Below, in pieces: positions 1-64,000 of a stretch of DNA of 64,000 bases (positions are counted from its first letter, which is position 1; the number at the start of each line of letters is the position of its first letter). A program made the translations under genes and the position numbers. This DNA is from Utricularia gibba (lineage: Eukaryota > Streptophyta > Magnoliopsida > Lamiales > Lentibulariaceae). The notes under the pieces were generated by a model. That model saw only the letters and a list, made by a program, of their open reading frames with translations, did no database searches and had not been told where the DNA came from. The DNA is taken from positions 2,790,001-2,854,000 of the forward strand of contig NEEC01000011.1 of NCBI GenBank assembly GCA_002189035.1. Reading direction: 5' to 3'.

Positions 1-1
1 T

Positions 2-1323
2 CAAGAGAATCTGGTTGCTGAAGGATCGGTTGGCCGTGTTTATAGAGGAGTGTTTCCTAACGGAAAGGTAGCAGTTCTCTTCTCACTGACTTGTGTTCAT
101 AAAAAACTGCTCACTGGAGCATCTTGCTTCGCCCCAGGTAATGGCGATCAAGAAGATCGACAGTACAGCAGCGTCACTGCAGGAGGAAGACAACTTTCTT
201 GAAGCCATTTCAAACATGTCGCGCCTGAGGCATCCAAATATACTGGCATTGGTCGGATACTGTGCTGAGCATGGCCAACGCCTTCTGATACATGAATTCA
301 TGAGCAATGGGAGTCTGCAGGATATGCTGCATCTTGCTGATGACAGAAGCAAGCTATTGACATGGAATACTCGCGTTCGAATTGCGCTCGGAGCTGCTCG
401 AGCTCTGGAGTATGATCCTGCTATCCATCTCTTGCTGATAACAGAATCAAACATTCCATCACTTGCTGATCCCCTGCTTTCTTGGACAGGTACTTGCATG
501 AAGTGTGCCTGCCTTCTGTTGTGCACAGAAACCTCAAGTCATCCAACATTTTGCTTGACGAAGAGCTGAATCCGCATCTCTCGGACAGCGGACTAGCTGT
601 TTTAGCACCAGCTGCTGACAGGCAGGTAAGAAAATTTAGGAGGGGTGACACAGAATTCACCAATGAGCTTCCTTGAAGGCCTGTAACATATCCCCACACT
701 GCTTCCAGATTTCTTCAACGCAAATGGTTGGTTCATTTGGCTACTCCGCACCTGAATGTGCCTTCTCAGGAGTTTACACAGTAAAAAGCGATGTTTATAG
801 CTTCGGTGTGGTTATGCTGGAGCTTCTTACCGGGAGGAAGCCGCTGGATAGGTAACGCTTCATTCCCCTGCGTTCAAGGTTGCTACTGTTACTTCACCGT
901 GGTCATCACCATCTTACCATTTTCACAGTTCAAAGGCGAGATCTGAGCAATCGCTTGTAAGATGGGCGGCCCCTCAGCTACATGACATCGATGCTTTATC
1001 CAAGATGGTTGATCCTTCCCTAAACGGCATGTATCCTGCGAAGTCCTTGAGCTGCTTTGCGGATATCATAGCCCTCTGCATTCAGGTGAGTGTTCGAAAC
1101 AACCACTGGATGGATGTTTCTTTTCTGAGGAGCATTTAGAGAAGATCACCATAAGGCTTCTTTGAAAGTGCAGACTGAACCTGAGTTTCGCCCTCCGATG
1201 TCTGAAGTGGTCCAAGCGCTGGTTCGACTGATGCAACGAGCGAGTGTGATCAGAAGGCGCAGCAGCGAGGAGTACAGGTTTGCTTTCAGACTTCAGGAGC
1301 ATGAAGCTGGCGATGCAACGTAG
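2..1323 (+). CDS. STRUBBELIG-receptor family (SRF) kinase, 3' part
   Basis: This is the kinase domain and C-terminus of an SRF leucine-rich-repeat receptor kinase. The extracellular part lies left of the window. Exons read as 2-67, 138-409, 490-625, 709-851, 929-1085 and 1174-1323; all borders are GT-AG and keep phase, giving 307 residues. Kinase landmarks are visible but atypical. The glycine loop reads AEGSVGRVY, the catalytic loop reads [14 protein letters not shown] (HRN instead of HRD), and the DFG site reads SDSG. The segment GSFGYSAPE and the activation-to-tail join [15 protein letters not shown] match the SRF family. SRF proteins are known as atypical, probably catalytically weak plasma-membrane kinases that act in tissue morphogenesis signalling. 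Which SRF member it is cannot be told without the ectodomain. Confidence 0.9.
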
Positions 1324-2971
1324 GAGGCATGCTCCAGAGTACCTACACAGTTTTGTACACAACATCGATATGGCGTTGCTGAATGAAGAAGAAAAAGACC
1401 TAACATCCACCAAACGGGGAGCCAGGCGTGCGGATGACGTGATATCTTCTTCTCCATGTTGTCTGTTCTGGATTTACACAAGTTTGATCTTCAAATCACT
1501 TACATTGCTGAGTATATACATCCCTTGTGGCTTCCCGATTTCTATGTTCTGCATCTTATTCCTTGAAGAAAACAGATCAAGGTTCATATTCTCATTCGAA
1601 ATGCTTCAACATGGGAAGATTTTGGGAGGTTCCTGGCAGAAGATGGTACTACGAAGACACAGGTAGTGGAAAAAAAAAAAAAAAAACAGCTCAGCTCAGT
1701 ACCATGAATCCGAGGAGCATTCAGACCTCGCTCCGAGTTCCAGCAGCAAAGCGTGATTAAATTTATCGCCAAAATGACCAGCAAATTGGATCAAACCTAC
1801 AAACACATATGAAAGCATAATGATGCAAAGCCACCTTCAAATCTAATGCTACACTGGACAACTCTGCTTACCAGGACTAACTTATCGGTTGTTAAGAGCC
1901 CAATCTTCCCAAGAGGCTGTAATTTCTTGAATGGGGCACCTGTAAATGGCCATCATAAGTGCGCCAACAGTTCGTAGGCAACAAGAGGAATGTAAGTCGG
2001 CGATGCAAATTCTCAACATCTAACTCTGCCATGGCCTTCTCTATCACAGGCTTGAATTTACCTGCAGTATGTGTTATGTTTTGTAAAGCAATAAAAAGAA
2101 CAGAATCACCACAGAATAAAAATTAAGTAAGGCAATTACCTAAAGATTGAGAGACAGAAAACCTTAATAATCCATCGAAACCACCAAAATCAAATAAAAA
2201 TCCTTAAGATCCATTCACTTGAACATTCATGTCACACATTTACAGTCACATTCCCCTTCTCAACTATAAAGTCGTCTTCAGAATCAAAAGCAAGACAAAA
2301 ACAAACATGCCTACGCCTCACAAGCAAATGGCATGCATGCAACCACGCCCCATCATAACGCATCACCAAGCAAGATCCCAAGTAATCACAGGGATTCCGG
2401 CGGCAGAACTAGGGGAACCAGGGACGACCTTAAATGGGCCCTTGAAGACGGAGGGGAGTGGAATGCATTGATCCAGGCGACTGTTCTGAACTTCACTATA
2501 AACGGAGGCGAATCATCCGGTGGATGGAGATTTAACAGCCGCTTCGCCCCCGTTTGGCACCGATGCAGCCGCCACCATGTCCGTTTCTTCAGTGGTTTTC
2601 TCGGAGCCCGCGCAATTCTTGTTGCGTAGTTTTTCCGGAGCAGGACGCCTGTACCTGACACTTCTCGTGAACCACCAACCAAGTACAATAATATAAGCCG
2701 TGAGAACAAAATAAAAGCACACATTTGGGCCCACTTAATGGGCCTGGCCCAATATCAGCTGAAGGAAAGGGCCAATTTAGTACAACCTAACGATCAGCGT
2801 CATACCTAATTTCAATAAAATAATATATTACTTATTATATTTGCAATAAAATTAATTTAAAATGCCAAAGAAATTACAAATCATTTTAAAATCTGTACAT
2901 TTTAAATAACATTTACAATTATTCTTCCACAAAAATGAACAAGTAGGCGTGGGGGGCATCTTCTGCTCTGC
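1324..2971. other. intergenic, possible unassigned 3' exon
   Basis: No gene could be assigned here. A run of 17-18 A lies near 1669-1687, beyond the SRF stop. On the minus strand, 2070-1890 contains short coding-like pieces in all three frames, one of which ends in a tryptophan/asparagine-rich tail, but I could not join them into a known protein. A minus-strand open frame at 2734-2513 has a hydrophobic stretch (FYFVLTAYIIVLGWW) but starts with GTG. 2800-2940 is AT-rich. Confidence 0.4.
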
Positions 2972-3918
2972 TCATGACGCCGCCGTTAATTTCCGGAATC
3001 CGTCTTCTCCGGCACCACCGTCTCCGGCATCCTTACTACAATTAAACGAACTCCAATTCACCGCAGCAAACGTCACCCGCAGCTTTCCCGACGATTCCTC
3101 CGGCACAAAACCGGAAACTTCGTTCGTCGTTCGTCTGTACGTCCCGAACCATTTAGTCTGCATATACTCCACGCGCCGCCATGGCGGAATACTGATTCCG
3201 GAAACCTTCATCGAGGCTTTCATGGCAGAGCACATAGTCGATACCAACTTCTTCATGTTCGCATGTTTTGCTATGTACACTTGAGGAAACATCTCCAGCA
3301 AAGAAGAGTACTTTGGCGTGGGCCGGGCGATCGTGAATTCACATGCCAGACCAACTTCCACTATGTAACGCGTACCGCCGCTGTTCACGTCGATGTAATC
3401 GTAGCTCCCCGGCGGACGGCGGCCGTTTTTTCCCCACTTCGATTTGCAGAGCCCTACAAAAGGAGAAAATAACACTGTTGCTAAGTTGAATTGTTGGAAA
3501 GTAATTAAATCATCTCCCATTGTCAACATTCAACAGGAAAACCCACCGGCGTCAAGCCCGAGCCGCCGAAGCCGAGCCATCAGCAGCCGCTTAAACTCCG
3601 GCAGAGCAGTCTCCCCTAAAAGCTCCCCCGCGCCTTCTCCACCGCTCCAATTATTTCCCGATCACATTCCGAATACAACAAGCTCTTCAATTTCAACAAA
3701 TCAACCGACTCCAGATTCCGCGATTGAAGCCCTAATTCCTCATCCTCAGGTGGAGCACTATCAATCGTCTCATCCCCTTCGATTCCCCCCTCCAGAAAAG
3801 AGTTCACAAGGTGATCCAAGTCCGCCGAATGCTCACTGCCGCTGCTTTCGCAGGGCTTCCAACGCGCCGCCGCATCAAAAGCCGCCGCCGTCTTCGTGAA
3901 CCTCGCGGGGATCTTCAT
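2972..3918 (-). CDS. DUF506 / PDDEXK-like plant protein, one-base frame break
   Basis: This belongs to the plant-specific DUF506 (PDDEXK_6) family, a nuclease-like fold of mostly unknown role; some members are linked to root-hair growth. Exon 1 is 3918-3547 and exon 2 is 3453-2972. The intron 3546-3454 is GT-AG and joins LRRLGLDAG to LCKSKW. The start fits the family (MKIPARFTKTAAAFD, then CESSGSEHSADLDHLVNSFL). Exon 2 has the typical YDYIDV, YIVEVGLACEFTIARPT and PPWRR. The frame breaks between about 3640 and 3613. Adding one base near the five-G run at 3625-3629 (minus strand) would restore a 284-residue protein. The same kind of one-base loss recurs across the window, so I read it as probable sequence error, with a recent pseudogene as the alternative. 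Confidence 0.85.
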
Positions 3919-5525
3919 GATTCCGATCGCGATGAATAGGCGCTCCTCCTATCCTCAGCTATATACATACATTCACAGGCGCTGTGATGGAAGGAAAAGG
4001 TGTTGCAGGATGTCGCCAAAATGGAGCCACAGTGTCGAAAGAATGAACACATCCTTGGGCCATTTACACACAATATATAGGGAGAAAGCGGAAATGTATC
4101 TGACTCAAGAAAGGCGTCCAAGTTCATCCCGGAATGAATGAGTTCAGGTTCAGGGCTACCGAGAAAATAGGCTATTCGCTCAGGTTGGGCATGTTCCATT
4201 TGGGTCACTTCACAAAAACAAAAAATATATATATAATTAATATATAATTATTTATTAAATTTATATTTTAAATATTTTTATTTTTCATTATTTGAGTATT
4301 AAATATAATTAGTTTCTATTATTGAATACACTAGGTACAATTAATTAGAGATTAATTTTATAAATTTTTCAAATAATTAAAAATTACTACTATCAATTAT
4401 TTTAAATATTGAATATTTTTATATCAAAATAGTGAATATTGAATTATTGGAAATAATTTTAATTTGTCATAAGACTAATTATATCAAATTATTAAAATAG
4501 TGGAGAACAACGATAACAAATATTCATTCTATTGCATTTTATTCACAAATTCCAATTATTCTTGTTTTAAAAAAAAACTAATAAATATTTAAAAATATTT
4601 TTTTAATTTTAATAAATACTAAAATCTAATTTATATTATATTAAATACATCATTCTTGTTATTTGGACTCATGACTGATTAGAAGCCGGCGGGGCCGAGA
4701 ACGAGACGCCGCATATGGTGAGGTCCCACGTGTCGCGTCCTAAAAAGGCGTCCACATTCATTGCGGTTCTCCCATGCCCTAAAAGAGCCGTGCACCTTCC
4801 CGTAGCCTATGGGTAGATTCATTCATTTTGATGTAACGCTGATGGGCATGCATGGTGATGATGGAATTGGACGGTCAGGATGTTATCATTATTTTTCCTA
4901 AACGCTCACTATCGAAATGGCTTTTAGCGAAAGTGAAGTGGCGGACACGTCACAAAAGCGTAATTTAAAAATAATTTATTCTGATAATAAATATTACATG
5001 TGAAACGAGACACCGTAGCTGACACCTCTGATCACGCTCGGTAAATGGGGTGACGCCCCCACTGGAACGCGTCGACACTCAAGTGCCGTGTCCGAGCATC
5101 CCCCGTGTCGACGTTTCACGGTCAAGAAACCGGCAAAGCTCCACGGCACGTGCCAATTTCTTCTTTATCAATAATTATTTTTCAAAAATAAACATAAATG
5201 ATTTGTCAACTATAATTAGTGATGCGCCCGTCGTTTTCAGTGATGTGATATTTATTATATTTTGTCTGTGGCCGGAAAACCCATCGCCAATCGGAGCAAC
5301 TCACCTTAACTTGACTGCATCGGGTAACCGTGAATTGAATGTGAGGAGCGTCAGGATGCATTCAATCTCCCCCGAGGTGCGTGCAGAACAACACACTCAC
5401 ATCTCGGCTTTAGCGCAACTTTATAAACCGAGAATCCTTCATGGTAATTTGTGTTGGTGGGTCGTTCTGTATATGCATATGAGGCTTGGATTGTTCGGCA
5501 CCTCTTCTTTCGAAATCATCGCGAA
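3919..5525. promoter_or_regulatory. divergent intergenic region with ACGT-core (ABRE/G-box) sites
   Basis: This lies between the divergent DUF506 (-) and CASP-like (+) genes. 4210-4670 is very AT-rich and shows nothing recognisable. 4680-5160 is GC-richer and holds several ACGT cores: CCACGTGTC at 4726-4734, GACACGTC near 4945, and GCACGTGC at 5146-5153. These match ABA-response element and G-box consensus. Which gene they serve is not determined. Confidence 0.5.
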
Positions 5526-6330
5526 ATGAGTTATCTCAGCATCGGTGTGAGTCCCAGTAATGTTATCCCTGCATCCCATGGGAGAAACTTGGGGCTGATT
5601 GATCGGAGGGTGAGGATTACAGAGTTGTCGCTAAGGTGTTTGATAAGTGTCCTAGCTGTAGTTTCTGCTGTTCTTGTGGGAACCGACTCGGAGGTGAAGC
5701 AGATTTTCACTTTTCGGAAAAGGGCAAAGTTTACTGACATGAAAGCACTTGTGTGAGTTCTCATTATTGTGAAAAGATCGATGCTTGTGTGGCCATTGTT
5801 GTGTAACACTTGACTTCATCTTAGGTTGGTGATGGTAGCCGATGGGATTGTTGCTGTGTATTCTCAGCTTCATATTTGTAGGTGCGTTAAAGCATTGATC
5901 ACAGGATCGCTAATGCTCAACAAGCCCTTAGCCTGGGCCATTTTCTCCGGTGATCAGGTGAGCTTGAAACCAGTATTGAATTATCAATAACAAAGAGTAG
6001 TCTTTACACTTCAGACCGCAATTCTGTTGGTCAGATGATGGCTTACCTAATGGTGGCAGCTGTGGCTGCTGCACTACAGACGGCGGCGCTGGGGAAATGG
6101 GGCAGCAGCAGATGGCGTGGTCGAAACTCTGCGATATGTACGGGAAGTTCTGCTATCGGATGGGCGAAGGCATTGCCGGAGCTTTGGTGGTGAGTGTTGC
6201 CACGGTGTTGGTGTCTTCTCTCTCGGCCTTCAGCCTGTTCCGGTTGTACGGCCACAAGAACACGACCGGGAACCGGAAAGTAAGCGAAGGCGACGCCAGA
6301 TCCCTTGACTGGGGAGCCCAATTCTCATGA
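5526..6330 (+). CDS. CASP-like membrane protein (CASPL2-type), one-base frame break
   Basis: A four-helix CASP-like (UPF0497) membrane protein, related to the Casparian strip scaffold proteins and expected at the plasma membrane. Exons are 5526-5752, 5825-5957 and 6035-6330, all GT-AG. Exon 1 gives MSYLSIGVSPSNV, the first membrane helix, then KAKFTDMKALV-like sequence (here KRAKFTDMKALV). Exon 2 gives NKPLAWAIFSGDQ, a family hallmark. Exon 3 begins MMAYLMVAAVAAALQTA and then breaks frame at 6091-6100. After the break, the GQQQMAWSKLCDMYGKFC and GALVVSVATVLVSSLSAFSLF segments (last helix) follow one frame over. One extra A or G there restores 218 residues. It is probably a consensus error. 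Confidence 0.88.
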
Positions 6331-7327
6331 GCTCTCTTGCTTTTTTGTGAAGTGTGGCCTTCTACTTAGTTTCCCAATGAAATAAATGGCAATGCTTTGA
6401 ATACACTCTTGATTGGATTCTATTCAATTCAAATCCATCATATTTTAGCAGATGTTCTTTAATTTGAAGCTATGTTTTAGATTATGTAAAATATAATTAA
6501 TTTTAAGATTATGTAAATAAAATCAGTTTGAAATTATAAAAATATTTTGTGGAATAATATAACATTATATTAAAAATTTTAATAAATTAAAATATATATT
6601 ATAAAATTTAATGTATTAGATTATTATATAATATAATATTATGATATAAATTTATTTTTAAAATAAATAAAAAGTAAATATTATAATATTTTAATTAACC
6701 TCTTATGTAATTTCTATAATATAGATTTAATAAATTCAATAATTTTTGAAATTAATTACATAATCTGAATTTTTTATTTTATGACATAACAACTGAATAT
6801 TAGAATCTTTAAAAATTAAAGAGAATCACTTCATAAATTCATAACATAAACACGCCCTTATATGTTGCAAGTATGAGTCATTTTTTGGAGGTTTATTTTA
6901 ATTTGGTTATTAAATAAATCTATTATAATACAATACAAAATGAAATCGAAAAAAACGATAAACATTTGAAACAAATTTGAATACTGGTTATTAATTATTC
7001 ATGATAATATAAAAAAATATAAGTAATTGAATAATTTTTTATTATTTAAATTATTTAAAAAAAAGGTGCTATACACAACTGTGTTCCTTCAACGGGGTGG
7101 TACAAAGGATTCATGGTATCTGTCTGAAACTACTGAAGATGGTTAGAATGTGAAGGTGGCAAATAGTACGGTTACCTTGTATCTTCTTGCTGTCACAGAA
7201 GAACCGGGGGCTGGTCTCTAACTCCGGCACCGGAACGAGTTCTCTGCTCTCTTATTCAAAGCAATGCAGATTACAATACCTTTTGTATGTATGTGAAAAT
7301 GTACAGCCCACTGGAAACAGGTACATA
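6331..7327. other. AT-rich spacer between convergent genes
   Basis: 6440-7070 is almost pure A/T with short low-complexity runs. I see no open frame, repeat pair or element ends. It presumably holds the 3' ends of both flanking genes. Confidence 0.5.
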
Positions 7328-7963
7328 TCAGGAGAGAGCTGTTGCAGCAGCTCCCTCCTCCGGGATCTGGTTTTTCCGATGGATCGGTCTCAAGTAGAGG
7401 GTTCCCGTCGTGTACGACCGTGCGCCTTCGTCTCTGTGAGCCAACCTCAGTGTTGCGTTTTCCCCGGTGAATGATTCTCCACAGGGGGAGCCTCTTGGAA
7501 CGCGGTGGAGCTTGACCAGGCACGTGGTTTCTAGGCTGGGAATGGCGTGGAGATGGGAGGGGAGGTCGATGATGAACTCGCCGTGACGATCTGATCTCCC
7601 CTTCACCAATGATTTCTTATTTTTGACAGCTCTTCCGCACCAGACGGCCACCGATGCCCCTGCAACGTTGCGATCATTCACGTCAATCTGTAGAATATTG
7701 GTCGCGTACGCCTGAGTTTGTTTACCTGAGACAGGAATCCGATGACCAGAGTATTTTCGACCGGTGGCGGCTTGACACAGAATCTTTCCGGTGATGATGA
7801 CGGTGGAAAGCTTGTCTTCTCCATACCCAGCCCACTTCACCATCTCCCTCCTGCCGGTGATCTCCTCCACGATTGCATCCTCCGCCGCGCCGCCCATCGC
7901 ACGATTCTCGAAGGTGAAGAAGACAAGCAACAGCAGCAAGAGAATCTTACTCACAAACTCCAT
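7328..7963 (-). CDS. pollen Ole e 1 / extensin-like secreted protein
   Basis: A single-exon frame of 211 residues from the ATG at 7963. An upstream in-frame start at 7993 exists, but the 7963 start places a clean signal peptide at the N-terminus (MEFVSKILLLLLLVFFTF). The mature part has the Ole e 1-domain pattern: ITGKILCQAATGRKY near residues 55-70, GRSDRHGEFIIDLPSHLHA, and TTCLVKLHRVPRGSPCGE. Cysteines are spaced as in the family. Such proteins are secreted cell-wall proteins; their biochemical role is mostly unknown. The tail RPIHRKNQIPEEG is basic. Family assignment is firm; the exact orthologue is not. Confidence 0.8.
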   Translation of the reverse strand: MEFVSKILLLLLLVFFTFENRAMGGAAEDAIVEEITGRREMVKWAGYGEDKLSTVIITGKILCQAATGRKYSGHRIPVSGKQTQAYATNILQIDVNDRNVAGASVAVWCGRAVKNKKSLVKGRSDRHGEFIIDLPSHLHAIPSLETTCLVKLHRVPRGSPCGESFTGENATLRLAHRDEGARSYTTGTLYLRPIHRKNQIPEEGAAATALS

Positions 7964-9191
7964 GTGAAACAGAAACCGCTCATCCGGCGACAAAACTCTT
8001 TCCCTTTCTTATGAGAATGCAGCGGTGCAAAGAACCTCAAGCCGCCATCGGAATGTACTTTCGTCTATAAGTGTACTCGAAATGGATCTGAATACGATGA
8101 TGTTCCTTTAGACTTGGGTTAACCCAATCGTGATTTTACTATTCTACCCTCCACCAACGCCCCCCTGATGCCTGCGTTGCAACTCCATAGCTTTTCTTGA
8201 CATCTTCCGCGTGTCCAATGTCAGACGTATCGGACGCGGACACGCCCCTTAATCTTTTACTTTACTCGAATTGGGCATCAGGATTTAAATGCAAGGGAGT
8301 GCTGAACCGGGGGGGTCTGGTTGGTGGCCTAATGCCATCACATTCGGCATCCGGTAACGTCGTCTAAGTTGGTTGATCAGTTTCGAGCACAGTTTAGGTT
8401 AACAATAAACCTAAACTTTTGGTATCAGACCCCCGCAATGAGTCGAGGCTCGATGAATCGTACAGATATCTTGTACGAGATATTTTTCTTATAATATAAG
8501 AACTAAAACTTAAGGGCCGATGAACATTCGTGTTAATCAAATTAAAATTACAAAAAATCATTCTATATAAATTGTCTATTCATTTTATTTATAATATAAA
8601 TAGATCTTTACATGTTTTCTTGGGTCGGACCCTTACTTATCCTTTTAAATTTTTACGTTCTCATTGAGATTTGTCCCAACATCAATTATGTGTTCAATTT
8701 TGATTTTGATATCAAATATAATGATCTATCATCTCTTTGTTTGATATTGTTCGTTTTAAATAATCAACCCTCATGATTTTATACCAATTTGGTTTCGATG
8801 TTGATTTGATTCCATAACTAAGTGAAATTAACAGTTAAAACATCAAAAAATATAAGTTTCCAAATTTTATGAATGTTTACAAATATTTGATGATCAAACC
8901 TACCCTAAAAGATGAATGCACAAAAAATAAAAAGAAAATTAGAGTTTATTTTTTTGTTAAGTTATCAAGTTGTTGAGAAATAGTAATTTATTTGGTTAAA
9001 AAAAAAGGAAAATTGGAGTATTTATTTTGTTTTGGAGCTTCCGGCATGGTCTTTTGGCCCAAGGGGTTACTTGATCCGTCTTCTGGTTGTTCGGACTGCG
9101 ACTGCCGTTTCTGATTCGGAAGCTGACGACGAGGGATGATGGGCGGCGCGTTTGATGCTCCGTCGACTTGAATAACCAGAGGCGGAAGCAG
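7964..9191. other. intergenic, upstream of Ole e 1-like gene
   Basis: 8040-8500 is mixed-composition sequence, probably the promoter of the Ole e 1-like gene. 8500-9010 is AT-rich with no coding signal. 9133-9230 holds two imperfect copies, about 80 bases apart, of a segment around GATGGGCGACGCGTTTGAT. The right copy is inside the last exon of the diacylglycerol kinase gene and the left copy is just beyond its stop. Confidence 0.5.
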
Positions 9192-11837
9192 CTACTCGCC
9201 CTTCACCATCATCGAATGATGGGCGACGCGTTTGATCTCCACAAATGTGGAAAAATTGTTGTTTATGGGCTGCTTCCATGGCTCCCCATCCATCTGCAAG
9301 TACGCCTGGCTCCACTCGCCGCCTCTTAGCTCAAAACGAATCGCCGACGCCTGAGCAAAATCCCGTAAGCAACACACAGACTAGCATATGATCTGGGTGT
9401 GTGGCACTTGCCTACCTGTGTTATGTGTTTGGCATTGATGAGCTCCACCATGACCATAGAAGCATGCCACCCTTCTTTGAAGCCGAACACCTCGAGAATG
9501 CCATCATCAGCTTGAGCCTCGACGAATCCCCTCTGTGTCAAGGAAGCGAGCCAATGTAAATAAGCTCTCTCATGGGGGATTACTGTGGAGGAGAGTTTCT
9601 TACCTTCTCCAGATACTCAGGTTTCAAATGACCCCATGGGTTTCTACCACTTCCGTAGCTGGGAAGATTGAGGGCAATGATGGACCTCACACTGCAATCC
9701 ATGGATGCTGACAAGAGTAAATGAAAACAGAAGATGATGGCAGAAGGGGAGTCAAGATTTTCTTTTGGGGTGTGGGGCAACCTAGAAGGCACAGGAACTT
9801 GCTCCCACTTTGAAGAATTGACCTTTTTAGCATATATCCTTAGGATATTCTTCAAGCTCCTGAACAGCAAGGATCAGAGAGCTGGTTAAGCAGCTGAAAG
9901 ACTTTGTTTTGAAGAAAATCAGCTGTCAGGGCTGGCTCACAAGATGGGCTAGACCTTAAACCTGGATCACTGCTACATGGAGTGAAGAACCATCCTTGTG
10001 TGCAGCTGTATCCGGAGTAAATCAACTGCACTCACAAAACAATTGATACTATCACCTACCATCGAAATCATAACTGTCTTTAAACATTAATACAAGTCCT
10101 TCAACAGGCATGTAGTCCATCCATAGCATTGGGGAGTGACTGTTATGAAATCCGTACCTTGTTTGCGATGGGACCCTGAGCGAGGTAAGGCTTCTCATTG
10201 CGCAGGGTATGAAATCCGTAGGCTACTTGGGCATCCATTCCTTAATAAATTTAACACGGGGTATGAATCCTCAATAAACAGAGCATTTCAATGAACTCAA
10301 TGATACAAACCTATGCTGAAGTAATTATAGTAGACTCCTTGATAGCAGAAAACCTTCTCAGGCAGCTCTGCATCTACTTCAAGATCCTGAAAATGGGATT
10401 TTAACTGGGGGTTTGAATGAGGTTCGTTGTAAATGAACAAAAACAATATATTTGAAACATTTAGGATAAACGAAAACCATCCAGCTGGATGGGATGGGAT
10501 GTATTCACATGGACTGCTGAAGACTGTAGACCCCTTAGATTTAAAATGTGCCAAAGATCAGAAATTAGGCTTTATATACTCACCGAGTCAAAAGGAGATT
10601 CGTCCGTTGCTTTAAGAGAATAAGAAATGTTCAACTCTTCACTAGCAGGCGTTGATATCAAAACATGCCAACTGCATCACCACAGATGTACTCATGAAAG
10701 CATGCAACATCATAAATCTGAGCACAAGTATTCAGGGAGTATTGCACATTTAAATCTAGACTAAAGGCAAGGAAAACAATATGCCCTCAGCATGATGCAC
10801 TGATAGTTGAAGGTGGCGAGCTAATAAAATCACCTATCAAGGTGAGCAACAGGCCCATTGGCAATCTTGCCCAAGGTTCTTTTAACAGCTGCCTTCCAGT
10901 TAAAAGGAAATGAACCTCCCTGAAAGGACCCTTTGCAAGATATAAGAGAACCTGCATCAAGTCAAAATGCAAGGCGACATATTACCCATCCAAAACTTCG
11001 TGATAAGTCATTTCCTGTGCCAAGTGGTATGATCCCAGTTGGTGGTATGGGAAGACGGCCCTGCTTGTTTAAATCTCCAAGACATCCAAGGATCCAGCCA
11101 ACAGTACCATCACCTCCAGCCACCTAAGACCCCTTGTGCTATAAGTTTCCGATGTGCAAGTTTCTTCTGAAAAAGCACTAATATTTGAAGAATGAGAAAG
11201 CCAGGGTATGAAACATACCACAACCCTGAGCTTTTCACGGACTTCTTTTGCACATGCGTCTCCCCGACTAGCAAACTTCTCCAGGCATCCCAAACCCAGC
11301 TCAACAAATACATGAGGTTTCACAATTGAAAGGTCAAATACCTGAATATTTTTCAAGAAAACAGGACAACTGACCACTTCAACATCTGATGGAGCATTTA
11401 AGTTGAAATAAGAACATTTCATCGAGAAAGTTGAGAAAAAAGACAAAACACCTGAAACAATAAATAAATCAGCGAATGTACTCAAGAAAAACCTGCTCTT
11501 CTCCCATGAGTTCCTGAAGGCGGATTCTAAGCTCCGGTCCAAGGCGGCCTCCACTCTTGGAATTGATAAACACAACCAATGGGGACTCAGGCGCCTCTGC
11601 CGGCTCCGCTCCTTTCGCGTGAGCCATCTCGTAAAGCTGAGCCACGGTTGGGGCGTCAACGTCATTGGCCTGAATCGCCTCCCTCATTGCGAGCCTCAAA
11701 TACTCCGGGAACGTGATCTTTTTCTTCAACTCCTCCTTAGAGATCCTAACGCTGGTAATCGCGTAGCCCCATAGAGAATCCGTGAAAGAGGAGCGCGCCG
11801 AACCCGAAGGATCGGTCGGCGTTTCCGGAGGGTTCAT
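9192..11837 (-). CDS. diacylglycerol kinase, plant cluster II (DGK3/4/7-like)
   Basis: This enzyme phosphorylates diacylglycerol to phosphatidic acid in plant lipid signalling. Twelve exons keep phase throughout: 11837-11493, 11341-11219, 11123-10986, 10919-10834, 10671-10584, 10386-10311, 10240-10158, 10025-9955, 9859-9782, 9691-9604, 9532-9416 and 9350-9192. The product is 483 residues, the usual length for the small plant DGKs. The catalytic domain shows [11 protein letters not shown], the GGDGT nucleotide loop (about 159-163) and [12 protein letters not shown]. The accessory domain shows [28 protein letters not shown] and [10 protein letters not shown]. There is no N-terminal C1 domain or membrane helix, which excludes the DGK1/2 cluster, and the accessory domain resembles DGK7 rather than DGK5. 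No frame break was found. Confidence 0.94.
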
Positions 11838-12946
11838 ACTCTGTCAGCGATCGATATCAGCCACCCACCAACGGCGATACTGGCCGGCGAATCCTTTCCG
11901 ACGTAGTTGGGGTTACAAGATCGGCTCTGCCCATTGGCCATACGCTTCTCGTAAACCTGCGAAAGCCCAATTATTTCCACTAACAAAATTTTAATAAAAT
12001 AAAATAAATTATTATACTTTACCACATATATTTTTCTATACATTAGAAATTAATATCTTCTTAATAAAAAATACATTTTTTGATTTCTATCCTTTTTGAA
12101 TTATACAATATTTTTTCTAATTAAATTTTAAAAATTAAATTTCTCAAATGTAATTTTGAATTTAGTATTGCACAAAAGTGGATAAAAATAGCAATTTGAG
12201 GTTCCTTGTAGGCATTTTGATGACACAATCAACCTATATGTGATATAAAAATATTTTTTATATTGAATACTTTATTTTAATTACGTGTTTTTAATTTCAT
12301 CTGTTAAATATCTAATTAATTTTTTTATTAACTTTATATTTATGATAAAAATACATGAGGTATGAGGTATTTTTAATTAAGTATATAGTATTACAAGTAT
12401 TTTAATAATAAATGTTTTTTAAAAAATAATATTATCTATAAAATACAATTATTTTTTTTAAATTATTATTTAATTTTTTACATAAATAAGTATCATCCAT
12501 ATTTAATATTGACCAAATTAAAGCAGCCTTAATAAAGAAAGTCCACTCAAAATAGATTTTTTTTGGAATATTTAGGAGACAACTATTTTTGAAAAGTAAC
12601 CATTATGGTTTTCTCTCACACAGTAAAATCAAATTTTTATATATATGATGATTGCTTTTTTCATATTTTTTTTAAGAAAATTCATTTGAAACACAAAGAG
12701 ATTTGAATATAGATTGATTATTGGAATTTAATTTCAAAGATTAGATACAAGGAATCTATTTTCAAAATTCAGAATAAAAAACATCATAAACTAAATCCAA
12801 CAGAAAGTAACATCTTATAGTTTAAATTTAAATACATATAAAATAATTATATATGCGATATAAAATGTGAAAAAGAAATAGAAGCTATAAAAAAGGAAGA
12901 TGAAGAAAGTTTAACGGAATTCAGATCTCAGAAAAACGAGAAGAAG
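11838..12946. other. AT-rich divergent spacer
   Basis: This lies between the starts of the DGK gene (-) and the first Methyltransf_24 gene (+), so both promoters should be here. Nearly all of it is A/T-rich. I see no clear TATA box, repeat or open frame that I would defend. Confidence 0.4.
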
Positions 12947-13927
12947 ATGAAATCGGAGAATCAGTCGGATCCATCGCTGCCGTCGTCTGTCCATCACATC
13001 CGGCAGCGTTATGTCAACCGTTCACCGCCGCTGCCAAATAAACTGCCACGCCCGGCGGCATGGATGATCCTCCTCGTCGTCGCCGTCTACGCTCTGGGTA
13101 CGCCTCGAATCATATGTTTTCCGAAACCGTCGTCGATTCGGGACCCCACAGTGATTTCTCCGAGCAACACTGCGCCGCTGCGGTGTCCTACTCCGCGGTG
13201 CGGCGTACGATCCACGAACGCGTCTTCAACGGTAATTCGCCCTGGGACAATTTCCCTCCGCCGCATGTGGCGCCGCTCCTGGACCGGCAGTGGACTAAGG
13301 GATGGGGTCTAATGCCCCGGTTTTCGAGCATCTCATCACTCAGGTGAATCACACACAATCCTATCTCGTGAAAGATTATTTTGGCAAAACAATGTGCCAC
13401 TGTTTCATCGAGTTTTTCCACTGGTTCAGGTGCAGCCTAAAACCATCATCGAAGTGGGCACCTTTCTGGGCGCCTCCGCCACCCACATGGCGGCGCTGAC
13501 CAAAAGGCTAGGCCTCGACACCCAAATCATCTGCATCGACGATTTCCGCGGCTGGCCGGGATGGTACGACGGAGGTAAATCGATAAAGATGGTGAACGCA
13601 GACAGTCTCCTCCTGTACCAATTCATGCAGAACGTGGTCACCGCGAACGCGACGTCGTCGATCGTGATCCTCCCCTTCTCTTCCTCCACCGCCCTGAGTG
13701 GGCTCTGCGGCTGGGGAGTGTACGGCGATCTGGTAGAAATCGACGCAGCCCATGATTTTCACTCGGCGTGGGTTGATATCAATCATGGGTTCAAAGTTCT
13801 CCGGCCCGGCGGTGTCCTCTTCGGACACGATATTGCCTGGAAAGGCGTCAGAAGAGCCGTTCATCTTTTCGCGAAGATTCACGGCTTCCGTGTCAAAATC
13901 GACGGCGAACATTGGATCCTGTACTGA
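12947..13927 (+). CDS. membrane-anchored Methyltransf_24 protein, copy 1, two frame breaks
   Basis: First of a tandem pair. Exon 1 is 12947-13343, exon 2 is 13430-13927 (GT-AG). Exon 2 is fully open: PKTIIEVGTFLGASATHMA is the S-adenosylmethionine-binding glycine motif, followed by ICIDDFRGWPGW, DLVEIDAAHDFHSAW and VLRPGGVLFGHD. Exon 1 gives an N-terminal cytoplasmic tail, a membrane anchor (WMILLVVAVYAL), then the luminal stem. Relative to copy 2, exon 1 has lost one base near 13096 and one near 13304. Adding both restores the frame and the GSNAPVFEHLITQ end. Both losses lie in G runs. This is either consensus error or a decaying duplicate; the perfectly open exon 2 favours error. Substrate is unknown. 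Confidence 0.82.
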
Positions 13928-15701
13928 GAATGCAATCCGCCGGCGGTGATGGGCACTGCTCGCCGTTTCATCTTTACTTGAATAATTTGAATCCCTTTAT
14001 ACTCATACCAACTTGTAACTTCAAACACTCCCCTCCTGAAGTGATTTTAATTCAAATTGGGATGAGTTCATTTCCCGAATTTTTCATTTTAATTCTTCAA
14101 AAATATTTTTAATGAAATGATTTTTAAAAAAATTATATGATAATAAAATTATTTCGAAAATTCATTAATTAAATTAAGATGAAAGGAGAAACCCAAAATT
14201 GAAACCCATATTATCACAATCACGCTTTCTATAGTGGGCCGAGCCAACACCCTTGTCGGCCCAAATTGAATGCCAGGTACCCAAAAACCCATTTTAATAG
14301 TCATTGAAAAAAAAACTATAACATTGTTATAAAAAATTTTTGGAACCTATTATTACTTTTTCAAAATTATTTTAGAAAAAAAATAAGAAGAAAAAGTAAG
14401 ATTCTCTTATTTGTTCAAAAGGTTAAGTTTGTCAGGGTGATTAATGAAAGATTTGATGCTCGAAAATAGTCTTATATTAACCTTAAATTTTGATACAAAA
14501 ATCTAAAACCAAACCATCTCTCCGGTACTTGATGTAATCTTTCCTTTGGATAAAATTTTGGATGAATTTTGAAAATATTTAATTTCATGAAAAAAATCAA
14601 AATCCGAGTTTTTGGGATATTTTAATAAAATTTCTTTGACAAACATAGGGCATCGTACACCGTCGATATGGTGGCTAGTTAGGCGAATGTCAACCACCGC
14701 GTGCGCATCACGTGCGCATGGCCAAATGAAAAACTTTGTACATGGACATCAGGGCGCGAATCTTTAACTTGAATCTAGGGGGACAAAAAATTTTTTTTAT
14801 TAACCCATGCTTATTAATGTAAAATTAGAGAGGGCTAAAATTTAATTTTTATACTTTTAAATCTTATTAATTTTCAACCTTATTCATTTTTTAAAAAAAA
14901 CAAGAAGGGGCTACAGCCCATGTTCATTATGCTTAAGATCCGCCCGTGATGGACATCAACTATTTTGTTTTCGAATAAGAATAATAACAAAAAAAAATTA
15001 ATTTAAATTAATGATTTGAAATTTCAAAAAATGGATATAATTAAAAAATAATAGATATTTGCTAAAATAAGAATGTGAATAATGGAATATTCGATAATTT
15101 TGAAATTTTATATATAAATTTATAAATACAGATAATATTCTATTGCAATTGCCAAACCCTCAATCATTTAATCTCTATAACAAAATATAGTCAATTTCTT
15201 TATTAATATAAATTATACCCAACTTATAATCATCTTGTTTTACATATATATAAATTATACATAAATATTTTTATCAAATAATTTTGTTATACATGAAATG
15301 TAAAATATACTTTATAGAAATAATTGTTTATTTTTTCAAATATAATATTATTAACTATATGCATAAGATTTATAAACTAAACTCCAGTTTAAGTGCTACC
15401 TACGAACCAAAAGTGTACTATGAGAATTATTGATTTATAAACTAAACTCCAGTTTATATATTAAATGAAATAAATATTAAATAAAAATAATTATTTTAAT
15501 GAACATGATCATTTTCCTGAATATTACAAAATAGGACTATTTTGCAAACATTTATTTTGCAGAGGTCTATATTGCCTTGGCCGCCGAACTAGTACAATAA
15601 TCTCTTGCCATTGCAATTAGTCAATCACAGAATATAAAATATTTTTTAATGTTTTTAAATAATGACGACATTAATTTTGTCCTCAGACGAACAACACCGG
15701 G
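13928..15701. other. intergenic between the tandem methyltransferase genes
   Basis: Mostly AT-rich. 14740-14950 resembles a degraded dispersed repeat, with G-rich phrases such as TAGGGGGACAAAA and GAAGGGGCTACAGCC, but no ends could be defined. A 25-base direct repeat containing TATAAACTAAACTCCAG occurs at 15367-15391 and again at 15432-15456. No gene is seen. Confidence 0.4.
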
Positions 15702-16680
15702 ATGAAACCAGATAACCAGACCAATCTTTTCGTGCCGTCGTCTTTCCAGCGCATCCGGCAGCGTTCTATCAACCCATCGTCGCCGCTGCTAAAAAGATTG
15801 GCACAGCTGGTGGGATGGGTGATCCTCCTGCTCGCCACTGCCTACAATGTCTGGTGTGCGTCGGATCATCTTCGTTCCGCCGCCGCCGTCAAGTCGGGAT
15901 TCGATGTGGGAGAACATGGTAATTTCTCCGATCAACGCTGCGCTGACCCCTTGCCCCACTCCGCCGTGCGCCAAACGATTCACAACCGCGTCTTCAATGG
16001 TACATCGCCGTGGGACAATTTCCCGCCGCCGCATGTGGCCCAGATGCTGGATCGTGAGTGGACTGAGGGAGGGGGCTGCAACGCCTCCGTTTTCGAATAT
16101 CTCATTGCCCAGGTAAACCATATTTTTGGACCTTTCTAAATGATTTTATCGTGCGTGTTCATGATTTTTACTACTGGTTCAGGTGCGGCCTAAAACCATC
16201 ATCGAAGTGGGGGCCTTTCTGGGGGCCTCCGCCACCCACATGGCGGCGGTGACCAAAAAGCTCGGCCTCGACACACAAATTATCTGCATTGACGATTTTC
16301 GCGGCGGGCCGGGATGGGATGACGGGGGTAAATCGATGAAGATGGTGAACGGAGACAACCTCCTTCTGTACCAATTCATGCACAACGTCGTCGCCGCGAA
16401 CGCGACGGAGTCGATCGTGATGTTCCCCTTCTCGCCGTCCACCGGACTAGGTGGGCTGTGCGAGATGGGAGTGTTCGGTGATCTTGTCGAAATCGACGCG
16501 GCACAGGATTTTCACTCGGCGTGGATTGATATCAATCATGGGTTCAAAGTTCTCCGGCCCGGCGGTGTCCTCTTCGGACACGATATTGCTCGGGAAGGTG
16601 TCCGGAAAGCTGTCCATCTTTTCGCCAAGATTTTCGGCTTTCGTGTCCAAATCGACGGCGAGCATTGGATCCTGCAGTGA
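15702..16680 (+). CDS. membrane-anchored Methyltransf_24 protein, copy 2
   Basis: This is the intact member of the pair, 302 residues from exons 15702-16112 and 16183-16680 (GT-AG, phase 0). The N-terminus is a short basic tail and a single helix (LVGWVILLLATAYNVWC), so a type II membrane protein facing the Golgi or secretory lumen is likely. The catalytic domain (from about residue 138) has TIIEVGAFLGASATHMA, then IICIDDFRGGPGW, GDLVEIDAAQDFHSAWIDI and GGVLFGHDIAREGV. Plants carry several such proteins with no firmly known substrate. It starts about 1.8 kb downstream of copy 1 on the same strand with the same exon structure, so a local tandem duplication is clear. Confidence 0.88.
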
Positions 16681-17186
16681 GAATGCAATCCGCCGGCGGT
16701 GATAGATATCGCTCGCCGTTTCATCTTCACCTCAATGATTTAAATTTTATACTGAAACCAACTTGTAACTTCAGACGTATGGTTTTATCCACTGGATTTT
16801 CGATATTCAGAATTCGATCAATCGATTAACCGAATTTTTACCGATTTTGACTGAATCAAATGATTCAGCCAAGACAACAACCAGGAGTAATTGTAACTTT
16901 CAAATTCAAGATTGAATTTTTATGGGTTCTGCTTGAATCCAACCATGGAGCACCAGGTGTTAGTGGAGGAGAGTTTCACGATCCCAGAATTGGAACCCGA
17001 ATCATACGATCTTGGACTGAATCCTTCTTGAGTTCAAGGTAAAAGTGGTTAACAAAGTAAACCATCTGGACAACACAGGGACCAATGATCTACAGAATCA
17101 CTCCCAATAGCAACAGCAGAAAAATTCTGTGAGATCTTTATGAAACCATATCAGCTGTATGAAGCTGCCTACAAGAAGCAGATCTC
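16681..17186. other. intergenic
   Basis: This lies between convergent genes. It contains short phrases resembling dispersed repeats (ATCGATTAACCGAATTTTTA near 16820), but no element boundaries and no coding signal. Confidence 0.4.
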
Positions 17187-18954
17187 TCATTCCTGATTTG
17201 GTGCCTCAGAGAGTCTCACTGATCGTGGGAGCATGAACTCAGCAAATACTGGATAGTGAGAAGAGGGATAGAAGCCGTCTACATTGTCGCTCACCACCTC
17301 GCATGCAACCGGGATCAAAGATCTTCCCCGGAAGAGTATCCAGTCGACGTGCAGATCCTGCGTATGGCGGTCCCAGCAGAGGCAGAGTGCTCTGAACACG
17401 AGCTTGAGATACTCCAGCGTCCCCTGCTTGTCTCCTGATGAAACTTGGAAGCAAAACTAGTTGACTGCACTTGGTAGTGACAATGTAGTAGCAACTGATA
17501 CCTTTGAACCCATGGAATGTGTGGATCAGTGAGACGTTTCTCCGAACACGGGCGTTCGGCCAAGCATCTCGCATGTCGCCTACAACTCCATGTTCCCTGA
17601 GATTTATTCTATTTATCAGGCAATGCAGTTTTACTGTGATAACAGCAGCTGCCTGGAGTAGATGAACATACCTTGATCTTCCAAGAAGGAACCGGCCGGT
17701 GGTGGATTCCTTTTGTGTGTTGAACCCTCCACAGTAAACAACAGGCAAGTTGGGAGGCAAAGAAGCAATATGCTGCCAAGTCAAAAGAGCGCCACGCCTT
17801 CGAGCTCGAGAGCTAGACTCGTCCATGTTAGTGTTCACAATTTGAAATGAAAAACCAGGGGGCTCAACTCCTTTAAGCTGGAATGTGTACACATTTGATC
17901 AAGGAAGCCAGTGGAGGAAATAATCTAAACATGTACCAAAAAACTGGCATCACAAGAAGGATATAGCCCATGTAGATATGCACGGCTCTGTCGAACCCCA
18001 TGAAATGCTACCCGGAACGGAAGGCGACTCCGATAACCAGAATGTTCCACCTTCTAGGAACTCAACCTGCGTCAGTTACTCAATATCACTCAGACCAACT
18101 TCACGTTGTAAACAAATCAGACCAACCAGGATGGCATAGAAGATAGTGCAGCATCAGGCAATTTACCTTTTCCTTGTCATAGAAGATAGTGCAGTACTGA
18201 TCAGAAGTATCTTCGAAGCCTTTTCTAGATATTCCGAATTGCTCATAACCTTTTTGGATCACGACAGAGGAAAGCCCACATGAGACCTTGCAAATCATTG
18301 GATGAACTAAAAAGCACATAAGCCATTAGGCACTACTTCACCATCAAACTGATGTACTTTCATAGTAAAAAGGTGAGTTTAAGCGCATCAACCAACACAA
18401 TTTTAATGCAAAATCAGTAAGCCGATGAAAGCACATTGAGCACAGAAGATACAGAGGAGCTTATCAATGTACACCAAATATCCAGAAAGCTGTTAGCTTT
18501 GTCAAATTAGGGCACCATTCATGGTGCCCAAGTTTTACAATTGCTACACTAAACGAATGCAAATCCAAATCACGAACGGATCACATCAACCAAAAATCAA
18601 ATCTACCTGGCAGACATTCCTGGAGATAATCCAACTGTGGCTTCAACCCTGGCAACAATAAAAGAAGCAGATTAAGAAAAAATGGAACTCATCCAACCAA
18701 TCAGTCAAAAGGTTAAAAAGACCTCTTTCTTAATACAACAAAAAGAAAAATACCCATTTCCCATCAACCCTTGAAAGGCCATAAATAACAACAACCGAAA
18801 TCTAAAAAATACCCTGCTGCGTGCAAAGGATGGCCGGAGAATACCCAGTTATAACTGTAACGCACAAATCCTTCCTCTTTTCCCAGGAATTGGGGCTACC
18901 CTCGGGCTGATCGTCGTGAAGATTGAATGTCATTACAGTCAATGAAACATTCAT
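17187..18954 (-). CDS. endonuclease/exonuclease/phosphatase-fold protein (At1g02270-like)
   Basis: A member of the DNase I/EEP superfamily, 308 residues. Exons are 18954-18813, 18648-18607, 18249-18167, 18066-17965, 17886-17672, 17596-17502 and 17434-17187. All introns are GT-AG except intron 4 (17964-17887), which is a U12-type AT-AC intron. The start MNVSLTVMTFNLHDDQPEG matches the conserved family N-terminus. Further landmarks are VEFLEGGTFWLSE, GFSFQIVNTNMDE, WQHIASLPPNLPVVYCGGFN and DGFYPSSHYPVFAEF. The usual catalytic QE and GDFN motifs read QQ and GGFN, so activity of the canonical kind is doubtful. As I recall, close plant relatives share these changes. The family is firm; its function is not. 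Confidence 0.9.
17887..17964 (-). other. U12-type AT-AC intron
   Basis: On the minus strand the intron begins ATATCCTT, the exact U12 donor consensus. It ends in AC, and twelve bases before the end lies TTCCTTGAT, a match to the U12 branch-site consensus TTCCTTRAY. Splicing there joins TWA to TFQLKGVEPPG in phase 0, exactly as the protein family requires. No GT-AG alternative does this. It would need the minor spliceosome. Confidence 0.9.
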
Positions 18955-19396
18955 CTTGCTCCTTGCTTACCCCTCCCACTTCTTCTTCACTTCATCGCTG
19001 CACTGAAAATCAATCCCATAAAGACCCCGCGTGCAGAAGGCGTACGAGCCACCGAGCCGTTCCCGCTGTGTGCTTGTTGCCTTGTACAGAAATTGACAGC
19101 TCGTGGACCAAATCTGGATTCCCCCGTGTCCGAAACTCACGTCCCGGTCAGACCGGCGTGCCACGTGAAAACATCGAAAAGGACTAGAAAAAAAAAACCA
19201 GTTTGTGTTTTTTAATACTATTTTAAAAAGAAATTCCCTAATTAAAAATCAAGTTTAATAAATTAATTGAAAAAAAATATTACCCATGTTAAATTACTAA
19301 AGTATCCCGGACTTGCCTGAAAAAAGATAGCTCAGATTTATTTCGCACACGACTCTTAGTCTCACACACACAAAACAGCAACAAGAAGCTACATTT
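18955..19396. other. intergenic
   Basis: This holds the 5' side of the EEP-fold gene and the 3' side of HSP70, both on the minus strand. 19180-19310 is A/T-rich. There is no gene. Confidence 0.4.
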
Positions 19397-21422
19397 TCAG
19401 TCAACTTCCTCGATCTTTGGTCCAGCGCCGCCGTCTCCGCCGGTTCCGGTGGCGGTGGGGGTGGGGGTGTCACCGGTTGCCTCGTACATCCCTGAAATGA
19501 TGGGATTACAAAGGGCCTCAAGCTCCTTTAACTTGTCTTCCAATTCCTCCACCTCCGCCAGCTGATTCCGATCTATCCACTCAATAGTCTCACTCACAGC
19601 CTTCTCGATCTTGTCCTTGTCGCCGGGATTCAGCTTTCCGGAGAACTTGTCGTCCCTCACCGTGTTCCTCATGTTGTACACGTAGTTCTCCAGTGTGTTC
19701 CTCGCCTCTATCTTCTTCTTCACTTCCTCATCCTCTGACTTGTACCTCTCTGCATCCTGCACCATTTTATCTATCTCGTCTTTGCTCAGTCTCCCCTTGT
19801 CATTTGTGATCGTGATCTTGTTTCTCACTCCCGCCGTCTTGTCCTCCGCCGTGACGTTGAGGATCCCGTTGGCGTCGATGTCGAAGACAACGTTAATTTG
19901 CGGAACACCCCGGGGCGCCGGTGGGATTCCGGTCAGCTCGAATTTCCCGAGCATGTTGTTGTCTCTTGTCCGCGCCCTTTCCCCTTCATATACCTGAATA
20001 AGAACTCCGGGCTGGTTATCGGAGTAAGTAGAGAAGATCTGCTCCTTCTTGGTCGGAATCGTAGTGTTTCTCGGGATCAACACAGTCATCACTCCCCCGC
20101 GGTTTCCAGCCCAAGTGACAACGGTGTTACATCTAGGAGCAACAAATCCTGAACCTTCTCATCACCTTCGCCCATTAGAATCGCCGCCTGCACCGCCGCG
20201 CCGTAGGCAACGGCCTCATCGGATTTATGCTCTTGCACAGCTCCTTCCCATTGAAGAAATCCTGCAACAGCTGCTGAACCTTGGGAATCCTCGTCGACCC
20301 TCCGACGAGCACCACTTCGTTGACGCGGGATTTGTCAATCTTGGCATCACGGAGACATTTCTCCACTGGCTCCATGCATTTCATGAAGAGATCCATACAG
20401 AGCTCCTCGAATCGCGCCCTGGTGATCGTGGCGTAAAAGTCGATTCCTTCGAACAGAGAATCGACTTCTATCGTTGTCTGAGATGTGGAAGACAGCGTCC
20501 GCTTTGCTCTTTCGCAGGAAGTTCTCAATCTCCTTAAAGCCCTTGCGTGTCCGCTGATGTCTTTTTTGTGCTTTCGCCGGAACTCCGACACGAAGTGGTT
20601 CACCAGCCGGTTGTCGAAATCCTCGCCGCCGAGATGGGTGTCGCCCGCAGTTGCCTTCACCTATCAAATCCATGAAACAGAATAAGATGCAGTTTAATTT
20701 ACAAAGAGTTGAACTAACAGTTAAAGAACCTCGAAAATCCCTTCCTCTATGGTGAGAAGGGAGACATCGAAGGTGCCGCCGCCGAGGTCGAAGACGAGAA
20801 CATCTTGTTCTCCTTTTCTAGAGCCCTTCTTGTCCAGGCCGTAGGCTATGGCGGCGGCGGTGGGTTCGTTGATGATTCTGAGGACGTTCAGGCCGGCGAT
20901 GGCGCCGGCGTCTTTCGTAGCCTGTCTCTGAGAGTCGTTGAAGTAAGCCGGGACGGTAACAACAGCGTTCTTGATACCGTATCCAAGGAAAGATTCAGCC
21001 GTTTCCTTCATCTTGGTCAAGACCATGGACGAAATCTCCTCGGCGGAGAACTGTTTCTCCTCTCCCTTATAAGAAACCACGATCATGGGCTTTTCGGAGG
21101 CGCCGCCGCGGGAAACGACTTTGAAGGGCCATAGCTTGATGTCGTTCTGCACGGAATTGTCTGAGAAACGTCGCCCGATGAGGCGCTTGGCGTCGAAGAC
21201 GGTGTTGTGGGGGTTGGTGGCGACTTGGTTCTTGGCGGCGTCGCCGATGAGACGCTCGGTATCGGTGAAAGCGACGTAAGACGGCGTCGTGCGGTTACCT
21301 TGGTCGTTGGGGATGATCTCGACGCGGTCACTCATCCAAACGCCGACGCAGCTGTAGGTCGTGCCGAGGTCGATTCCGATGGCCTTGTTAGTATTCACCC
21401 TGTCCGTCGAAGAAGAAGCCAT
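19397..21422 (-). CDS. cytosolic HSP70 chaperone, two one-base frame breaks
   Basis: An ATP-dependent chaperone of the cytosol and nucleus, as shown by the C-terminal EEVD. Exon 1 is 21422-20730 and exon 2 is 20660-19397, with a GT-AG intron after residue 231 (GIFEV|KATAGD). The N-terminal ATPase domain has [16 protein letters not shown], the phosphate motif [14 protein letters not shown] and [14 protein letters not shown]; the substrate domain and lid follow. Two breaks lie in exon 2. At about 20220 the conserved NPDEAVAYG lacks one G. At 20094-20098 the GG of LETAGGVMTV lacks one G in a G run. Restoring both gives 652 residues, the normal length. With everything else conserved, assembly error is far more likely than a pseudogene. 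The codon-231 intron position is noted without interpretation. Confidence 0.93.
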
Positions 21423-21482
21423 TACTGCTCGTGATACCGAATCAGAAACACCAGACACAGCTTTCCAATGCCTGAATCACAC

Positions 21483-21490
21483 ATTATATA
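21483..21490 (-). promoter_or_regulatory. TATA box of HSP70
   Basis: On the minus strand TATATAAT lies about 60 bases before the start codon. Upstream of it at 21520-21535 are imperfect GAA/TTC units. I could not assemble a proper nGAAnnTTCnnGAAn heat-shock element, so heat inducibility is not claimed. Confidence 0.5.
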
Positions 21491-23627
21491 CCGCCTTACA
21501 ACGTCGGTTCTCCGATAGAAGAAACTGGAACCTTGCAAGGTGTCCATAGGAAGATGCATGCTCAATCCACGCGTATCGGTGGAGGTTCAGGGACCGAATT
21601 CGGAATTTTACAAAATTCAGGGACCGAAAATCGAATACCCAAAACCCGTTTCCGATTTACCCGGGTGCCCATTCTTTACCCAAACATAAGTTAAATGGGC
21701 TGTAGAGCGAAGCTCAAGAACATTCAGGCCCATTTAGGCATTGGTCGGAATCTTCCAAGGAGGATTCCACTATTGGAAATCGGGACTTCAACTGCCCACT
21801 ATTTCCCAAAATAACACATTTACTCTCCAATATTTATTTATTTAATATTTATTAGCATAATTATTTTTAAAATTTTTTTTATCGAAGTAGTGATAACTAA
21901 TCCCTAAAATTTAAAATTGTGAGGATTTATTTTATTCCATAAATATTTAACGTGAAAATTTATCTTTTAAGCATCAATCATTTAGCCCCATTCGTAGTAA
22001 GATTGCTATTTTTATAAAAAGGACCAGACACGTGACGGCATTTAATTTGTCCTCATCATTTGAAGGCTGTAAGAGAGTAAGAGAAAGCTTTCTGACACTT
22101 CGCTCAGATTTCTTTGCAGCTTTAATTTGTTCTTCTTGACCGCTCCCCTCATTCTTCTTGTTCATTGATGAGAGAAACTTCATGGATTTTTAGAAAATGG
22201 GAAAAATTAAAATTCCATTCTTAAAGAACCCAACAGACTTTTCATCATCTCCTTGTTGTTGTTACGACTTAAAAGGTTTTTCCGTTACACAGCGTTTTGT
22301 GGATGAAGATGCCATGGAGAATGCGACATTTGTGAAACAGTTGTGCGCACTGAAAGTGTACTGGTGGAGGAGACCTCGTGACTGTCAAAATGTCGATAAA
22401 TATGGCACCAAAAGGGGAAGTTTTTGCACAACGTCTCGCCGTTTTCCTGCCACCGCCCGGAAGAAAGAAAGAAAGTGTTGTACTGAGAGAGCGGTTACCA
22501 AGGGGGGTTCTTCCCCAAAATGGATCGCCAGATCTGACCATGTTTGGCAATGAAGCTTCCAGATGAAGCGGGGGGCGGGTTCTGAGATGGGGATTTCAGA
22601 AATCTGACAGAAGAGAGCGAGCACTCGCAGCGCATTCGTAACAAGGTGTTACCTTGCTTCGTCGTGTGCTCGCTTCTCTGCCTGTCAGGTTTCTTCATCA
22701 TTTTTGCTGTTTCTTCTTCTTCTTCGCTTTGTGGATTCCCAGTCTTGTGTATAATGCGTTGTATCGATGTTTTTTTGTTACAAAGAAGGAGAAACTGTAC
22801 AACGATGACAATACGCCATCGGAATGAAATCATTTCACGTAAGCATGCCGGCGCCACCACCACCGCCGTGCTTGTTTTGTTAATGTTTCTATTGCAGATC
22901 TGGGGATCTGGGGTTCGAGGTGTCTTATGGATCTGCCAGATTCTTACATCAAAAAGCAATCTTTTATGCGTCATTTGCCTGAACCATCAGCTTTGTAGCT
23001 TCATGGTGTTAATCTAGAACCGCAGCATCCTGTCATGGGGTTTGACTGAAACTTGACTACTCTCGTTTCTCCCTCTTCGTTGATAGGCACTGACCACAGT
23101 TTTTTTCATGTTCGACATCTCCTCCCAAGACGAGGAAAGGAATGCTTCAGATGGAAGCATCAGGAGGTGCTGTTGTTGGTGGCTACCGCTGACAGATCTG
23201 GTGTTATCAAAGAATCTGCCTCATTCCTCATCAGATATCCATGGCAGGGAATGAAGATCAAGATGAAGATGGCGGCACCATCAATTTCATGCAAACCCTT
23301 TCTAGGTGATATAATGATTTGCAGGAGAATTTTGATATGCATTTGGAATAGTGAAAGACCTGCTGCTCTTCATTGTACTCCCTTTCTGTCGTTAGGGTGT
23401 AATGGATGTGGCGTTTGAAATGGCCTAAAATGAACCTCAAAATATTCAATTGCCATTAGAGAAGCTTCTGCATCTAAACACACTTGATAAGATACAATGC
23501 AACGAAAGCAAGCAGTGAGTCAGACAACCGAGGACCTTTTCTCCCCCAAGTGTATTCATTCCAGCAACATTATGGTATATGGACGGAAGAATAGCACACA
23601 TAGCAACACCTTCCTGAGCAGAAATAT
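21491..23627. other. long intergenic region without a recognised gene
   Basis: 21550-22190 is the region upstream of HSP70 and is AT-rich from 21830. 22190-23430 has more balanced composition and pyrimidine-rich tracts that look transcribed (UTR-like). Its open frames are short, overlap on both strands and resemble no family I know. A non-coding transcript is possible but unsupported. Confidence 0.35.
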
Positions 23628-25160
23628 TCATAACACTGTGCAACACTGATTTGTCTTTTTTGCTTGCTTGTAGAACATCTGTTTCAAAAATTTCATGAAA
23701 GCTGTTACTTTTTCTTGTAGATCAGTATGGCAAAGGACCGGATAAGAATTCAAGGAAGACGAGCTGAACTCATACATCAGAAGGAAGATCGGAATGCATA
23801 CCTGTGAAGCTGCGCTGAGATCAGAACTCTTCTCAACCAAGCTGTCTAACTTCTCTCCTCGTGCTAGCACACTGTCAATTGTCTTGTGCTGAAATAGGCG
23901 GATAAAGATGTTACTATACCCACTGCGAAGGCTGAATGATCTGAAAATAAAGGTTCCCTTTCCATGGGCATAGATATTTCCAAGCACGAACCAGCTACTC
24001 ATAAAAAAAGAAGATGTGCAGTAACGATGCACAAACAAGTGATTTCCATGTGAAACATGTTTTTCAAACACATTCCCGTAGCAATTAGACCTAGTTAAAA
24101 GTTTTTTACAGATTTTCATGACAGAGGGGCATAAGATTCAGTCTTGAGGAGCACTTACAAGTATGATTTTAGTTTCATCCAACTCCCTTTGAATCTTCAA
24201 CAGCTTATCAGCTTCGGCAGGGTCCTTAAAGGGTTTTAAATAAAAAATTAAGAAGCTAAACATATTAAGAGGAGAGGGAAGAATGCTCAAGGAAAAAATA
24301 TATAGAGAGAGGAAATGAACTACCTGAAACTTAGTCAGGGACTCTGTTAGGTAAGGCCATTGCTGTGTTACATCTGCTTCAACAGTTTTCCATGAATCAC
24401 CGAAGTTCTTTTGATATTCGTCTAAGACCTGATAGGTCATATCATAATTTAAAATTTCAGGCGAGTTACAAGCACACTACAGGTAGAGAACATCAAGGGC
24501 CATTACCTGGTTGAGCAATGAAAAAGCACTCCTTACAGGGTAGTGATCATCCATGAAACCCAAAGCGCACAATCCGTTTCGATTGTAAGAGTGAACCTTG
24601 TACTCTGGTATTAAAATCAAGGGAACAAATTATCATCTATTACGTTCCTGCAGCACCTTGAAACATAACTACAAATAAAAAGATCCCTCTCCCAGGGCAC
24701 ACGAACAAAAATAGCCAGGAAGCTATCACCGGAAAGAAAATCTGATTGATAAGAAACCCAAACGGAAGGCAAATAAGTGTTTTCCCTTTCAATCTGCAAA
24801 GCTATAATGCGCACTTTCATAGAATTCCAGGACTAAAGCTACCATCAGATTTTCTTGAATCCATAGGAACGAAAAAGCCCTAGATCTAAACGTCCAAATC
24901 AACAAATAACATCGCGAAAACGGACGGAATCAAAGAACGATACAAAAGAAAAAAAGAATCAGACCTTCATGCTGCACCGATTGGCGTTGGTTCAAAGGTG
25001 TCCGCTTCGCCACCGTCCGTCCAAAGAACACGATAAACTCCTTGACGCTGGGACGTTGAAAGAAGCCGAAATTGCTCAGATCGGAAGCGTTAGCCAAAAT
25101 GATCGGATCCGATCCCTCTGAAACGCATTTCAACACGAGCAACGCCGTAATCTTCACCAT
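23628..25160 (-). CDS. YKT61: YKT61-type R-SNARE (longin SNARE)
   Basis: A 200-residue longin-domain SNARE for membrane fusion in the ER-Golgi and vacuolar routes. Six exons: 25160-24965, 24604-24507, 24428-24324, 24224-24159, 23888-23802 and 23678-23628, all GT-AG with phase kept. The longin domain begins MVKITALLVLK and includes PVRSAFSLLNQVLDEYQK. The SNARE helix reads KLLKIQRELDETKIIL then HKTIDSVLARGEKLDSL, with the expected central arginine in RGEKLD. The C-terminus NQCCTVL has the double cysteine and CaaX box for palmitoylation and farnesylation, so no transmembrane segment is needed. Its start codon is 328 bases from the start of the WD-repeat gene on the other strand. Confidence 0.96.
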
Positions 25161-25488
25161 CTTCTTCCGGCCCCGCCCTCTGCCCTTCCCTCGGAAAATT
25201 TCATATATTTCCCCGTCAGGATAAACAATTGCTGTTTATGTCAAGTGTAGAAGGGATCTAATTCCCTGCGCGGTGAGTCTCATACAGCTGTCTGGTCGGC
25301 AAGTCATTTTATGGTGATTAAATTTGCAAATTGTGTATTTAGCTGAAAATTAGTAGATTAATAATTATTATTGATTAAATTTAATATAAGATATTATAAA
25401 TTAAATAAATATATTATGTGATAAATTCGCTGCGGTTGCCGCGACGGAACCCATCTCCTCTCAAAACTTGACCTGTTTGGAGGGAAAA
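25161..25488. promoter_or_regulatory. compact bidirectional promoter (YKT61 / WDR76)
   Basis: The two start codons are 328 bases apart, head to head, so both promoters and 5' leaders share this segment. No canonical TATA box is evident in the GC-balanced parts next to each gene; 25310-25430 is AT-rich. Such TATA-less shared promoters are common for housekeeping pairs. Confidence 0.55.
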
Positions 25489-27493
25489 ATGGGGAGCCGC
25501 CCGAAAATGACGGAGTACGAGCGGCGGCGACTGGAGAACATCAAGCGGAATGACGAAATGCTGGCGGGGCTGAAAATCCATGCTCGTCTCCACGACCTCT
25601 CTGCCGTCACCGCTAAACGTCGCAGGTTTGTGTTTAATAATGTGTTGGTTGCCTGCCTCTGGAATGTTTTGTTTACTTGTTGGACTATTGGAGAAACGCA
25701 GTGGCTATGTTCTGAGTGAGAGTTGGTTCTGTGTACGAAGGATGCGTTTCAGTTTGCGTTTTGACTTTTTGTTGATTCGAGGGCTAGGTTTATTAATCTT
25801 TATAGTCGGATTTGGCAGTGATGAAAAGAAATCTTACAAAAGAAGCCCGTTGAAGAAGCCTAAGAGTGAGGAACCTGTTGTTTTGCGCCGTTCGCTAAGG
25901 ACTCGTGGAGTGGAACCTGATGCTGCCACGGCAGGTGGTCTTGGAGATGACTTCAAAGAGGATAAACGTGTGAAAGTGGGCAAAAGTCTTTATTCTTACT
26001 CTGCAGATGATAAGTTTCATTTTGAACCAGGGCCACTTGAAATGAAGAATGCCTACCAAGGTGATGATGGTGTGGATCAGAGCCTTGTAGAGAAAATGAG
26101 AGAATTTTCAATGACTGCCGCGTCCATAGAGGATAATAATCAGGGGTTTTTCAAACGCGCGTTGGGCTCAGTTGATCCAGAAGCATTACATTTGCAGCCT
26201 CAACATGTTGCAAGGTTGCTCCATGGAAGAATTATGAGCTTGAAGTTCTTCCCTACAAAGGATCTGCAAATTATTGTAGTTGGCAATAAATATGGTAATA
26301 TTTCATTCTGGGATGTGAATAGCGAGAATGAGGACAACCATGGGATCCATGTGTACCGTCCACATGCTGGCCCTGTGGGTGGAATTTCCATAGATCCGTT
26401 TTCTATGTCAAAGGTATTGATAACCGAGTATATGAAGCTTTGATGATGCTTTCTATTGCCCATATGCCTCCATAGGCTTGAATCTATGCAACTATTGCTT
26501 TTTCACATGTATTTTTTAATGAAGGTTTACAGTTCAGACTACAGTGGTGTCATAAGGATCATGGATGTGGAGAAGGAAGTATTTGATATGGTTTGTTGTA
26601 GTGATCACAGTATATACACCATATCCTTGAATCCACATAATCCAAGATCCTTGTACTACAGTGAGGGAAAAGGTGGATTCAATATGGTGGACACAAGGGC
26701 AGATAAAACTATGCTCAGGTGTGATCTGCACGAGGACAGAATCAACACCATAGACTTCAACTTACATAACGAGAACCTTGTAGCGACAAGTTCCACGGAT
26801 GGTACTGCTTGTATTTGGGATCTGAGACGTTTAAACCTAGATGAGCCAACCTCATTAAACGATGTTCATCACAAAAGAGCTGTTCATTCTGCTTACTTTT
26901 CACCAACAGGGAAGTTCTTGGCGACCACAAGGTTTGCTTATGCTTATTTCTTTCAAGATGTTTTCTCTAACTAGTGATCGCAATTTGTGCTTCCAATCAT
27001 CCAAATTTTGGACTTAAAGTTTGAGTCTTGAGTTGGCTGTTGTCTTATGTTTAAAGAGAATTTCTGCTATCATATGCAGCATTGATGACACGGTGGGGCT
27101 CTTAAGTGGAGCCAATTACGCAAAAAGTGACATGATCTACCATTACAACCAAACAAACCGATGGATTTCAACGTTCAGGTAGCAGTCTCCACCTTACCAT
27201 TTGAACTGATCATCAGCATTTTTTCTCCTCCAGATCCCTGAAACCTTGTTCTATCTTACCATCTATTCTTCTTCAAACAGAGGCATATGGGGTTGGGACG
27301 ACTCCTCCATTTTCATAGGCAACATGAAGAGGGGGGTTGATGTCATTTCTGTCCCCAGCGAAAGACCATCACTACTTTACATAGCGAACACGTGACTGCA
27401 ATCCCATGCCGGTACGATGCACATCCTTACAGTTTTGGAACACTTGCAGGTGCCACAAGTGGAGGCCAAGTCTACATCTGGACTCTGCAATGA
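25489..27493 (+). CDS. WD-repeat protein 76 / Cmr1-like, one-base frame break
   Basis: A WDR76/Cmr1-type WD40 propeller protein; the family is nuclear and linked to DNA-damage response and chromatin. Exons are 25489-25625, 25819-26413, 26525-26931, 27080-27178 and 27281-27493, all GT-AG. The N-terminus MTEYERRRLENIKRNDEML is the family signature, followed by a basic linker (YKRSPLKKPK, VLRRSLRTRGV). The propeller gives GNISFWDVN, SSDYSGVIRIMDVE, SSTDGTACIWDLRRL and, at the end, GATSGGQVYIWTLQ. In the last exon the frame breaks near 27374-27381. One added base leads from ERPSLL into HVTAIPCRYDAHPY and the true stop at 27491, giving 483 residues. Confidence 0.9.
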
Positions 27494-28194
27494 GGGGAAA
27501 AAGAACAAGAAAAATCAGACAACCAGGTTGCTTTAGTTATCACTACTCGCAACCATTCTCTAGGAAGAAAGCATGTCTGTCTTTTGCTCAAATGTTACTC
27601 ATGCAGTTTGGTATTTCACCGATCCTCATGTGTTTTGCATCCTTCTGACATATTAGAGATGACCAAATGTATCATGAATAGCATGAATTCAAAGAACACT
27701 GAATGAGCTTTGCTTCACGTGTATATCCATCCGCTCATCCCTGCAATGAAATGGAATACCATCCTGTAAATATTTTATCAGTGAATTTTTTTTTAATTTT
27801 TGGTAATAAAAATAATTACAAATATTTATTTAAATCATTGAATTAACAAATTGGACTCGATCCGTTGGATGCGTGACTGGTTTCTTGTAGGAAGAAGGGC
27901 GGGTATCTTTGCGTGATCTCCTGGCTAGAGTCTGTTACAAGAGAATATTTGGAAATATCCTTTAATATTATTTTGACGTCACGTATACGTAATTATTCTG
28001 CGTATTTTTTAAATTCTTGGTATTACCAAACACGCCTCATCTTTCTATAAATAATTCCATTTTTCATGCGGAAACGGATAGATCCAATCCGCGTCAAGAA
28101 AGAAACAAAGAAACGGTCAGAGTAAGGGAGAGAACTTTGAGTCGCTGGATAGTTCGGTTTTACACTCCAGTTTCATCGGTTCGGGATCGGAGAA
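27494..28194. other. intergenic with STP14-like promoter
   Basis: The first 300 bases hold the 3' end of the WD-repeat gene. From 27780 the sequence is AT-rich and leads into the TATA box at 28046. Confidence 0.4.
28046..28054 (+). promoter_or_regulatory. TATA box of STP14-like gene
   Basis: TATAAATAA lies 141 bases before the start codon, followed by a purine-rich leader. It is the only good TATA match in the upstream region. Confidence 0.55.
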
Positions 28195-29860
28195 ATGGCC
28201 GGAGGAAACGTGGTTTTGAACTCCGGTGCGAGGGCTCATCTTTACGAGTATAGAATCACTCCTTTCTTCATTTTCGCCTGCATCGTCGGTTCATTGGGCG
28301 GTTCTCTGTTCGGCTACGATCTCGGCGTTTCTGGTGAGTTCTCGCACGCACATTCTGAGGCGAATTCGGAGATTGTTGAGGATTAATGCCGATTTGCAGG
28401 TGGTGTGACGTCTATGGATGATTTTTTGAAGGAATTTTTCCCGCAGATCTACAGAAGAAAGCATCAGCGGCTCAATGAAACTGATTACTGCAAATACGAT
28501 AATCAGATTCTGACGCTGTTCACTTCTTCGCTCTATTTCGCTGCCCTAGTTTCCACTTTCGGAGCGTCGCACGTCACTAGACGAAAGGGACGAAGAGCCA
28601 GCATTCTCTGTGGCTCCGTAAGTTTCTTCCTCGGTGCTGTTCTCAATGCCGCTTCTCAAAACATCGCTATGTTAATCATCGGCCGGATTCTCCTAGGTAT
28701 CGGCATCGGATTCGGAAACCAAGTATGCATAAACACGAACGCAATCTCCTCTAATTGCTACTGATTTTGTATCCTCTGTAAATTCGTGTTTTTTCCCCCA
28801 ATTTTTAGGCTGTACCGTTGTATCTATCAGAAATGGCGCCGGCGAAAATCAGGGGAGCAGTTAACCAGCTTTTCCAGTTAACAACATGTTTAGGGATTTT
28901 AATAGCCAACTTCGTCAACTACGGCGTTGAGAAGATTCATCCGTGGGGATGGAGGCTGTCGTTAGGGCTAGCGGCGGTTCCGGCGACCTTGATGTTCGTC
29001 GGGGACTTTTTCTACCGGAAACTCCGAACAGTCTGGTGGAACAAGGCAGATTTGAAGAAGGGAGACGGGTTCTTGAGAAAGTCAGGGGAACCCACAAAAT
29101 CGAAGCCGAATTCGAAGATCTGATCGAAGCAAGCAACGCAGCAAAAGCAATCAAAAACCCATTCCGCAACCTTCTCAAACGCAAGAATCGTCCCCAACTG
29201 GTACTCGGAGCTCTGGGAATCCCCGCTTTCCAGCAACTCACAGGTAACAACTCGATCCTGTTCTACGCTCCAGTTATTTTCCAGAGCCTGGGGTTCGGTT
29301 CCAGCGCATCCCTCTACTCCTCCGCCATAACCAGCGCCGCATTGGTGATCGCGACGCTGATATCAATGGCTCTGGTCGACAAATTCGGGAGAAGGGCGTT
29401 CTTCCTGGAAGCAGGGGCGGAGCTAATCTTCTGCTTCGTAGCAGTCGCCATAACTCTGGCTCTGAAATTCGGAGACGGGAAAACGATCTCCAAGGGAACC
29501 GGCATTTTTCTAGTGATCATCATCTTCGTCTTCGTCTTGGCCTACGGGAGATCGTGGGGGCCATTGGGGTGGTTGGTTCCGAGCGAGATTTTCCCACTGG
29601 AAACACGATCGGCGGGGCAGAGCATGGTGGTTTGTGTGAACATGATATTCACGGCATTGATTGCCCAGTGCTTCCTGGCGGCGCTTTGTCATCTGAGATA
29701 CGGCATCTTTTTGCTGTTCGCGGGGTTGATTTTTATCATGAGTAGCTTCATATTTCTTCTTCTGCCGGAGACGAAGCAAGTGCCCATCGAAGAGATATAT
29801 CTACTCTGGCAACAGCACTGGTTCTGGAAGAGGTACTGCTCTCCGGACGGAAGCTCCTAA
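28195..29860 (+). CDS. STP14: sugar transport protein, STP14-like, one-base frame break
   Basis: A 12-helix H+/monosaccharide symporter of the plasma membrane; STP14 in Arabidopsis is a galactose transporter. Exons are 28195-28333, 28400-28722 and 28809-29860. The start [20 protein letters not shown], then [20 protein letters not shown], match STP14 closely, as do [52 protein letters not shown] and the end [17 protein letters not shown]. At 29001-29004 the run GGGG needs one more G. With it the frame passes from LMFVGG into [14 protein letters not shown], and the protein is 504 residues, which I recall as the length of Arabidopsis STP14. An assembly error is likely. Confidence 0.92.
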
Positions 29861-30375
29861 ATCGGCCGGCACCGGATAAACAATTTTATTAATGATATTA
29901 TTTTCTTCTTTTTTATTCGGAGATTTGAAAAAAACTAACTGATAGCGTAGGATTAACAGAGAAGACGGCGGACACATGGCCCAATGAATGCTTCACAAAC
30001 TAATGGGCCTTCGCATCTGGGCTCAACTAGGCCATAATTGACATTAACAGAGAAGACGGCGGACACGTGGCCCAATGAAGGCTTCACAAACTAATGGGCC
30101 TTCGCATCTGGGCTCAACTAGGCCATAATTGACATTAGAACTTGATTGTGATTTCCTAAGTAAAGCTTCTTTACATAGGAACTAAGCGTCATGGCGGTTG
30201 TGGAGCTGCGGGCTCACCTTCTTCTACTAATGGTTTCTAGTGCAGCCACTTCAGTCCATATATTCAACCCAACAAGGAGAAGAAAAGGCAGTGCATTCTA
30301 CGTTCTGTGTGTGTTATGGTGATTTTTTCCCGACAAAAAGGGGAAAAAATCCATATATAATGTGTTGGGGCATGT
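29861..30375. other. spacer between convergent genes, with a tandem duplication
   Basis: It contains the 91-base tandem repeat described separately and the 3' regions of STP14-like (+) and expansin (-). There is no gene. Confidence 0.5.
29952..30137. repeat. 91-base tandem duplication, two copies
   Basis: The unit beginning ATTAACAGAGAAGACGGCGG at 29952 starts again at 30043, a period of 91 bases, with only two or three differences (ACATGG/ACGTGG, GAATGC/GAAGGC). The second copy ends about 30137. Near identity indicates a recent duplication. Confidence 0.9.
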
Positions 30376-31362
30376 CTAGGCTCTGAAATTCCGGCCAATG
30401 TAGGTCTGGCCGAACTGCCAGTTGGCCGGAGCCACGTTCATCGAGGTGATGGTGCGGCGGTCGCTGCCGGTGACTCTGAAGGACAGGGCCTGGCCGACGA
30501 GGACCGTGTTGGATTGCCAGTTTTGCCCCCAGTTCCGGGCCATCGGCATCCACGGCGTCCCGGAGCCCTTGATGCTCACGCGCACGATATCCCCTGCGCC
30601 CGCGACGTTGGTGATCAAGACGAGGTTGAAGTAGCGAAACCCGTTCAGGGTGAACCGGATCCCTCCCGGCTTCCTGCACGGCACACTGAAACGAACAAAG
30701 CATAACTATTAAAACGGTGTCGTTTTACCTCCGTTAAAAAAATTGAAATTCCAAATTTCGCAACGTAATAAGTAAATTGCTAGAAGGTTTTTTTTTTCGA
30801 TGGACTCACCGGCGGAAGTTGACGGCGACTATACCGGCGCGATACTGAGCGATCTTGAGAAACATGGGCATGGCGAGGTCGAAGTGGGAACGGGGAGGGT
30901 TGCACCACCCGCCGTTGTCGTTGGGCAGGGCGTAGTTCGGGGGGCAAAAATTTGTCGCAGTGACGAGAATGGAAGGTCGCCCAGGGTTGCACCACCTCCC
31001 GTCCTGAGACGTGTCGCAGCTGATCTCGAAACAGGCGCCGCAACTGATCCCGTTGTTGAACAAGGCTGTGCTTAGCGCCGCCGTGTTCACGCCGTACCCT
31101 TGGCTGTACAAGTTCCCGTAGCCGCAAGCGCCGCCTTCATAAAGAAGACCATAATTATCAAAAACAAAATCCCACCCTAACCCATTAAAATGCACTACAC
31201 TTGCTCACCCATGGTGCCGGAAGCATCAGCGCCGCCGTAGAAAGTGGCGTGAGCAGATTGCCACGGGGTGCCAGTGTAGACACCAGGGACTCTTCCATGG
31301 GAAACGTTCACGGCGAAACAGAGAATGGAAATAAAGCGGAGAAGCTTCGCGGCGGCGGCCAT
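30376..31362 (-). CDS. alpha-expansin
   Basis: A secreted cell-wall loosening protein, 262 residues. Exons are 31362-31209, 31134-30810 and 30685-30376 (GT-AG), the usual three-exon EXPA layout. A signal peptide ([17 protein letters not shown]) precedes the family start [34 protein letters not shown] and the HFD motif in [11 protein letters not shown] mark domain 1 (GH45-like). Domain 2 (pollen allergen type) has [19 protein letters not shown] and ends [14 protein letters not shown]. Cysteines match the EXPA pattern. A TATA-like CATAAATAG lies at 31446-31438 on the minus strand. The subgroup within EXPA cannot be set safely. Confidence 0.95.
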
Positions 31363-33872
31363 TTCCCCGACGGCGGCTGCGAAGTAGAAGCCCTCGAGTG
31401 TACAAAATGAAGTGAGCGCCGGGGGCGTAGAGAGGGGCTATTTATGTTTGAGACAAGAAGGAAATTGGGGGCCACAAAGCCGGTGAAATTAAAACTATTT
31501 CATTTAATATGAATTTGAATTTGGTAAATATCTTATTATTTTACCGGTTTATTACATAAAATATATTTATAAAATTTATATACCAACTATATTTTCAATT
31601 TATAAATACATTAACTTAAATATAAAAAATACTTATAATACATATTTAATTAAATAATCGTACACATTGGGTACACCAATGCAAGGCTTCAAAGAGTGCA
31701 TACATTTCATACACACCAGTGGAGTTCATTAAGAGCATTTACGCCACCGACGAGGAACATTAAATACATTATACGAAAACCCTAATAAATGTAATTAAAA
31801 TAATTTCCTTGTAGAGGAGCGGTCTACAACTCTACACATTTATGGCCTACCTTACCATCTAATCTACCAAAACTTTTTTTTAAAAAAAAAAAAAAAAACT
31901 AGACTCCGTATTAATCTAATCGAACCCAATAGCCTTTGAAACGACATACGGTAATCATCCTGAATATTACATAAATGGGTATTATAAAAATTGAAAAAAA
32001 AAAGGTAAAATGGATGATGTCTAATTGGTATATACACTAATGATCAGTTCATCCATTAATTACCTTAATAAACACAAATCTAATTTTTATTTTATTAGAG
32101 ACAATGCTCTAAAAATATTTTTTTAATAAAGAGGGATTAAAGCATTAATGTGGAGTACGAATAATAGAGGGCAGGAGCATTGTAATAACTTAGGAGGCAC
32201 ACTTTGTCCTCGGATTCCCTTCCTCGGAGGGGGACAGACGCCTCGCCTTGTTCACTTGGTATGTAGTAAATGCACAGTGCACACACACACACACACCATT
32301 CGATTATTGTGTTGTATGTTCCAAATATTCGGATTCCTTATGTCGCAGCAGGTCTTCATATGCCTTCTTTCAATTCTCCATATTTGTTCTTGTTCTTGCA
32401 GAGAAGGGGAAATGGGAGGCGTGTTCAGACATCCGTACACTCCGATGGCCGGCATTGAATCTTAACCAGAAGAATTCTTGGTGTTAGGGCGCAAGGCACG
32501 TGGCGTGCGGAGTAAGGAAGACGGCTCCCTCGTGCACGCACGTGAGCTCCCCCACAACATTCATTTCCCTCGCTTTAATGTCCGGTCAACTCGTCTTCCT
32601 CCTCATTCACTCCGTTACCAGATATGTTGTTTTGTGGGCGAGGGTTCTGCGTAGTTATCGTGGGCTGCGAGGCATGTGATGTGTTTCCATGGCGGGAACG
32701 GCTCTGAGGTTTGGTTTTTTGAGCAGTTGCTTCTGTCGGGGACGACGAGTCATTTTGAGAAGTTATTACATGGATTAGGGTTGTCAATGGCATGTTAGAG
32801 AAGTTACATGCATCGCACGTGGAAATGTTACCGGGCCCATCCACGTGTCACATCCCAACACGTGTAATTGCACTATGGTATCATTAATAACACCTTTGAT
32901 GTGGTATGTATATGCACTGTGTTTATTTCTTGAATAAATAAGCAAATATTTGCCCCAGTAACCGTCAATTGATGGGCTGACGGGGGTTGTTTAGGCCTGG
33001 CCCAAAACGTGAAGCCCAAAATGAATACAGCATGCCCTAAATTGGAGATCTGTAGATGCCAATCTGGGGAATGCGGCAGTTTCTGGAGTGCGGAATATGT
33101 CGCCGGTGAAGGGAGTTCTGGAGGTGGGATTCGGGCAGCGGCTTCGATTTTACCGAGAAATTTTGGAAATGGAGGCGAAACGAGAGGACGAAGGAACAGA
33201 GTGTAAATTCTCCAAAGTCCCCAACGGAGAAGACAATTTCTCGTTATTGCATCGAAATGCAGTCTGTAATCGCTGATTCTTCAATGGAAGATCCTGCTAC
33301 ATGGACCTGGGGCTTTCATTTGATGGGCAGTGATTTTCTTGGGATGGGTTCATGGTAAAGAGAGATTCTCATCGAATGGCACCCGTTTCGCTGCCGGGGG
33401 GAGGCGACACGATGGAGATCGTACCTGGCGGCTCGGCTCAGACGCGAGAGTATTACACCGATTCGCATCCTCACGGAAGAAAAAAGACTCGTGATCGATC
33501 AAGCTCCATCAAGAAAACATTTATTGCAGGGATCGATGAAACTAAAAGGTCCAACGCCAGAGTTTCGCCAACAAGCGCAGATTACTTCTACGGAGCAAAG
33601 GCATCGAGAAACAATTTGTTGAACCCAGAAAATGGTGGAGCTTGAGATCATTGGCTTCTGGGAATAAGTAATTGGAGAGAGTCGTATAGAAAGTGGAGTG
33701 AATCTAAGAGCTGCAAAGAAAATGGCGGATTTGTGAAGAACAGAGAAGTGAAAAGGTGTGGGACTTACTCGTATCCCTCTTCGTCATGTCAGTTCGAGAA
33801 TGGGGTGCTGCGGCTTACTTAGCTCCGATGAACAGAAACCGAAGAGGGCGAATGGGGAAGAAGACTGACTAA
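31363..33872. other. long intergenic region, weak small frames only
   Basis: 31490-32140 is AT-rich with an A run near 31870-31890. An (AC)n microsatellite lies at 32280-32296. A minus-strand frame 32844-32575 is Ser/Thr/Gln/Asn-rich and low-complexity. A plus-strand frame at 33352-33645 is hydrophilic (starts MVKRDSHRMAPVSLP) and follows a short frame 33168-33276. They could be exons of an unknown gene, but I cannot join or recognise them. Confidence 0.35.
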
Positions 33873-35200
33873 TCAATTGATTTTGCATTCAGGGGCAGGG
33901 CCTTTAGGGAACCTCCATCTGTCCTTACAATAATCATACACCATATGATTCTTCTGGAGCTTCTTCATCCTCTCGCGGCTTCTCCTGTCGAGCTCAAACT
34001 TCATCAACGGCATCGCCTCCATATCCTCCGCCGTGCACAACGACCTCATGCTCATCCGTGACCAGATGCACCCTTCCAATGAGAAGTTCCTGTAAGCCGC
34101 CGTGAACGGCGCCAGCCGCCAATCCGTCTTCACTCGCCCGCCCTGCGTCGCCCAATCGTCAGCATTCCATATGCTCGAGTACACCCTCATCGGTTGGTTG
34201 CTCGGAAAGGGCACCCGTAGCCTCCTCTCCGCGTTTCTGAACTGCCTGATGGGTTGGCCGTCTACATACCAGCTACAAGAAACATCAGTTTATAAGAAAT
34301 AACCTTGGCCACAAATGAGTCTCTGGTTCAATTCATCAGTCGCATCATCACTTCACAAAGACAGACTCACATGATGGACTTGGGGTTCCAGAGAATGGAG
34401 TAAGTATGGAATTCCAAAGTGGGATCAAACCAGAGGAAGAACTGCTGCTCCCTTTCCCCTTTCCCTTGGCTGAAAACGTTGGTGTGAAGAGTGTAAGGGT
34501 TCCCACTGGAGTTCCCAAGAAACTCGAAGTCTATTTCATCATGGTGATCTCCTTGTGATGAAAACTGTTCAAACGCAGGATTATACATATTTTCAGGGCT
34601 TGCTCAATGTATGATAAACAACCTACGTAGTATGTTGTGACGGTTCCTGCAGCATTCCCGGGAACAAGCTTGACCTCCATGTCGATTCGACCGTACAGCA
34701 GTTCTTTCCTTGACTGGAACCCGGAGCCTGATTCCTTGTCGAGCGAAAGCGTAAGAAGCTCGCCGTTGTTTGTTATACGGGCGTTTCTTTCACCCCATGT
34801 CACCAGAAACAACCGCTGGAATGTCCCCTCAGGTACCATCCCCGGCGCAGTTTCCTCTTTACTGTTTGTGCAACACAACACAAAACAAATGCACGTAGAG
34901 AGTCACCGACGGCCGGAATTCTGCCGCCTTACTGGATTAGAGAAACAGTAAAAGAAACGGTCTTCCAGCACCCACCGTGAAATAACCGTCTGTTGATCAC
35001 GCCTAGCTGCAAACATCCTCTCCGAAATAATGACGTCCAGCTTCGGAAATAACATCGACAAAGGTTACGTTAGATTCTGGTCAAATATGAAACACCAAGA
35101 GACGATTCACCTTGAAAATGAAGATGGCGGAGAACAGAATGAAGGCGAAGTAGGGGAGGAAACGGTGCTGCGAGGAGGAAGGAGAGGTTCGTGGTGGCAT
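33873..35200 (-). CDS. xyloglucan endotransglucosylase/hydrolase (XTH)
   Basis: A GH16 wall enzyme that cuts and rejoins xyloglucan. Firm exons are 34861-34627, 34564-34371 and 34272-33873, joined with GT-AG introns. The catalytic motif [10 protein letters not shown] is followed at once by NSSG, the usual N-glycosylation site. Other marks are [58 protein letters not shown] and the C-terminal XET domain with [12 protein letters not shown]. The proposed first exon (about 35182-35112, start [16 protein letters not shown] with a hydrophobic [12 protein letters not shown]) does not join the next exon in phase at its best acceptor. The 5' end is therefore uncertain: another acceptor or a missed exon is possible. 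Confidence 0.85.
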
Positions 35201-35605
35201 AACGATGACTTGAAAGGGAAATTTTGCAGCATATTTTCTGTGAAAATGGATTTCTTTCTCTTTTCTGTTTTCCTCCTTTGGAAGGATGGCCTGTGTTTTT
35301 TGTTGCTGCTGCCGGTGGTTGCCCGCGAGTCGTGGAGATTACCAAGAATGCATTTTGGAAGACTGTTATTAGGTACTCGCTCTGATTTCAATGAATGAGA
35401 GATTTGATACCTGTTGTATTCTACATATTGATTAAGCATTCGTGATATGCAAGATCTGTAGCATCTCTTACCATCTTTACTTCACACACAACTGTCGTTG
35501 GATCCATCTCAAAGAAGTATTTTTTAACAGGACCCATGTACAAAACGAGGATACACTGCATCCCCTGCAAGCATTGCAGAAGCCATTCTTGGAAAACTTG
35601 TTCAA
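35201..35605. promoter_or_regulatory. divergent spacer XTH / aldose 1-epimerase
   Basis: About 400 bases between the two gene starts, pyrimidine-rich in parts. No clear TATA box was found. Confidence 0.4.
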
Positions 35606-37011
35606 ATGGTCCGAGCATCGAGATCTTTTGGTTTGTTTTTCATGGGGTTTGTGATTTTATTTTCTGGGTTGGAAGGTGAGATCCGGACGTACGAGATAAA
35701 AAGGGGCGATCTTTCTGTCAAGGTGTCTAACTTCGGAGCCAGAATCGTGTCTGTTGTTCTTCCAGACAAGAATGGTGCGCTGTAACGCTTCCTTTTTCGT
35801 AACCCATTTCGCGAATTCGCTTCTTGTGTTGATTTAATGCGTTTCGTTTTCAGGTAATTTGGGGGATGTTGTTCTTGGCTATGATACGATCACACAGTAT
35901 ATGGTACTGCTGTCGATTGTTTTCCGATGTGTGTTTTGTTGTGTGAATCATGAGAATATTGCAGAACGATTCCGCTTACCTTGGAGCCATCGTCGGCCGA
36001 GTCGCAAATCGAATCGCCGGAGCTCGGTTTACCCTGAATGGGACTCTCTATAAGCTTGACTGTAATGAAGGATCCAACACGCTCCACGGTTCGGATTTAC
36101 GGGTTAGTTGTTCTGATCGGCTTGCTTTTCTGCAACTATGGATTCTGTCTTTCAACAGGAGGTAGAAGAGGATTCAGTCAAGTAGTTTGGAAGGTGAAAA
36201 GCCACAGACAGAGTGGATCATCTCCATCTGTTAGTTTGCAGTATCACAGCCGTGATGGGGAGCAAGGTGTTTGTTAAAAGTCTTCAAAGGGGAAGGAAGA
36301 AGAATACCTGTGCCATCTTCTGATCATTCTTTTTGCAGGTTTTCCGGGAGACCTTCGCGTCACCGTAACGTACGCGATCCCCGAGCCATACCGGCTGACA
36401 GTAGACATGAAGGCCACGGCCATAAACAAGCCCACGCCTGTGAATCTCGCCCAACACAGCTACTGGAACCTCGCTGGTCACAACAGTGGGAACATACTCT
36501 CCCACGAGCTGCAACTATTTGCCTCACACACCACTCCGGTCGGCCAGCACCTCATCCCCACCGGAGAGATCGCCTCCGTGAAGCGGACACCATATGATTT
36601 CCTCGAGCCACATCCGATCAACGCCCAAATTAGCTCACTTCCCGCCGGCTCCAAAGGCTACGACATCAACTACGCTGTTGACGGTTACAGGGCGAAACGA
36701 ACCAGGCCTGTGGCAGCAGTCTACTCCCCAGGTCCGGCCGAAGAATGGAGCTCTCATCGGATGCCCCTGGAGTTCAGCTCTACACCGGTAACTATTTGCA
36801 TGATGTGAATGGGAAGGGAGGTTTCCTTTACCAGAATCATGCAGGTCTGTGCTTGGAAACTCAGGGCTTTCCCGATTCTGTGAATCATCCAAATTTCCCC
36901 TCACAGATTGTGTTCCCCGGTGGAACGTACAAACACCACATGGTGTATGCGTTTTCAGTCGCCGGAGGCGGCGGGCTCGGTACGCCCAAGTGCCGAAAGC
37001 GCTCGGCTTGA
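35606..37011 (+). CDS. aldose 1-epimerase (galactose mutarotase), one-base frame break
   Basis: It interconverts alpha and beta hexose anomers; the signal peptide (SFGLFFMGFVILFSG) suggests secretion. Exons are 35606-35774, 35854-35903, 35965-36088, 36159-36266 and 36339-37011, all GT-AG. Catalytic residues are visible: the histidine of NTLHGG (formed across the exon 3/4 junction), the histidine of NLAQHSYWNL and the glutamate of LCLETQGFPD. YLGAIVGRVANRIAGARF and GYDINYAVDG are family marks. Near 36731-36743 the frame breaks; one added base leads into RRMELSSDAPGVQLYTGNYL and gives 374 residues. The end HMVYAFSVAG is followed by a Gly-rich tail to the stop. A copy of this 3' end lies at 39085-39356. 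Confidence 0.9.
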
Positions 37012-38128
37012 CAGTGGTAACGCAGTTTTGTGGAATCGAATCCCTTTCACAGATTCACTTTCCGGTGGAATTTGATCACATCGTAAACCAAATTGACGCA
37101 ATAATTTACCTTCATACCCTAAACACAATCTCAGTTTTGAAGTCTGAAACCTACCTCCGTTCCGCCGCCGGCGATTACTGGATAATCCCAACGCTAATTT
37201 AATTGATTGATGATCACTTTATTTGATTATTTTTTTTTATATTTACATTTTTTAGTTCATTATTGATCTCTAGAAACTCATGACTATTCAAGAATGTTCG
37301 AAATGATTAAAAAAATATGATCATTATCAGCATTAATATTAAGAATAATAATATAATATAATGAATTCGATTTCCCATTCATAATTCAACGTAATGAATG
37401 TGCCTTTCCTTTCACATTGGTAAGACCTTTCCACTCCATGGGTCCCGTGGGACCTGCATGACAAGTACGGTCGTGAAGTAAATTAGACAGTATATTTATT
37501 TTTTAAAAAAATATATCTGAAAAAACAAATTCCAAATTTAAATATATAGGATTTGTGTTGGTATGATGGTGTAGAAGGTTAAATATTTAGATTTAGTAAT
37601 AATTAAATTTCACCATGTCACGGATGCTACGTGGTACGGACATTTTTGTCCAATTGATCTTGAATACATTTGAACACCAAATCCATTCTTTTCTGAAAAT
37701 AATAAAGTATTGATGATATTATTATTGAAGCAATAGGACGTGGGTCCCTTGTGGGCCAAGTCGAGGTCAAAGTCAAGGTCAAAGTCAAGGTCAATATATA
37801 TTAAACAATTCGAAGGTGGGGTCACATGGAGCAGCGTTGTCCGTTGGCTTTATTGGGATATATTACAAAAGTGGTCGTGTGTGAGAAAAATGATCATTTA
37901 TTAATTTGTAAAAGAAAAAAATATAGTTGTCTTGCCAAATTTTTCATTTTTTTATTATTTCAAAATGGATTTTTATTATTAAATATTTAATTTATACTCT
38001 CAATTTTAATTATTACCATCCTACGAAGGTGGCCAAATCAATTTTATTAGCTAATAAAATAATAAGAATTAAATATATTTAAATTTTAAAAAGTTAAGTG
38101 TTGTGTACCCTCACGCCTCATCCTGTTC
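37012..38128. other. AT-rich spacer, upstream region of array copy A
   Basis: It follows the aldose 1-epimerase gene. 37200-37400 resembles 39550-39740, so this spacer was part of the duplicated unit. It contains the W-box array at 37765-37794. Confidence 0.5.
37765..37794 (-). promoter_or_regulatory. W-box array upstream of copy A
   Basis: Five GTCAA cores (TTGAC on the minus strand) occur at exact six-base spacing: 37766, 37772, 37778, 37784 and 37790. The unit is GGTCAAAGTCAA. TTGACC/TTGACT is the WRKY-factor binding core. The array lies about 335-365 bases before the TATA box of copy A. Confidence 0.7.
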
Positions 38129-38135
38129 TATAAGT
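38129..38135 (+). promoter_or_regulatory. TATA box of copy A
   Basis: TATAAGT is followed by GGCCGACCCGACAACTCGCT, a leader shared by copies A, B and C and, partly, D. Confidence 0.7.
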
Positions 38136-38204
38136 GGCCGACCCGACAACTCGCTGAAAAAACACCTTCCTTTTTGTGTTCGCCTGCGGATTCTTTGGAA
38201 GAGG

Positions 38205-39014
38205 ATGACGGGTAAGTAGCTCCGCTCCGTCTTCAACTGGTTTTGCAGAAATGATATTGTTCGAAAATGGGTACCGGGACAGGGAGTGAGGAAGCGGGTT
38301 CCATGGCCGTGGATCATGCAAAGGCTTATCCCCTTTTTTCTCTGCATTTCAGATGGAAGACGGCTTTCCCCGGATGAGATGAAGAACGATATCCCTGCGA
38401 TATATCATTCTTTTGTGGAGGTATAAGTTATGAATACGAGGTTTTGAGATTCAACGTGAAATCCTTTTGGTTGGTTGCAGAAATCGCGTGGAGTGGTGGA
38501 GGACAAGTCTCTGAGATTGGATCAATTCAAGCTGGAACTGGAAAGGTTGAGGCTTCAGCATCTCTCAAGGTCAGTAGATGTTAGGAAAGGAAATAGAGAT
38601 GAAGTCATTCCGTAACTTATTCCTTTTTGTGGCAGGTGTGATGAAGCCACAGCGTACGTGGATCAGAGGCTCCGAGCAGGGATACGGTCGCAGTTGGATA
38701 AGCAACTGCGGGAGCAAATTGCAGAAGCTGTCACTGGGAGGGAACTAGAGATGGTGACGAGTGCTCTAGAAGAGGCGAAAGAGGCTAGGAGACAAGCGGA
38801 TCTAGCTGTTGCAACTGCGAGGGAGTCACAGAAAGAAGCGCAAATGGCACAGGAAAACGCGAAAAAAGTCATGAACAAAGCGGCTCTTGTTGCAGGAACA
38901 GCTGCCGTGTTTACTGTCGGTAATAAGGCGTTGAATGAGGTGGAGGCCTGCTCTGATCCTGATAAAGAAGGCATAATCGAGGGTATTGTAGATTTTTTTA
39001 GCAGTTTCTTCTAG
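38205..39014 (+). CDS. tandem helical DPxxxG-repeat protein, copy A
   Basis: I do not recognise this family. Proposed exons are 38205-38211, 38353-38420, 38481-38569 and 38636-39014, all GT-AG, giving 180 residues. The first exon codes only for ATG ACG G before a strong GTAAGT donor. The N-terminal part (GRRLSPDEMKNDI, then KSRGVVEDKSLRLDQFK) is helical. A long charged segment from VDQRLRAGIRSQLDKQLREQ to AQMAQENAKKVMNKA looks like a coiled coil. A Gly/Ala-rich stretch (ALVAGTAAVFTVGNKALNEV) and one acidic repeat (ACSDPDKEGIIEGIVDF) close the protein with FFSSFF. No cysteine pattern, enzyme motif or clear signal peptide is seen. Exons 2-4 are the same in all four copies. Confidence 0.8.
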
Positions 39015-39084
39015 TAGTTTCTGCTTTGCGTTTGGATATGTATACGTGTGTAAAATTCCTCGAAACCAAATCATATATTTTCTC

Positions 39085-39356
39085 AGAGATCGTATTTCCC
39101 GGTGGAGCATATAAACAACAGATGGTGTATAAGTTTTCAGTCGACGGAGGCGGCGGGCTCGGTACGTCCGAGTGCCAAAAGCGCTCGGCTTGACAGTCGT
39201 AACGCAGTTTTGTGGAATCGAATCCTTTTCACAGATTCAATTTCCGGTGGAACCTGATCGCATCGGACGCAATAATTTGCATTCATACCCTAAAGAAAAT
39301 CTCAGTTTTGAAGGCTGAAACCTACCTCCGTTCCGCCGGCGGCGATTACTTGACGG
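39085..39356 (+). pseudogene. duplicated 3' fragment of aldose 1-epimerase
   Basis: This segment copies 36904-37175, the end of the last exon and the 3' region of the aldose 1-epimerase gene, at high identity. It begins at PGGAYKQQMVYKFSV, keeps the same Gly-rich tail and stop, and has no upstream exons. It lies directly after copy A and marks the left border of a segmental duplication. Confidence 0.85.
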
Positions 39357-39889
39357 GAAGTGGCGATGAACCCTATTATAAAAGTAAACATTTGTGTGTA
39401 TAAAAAAATGATTATCGTATATTTAAAAAAATTTTGATCATAATATATGAGATATAAAGTTGGTATAATTACTTTTCAAAATTATCTGCACCAATGAGAG
39501 GCGACACGGATGCAAATATCAAAATCAAATAATTGATTAACAATCCAAACCCTAATTTAATTGATTCATGATCCCTTTGTTTTCATATTTATATTTTTTA
39601 ATTCATTATTGATCTCTATAAATAAACTCATTACTATTTATGTATGTTTTTAATGATTAAAAAATATGATCATTTATCGGCATTAATACCAAGAATTATA
39701 ATATAATAAAATGAATTCGATTTCCAATTCATAATTCAACTCTTCCACTAGAATCCAATCGACAATTTCGAATAGGTATGACTTTTCAATCCATGGGTCC
39801 CGCATGCCAAATTGCGATGGTGGAGGATTTGGAAAAGTGGGTCCCTTTTGGGCCGTGTAGCTGGTTCGGATAATGACGACTGGGTTAAG

Positions 39890-40000
39890 GTCAAGGTCAA
39901 CCTGAATTTAAAAATTATGAAATATAATTTTTTAAATAGTATGCGTAGCAAATACGGAACTCAGTGTTGTTCGCCGGAGCCTCAGTCGGGTCTATAAATA
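39890..40000 (+). promoter_or_regulatory. W-box pair and TATA box of copy B
   Basis: GTCAA cores lie at 39890-39894 and 39896-39900, six bases apart, and are preceded by the degenerate GGTTAAGG. TATAAATA is at 39993-40000, followed by the leader TGGCCGACCCGACAACTCGC shared with copies A and C. The W-boxes are only about 95 bases from the TATA box here. Confidence 0.65.
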
Positions 40001-40062
40001 TGTGGCCGACCCGACAACTCGCTAAGCTAGCACCTTGATTTCGGATTCATTGAAAGAGGAGG

Positions 40063-40947
40063 ATGGGTAAGTTGCTCCGCTCCTCTTCTGGTGATTTTTC
40101 AGAAATGAGACTTGTTCGAAAGGCAATGAGCAAGCGGATCATGCACTCCGTTTTTTCTCGAGCAATCGCTAGCACTAAACCCCACTTTTTTACAGGTAGT
40201 AGCATGGGATTGGATGAGATTCACGGGGTTATCTGCAACATATGTAGCACTTTTGAAAAGGTATAACTATGTTTGGAGAGGAGCTTTTCAGATTGGATGT
40301 GAAATCCTTTTGGTTGGTTGCAGAGTGTGGTTGGAATGGTGGAGGACACGTCTATTGGACTGGATAAATTGAAGGAGAAACTAGAAAGCATCAGGCTTCA
40401 CCATCTCTCAATGTCAGTAGATTTTAGTCACTGATGTAGTAGTCATTCCCTAACTCCTTTCTTTTTGTGGTAGGTTTGAGAAAGCCACAGCGAACGTGGA
40501 TCAGACGATCCAAGTCTGGACACGGTCGGAGTTGGATCGGAAACTGGGGAGCTACTTGACAAAGCTATGCAGATAAAGCAAATGAAGATGGCGGGGAGTG
40601 CTCTGGCAACAGCGAGAGAGTTAAACGAACAGACGCGAATGGAACTGGAAAAAGTGAAAGCAGCCAGTAGCAGCAAAGCGCTTCTTACTGCAGTAGGTGG
40701 CGTTGTTGCAGGCGCCGTTGTGAATAATGAGGTGAGGGCCTTCTATGACCCTCAGAAACAAGGGTTGCTGGAGGGAATGATGCACAAGTGTCATGAAGAG
40801 TTGGATGCCTTCTCTGATCCTGATAAAGAAGGCTTCCTGGAAGGATTGATGCATAAGGGCTGTGATGAGGTGGAGTCCTTCTTTGATCCTGATAATCAAG
40901 GCTTCTTTGAGACACTTATAGATGGTATTAGCAGTTTCTTCTCCTAG
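40063..40947 (+). CDS. tandem helical DPxxxG-repeat protein, copy B, one-base frame break
   Basis: Proposed exons are 40063-40066 (ATG G), 40196-40260, 40324-40412 and 40474-40947. The donor GTAAGT and acceptor TTTTTTACAG give MGSSMGLDEIHGV in frame. Exon 4 breaks at the G run 40546-40549, where one added G joins SELDRKLG to ELLDKAMQIKQMKMAGSA, giving 210 residues. It has the same plan as copy A, with a Gly-rich hydrophobic stretch (ALLTAVGGVVAGAVVNNEV), but three acidic repeats: FYDPQKQGLLEGMM, FSDPDKEGFLEGLM and FFDPDNQGFFETLI. It ends ISSFFS. An unspliced reading from the same ATG is also open for 66 codons because the TAG seen in A and C is TTG here; I consider that less likely. Function unknown. 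Confidence 0.75.
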
Positions 40948-41376
40948 TTTCTGCTTTGCGTTTGGATCATCAGCACACCCTGCGATGTACTACTGTTCTG
41001 TGGTGCTGCTATTTTCTAAAAAACTTAACTATGAAACGGTGTGCATGATGCAAAACACCACTTGTTTGATTGATGTGTTTTAGATATTCCTGGATTTAAA
41101 TTTTTTGAGTTTAACTAAATCCAAATATATAAGTATAAAAATAATCATACTCCCCTTAAGTATATATATATATCTATATATGATATACCAGAATATTATA
41201 TGAATATAATGATTATTATATTCATATATAAAATATAATTATAAACATATATCAAATAATATAATTTTATTAAATCTATTATAAACTAACTTTATATCAT
41301 CATATCAAATAAGTACTTACACCAACAACCACAAACGGTGCCCATTATTGTGGGCACGTTGTATCGCTACGACTTG

Positions 41377-41386
41377 GTCAAGTCAA
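41377..41386. promoter_or_regulatory. orphan W-box pair
   Basis: GGTCAAGTCAAGTCA gives GTCAA at 41377-41381 and 41382-41386. It belongs to the duplicated upstream module but has no array gene directly behind it. Confidence 0.5.
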
Positions 41387-42708
41387 GTCATGGTCCGTGG
41401 GTGTCGTCGACTCGCTGGTGGGCCTGCCTTGGTTGCGTCTTGCCAAAACTGCAAATGGTTATTAAAAATTTATTATTCATTTTCAATATTCTCATCACTT
41501 CAGAATACAACAATATTAGGACATGTTCTGTTGCAATAATTTTTTTAATTAATTTTATTTAATCCGTGAAGATTATAATATTCAACATTATATAATAAAA
41601 TTAGAAATTCAGATTCTATGATTAATTTTATAAATTATTAAATTTATTGAAGATGATTAAATAAGTTATTAATTAAAAATTATACTATTTATTTTTTATT
41701 TATTTTAAAAATATATTTATATTGTAAATTACATAATAATTTATGTACTAAACCTTACAGTATATATGTTATTTTATTAAATTTTATATAGAAATTCATA
41801 CTATATAAAAACAGTTTTATAATTTCAAACGGATTCAGTTCTCATAATCTTAACATTAGTTCTATTCTACATAATTTAAAACACAAATTCACATTATACA
41901 ACAAGCCCTTAATATTCAACATTTTTTCATTACATTAAAATTGATCCTCCATTATTAAATCTTAATTAATAATCTAAATTTTCCCTCCTCATATAGATAG
42001 TTCCTCGCCATGCCATGCGTTGCGGGCGGATGGTAATTTTTAAGTAATAATGATAAATTATATTTCATACGTAAATGATAAAGATAAAAAAAAAATATGA
42101 TGAATGTAAAATATTAAAATACATGAATTTACCATATATATAATACCTTGTGAGCCGTGAGAAATGAAAATTTAAGCCCAATTCTGTGGGCCGGCCCAAC
42201 CCAGTCTTAAAAAATATCGAACTTAAGCTTATATAGAAATCTAAAATTTTATTGAGCTTTTTGATCCCAACCTTGAAATCTTTTAAGGTTAATTGTTTTA
42301 GGGTTCAAAAACCCAATGGATCTAAAGCCAACTTAAGATATGATTTTTATGCATTATAATTATAATTATTCTTAATTTAAATAATTTTAATTTATTTTAT
42401 ATAAATAATATGAATTAATAAGTAACATAATAATTTAAATTAGTTTTTATAAATTATTTAAATAATACTAAAATGTATTAATATTTAATAATTTTTTAAA
42501 AATCTTATTTATTACATATTAGGTCGAGGGGTCGTACCAAAATCCATCCAATAAATAATCGGATTACGACCATATTAATCATGTCTTTATTTAATCAAGA
42601 TTTAGCTCGGCTTTAGCCAGAAGCATGACGAAGGCCCTTTGAATCGACCCGACCCGACTTTCATCTTTAGAGCGGCGTAGCTGGTTTGGAGGGTATCTTT
42701 ACGACTTG

Positions 42709-42719
42709 GTCATGGTCAA
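42709..42719. promoter_or_regulatory. W-box site upstream of copy C
   Basis: ACGACTTGGTCATGGTCAAGG has one intact GTCAA (42715-42719) and one GTCAT. It is about 310 bases before the copy C TATA box and is the weakest of the five modules. Confidence 0.5.
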
Positions 42720-43026
42720 GGTTAATCTGTAATTAAAAATTATAAATAAAATTTTATATGAGGTGGGGCCGCGTCGACAAATTCCATGGTACCACGGGTG
42801 TCGGCCCACAGCTCGCTGGTGGGCCCGTCTTCCCAAAATTTTCATTTTTTTATTACATCAAATCGGATTTCTGTTATTAAATATTAAGTTATTACTCTCA
42901 ATTTTAATTATTACCATCGTAGTCCCCACCTACCAAGGTGACCAAATCAACTTTATTAACTAATAGAATAAAAAGAATTAATTTTTAAATACTTCAGGCA
43001 TGTATTACTCGCACGTCATCCTCTAC

Positions 43027-43033
43027 TATAAGT
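43027..43033 (+). promoter_or_regulatory. TATA box of copy C
   Basis: TATAAGT is followed by the shared leader CGGCCGACCCGACAACCCGC, as in copy A. Confidence 0.7.
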
Positions 43034-43109
43034 ATGCGGCCGACCCGACAACCCGCTGAACAAACACTTTACTTTTTGTGTTCGCCTGCGGATTCTTTGG
43101 AAAAGGAGG

Positions 43110-43916
43110 ATGGGTAAGTAGCTCCGCTCCGTCTTTAACTGGTTTGGCAGAATTGATATTTTTCGAAAATGGGTACCGGGAAAGGGAGTGAGCAAGCGGG
43201 GTCTATGTCCGTGGATCATGCACAGGCTTATCCCCTTTTTCCTCTGCATTTCAGATGGAAGACGGCTTTCCCCGGATGAGATGAAGAACGTTATTTCTGA
43301 GATATATCATTCTTTTGTGGAGGTATAAGTTATGAATACGAGGTTTTGAGATTCAACGTGAAATCCTTTTGGTTGGTTGCAGAAATCGCGTGGAGTGGTG
43401 GAGGACAAGTCTCTGAGATTGGATCAATTCAAGCTGGAACTGGAAAGGTTGAGGCTTCAGCATCTCTCAAGGTCAGTAGATGTTAGGAAAGGAAATAGAG
43501 ATGAAGTCATTCCGTAACTTATTCCTTTTTGTGGCAGGTGTGATGAAGCCACAGCGTACGTGGATCAGAGGCTCCGAGAAAGGATATGGTCGGAGTTGGA
43601 TAAGCAACTGCGGGAGCAAATTGCAGAAGCTGTCACTGGGAGGGAATTAGAGATGGTGAAGAGTGCTCTGGAAGAGTTGAAAGAGGCTAAGAGGCAAGCC
43701 GATATAGCCATTGCAACTGCGAGAGAGTCACAGAAACAAGCGCAAATGGCACAGGAAAAAGCGAAAAAAGACATGAAGAAAGCGGATTTTGTTGCAGGAA
43801 TAGCTGCCGGGGTTACGGTCGGTAAGCTGGCGTTGAATGAGGTGGAGGCCTGCTCTGATCCTGATAAACAAGGCATCATCGAGGGTATTGTAGATTTTTT
43901 TAGCAGTTTCTTCTAG
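43110..43916 (+). CDS. tandem helical DPxxxG-repeat protein, copy C
   Basis: Proposed exons are 43110-43113 (ATG G), 43255-43322, 43383-43471 and 43538-43916, giving 179 residues with no frame break. It is nearly identical to copy A: exon 3 is the same peptide, and exon 4 differs at scattered sites (for instance RERIWSELDKQLREQ and AKKDMKKADFVAGIAAG). Its introns and 3' region are also very close to copy A, so A and C are the youngest pair. It has one acidic repeat (ACSDPDKQGIIEGIVDF) and ends SSFF. It is followed by a fragment of the downstream receptor-like kinase gene. Function unknown; a predicted soluble or membrane-associated helical protein. Confidence 0.82.
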
Positions 43917-44090
43917 TAGTTTCTGCTTTGCGTTTGGATATGTATACGTGTGTAAAATTCCTCAAGATTGTGTGTTCTAATAAAAGCAAATCACGTAGTT
44001 TCTCAAGCTTGATCTATGCAACGGTGTCCATGATACAAACACTGAGCAAAAAGGAGGGCTTCCTTCTTCCTCAAAGTTTTTCCTTTTTAT

Positions 44091-44720
44091 GTTTTCAGTG
44101 AGCATAAGATTTAGCATTCTTGAGGGCGGGTGGTGCGAAAGGGCAGCAACCCCATTTCTCGCATTGAGCACGACCCTGCCCCCGCCAGAGTTCATCGGCT
44201 GGAAATAAGACGACGCCGCCGCTATGTCCCTGAGGCTCGGCAGCGGCTCCAAGACCGCCACCACTTGGCTCATCCCTGGTCTGTTTTTAGCGCCACCACT
44301 GCTAGCTGCACAGCCTGTTTGGCTCCTTTATCGAGTATCTGCGCTCTAGACGAGGGTCGATCAGCCGGTAAAACCTCCGATTCTCTCCCGGTATGTGTTA
44401 TAATGAAATATTTAAATATATAAAAAATTACAAATCCCAATTAATTGGTTAGATCTAATTTTTTTTATTATAATTCCTGTTTATTGTTTTCTTGAACTTC
44501 ATGTATGAGATCGTCGGACCTGTCGTATCCTAAATTTCAACACTATATTGAAACATATACCACTATGAACTTCATAGAGGTATGTTCCCATAACACGAGT
44601 CCACACATGCGTCTTGTCGCCCTGCATCATTAAACATACAGCTAGGTAACGAGTAATCAAAGCTACAAGGAGTTCAAGAACTCATACAGGCTTCTATGCT
44701 TCTTCATCAACATATTATAT
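44091..44720 (-). pseudogene. truncated, rearranged copy of the PBL-type kinase 3' end
   Basis: Minus-strand sequence matches the last exon of the kinase gene at 47535-49316 ([10 protein letters not shown], then [20 protein letters not shown] and [20 protein letters not shown]). Internal deletions remove part of the [13 protein letters not shown] region. 44574-44720 matches pieces of the next exons and intron, again with deletions. It has no N-terminal kinase lobe. It sits behind copy C as the complete kinase gene sits behind copy D. Confidence 0.88.
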
Positions 44721-45947
44721 ATCAAAATGAAATCGATTTCTATTTTATAATTCAAGGGAAATATCGGATTATGTGCCTTTTAGATAGGCGATGACCTCTT
44801 CAATCCCGTGGGACCCATGGGACCCACATGACAGGTACGGTTAGAGACGTGGTCAAACTGCAATGATTGATATGAATGAGGGTAAAATTTAAAATATTAA
44901 GAGCCATTTTGGTTGATGATTTTAATCTAAATACACGTTTAATTTATTTGGGTTTAGATAACCCGATTTTATGGGTTTAGAGAGTTTAATTCGTGTTTGG
45001 TTGATGAATTTAAGTTATTTGAGTTTAAGATGAATACACGTTTGTTACGTAAATATAAAATTGAATTTGTGATGAATTTTCATATGAAATTATTAATATA
45101 ACCTTCCCTAACAATAACTACATATAACTGGTATAGCATTGTATAGGGTAGACAGTGTTACGACGTCTTATGGGGAAGCACCGCGTATGAACAAGCATGG
45201 TGTTATGGTGATGTGATGTGCGTAGCATAGCCCAGCCTATGGAAAAATCCATGTCCCCTTAATAGTAGTAAAAATCGAGCAAAATAAATCCACACACACA
45301 TCAACATTGATTATTAAATTGGAAAATTACAAATAAAAACCCACTATGCGGTGTTCTCGTGGACAAACCCACTAAGAACATAAAACACACTTATTGGAAG
45401 ACCCACCCTTTGCGCCCAAACTACACACGACGGCACTGGTAATTCACGAACAAAGCTTCTGGTTTGTAGATCTACGTTCAAAGTTGAATGACGCGAGCGT
45501 AAAATTGAAAGTAATGAGACTTGTTTAGCTGAACCGACCTTCCCCATGGGTTTAGCTATACCTAGTTGGATAGGTTCCCGTCTGATTTATAGTCAACAGT
45601 CAGGTTTATTTTTACCCGTCTGAAACCCACGCCGTAACCCACCTAAACCATCCAACCAAAAAGTGAGGATGCCAATTTTTCTAAATGATATTATTCATGG
45701 GCATATCCAAATACATATTCAAAAAACATACATATGTGAATGAACAAATTCCTTATTTTAAAAAAGTATATAATATACAGAAGCCACTAATTAAACGTTT
45801 TATTTAAATCCAAGTAATTTAAAAGTATTGATTATAATAATAATAATATTTTTATTATTATCCAAGCGATAAGTTAAATTATTGTAATTGAATGTGGGTT
45901 TTGCGGGTGTGTTGCTGGTTTGGAGTTTATCTCCACGACCTGGACAA

Positions 45948-45957
45948 GTCAAGTCAA
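45948..45957. promoter_or_regulatory. W-box pair upstream of copy D
   Basis: ACGACCTGGACAAGTCAAGTCAA gives GTCAA at 45948-45952 and 45953-45957, with a further TCAACTCAAC after it. It is about 400 bases before the copy D TATA box and shares the GCTGGTTTGGAG phrase with the copy C module. Confidence 0.55.
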
Positions 45958-46358
45958 CTCAACTGATATATAAATATCTTTGATATTTAAATAATAAAGA
46001 TAAAAAATAGGGACCATAGGCATTGGATACAGTAAATAATTAAGACTAATTATAGAAACAATAAAAATATCATTTTCAGAGGTTTGTATGATATTATTAT
46101 GTTTAAACTATATTATAAAACATCCAAAAAAACATGTTTTTTACATATATAATTAGATTAACTTCCTATATATAAACAAGATGTTTAAAAAATAAATATA
46201 TAATTGGTATAATTAATTATTTACATAGGCTAGTTTATCAAATAAAAATTTATATGTAAATTTAATTATACATTTTCTGTACTATACTATTAAATACTCT
46301 GTCATTAATTTTCATAAACTGCCAAAGACCGCAAGTACCCTCAAGCCTCAACCTGGTC

Positions 46359-46365
46359 TATAAGT
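46359..46365 (+). promoter_or_regulatory. TATA box of copy D
   Basis: TATAAGT is followed by TTTGGCCGACTCGGCAAAAA, a shortened form of the shared leader. Confidence 0.65.
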
Positions 46366-46654
46366 ATTTGGCCGACTCGGCAAAAACCTTCCTTTTTGTG
46401 TTCGCCTGCGGATTCTTTGGAAGAGGAGGATTGGTAAGTAGCTTCGCTCCGTCGTCTAGTGATTTTTCAGAAATGATATTCTTCGATAATGGGTGCTGCG
46501 AAAGGCGGTGAGCAAGCGGGCTCCATGTCCCTGGATGATGCACCGGCTGCTTATCCCCCTTTTTTTCTTCATTTCAGAAGTATCAGTAGCACTTCACCCC
46601 AGTTTTTTACAGGTAGTATTAGGCAACCAGACTGCTAAAAAAAGCGGCCTTGCC

Positions 46655-47357
46655 ATGGATGAGATGAAGATGGTTATCCGCAAGATATGTAATACTTTTG
46701 ATGAGGTATAAGTATGTTGGGGGGACGAGCTTTTCAGATTGGATGTGAAATCCTTTTGGTTGGTTGCAGGGTGTGTATGGACTGGTGCGGGATAAGTCTA
46801 TTGGATTGGATAAATTCAAGGAGAAAGTGGAAAGGATGAGACTTTTTCAACTCAAAAGGTGAGTAGATGTTAGTTCCTGACAAGGAAATGGAGATGAAGT
46901 GATTCCGTAGCTTCCTTCTTTTTCTGGTAGGTGTGACAAAGCCACAGCGAACCAGGGGAGTATGGTCCAAGAACGGACACGGTCGGAGTTGGATAAGAAG
47001 CTGCGGGAGCGAGTTCAAGAAGGTATCAGGCTGAAGGAAATGCAGATGGAGGGGAGTGCTCTGAAGCAACTGAAAGAGGAAAGGAGACAATCGGATGTAG
47101 CTCTGGCAACAGCAAAGAAGTTAAACCAACACACGCAGAGGCTAGTGGAAGAAATGAATGAACCCCGTATCGGAGCGGCTCTTATTAGAGGTGCAGGTGG
47201 CGCTTTGGTGGGCGCCGTTGTGCGTAATGAGGCGAATGCCTTGTATGATCCTGATAGAGAAGGGGTGGTGGAGGGAATGGTGGACGCCTTCTCTGATCCT
47301 GCTCCAGAAGGCTTCTTGGAGGGAATAGTAGACTTTGTTAGCAGTATTTTCTCCTAG
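46655..47357 (+). CDS. tandem helical DPxxxG-repeat protein, copy D (start uncertain)
   Basis: Exons are 46655-46705 (5' end uncertain), 46770-46858 and 46931-47357. The codon matching the start of copies A-C reads ATT (at 46430), so the shared start is lost. I chose the ATG at 46655, which has a strong GCCATGG context. An upstream ATG at 46535 is also in frame, but would translate a pyrimidine tract that is intronic in the other copies. From 46655 the product is 188 residues (228 from 46535). It has the helical N-part (MDEMKMVIRKI), a charged helix (SELDKKLRERVQEG to RRQSDVALATAKKL), the most Gly-rich stretch (GAALIRGAGGALVGAVVRNE), and two repeats (LYDPDREGVVEGMV, FSDPAPEGFLEGIV). It ends SSIFS, tail to tail with the kinase gene. 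Confidence 0.72.
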
Positions 47358-47534
47358 TTTCTGCTTTGCGTTTGGATCACAAGCACACCCTGTGATGTAT
47401 TACTATTCTGTGGTGTTCCTATTTTCTCAAACTTGAACTATGAAACGGTGTCCATGACACAAACACTGAGCAAAAGGAGAAGCTCGCCAAATTCAAGGCT
47501 TCCTTCTTCCTCAAGGTTTTCTCTTTTTGTGTTC

Positions 47535-49316
47535 TCATTGTGCATGAGATTTGGGATTCCTCAGGGCGGGGTGGTGCGAAAGCGCAACCCCATTTCTCGC
47601 ATTGAGCACCACCCTGCCCCGGCCGGAGTTCATCGGCTGGAAATAAGACGACGCCGCCGCTATGTCCTTGAGGCTCGGCAGTGGCTCCAAGACCGCCACC
47701 ACTTGGCTCATTGCTGGTCTGTTTTTAGCGTCACGGCTAAGGCACTTGGCTGCTAGCTGCACAGCCTGTTTGGCTCCTTTGATCGAGTATCTGCCCTCTA
47801 GACGAGGGTCGATCAGCCGGTAAAACCTCCGATTCTCCCCCAGGTAAGGCCTCGCCCATTCCACCAAATTGTGTTCTCCGTTTGGCCGGCTTTTGTCCAT
47901 TGATCTTCTTCCACTGAGGAGTTCCAGCAGAACCACTCCGAAACTATAGACATCACTCTTTGCCGTGAGATGGCCTGATGAAAGCAAATCCATCATTTTC
48001 TAGACAAACACTTGAACAGAGAACTGAACTTCACCTGTCATAACATATTCTGGTGCAGCATAGCCGTAAGTTCCCATAACACGAGTCGACACATGCGTCT
48101 TGTCACCCTGTGGGGCATCTTTGGCGAGTCCGAAATCGGAGAGTTTTGCGGTGTAATCCTGCATCAGTAAACATACAGCTAGGTAACGAGTAATCGAAGC
48201 CACAAGGAGTTCAAGAACTCATACAGCGTCCAGCAGAATGTTGGATGTTTTGAAGTCTCTGTATATCACAGGCTTCTCTGCTTCTTCATGAAGAAAAGCC
48301 AGGCCCTTGGCTGCATTCAGTGCAATTTTCAATCTCAAACACCAAGGAAGCGGCAGAGATCCTGTGCTCAGAACGATCAGACATATTTTATGCATCAAAA
48401 CAAACAAAGGGAAATGATAAAAGATCTCGTACTCTTGAACAGGTGATTCTCCAGGCTTCCACGGGGCATGAACTCATAAACGAGGAGTCTCTGGTCTCCC
48501 TCAATGCAATATCCAATCAATTTGACCAAATGGGGATGGATCAGTTCCCCAAGATAGTTTACTTCAGCCTGTGTTTGTGTGAAATCAGTTGCTAATCTTA
48601 CAGAAATGAACTGAAGTTGAACCTCACCAGCCACTCTTTGTGCCCTTGGAGTCCATCATGATTGAGAGTTTTGACTGCAACCGTGAGCCCAGAACCAGGC
48701 TTCACCGGAGAGCCACCGTTTTCATTGATCCAGCCTTTGAAGACACAGCCAAAGCCACCCTCCCCGAGCAGACTATCTGGCCTAAAGTTCCTTGTAGCAA
48801 GCTTCAGTTCATTATAAGTGAACTTCCGCAGCTGTGAAGATACTCTCAATTCTTCCATTTTCGGAGTTGCACTAGCACTCTCCATGTTGCTGGTGGTTGA
48901 AGATGACACAACTGGCACGACTGGTTTGTCCCTGCTTGTATCTTTTGTAGGTTTGCTCTCGGCTGAAGGAGGAAGAATAGCACCAGAATATGAATCAATG
49001 AATCAATTTTTACTCAGTAAACCTTCAGAATCAGCAGTACCCGAATCAGAAACCATGTATAGCAGATATCAGACAAGTTCAAAATACAGGAAAAAAAATG
49101 CGGGCATCTGAGAAGGGCAAGGAACGAAATAAGGCGAAGGTTACCACATTGGGAGCTGGAACCACTAAGGGAACTCGCAACAGCAGACCTTGCAGACATG
49201 CAATTACCAATAAAGCTTAACTTAACCCAACATCCCCTGTCCCCACGATCATTTTCATCATCCCCATTAAGTATTCTTCCCCTTGTTCTTGTTACAGGAT
49301 CAGCACCCAGCCCCAT
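47535..49316 (-). CDS. receptor-like cytoplasmic kinase VII, PBL34/35/36-like
   Basis: A PBS1-like Ser/Thr kinase of 447 residues. Six exons: 49316-49145, 48962-48628, 48568-48433, 48361-48225, 48158-48035 and 47974-47535, all GT-AG in phase. The N-terminus ([15 protein letters not shown], then [12 protein letters not shown]) is the PBL34-type start. The kinase has the loop [14 protein letters not shown], lysine in VAVKTLN, catalytic [21 protein letters not shown] and the activation end [14 protein letters not shown]. It looks fully active, with no frame break. PBL34-36 act in immune signalling at the plasma membrane. Upstream 49370-49620 probably holds 5' leader exons. Its 3' end is partly copied at 44091-44720. 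Confidence 0.94.
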
Positions 49317-50270
49317 TTCAAGTGCCTGGCCTAAACCACAATCGGCAGGGACATCAGCAGGGAAGTTGCTTCCCTAAACCAAAATCCCCAGAAAACATAA
49401 ATACCCAGTCATACAACCGGTTAAAGATTCAATCTTGCAATGAAATGAAACAAATGTACATACCTACAATCTGACGATGAATCTCTGGGTTTCAAAACAC
49501 ATGAACCCATAACCGCAGCAGCACACAGACACCCATCATTCACCACACCCGGGCAAGACTGTACCGATGAGCACACTCCTCCAAAAGATCGAAGTTTCAA
49601 AAAAACCGGCGACAATGGGATAGGAGTCGCTGTCGATGCTAAACAAAAAGTAAATCACAAGGTGAGTAGATGTGCCCCAATTAGAGAGAGAGAATGGGAG
49701 TTTTTTGCGTGAAAAGAAGAGAAAGAAATGGACGTGAAAATGGTGTAGCGGGGGAAATTAAAAGCTCTCCAGCTGACCGCTAAGCTGCGCCTCTGCAACT
49801 CATCCAGAAATAATTCATTAAATCATTTTTGCATCAACCATAAGAACAGACATGTCCAAGGGTTCATGAAGCCATTCTGAAAGATGGCAACTTCACATGA
49901 ATGTGGAACAAAAACTGAACATGTAATAAAAACAGCTTTCAAGAACTTGAGTACAAAAAAGACTAAAACTTTATTCCATACAAAAAAACTCCATTTGGCC
50001 TCACGATTCAATTTACTTAAAAATAAAACCTTCGAAGCAGAACTGGTAATAAGACAGCAATACAAAGATGTTATTCTTACAAATATGTAGAAAGAACTTA
50101 AGGGGACGAGCAATTCATATGTATGTATTCATGTATGTACACATATAGATACACCACATCACATGTATATTAGATTGTCGTCTTCATCAGTTTCACCTTT
50201 GGATCTCATTATTACAGTGAATTGACTTGCTGTTGCAGAAGCAACTCTTCTCACCAAGTCAATCCTCTTC
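49317..50270. other. intergenic, kinase leader and MCTP 3' region
   Basis: 49370-49640 likely contains the 5' leader of the kinase gene. 49660-49800 is its promoter, with a GAGAGAGA purine run at 49683. 49830-50270 is the 3' side of the MCTP gene. No other gene is seen. Confidence 0.4.
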
Positions 50271-53200
50271 TCAAAGAAGAGAGTCTGATTTCCCCGGCAA
50301 CCTCTTGAAGTAGTTTACAGGCACGGATGGCATCCGGGCCCGGAACCGGGGGTGTCGTAAGGTATAAAGTCCGATCACCAACGCCACGACTTGGATTGGT
50401 GTAACATACAAAAGCACCGCCCAAACCAATGAGAGAAACACCAGTATGGCAGTAGCTCTTGGATCCCTCCAGCTGAGTAAACTTGTTAACCTTTCTCCGT
50501 GCATCGCTATGTCTCCCATCACAGTCTGAACTTTCCCTGCAACACTTCTTAGCCTGTCGTATCGCAGTCGAACCAATTCCGAAATCCTTGCACTCGGGTA
50601 TGTGTCGAACTCCTCATCGAGCTCATCAGGATGGACGTTTTCTGCTTGGGAAAGGCGAGCATCCATGTGGGGTGGGATTCTTGGCCTGAACCGGTAGTTC
50701 CACAAGCCAATGGCGAAGAGATAAAGGAAGATGGTTGACAGGATCAGTGCAGGATAGCAGACAAGTATCACAAACAAGAGATGCACCAGAATTGTTGTTA
50801 TTGGATTCTTCCATCTACGAATTTCGTCAAAGCATCCAAAGATATATGAGATCCCAGAAAGCAGCAGCAATACTCTCTGGAAATTTGCTTTGCTTCTCCT
50901 CAAACTGAATGTGTTATAATCCACATCCAACATATACTCGATTACCTCTCTTCTTAGAGGTGGCTCAGCTCTGGACAGCTTCGCTGCAACTATATGCATC
51001 GCCTGGTATCTTAGCCAGAGGATATGTTTTGGAGACAGGGGATGAATGTAATGCATTTTAGGCAGCAACGGTTTCCCATATTGCATAACCATGTTCATCC
51101 ACGCCGTGCATCGAAAACGTATAGCTAAATGAAGCTCGCCGTGTTTCCGTAACCCGAATGGCGATAGAACCAGCAGAGGATATGAATGAGTGTAAACTCT
51201 GTCTGTTTGCAGAGTTGATAGCCTGATTCTCACTTTCCCAATTCTTTCATCTACTCTGCTACCATGGCAGTTGTCAAAGACGCCAATCGTTAGGACAGTG
51301 CAAGGGTCATGAACTTCCCAAGTGTACTGCTCGTTCCAACGAGGATGCAGAGTTGCCAACAGAGTTCTGGTCCGAACCCATTTGTTTCCATACTTTGCAA
51401 CACAGTAAGCATCTGTTAGTTTCCCTTCACTGGTTTTCATTGGGAGCAAATTTCGAGCACCTAGAATGCCTACTTCGAGAATCCCAATGCTGGGCTTCCT
51501 GAGATGCTTAGATGAAGGCTGAAAATCACTGCTGAAAGGCGTGTATTCATCAAGAACATGATAGCTCGAGTCTATGCAAATACCAACAAGAATCCTGCTT
51601 GCAAATCTCACCTCTCTTGGCTTTGCTTCTCCTTCCTCAGCAACGGATGGTTTGAGCAACGGAACCCATCTTGGCTCCGGCAACTTACTTGCATCAATTC
51701 TATGGGGGATATCCCTAACTGGGAATATAAACCTTCCTAGAACTTCAGCTTTCTCAGGACCAACTCTTTCTTCGACAGAGATGATCAAATATTCCTCGAA
51801 AGGCTCAGAAGCAACGAAGATAAGCTCCTCATTCCATTCAGGATTTATATTTTTTACAACCGAAGGCCTTGTGACTCTCTCTTGATGCCCAAGTTTCACT
51901 CTCACAAATGTGTCGAATACTCTTGAATCAGATGACGGGATCACATCCTGTGCTGCTATTATATGGGCTCTGAGATAATACAATCTCGGGGAGAAGTACA
52001 CTTTTGATCTTGTACTTGCAAGGCTTTGCTGAGTTATGCTGTGAGCATCAGAATGCCATGATTCAGGGAAGGCTTCATCTGCTTGGGTTCCCATCCAAAC
52101 AGCAACCATAAGTTCACTTTCCCCAAGTCTTCCACCTCTTGGACCTAACAGTTTGTGCCAGTGTGGAGCTAAAGGGCCATCTGGAGGAACACGTTTGGGA
52201 ACTTCAGATAAATCAAACAAAACTTTACCCACGATTTCATCTGTAGTCTTCACACTAATTTCAATCAAATTACTCTGAATTCTCTCCCTTGGAAAGGCAA
52301 ATTTGTTGTTCCACACAGGATTCTGATTCTTCTCGAATTGCTTGGTGAACCCTTTGTAATTCCCCACTTTTACCTCGACGAAGGGATCGATTTCTGGGAG
52401 ATTCTTAGCTTTCACGACGTGGACATAAAGAAACCCCATTTGCTCTACAAGATCATAAGTTCTTGCGATTTTGTCCCTTCCCAGATATCCCGTTCTGGCT
52501 GCTAAAGGGGGGCGTGTCTCCACAACCGCGTATTCTTGCGGGTGTCGCATAGGAGGATACTGCATCATCTGCATCACCCTCGCCGGCAGCGGAGCCGCTT
52601 CTGCTTTGGAAATCACGCTCCTCTTCTCGGTCTTTTCAGCTGCCACAGAGTAAGAAATCTTCACGGTCTCCTTCTCCTTGTCCTCCTTCTTCTTGCTTTT
52701 ACCTGTGCCACACGAAATATAGGGCGTAAATGTGAAAGCCCACTCCCAGGACCAACTAAATCAGGAATTTCAGCATTACCTTCGTCATCTCGACCAGTGT
52801 GCTTGTGATGAAAAGTCTCACTTTCGGGATCCTGCAGCAAATCAATCAGATCTGGAACAGAAACCTGCTCTGGTTTCTTGATTTTTTCTTCAGAACGACG
52901 CTCCAGAACATCTCCATTTCCAGGAACCACATATAACTTCAGCGCAACATCCCCTTTCACGTTGGGAAAGATCCCTTTTTTATCAAGTGGGTATCTCTGT
53001 ACAGAAGCCTCGTTTTCCGACAAGGGGACAGTGAACCCAGAAATCCGCACACGCCCCAAGAACCCATTCCGACGATTTTGCTGGGTATTATCGTTGTAAA
53101 CGTTGACATCGATTTTTTGATTCGTTAAAGTTTCAAAATCGTCGATTTGAAAAACCAGCTTCTCGTTCCAAGAAGGATTGAGATCCCCCCCAATCTTGGC

Positions 53201-53314
53201 AGAAGTCCGTTGCCGTTGATCCTGAAACTCAACCTGCACAAAGGAAGCCCCTGAATCCTTCTTGGGCGTGAGATCAGAGGCATCAAGAACATGCACAATG
53301 AGCTTCCCCGCCAT
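50271..53314 (-). CDS. MCTP: multiple C2 domains and transmembrane protein, one-base frame break
   Basis: A large single-exon gene. MCTPs tether the ER to the plasma membrane, notably at plasmodesmata (QUIRKY and FTIP belong here). The first C2 domain starts MAGKLIVHVLDASDL (residues 1-130). After a linker come three more C2 domains, seen as FLYVHVVKAKNLPEIDPFVE, YLRAHIIAAQDVIPSSDS and GILEVGILGARNLLPMKTS with TDAYCVAKYGNKWVRTRT. The C-terminal PRT_C region has two hydrophobic parts (HLLFVILVCYPALILSTIFL and AILVFLSLVWAVLLYV) and ends NYFKRLPGKSDSLL. In the linker near 52735-52752 the frame breaks; one added base joins PDLVGPGSG to FTPYISCGTGKSKKKEDKEK and gives 1014 residues. This is a probable assembly error. 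Confidence 0.93.
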
Positions 53315-56300
53315 TAACGCTCAGAAAAGGAAACGCAGAAAGAAGCTGAAGTGAAAGTCAAGCAGCACTGGGTAGTGGAGCGAAGATCACCCAGTACTCA
53401 GCCATCATCATCATCACCGGTGGGTGGTGCCGCCCCTTTCCTAAAGGTGAACTACAAGCAAAAAGGCAGACGCCGTGACGTGACATTTTATGAATTTCAT
53501 TATCACCATGTTTACACCTTTATAACAAATCAATGAACATAGCAGCCATCTCCCAAATATCTATGTTGTCTTAAGATCTATTTGATATGCATTATTTGTT
53601 AAAATTAAGTATTCAATGATTGGGACAAAAACATATGAAATTCAATTACATAATAAACATTAATCATATGAAAAAAATATTCAGTCCAATCGATTAATAT
53701 TGATCTAATATTAAACTTCTTGTTCTAATATTATGTCACCCGATTGAAATATATAATAGTTGAGGAATGAAATAGAAGAATTTGAATATCCCAAGTTATA
53801 TAATTTAAATTTACCTTTTTTTGAATAATATATTAGGAATTGGGGGCGGGGGCCTCCAATTTGACCTGAATGATTGAGAGAGTCACATGCAACCACAAGG
53901 GTTGCATTCGTTGGTTGGCTGGTCCTTCTCTCCCTCTATTTTACTTAGGTGAGTCGTCCCCTCCTATATCATGCACAAATCCGGGTGCCTACATTTAAAG
54001 TTATTTTATTTTACAATAAAATATTTATCAAAATAAACTGTTTTAAAATTAAGCAAAAAAAAAACACTTAAAAAATGACAAGAAAATAAAGTGGTTTTGG
54101 GTGTCCTTGAATATTGTAATCTTAATGGTTCGGACACAGGTTTAGTGAACCAGGCTGTCATGATCCGAGTATCAAAAGAAAATCTTTTTTTTTTAATATT
54201 TTTTTCAGCAGAAAAAACCGGTGGATGCGTAGGGGGATTAGGTGGGGACGCGGAGCAGAGCGGCAGACCCCCACAGCAAGGGCACTTGTTCAACCACCAC
54301 AGCAACCACTCCCCTTTGTGCTTTTTCTTATTTTCTTTTTTTTTTCATTAATGGGCTGGGTTTATTTAATACATATTCGGGTTGGGCCTGATCCATGTTT
54401 GGGCCAACAAACTTCGGCCTGTGAAATGCCTCGCCCAAAATCTGAAGGAAGGCCCAAAACTGTTCATGATCAAAGAAGAAACCCAAAGACTAAAAAAATT
54501 AGAAACAATTCTTATTTTTCAAACAACGAGACCGAATTTCTATTTTATTATAAGAAATGCCTTTTAAGAAAAAAAATACCTTTACAACGATAGAAACTGT
54601 TCATTTTACTTAATTATTTGTTTTTTTTTCAGTGGGTGGCAAATGTGTAATAAAAAAGGGAGGGATGACGTGTAAAATTGGGATTGGAGGACATGATTTA
54701 TGACAGTCAAGAAACGGTTCACTCTGCCCGCGTGGGCATGTCCGATGGCAACGAGGAAGAGAATTGATGGAGCAACTGGACTCTTGTCGGAAGACTTGAA
54801 TGCTTCTGCTGTTCCATTTTGTAGAAGCGCACTCAAATTAATTACGCCAAATGCTAAAATAAGCAAATACTTCATTAATACAAGTCACAATTAACTATAC
54901 TTTTAATTTATGTGTCACGCAAAATAATGAATGCAGGTTTGTCACACGACAGAAGAAATGTTGTTAGCGAAGATAAGTATGATAGGTTTTAATAGTCGAT
55001 GGAGCCTAATTTTCTTGAATTTCATGTGAGTGTTGTCTTCCTGGGTCTTTTATAGGGCATGCACGCAACTACCTTCTCCATATGTTGGGTAATAATCTCC
55101 CCATATGCGCATCCATCTTATCTCCTTATCCGTGCAATCACATCCGCAACATGACCAAAAAGTGTGTATAGATACAATATGTTATGTTCAAAAAATGACT
55201 AAAACTCGGAACTTAACATCCCATAGAACAGGATGTTATTATATGATTTATTTAGAAAAATGATCATATTTTGAAATGATTGGTTATTATCTAGGGTTAC
55301 TTTTTTACTATTGTTGGTGTTTACAACGATTTATTTTATGTAAATAAAGTCGAGAAATATATATTATATATTGGGCCGGGCCAGCAGTGGGGGCCATAAA
55401 CAAAGGATGAAGAGTGGGTGGCGCAATTACCATTTTAGCCAAGGAAGTTCTTCCTTGCTTCACTTCTCGTGAGACAAAATTGTATGGATAGATATTCCTC
55501 AATGTTTATCTAAATAATTTCATTCATTAATAAAAAAAACAGATTTTTAGTATTTTTTATCATGAAAAAAATGATCTTTATTACCAAATTTTACATTTTA
55601 ACTTTAATAATTTTTTGGAACTATTGTCCGTTATATCATCTATATACAATTATGTTTGTACATAGTTAATTATATGAAAAAAAAAACCTAAAATAGAAAA
55701 CATTGGATTTGCTAGATACATCAAACTATGGAAATTAAACATATATCATATACCAAATACCTCAAAATATGGAGATTAAACATATATGGTGTGCTACTAT
55801 TTTTGAGGAGAAAAGGACCCTAAGGGTAAAATCGGAAAACGATCTGGTTAGCCACATGATTTTTCAGTTGAATATAAATAAATGAATTAGATATACATAG
55901 TTTATTTTGTTTTTTAAAATAATAATAATGAATTGGACAATTGATTAAGAAAACCGTACGGACGAATAAAAAACTGAAAACCGAGCATTAACTACGAATA
56001 GCAAAAGCGCGACAAGGATTTAAGGTTAAAATGGGAATTGGGATTTGAAGGGGCCCACCTTCGCATCAGGACCATCGTAATTACTGATTAACTTGATTAT
56101 ACTTATTATGACCCTACTCTTTTTTTCTAAATAAAGTTAATAAATTCTACAAAAAAAAAGTGAATTATTGAGTAGGTCCAAAATATTTACCCGTATACTT
56201 CATCTTATAGTAATGTCTACTCGTGTTTAAAAATTACGAAAATTCGTAAAATTAATTCAGTATTGTTTGATTGTTGGGATTAGATGGATGGTGTTTAATG

Positions 56301-56673
56301 GGGGTTTAGTGGCCGCTTCAACACATGATGTTGTGGATTGGATGCCCCACTTCCCTTAGTACAATTAACTAACTAACACGCAGCATTTAATTTTCTAGAA
56401 CCCGACCCGACCCGACTCGAGATCTGGTTCGGGTTTCTGGGTGAACCCTGATTTGGTTGTCTTCTTCGCCCTCTAGTAGTATCAGTGTGTGCGGTGTCAG
56501 TCCCCTCTCATCTCTTTCTCTCGTGGTCCATCCATCTTTAGATCACTCCAAATTTCTTTTTTTTCTTGGTTTATTTTAATGTGTTGTGGAAATTCCACTC
56601 CGACTATGCATATATACTCCTCCATCTTCCCTGTATTGCCTATCTCTGAGAGGCTCTTCCTCGTCTGGGGGTG
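53315..56673. other. long intergenic region
   Basis: 53320-53470 is the MCTP promoter side. 53530-54090, 55160-55370 and 55500-56200 are AT-rich. A minus-strand frame 54875-54606 starts with a hydrophobic stretch (KYLLILAFGVINLSALL) but matches nothing known and has no support. 56400-56670 is the pyrimidine-rich leader region of the bHLH gene. Confidence 0.4.
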
Positions 56674-57411
56674 ATGTCGGGCCGGAGACCGAGGCCGCCG
56701 TCTAGCAGCAACGCCACTAGAATAACCGATCAGCAGATCAGAGACCTCGTCTCCAAGCTGGACCAGCTCCTCCCGGAAATGCGCACCACCAGCCGCCGAT
56801 CAAACAAGGTAGCCACTCAGACTCTTCCTCTCCGCCCGTGTTCATGGCAAATCCCATCGGGGTAGAGTATTGCATTCATGAAACCTGGACCACCCACCCA
56901 ATTGGGTTGTCGTTTTAGTTACATGATAGATAAACCCGCGAAGTGCACTGCCGAGAAGATGAACATTGATGAAGCTTCTTACCAGTGCATGCAACAGTAA
57001 AAAAAGCCTTTTTTTTAACCGGGGTGAAGTCGTTTTGCACATGCCAATGCTCATTAATTCCTCTTTCTTATGGCCAGTAGTCCCCTCCCACCCGTAAAGG
57101 AAACTCAGCCACAAATGCAGTAGCATGATTTCCTCCATCGCAAAACCTGTAAACCTTGCCTAAACTGAAAGAAACAGGGGCTCCCGGTGCATGTGTCTCG
57201 GCTGCGAGTGTGGGAAATCGTGTATATAACTGAAAATCGGACTGAAAGTTGGGTTTCTCAGGTGCCGGCGAACAAGGTGCTGCAGGAGACGTGCAACTAC
57301 ATCAGAGACCTGCACAAGGAGGTGGAGGGTCTGAGCGAGAGGCTGTCGCAGCTCTTGTCAACAGTGGATGTTGAGAGCCCCGAGGCAGCGATAATTAGGA
57401 GCTTAATCTGA
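56674..57411 (+). CDS. PRE/ILI-type atypical bHLH regulator
   Basis: A small helix-loop-helix protein of the PACLOBUTRAZOL RESISTANCE family, 94 residues. Exons are 56674-56808 and 57262-57411 (GT-AG). Helix 1 is [20 protein letters not shown], the loop contains RRSNKVPANK, and helix 2 is [20 protein letters not shown], ending in ERLSQLL. The basic DNA-binding region is missing, as normal for this family, which works by sequestering other HLH proteins in brassinosteroid, gibberellin and light growth control. Length and intron position fit PRE1-6. Which member it is cannot be fixed from this alone. Confidence 0.94.
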
Positions 57412-58528
57412 GGGATTAATCACATCAAAATGATGCGCTTATCGCTAATTACTTCCATGCACGCAGGTGTTGAGCAGTTGAATAAAAAAAGGGAGTCGCT
57501 TCTCCATGGCACCACACCACTTGATATATATCTAAATTAATGATACTTTTTATCTATCTATTAGAGTTATTTAAAAAAATAATCATTTGTATATTATATA
57601 TCATACATTAAATTAAAAAATTACACTATACATGATTATTTTTCTCACACAATATCTGACATATGATCATAATTCTAATTCATTCTTCTTTTGGGTCATT
57701 TTAAAAAATTTGTAATTAAAGATGTTCAATTTTATCATACACTAAAAATAAAATGACCAATTTATAATACACTCTTCTCTCTTCCCCTCTCTACATAAAT
57801 TTAATTTCCCAATTTATGTACAAATATATTTTATTAATAAAAAATATGAAAAAGATAAGTAGACCATTTTTTTTTAATGGAGACAAATCCCACAAAAATG
57901 TGCGCTTTTTTCATACTATTATTAAGTATTTTATAATGTTTTCCTCATACTACCATTTTGTCTTTTTTTATTAACAAAATATCATATAAAAAATTAATTG
58001 TTTACATATATATATATATGTAAAATATATCCACTGGCCAGTACGAAAAAGAAAGGTGTGACAGGAGTGTGGCCCACTCACAATGTGGGTCAGCATCTTA
58101 CCCACTTGATTGGGCCTACGGCCCGGTAACCTTATCCAGTATGACCCAGGACTGGGCTTGTGCAGAGCGAGGAGTCCTAGGTTGGGCCTTGAGCAGATGC
58201 GGGCTTACAATTTCACCCTCATAAGTTCAAAAAATTCGAATTCGACCCCAAGATTGGTGCACGGCTGCACTTAGATATGTTATTACCAACAAACAACTCG
58301 TATTTGAATTATATTCCATTCAATTGATATCGTTTATTTTCGAATACGAATTATGTTCGACTTGATTAAAATCGCTTATTTTTGTTAGCTGCAAGTTTAT
58401 AGTGATGAAAGACAGTGATGTTTATTGATGGCATCAAGCCCAGGTACTAATTACAGGAGGAGAGGGGAGTATCAAATGGGATTGAACCTTTGGTTAACAC
58501 AGGTGATTGATTAGCTTGTCAGAAGCAG
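57412..58528. other. AT-rich spacer between convergent genes
   Basis: 57520-58020 is AT-rich, with a short (TA)n run near 58006-58018. 58050-58250 is GC-richer with no open frame. There is no gene. Confidence 0.4.
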
Positions 58529-59284
58529 CTAGTTGGATGACTGGTCACCACGTCTCCAGAAGGAGAAGGGATTGAACTGGAAGAGCTTTGTGCTGAATCC
58601 ACCATTTTCCCCTGTGTTTGCCTCCAACTGGGCATCCAAATCTCGCCAGAACTTGATCACTTGGAGGCATTCTTCCTCTGTGGATCTCTGCAAAATTATC
58701 CGAGAAGCGAAGCCTCTCTTTTTCATCTCCATGCACACTTCTACAGGGTTGTTTGCAGCAAGTGTGACCATGTACAACCAGCCCTTGTCAGACAAAAGCT
58801 CATCAGCAACCGGCAATATCCTATCGATCACACTGCGCCCGTTTTCCCCTCCGGCCCAAGCAGAAGTGATCCCTTCACAACCAACCTCATCTTCTGGTGT
58901 GGGAACATAAGGTGGGTTCACAACAATCAGATCCACTGATTTGGCTAACCGCTTCAGGAACCCATTGGCAAGATCAGTGTTTACTATGTCTGCATGACAT
59001 CCGTGTGCTTCAAGGGTTTCACGAGTGACATTTGCTGCATGGGGGTTGATATCTGTAGCGATGTATAGGGCAGGATGGGGACCTTCCTTTCCAAGAATGA
59101 GTGCTAGTGAGGTGATTACATAGCCACTTCCGGAGCCGATTTCCAGGCAAATCAAAGGTTGGTGTTGCACTAAGCTAACTCTGTCGGCGAGTAATGCATC
59201 TACTAGTACAAATGAATCATCACACGGATCATAGACTTCAGGGTGTGAACTGACGAGGCCAATTTGTGCAACCTTGTAGGACAT
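58529..59284 (-). CDS. HEMK2/N6AMT1-type release-factor glutamine methyltransferase
   Basis: An S-adenosylmethionine-dependent methyltransferase, 251 residues, expected to methylate the GGQ glutamine of the translation release factor eRF1. The start MSYKVAQIGLVSSHPEVYDP fits plant relatives; an open extension to 59317 has no ATG and begins at a TTTCAG acceptor, so a leader intron is likely. Motif I reads ICLEIGSGSGYVITSLAL, then YIATDINPHAANV, the catalytic NPPYVPTP and the family phrase SAWAGGENGRSVIDRILP. The C-terminal tail (LFQFNPFSFWRRG) is plant-type. It is intact and single-exon over the coding part. Confidence 0.92.
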   Translation of the reverse strand: MSYKVAQIGLVSSHPEVYDPCDDSFVLVDALLADRVSLVQHQPLICLEIGSGSGYVITSLALILGKEGPHPALYIATDINPHAANVTRETLEAHGCHADIVNTDLANGFLKRLAKSVDLIVVNPPYVPTPEDEVGCEGITSAWAGGENGRSVIDRILPVADELLSDKGWLYMVTLAANNPVEVCMEMKKRGFASRIILQRSTEEECLQVIKFWRDLDAQLEANTGENGGFSTKLFQFNPFSFWRRGDQSSN

Positions 59285-61193
59285 GCTTTGCCGAGTTAGC
59301 TGGCTCCCCTGAAACAATGCAATTGGAGATGTAACAAAAACTGATGATTTGCTGATTGTCTCGAGGAAATTTCTTCAGATACTCAGGAGGAGAACACACG
59401 GGCGAGTAATAATAAGCATGCTGTATACATGGAAAATCCAGCACAAAATACACAGAACATGACAAAGAACTATGAGCACTGTGGATATTCAAGCATGGCC
59501 ACCATTCATCATTTCAAAATTCACACACAACCGTTGATCCCTTCACAAATAAATTCACAAAGCATCGGAAACACAGGTGAATCCCAGAACCATCCAGAAT
59601 TGGTTTACAAAACAAAACCACTTCTTTATGGCTTGGCGTAAAATCCCAATTGGCAATAAAGAGTCCAAAGAAGCACTAGTCGACGGGAAGATGGTTGTCT
59701 TAGACTACATCTTTCATTACCCTTTGATTAGCATAAAGAGATTAATAAATATCTAATATTACAGCAGCAAGAATCACACCTTCCTGGGAGCAGGTTTTAG
59801 CATTCAATTGAAATTGCAAATACAGACCCATCGAATAACCGCGGCAATTAGAACCATAATAATAAAAAAACGTGAAAAGATGCCGCCCAGCACAAAGATG
59901 CTCACTTTTCTAACACGGGGAGATGAGTTACCTTGAATTAGAGCAGGCAGTTGACGTGGGCAGAACAAACCCCTAATGAAAAATCACTGCAGCATACTTC
60001 TTCTCACCCCATAACCCACAAAACACACTGCAAATAAGTTCTTAATCAACGCCTCTGTATCCAGTCGTCACACCGGATCCCAAAAAAGCTTCGCTGAGAC
60101 GACGGAGGAGAGGAAGAAGAAGAGCCACTGGGTGGTATTAACATTGGGCTTTTGCCTAAATGGGCCTACTACGGAAGCCCAATCCTTCTTAGCCTTTGAA
60201 GTGCCGTGCGGGCAACTTCGTTAATTAATCCGGCAATTAGAATTAAGACTCCATTAACCCCCCGCCCCTCCTCTACCCGAAGGGGCGGCGGTCCTGGGAG
60301 GGAAAAAATTTATATGCAATTAATATTGGGCAACCGGGCCCACAAATTCATTACCCAATCCTAGCACCCCACGTCCTCCTCCCACTAATTTAGTGGGCCC
60401 CTCTATTTTTGTCTAATTGGTTTCCTAAAGTAGTTGCGCCATCAATTCATTACAGCAATCCTTCCCCCTTTTGGCCACTCCCCTCCCAATATTTAAAATA
60501 TCATGATTAAACTAGATGGTAATTGAATTACATTTGATTAAATAGTTTTGGGATATTACAATTAAATCCCCATATCTTTAAAATGCATCATGGACCTCAG
60601 GCTCGAGCATTCCATCAATCCGTACATCTTTTAAAAAATACAAGTAGGGTGGTAAAACGACGTCGTTCCTCATCATATTGCAAGTTACGTGGAGGGGTTG
60701 TGAGAAGGGAAGAACTATAAGAATGATTGATGTGTGTGTGGTACAATGTGTGTCCTTTTGCAAAGGGAATTTAGAATCCATTGTGTGTGTTGAGACCGTG
60801 GTTTGGTCCAATGTAGGTATTAGATTGCTCCTATCACTTAGTCGGGTCGAGTTTTAAGTTAGGTTGGATCCGATTTCGTCCGAATTCACATGTACCCGAA
60901 TCAAAATCGAACCCGAATGTATGTTTTTGGACATTGAGAAGTAGATAAAAAGAATGATTTGGTCTTTTTATAGAGCATTTGATTATATTACATGTTTTTG
61001 AGTTGGAATTAAGGGAATAATTAGCAATGTCCGCGCAATGAAAATATTCTGTGGCTCATGTTTAAAGGGAATCTTCTGTCTTGCTGTATAAATAGAACCA
61101 TCTAGGGTTAGGGTTTCCCTCGAGCATAGGAGAAGAAGAAGAAGAAGCTCAAGGAATCTGGTGGAACGGGAGAACTACACCTCCCCCATTCCA
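59285..61193. other. divergent intergenic region HEMK2 / MIF
   Basis: 59330-60130 probably includes the HEMK2 leader and promoter. 60200-60480 is pyrimidine/purine-mixed without coding signal. 60480-61080 leads to the mini zinc finger promoter. No other gene is supported. Confidence 0.4.
61087..61116 (+). promoter_or_regulatory. TATA box and telo-box before the mini zinc finger gene
   Basis: TATAAATAG at 61087-61095 is followed at 61104-61116 by AGGGTTAGGGTTT, a telo-box like those found in leaders of growth-related plant genes. A (GAA)n stretch at 61131-61147 lies in the leader. Confidence 0.6.
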
Positions 61194-61460
61194 ATGAAGA
61201 AACGCCATGTGGTCTACGTGAAACCCGACGACCAATTCCCCATCAACTCGGCGAGCTCCGCCTTCGCCGTGCAGGCGGTGAGGTACGCCGAGTGCCAGAG
61301 GAACCAAGCTGCAAATGTAGGCGGTTACGCAGTCGATGGCTGCCGGGAGTTCATGGCGTCCGGGGAGGATGGCACCAGTGGGGCCCTCACATGCGCCGCC
61401 TGCGGCTGCCATCGGAACTTCCACCGCCGCGAAACCGTCATGGAGGTCGTGAATGATTGA
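61194..61460 (+). CDS. mini zinc finger protein (MIF)
   Basis: A short ZF-HD-type zinc finger without a homeodomain, 88 residues, single exon. MIF proteins bind ZF-HD homeodomain factors and block them, affecting hormone responses and meristems. The start is the ATG at 61194 ([14 protein letters not shown]); upstream sequence is open but has no ATG. The finger reads [20 protein letters not shown], then [12 protein letters not shown] and [16 protein letters not shown]. In the family the phrase is normally C-x-K-N-H-A; here the histidine, a proposed zinc ligand, is glutamine (CAA). All other ligands are present. MIF1 and MIF2 cannot be told apart safely. Confidence 0.92.
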
Positions 61461-63050
61461 GTAGCGATCGTGTCTTTTTATCCTGTGTTTGGTTTGTGAC
61501 CGGGACTGCAAGAATGTTAGGTAGGAGTTCAATTATTGGGGCTTTGTAGAACATCTCGACCGTACACTGTCATTCCATTCCTCAAACAAGCTGCAAATCC
61601 GATCGTCGATTATCCCCCCAGATCACTAACTTACACCTGAATTCGCCTCTCTTTCACGTTTAGGACAAATTCTACCGTACTTCTTACTCCTCGCTACTCT
61701 GTAACGATATAACTATGTCCACATGCAACTCCTGTAATAAAACGTCTCCACCTCCATGTCTTAGGGTTTACGGTATAACTCCCATTTAGCAGCAGTAAAC
61801 ACATGCAGAAGAAGATCAAAGTTTTTAATTTGGCATTGGATTATAATGCTCTTGCACAGCTCTTTTGTAACACATCAAAAACTTCAAAACATGTATCAAA
61901 AATCCCTTTTCCGGAGAAATGAATTAACCAAGTTAGGTGCCTTAACACATGTTACTTCATAAGAATGTATAAAGATCTGCATTTTCTAACCAAAAGAGAA
62001 AGAACACCCCGTAAGACGATATGCGAATTAGGCGAATGGATCGAATTTTCGAGAGAATTGCATTTCAGGATAACGTGGTAGCGAATGTGGGGGAGGCCTG
62101 AATCGTATGTTGTTCCAAATGGATGCTGAGTTGTTCTCATGTGGCCATGGATAACACTTGCAGTGCTAGTGCGGGAGCAAAGCTTTAGGTATATGTTAAT
62201 GTCTGTTCTGGTACCTGTCTACTCTTTAGCACCTCGGTGCATTGCACATTTATTGGTTTCAACCCCCCTCTTTGTAATTGCATAAGTTTCCAACACTAAA
62301 AACGCCTTGCATCTAAAACCAACATCAAATCTCTTTATCTACTGTGTAATATTATCAAATCATGCTCACTTCTATCTTATAAATTTAAATTTTACGCGAA
62401 TTCGTCTCATTCCTCGAATCCGAGCTTCATTCGTTGGTTGGTAGCAGAATCGCTAAGCGTTCGACTAGCTTGATGTTGTTCTGAAGAATTTGAGAACATT
62501 ATATTATGTCCGTGCAGTGTATGTTAGAATCAAACCAAAGTAAGATCAAGAGTATAGCCATGAAAATGTCATTGCTAAATTGGGCCTTGCGTGGCCCTCA
62601 TGTTGGGCCGGAATGGCCAGCCATAACGTGGCCCAGGCCCAAAAATAATTTATTTATATGTTGGGAATCATATGAAAAATGAAAGAAAAATATTTTATGT
62701 TTAATGATATAGTTTATGTAAATTATTTAAACGGAATATAATTTGGATATTTCATACTAAAAATATATTTTATTTTACCAGATAAAAGATGGAATAGTTG
62801 TTGCACGTCCAACTTGACCGTTGTACGTTTCTGACCTGGAAATGGAATACAGCTGTATTCCGGTTATTTCCCGGTTGCCAACCGTGTACGGCTTTAAAGC
62901 CCATTGTAAACAACGCGCCTCTTGAAACCGGCGTTTCCCTGTCACCCTTCCCCACTAGCCGTTATCCAGTTCCCTTGATAGATAAGAGGGAAGCAGATAT
63001 TGGATCAGAATCATCCGATTAGGGTTTCTTTGATGATCTTCTAGTTCCTA
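61461..63050. other. intergenic
   Basis: Mixed-composition sequence with no supported open frame. 62640-62790 is AT-rich. 62820-63050 is the GC-richer leader side of the next gene. Confidence 0.4.
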
Positions 63051-63497
63051 ATGGCGCAACCAGCCGGTGATTTACCCTCACGTAACGATAACCCCGATGA
63101 TGAGTCGAGATCAGGCGTTTTCGAAAGCTCTGGATGCGGCTCCTGCTGCCTCCGATTCCCCTGTTTTGGATCGAGAAAATCGGATGCCTGGGAGAGGATT
63201 TCTGCGCCGGAAAGCATCAACAGGACTTGTTCGCTGAAGGATGTAGGCGCGTTGAAGAAGGTCAGGGAATGGTCGGAACTCGTCGCTGGGCCTAAGTGGA
63301 AGACGTTCATTCGGCGGTTTAATAGGAACCCCGGTAGAGCGAAACCGGCGAGGTTCCAGTACGATCCTTTGACTTACGCTCTCAATTTCGACGAGGGAAG
63401 AGGACCGGAGGTAGAGGACGACGGCGATGTGGCTTTCAGGGACTTCTCGGCGAGATACGCTGCGATTCCGGCGGGGCCACCGAAGAATCCGCGGTGA
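63051..63497 (+). CDS. small conserved plant protein of unknown function
   Basis: A single-exon frame of 148 residues. The N-terminal third is hydrophilic and contains a Cys-rich patch (SSGCGSCCLRFPCFGSRKS) that could be lipid-modified. The core, KKVREWSELVAGPKWKTFIR, then RFQYDPLTYALNFDEG and FRDFSARYAAIP, matches a plant-only family often labelled stress-induced or NHL-related protein; I recall no proven function. There is no signal peptide or membrane helix. AT-rich sequence follows. The gene call is good; the name is deliberately general. Confidence 0.8.
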   Translation: MAQPAGDLPSRNDNPDDESRSGVFESSGCGSCCLRFPCFGSRKSDAWERISAPESINRTCSLKDVGALKKVREWSELVAGPKWKTFIRRFNRNPGRAKPARFQYDPLTYALNFDEGRGPEVEDDGDVAFRDFSARYAAIPAGPPKNPR

Positions 63498-64000
63498 TTT
63501 GCTAATGGTTTTTACATATACTCGATCTCTTTCATTCATTGAATTGTGTTCTTTGGTGTGAATGTGGTTTGGGGATTAAGATAAACACAGATTAATTTAT
63601 TTGTATTTAAATAAATTTGATACTATATAATTAATTTGTTATATGATACAGAATCAAGATTAGGAAAATATCAAATCTCATCATTTGAACATACAATTAC
63701 GAGAAATTGAACGAATGAGTATACCACACGAATTTCTTATGTTATCGTATGATATTGATGGTAGACTATGACACATCGTTGCATGTTTAATAATTCATCT
63801 AACCATGCCTACAACTCCCACAACTCTGTTGTTGCCATTAGATAAGGAGCATTTATATGGTAAAAATTTACTATTCTAAATATATATCAAATTCTATTTA
63901 CATGAACAAACTAAAATCAAGTTAACGATAATAGATATCCTAATGTCGAAAAAAACGTCACGTTTTTTGTAGAGGTGCACACCACTATGCCCTTACCCCA
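63498..64000. other. intergenic to window edge
   Basis: AT-rich sequence without a recognised feature. Confidence 0.4.

Follow-up and report, generated by a model that had tools for sequence, protein, structure and literature searches.

The question raised by this locus in the bladderwort Utricularia gibba is whether four similar stretches lying one behind another on contig NEEC01000011.1 are genes at all and, if they are, what has made their products diverge. Positions refer to the window, by which we mean the whole stretch of 64,000 nucleotides that was analysed (Table 1). All four copies, here called A to D, were present where the preliminary description had placed them, in tandem and on the plus strand, and they belong to a single gene family, as BLAST E-values among them of about 1e-21 to 0 exclude chance likeness. 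One gene model with four exons and GT-AG introns in phases 1/0/2 fits all four copies, and a four-copy alignment shows that the TATA box, the leader, the introns and the region 3′ of the stop codon are common to all of them. The shared exon structure, splice phases, TATA box and leader that had been proposed at the outset are thus upheld by the alignment and the gene models alike, with the qualification that copy D is without the exon-1 ATG. The TATA-like boxes are located at 38129, 39993, 43027 and 46359, about 70–85 nt upstream of the first-exon ATG or its equivalent.

Table 1. Features of the tandem array and its flanks, with positions counted from the first nucleotide of the window
Feature	Position	Strand	Details
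TATA-like box of copy A, TATAAG	38129..38134	+	Direct reading; conserved in the four-copy alignment
Copy A, 180 aa, intact	38205..39014	+	Exons 38205–38211, 38353–38420, 38481–38569, 38636–39014
Duplicated fragment of the upstream gene's 3′ region (copy of 36900–37390), between A and B	39082..39740		87% identity over aligned bases
Copy B, frame broken, three 23-aa acidic C-terminal repeats	40063..40947	+	Exons 40063–40066, 40196–40260, 40324–40412, 40474–40947
Three tandem 69-nt units, the acidic C-terminal repeats of B	40724..40930	+	Repeat family; 40738–40836 against 40807–40905
Copy C, 179 aa, intact	43110..43916	+	Exons 43110–43113, 43255–43322, 43383–43471, 43538–43916
Broken, rearranged copy of the neighbouring kinase gene's 3′ part, downstream of C	44046..44689	-	Divergence of 6.6–13%, with large gaps and a broken frame
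Copy D first exon, 3′ part: leader, non-coding (ATG to ATT)	46400..46433	+	Splicing and translation, alignment; first exon extends to 46433
Copy D coding region, 188 aa, two acidic units	46655..47357	+	Exons after the first 46613–46705, 46770–46858, 46931–47357; coding parts 46655–46705, 46770–46858, 46931–47357
3′ exons of intact RLCK-VII-like kinase, convergent with D	47535..48226	-	Best PDB relatives PBL2, RIPK and BIK1

The frames of A, C and D read through. In D, the exon-1 ATG has been replaced by ATT, and the earliest ATG of the spliced mRNA lies at 46655 in the Kozak context GCCATGG, where translation probably starts. In exon 4 of copy B, one nucleotide is missing from a run of G near 40547 (CTGCGGGAGC in A, C and D versus CTGGGGAGC in B); its main frame stops after 86 codons, and beyond the deletion the homologous frame continues uninterrupted as far as the stop codon shared by the family, which makes B either a pseudogene or the product of a homopolymer error in the assembly.

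Two short stretches outside the coding exons were also recorded. In A, C and D, the first intron (38212–38352, 43114–43254 and 46434–46612) contains a conserved ATG-initiated frame, beginning MGTGTGSEEAGSM in A and MGAAKGGEQAGSM in D, which has a 3-nt in-frame length difference and would be spliced to exon 2 out of frame; it is possibly an upstream ORF or the relic of an alternative first exon. Directly after the stop codon, the stretch TTTCTGCTTTGCGTTTGGAT (39015–39037, 40948–40967, 43917–43939 and 47358–47377) is identical in all four copies, the coding exons being less conserved, and is perhaps a regulatory site.

Conservation outside the coding exons admits an account in which the array is non-coding or regulatory and the open frames are incidental, function residing in the leader, introns and 3′ end, for example as a structured or precursor RNA. 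Conservation is indeed highest in the leader, the introns and the 23 nt that follow the stop codon, these last showing 0/23 differences in every pair, but A, C and D hold homologous open frames with a common stop, insertions and deletions are in-frame, the splice sites are conserved, and a search with Rfam found no RNA family in the 64,000-nt window. We consider such an account very improbable; the array is a real, coding tandem family with no identified relatives among the collections searched.

The divergences agree with the earlier suggestion that the copies are of unequal age, and the tree of the four copies joins A with C and B with D. To call A and C nearly identical, as the preliminary description did, was an overstatement: the two show 35 differences over 536 exon bases and a protein identity of 87%, and their units align over 1.15 kb at 90% (37929–39061 against 42827–43963). 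The duplicated fragment between A and B is, as we read it, the edge of a duplication unit, and the broken kinase copy downstream of C is in the same manner read as a relic of the C/D duplication or of unequal exchange. Insertion-like stretches within 44046–44689 differ from the parent kinase sequence. The body of copy C is A-like and its downstream flank D-like, so at least one later exchange has taken place. The intact RLCK-VII-like kinase is a positional neighbour outside the family; the duplications took in its 3′ end, and a functional link between it and the array finds no support here. An ancient homoeologous locus was considered and rejected: among the paralogues identified for the MCTP and kinase neighbours, the nearest pairing (C496, with C375) contained nothing family-like when its sequence was read. 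Elsewhere in the window, a second tandem pair (12946–14026 and 15701–16776) is 79% identical over 1.1 kb, and its product, judged by eye only, resembles a class I methyltransferase-type enzyme with the motif IIEVGTFLGASATHMA.

The protein plan seen at first reading, a coiled-coil helix, a Gly/Ala-rich stretch and acidic C-terminal repeats, was recovered from the gene models as a charged helix with a coiled coil, followed by the Gly/Ala-rich segment and then by acidic DPDxxGxxEG units, which number one in A and C, two in D and three in B (with a period in B of 23 aa, or 69 nt). The most hydrophobic 19-residue window begins at residue 121–138, C-terminal to the coil, and the hydropathy of the Gly/Ala-rich stretch is modest, its best 19-residue Kyte-Doolittle mean being 1.1–1.45. 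Membrane insertion was not adopted on account of this hydropathy, which stays below 1.6. No signal peptide is apparent, as judged from the charged N-termini alone, and the proteins are probably cytosolic. Two AlphaFold2 runs on the contiguous exon 4 translation, which covers about 70% of the protein, predicted long helices with low confidence (mean pLDDT 50 and 57, pTM about 0.25), too poor for a fold search. Between these models and the low hydropathy, the membrane activity that had been put forward for the proteins is at best weakly supported, and the stress-related role suggested as an alternative is conjectural. An EF-hand reading of DPDKEGIIEG was likewise not adopted, since loop position 12 is without the expected acidic residue.

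Searches of Pfam, NCBIfam, PHROGs and PDB by profile and sequence gave only sub-threshold, mutually inconsistent matches, with no copy scoring above a cut-off in Pfam-A, and membership of a described family was rejected on that ground; the prokaryote and viral collections held no relatives, and a bacterial or viral origin was rejected accordingly. The first impression of an unrecognised family therefore stands as far as these collections go. Within the host genome, whose 516 contigs total 100,091,633 bases, the family is restricted to one cluster; the queries were the fourth exon of A and of D, D's N-terminal exons and 5′ DNA, and two stray matches (C4 and C414) with E of about 1–2 look like chance. 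The family is absent from the rest of its own genome, the one plant genome covered, and from the prokaryote and viral collections; it may be restricted to this lineage, and the copies likely form an orphan family. The same genome has a modest set of NB-ARC matches, comprising 45 matched stretches, several of them fragmentary.

The copies might instead be highly divergent members of a described plant family, for instance of helical stress, coiled-coil or membrane-anchored proteins, that went unrecognised. Fast evolution erodes detectability, the collections searched were Pfam, NCBIfam, PHROGs, PDB and the prokaryote and viral sets, with plant proteomes outside their scope, and A and C score 17.1 and 15.3 bits with Alanine_zipper (PF11839; E = 0.007 for the 17.1-bit match), below the curated cut-off of 23.1 bits. 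Most plant families, however, have several members per genome, and the absence here of any further relative, together with that of any copy above a Pfam cut-off, makes such a hidden membership unlikely in our judgement, though a rival to be taken seriously. The Alanine_zipper match of A and C is likely compositional.

Averaged over the whole gene, dN/dS lies between 0.8 and 1.2 in all pairs, with a mean of about 1; the codon model gains about 0.3–0.4 in log-likelihood over omega = 1, so that whole-gene omega is not distinguishable from 1, and the differences are even across codon positions. Such values, along with the frameshift in B, the lost start of D and the single place of the family in the genome, would fit an orphan family under relaxed constraint, either recently born or fast being lost, in which diversifying selection plays no part and the duplicates simply drift, B being already dead. 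Divergence in exons, however, is about double that in introns (A–D, 159/528 against 45/267, p = 5e-5; C–D, p = 2e-5). These introns are short and possibly constrained; unless they are, relaxation alone cannot give this excess of exons over the adjoining introns. The fast evolution expected from the preliminary description is evident in the same ratio. Exon 3 diverges by 30% against 17% in each of its adjoining introns, which makes short gene-conversion tracts unlikely as the cause.

The excess is concentrated in the coil. For residues 26–100, comparisons of A and C with D and B gave dN of 0.40–0.43 and dS of 0.14–0.21, with introns at 0.19–0.20; dS thus equals intron divergence and dN is roughly double. 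Set against pooled synonymous and intron sites, dN in this region is raised at p = 1e-4 (A–D), 7e-4 (C–D) and 1e-3 (C–B), in three non-independent A/C-to-D/B comparisons that draw on four sequences and small exon-based regions, the p values here and elsewhere being uncorrected for multiple testing. Against dS alone the coil signal is marginal, with Fisher p of 0.01–0.11 for A and C versus D and B and 0.44 for D–B. Every pair compared over the hydrophobic and C-terminal part has a dN lower than its dS, a deficit that is not significant. Across the gene dS exceeds intron divergence (p = 0.008), driven by the C-terminal segment, where dS reaches about 0.9, and this high value points to a mosaic history or an error of alignment. 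A dN/dS near 1 across all copies, in combination with an absence of transcripts, had been named beforehand as a sign against the proposal; the dN/dS near 1 is true as an average, yet it splits into a coil in which dN runs at about twice the neutral rate and a C-terminal part with the non-significant deficit just given.

The open frames bear on the same choice. In simulations under neutrality, the joint probability of an open frame surviving in A, C and D alike was 0.02 at the intron rate with substitutions only, and fell to 0.0002 or below when indels were allowed or the exon rate was applied; three open frames with exon length changes that are exclusively in-frame are unlikely under drift. 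Taken with a coil dN of about twice the neutral rate, these frames mean that decay is not the better reading, and relaxed constraint throughout is in our view the less likely account, though a serious rival. Diversifying selection may well have acted on part of the protein.

We therefore favour, with a probability of roughly 0.45, a birth-and-death cluster of helical proteins whose coil is diversifying, perhaps under biotic conflict. Tandem duplication at a single locus would have produced a small lineage-restricted family, its products some 180–190 aa long, probably cytosolic and almost wholly helical, each made of a charged N-terminal helix with the coiled coil (residues 1 to about 134 of A), then a glycine/alanine-zipper segment of weak hydrophobicity and, last, between one and three acidic DPDxxGxxEG units. 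The coil would serve as a variable interaction surface under diversifying selection, and its selective partner would most likely be biotic, a pathogen or microbe, because these are the commonest source of such a divergence pattern in plants. The conserved promoter, leader and 3′ end may keep the copies under one regulation. More speculatively, the coil might mediate oligomerisation, and the glycine-zipper segment might pack against a membrane or a further helix. If the family is both lineage-restricted and diversifying, it would represent a compact, genetically simple young family expanding in a genome known for DNA loss, and could be tested as a candidate for a part in conflict or trap biology peculiar to the lineage. 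Should it instead be no more than relaxed orphan DNA, it would exemplify a gene in which opposite trends lie hidden behind a mean dN/dS near 1.

Three known systems invite comparison. Alanine_zipper and other alanine/glycine-zipper helices share with the family an alanine-rich, heptad-like helix and the weak match of A and C, whereas PF11839 itself describes bacterial outer-membrane lipoproteins and its score for these copies is below the cut-off. The arrays of snake small serum protein and venom genes, in which coding exons outrun introns and KA/KS is about 1 or above between some copies (PMC6609765), resemble the array as tandem sets with exons diverging faster than introns. This likeness is one of evolutionary pattern only, as the proteins are unrelated and secreted in snakes, unlike those of the bladderwort family with no apparent signal peptide. 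The RPW8/HR genes of Arabidopsis thaliana form a tandem cluster encoding small non-NLR helical or coiled-coil proteins with variable C-terminal repeats and fast structural turnover (PMC6684095). Membership of that family was rejected: no copy matches the RPW8 domain (PF05659) at E <= 1 and the whole host genome has zero matches to it, the hydrophobic stretch follows the coil here whereas RPW8/HR proteins have an N-terminal putative transmembrane segment, and the repeats are unrelated, with units of 16–23 aa of DPDxxGxxEG type here versus 14 or 21 aa of QWxDIKExKA type there. That the array might be a lineage-specific helical immune or conflict family, RPW8/HR-like in function and with C-termini tuned by repeat number, in a plant genome without the RPW8 domain, we would call a distinctly improbable extension of the comparison. 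As an analogy only, resting on a tandem cluster of small coiled-coil proteins whose repeat number varies from copy to copy, RPW8/HR is the nearest analogue of the bladderwort array in organisation.
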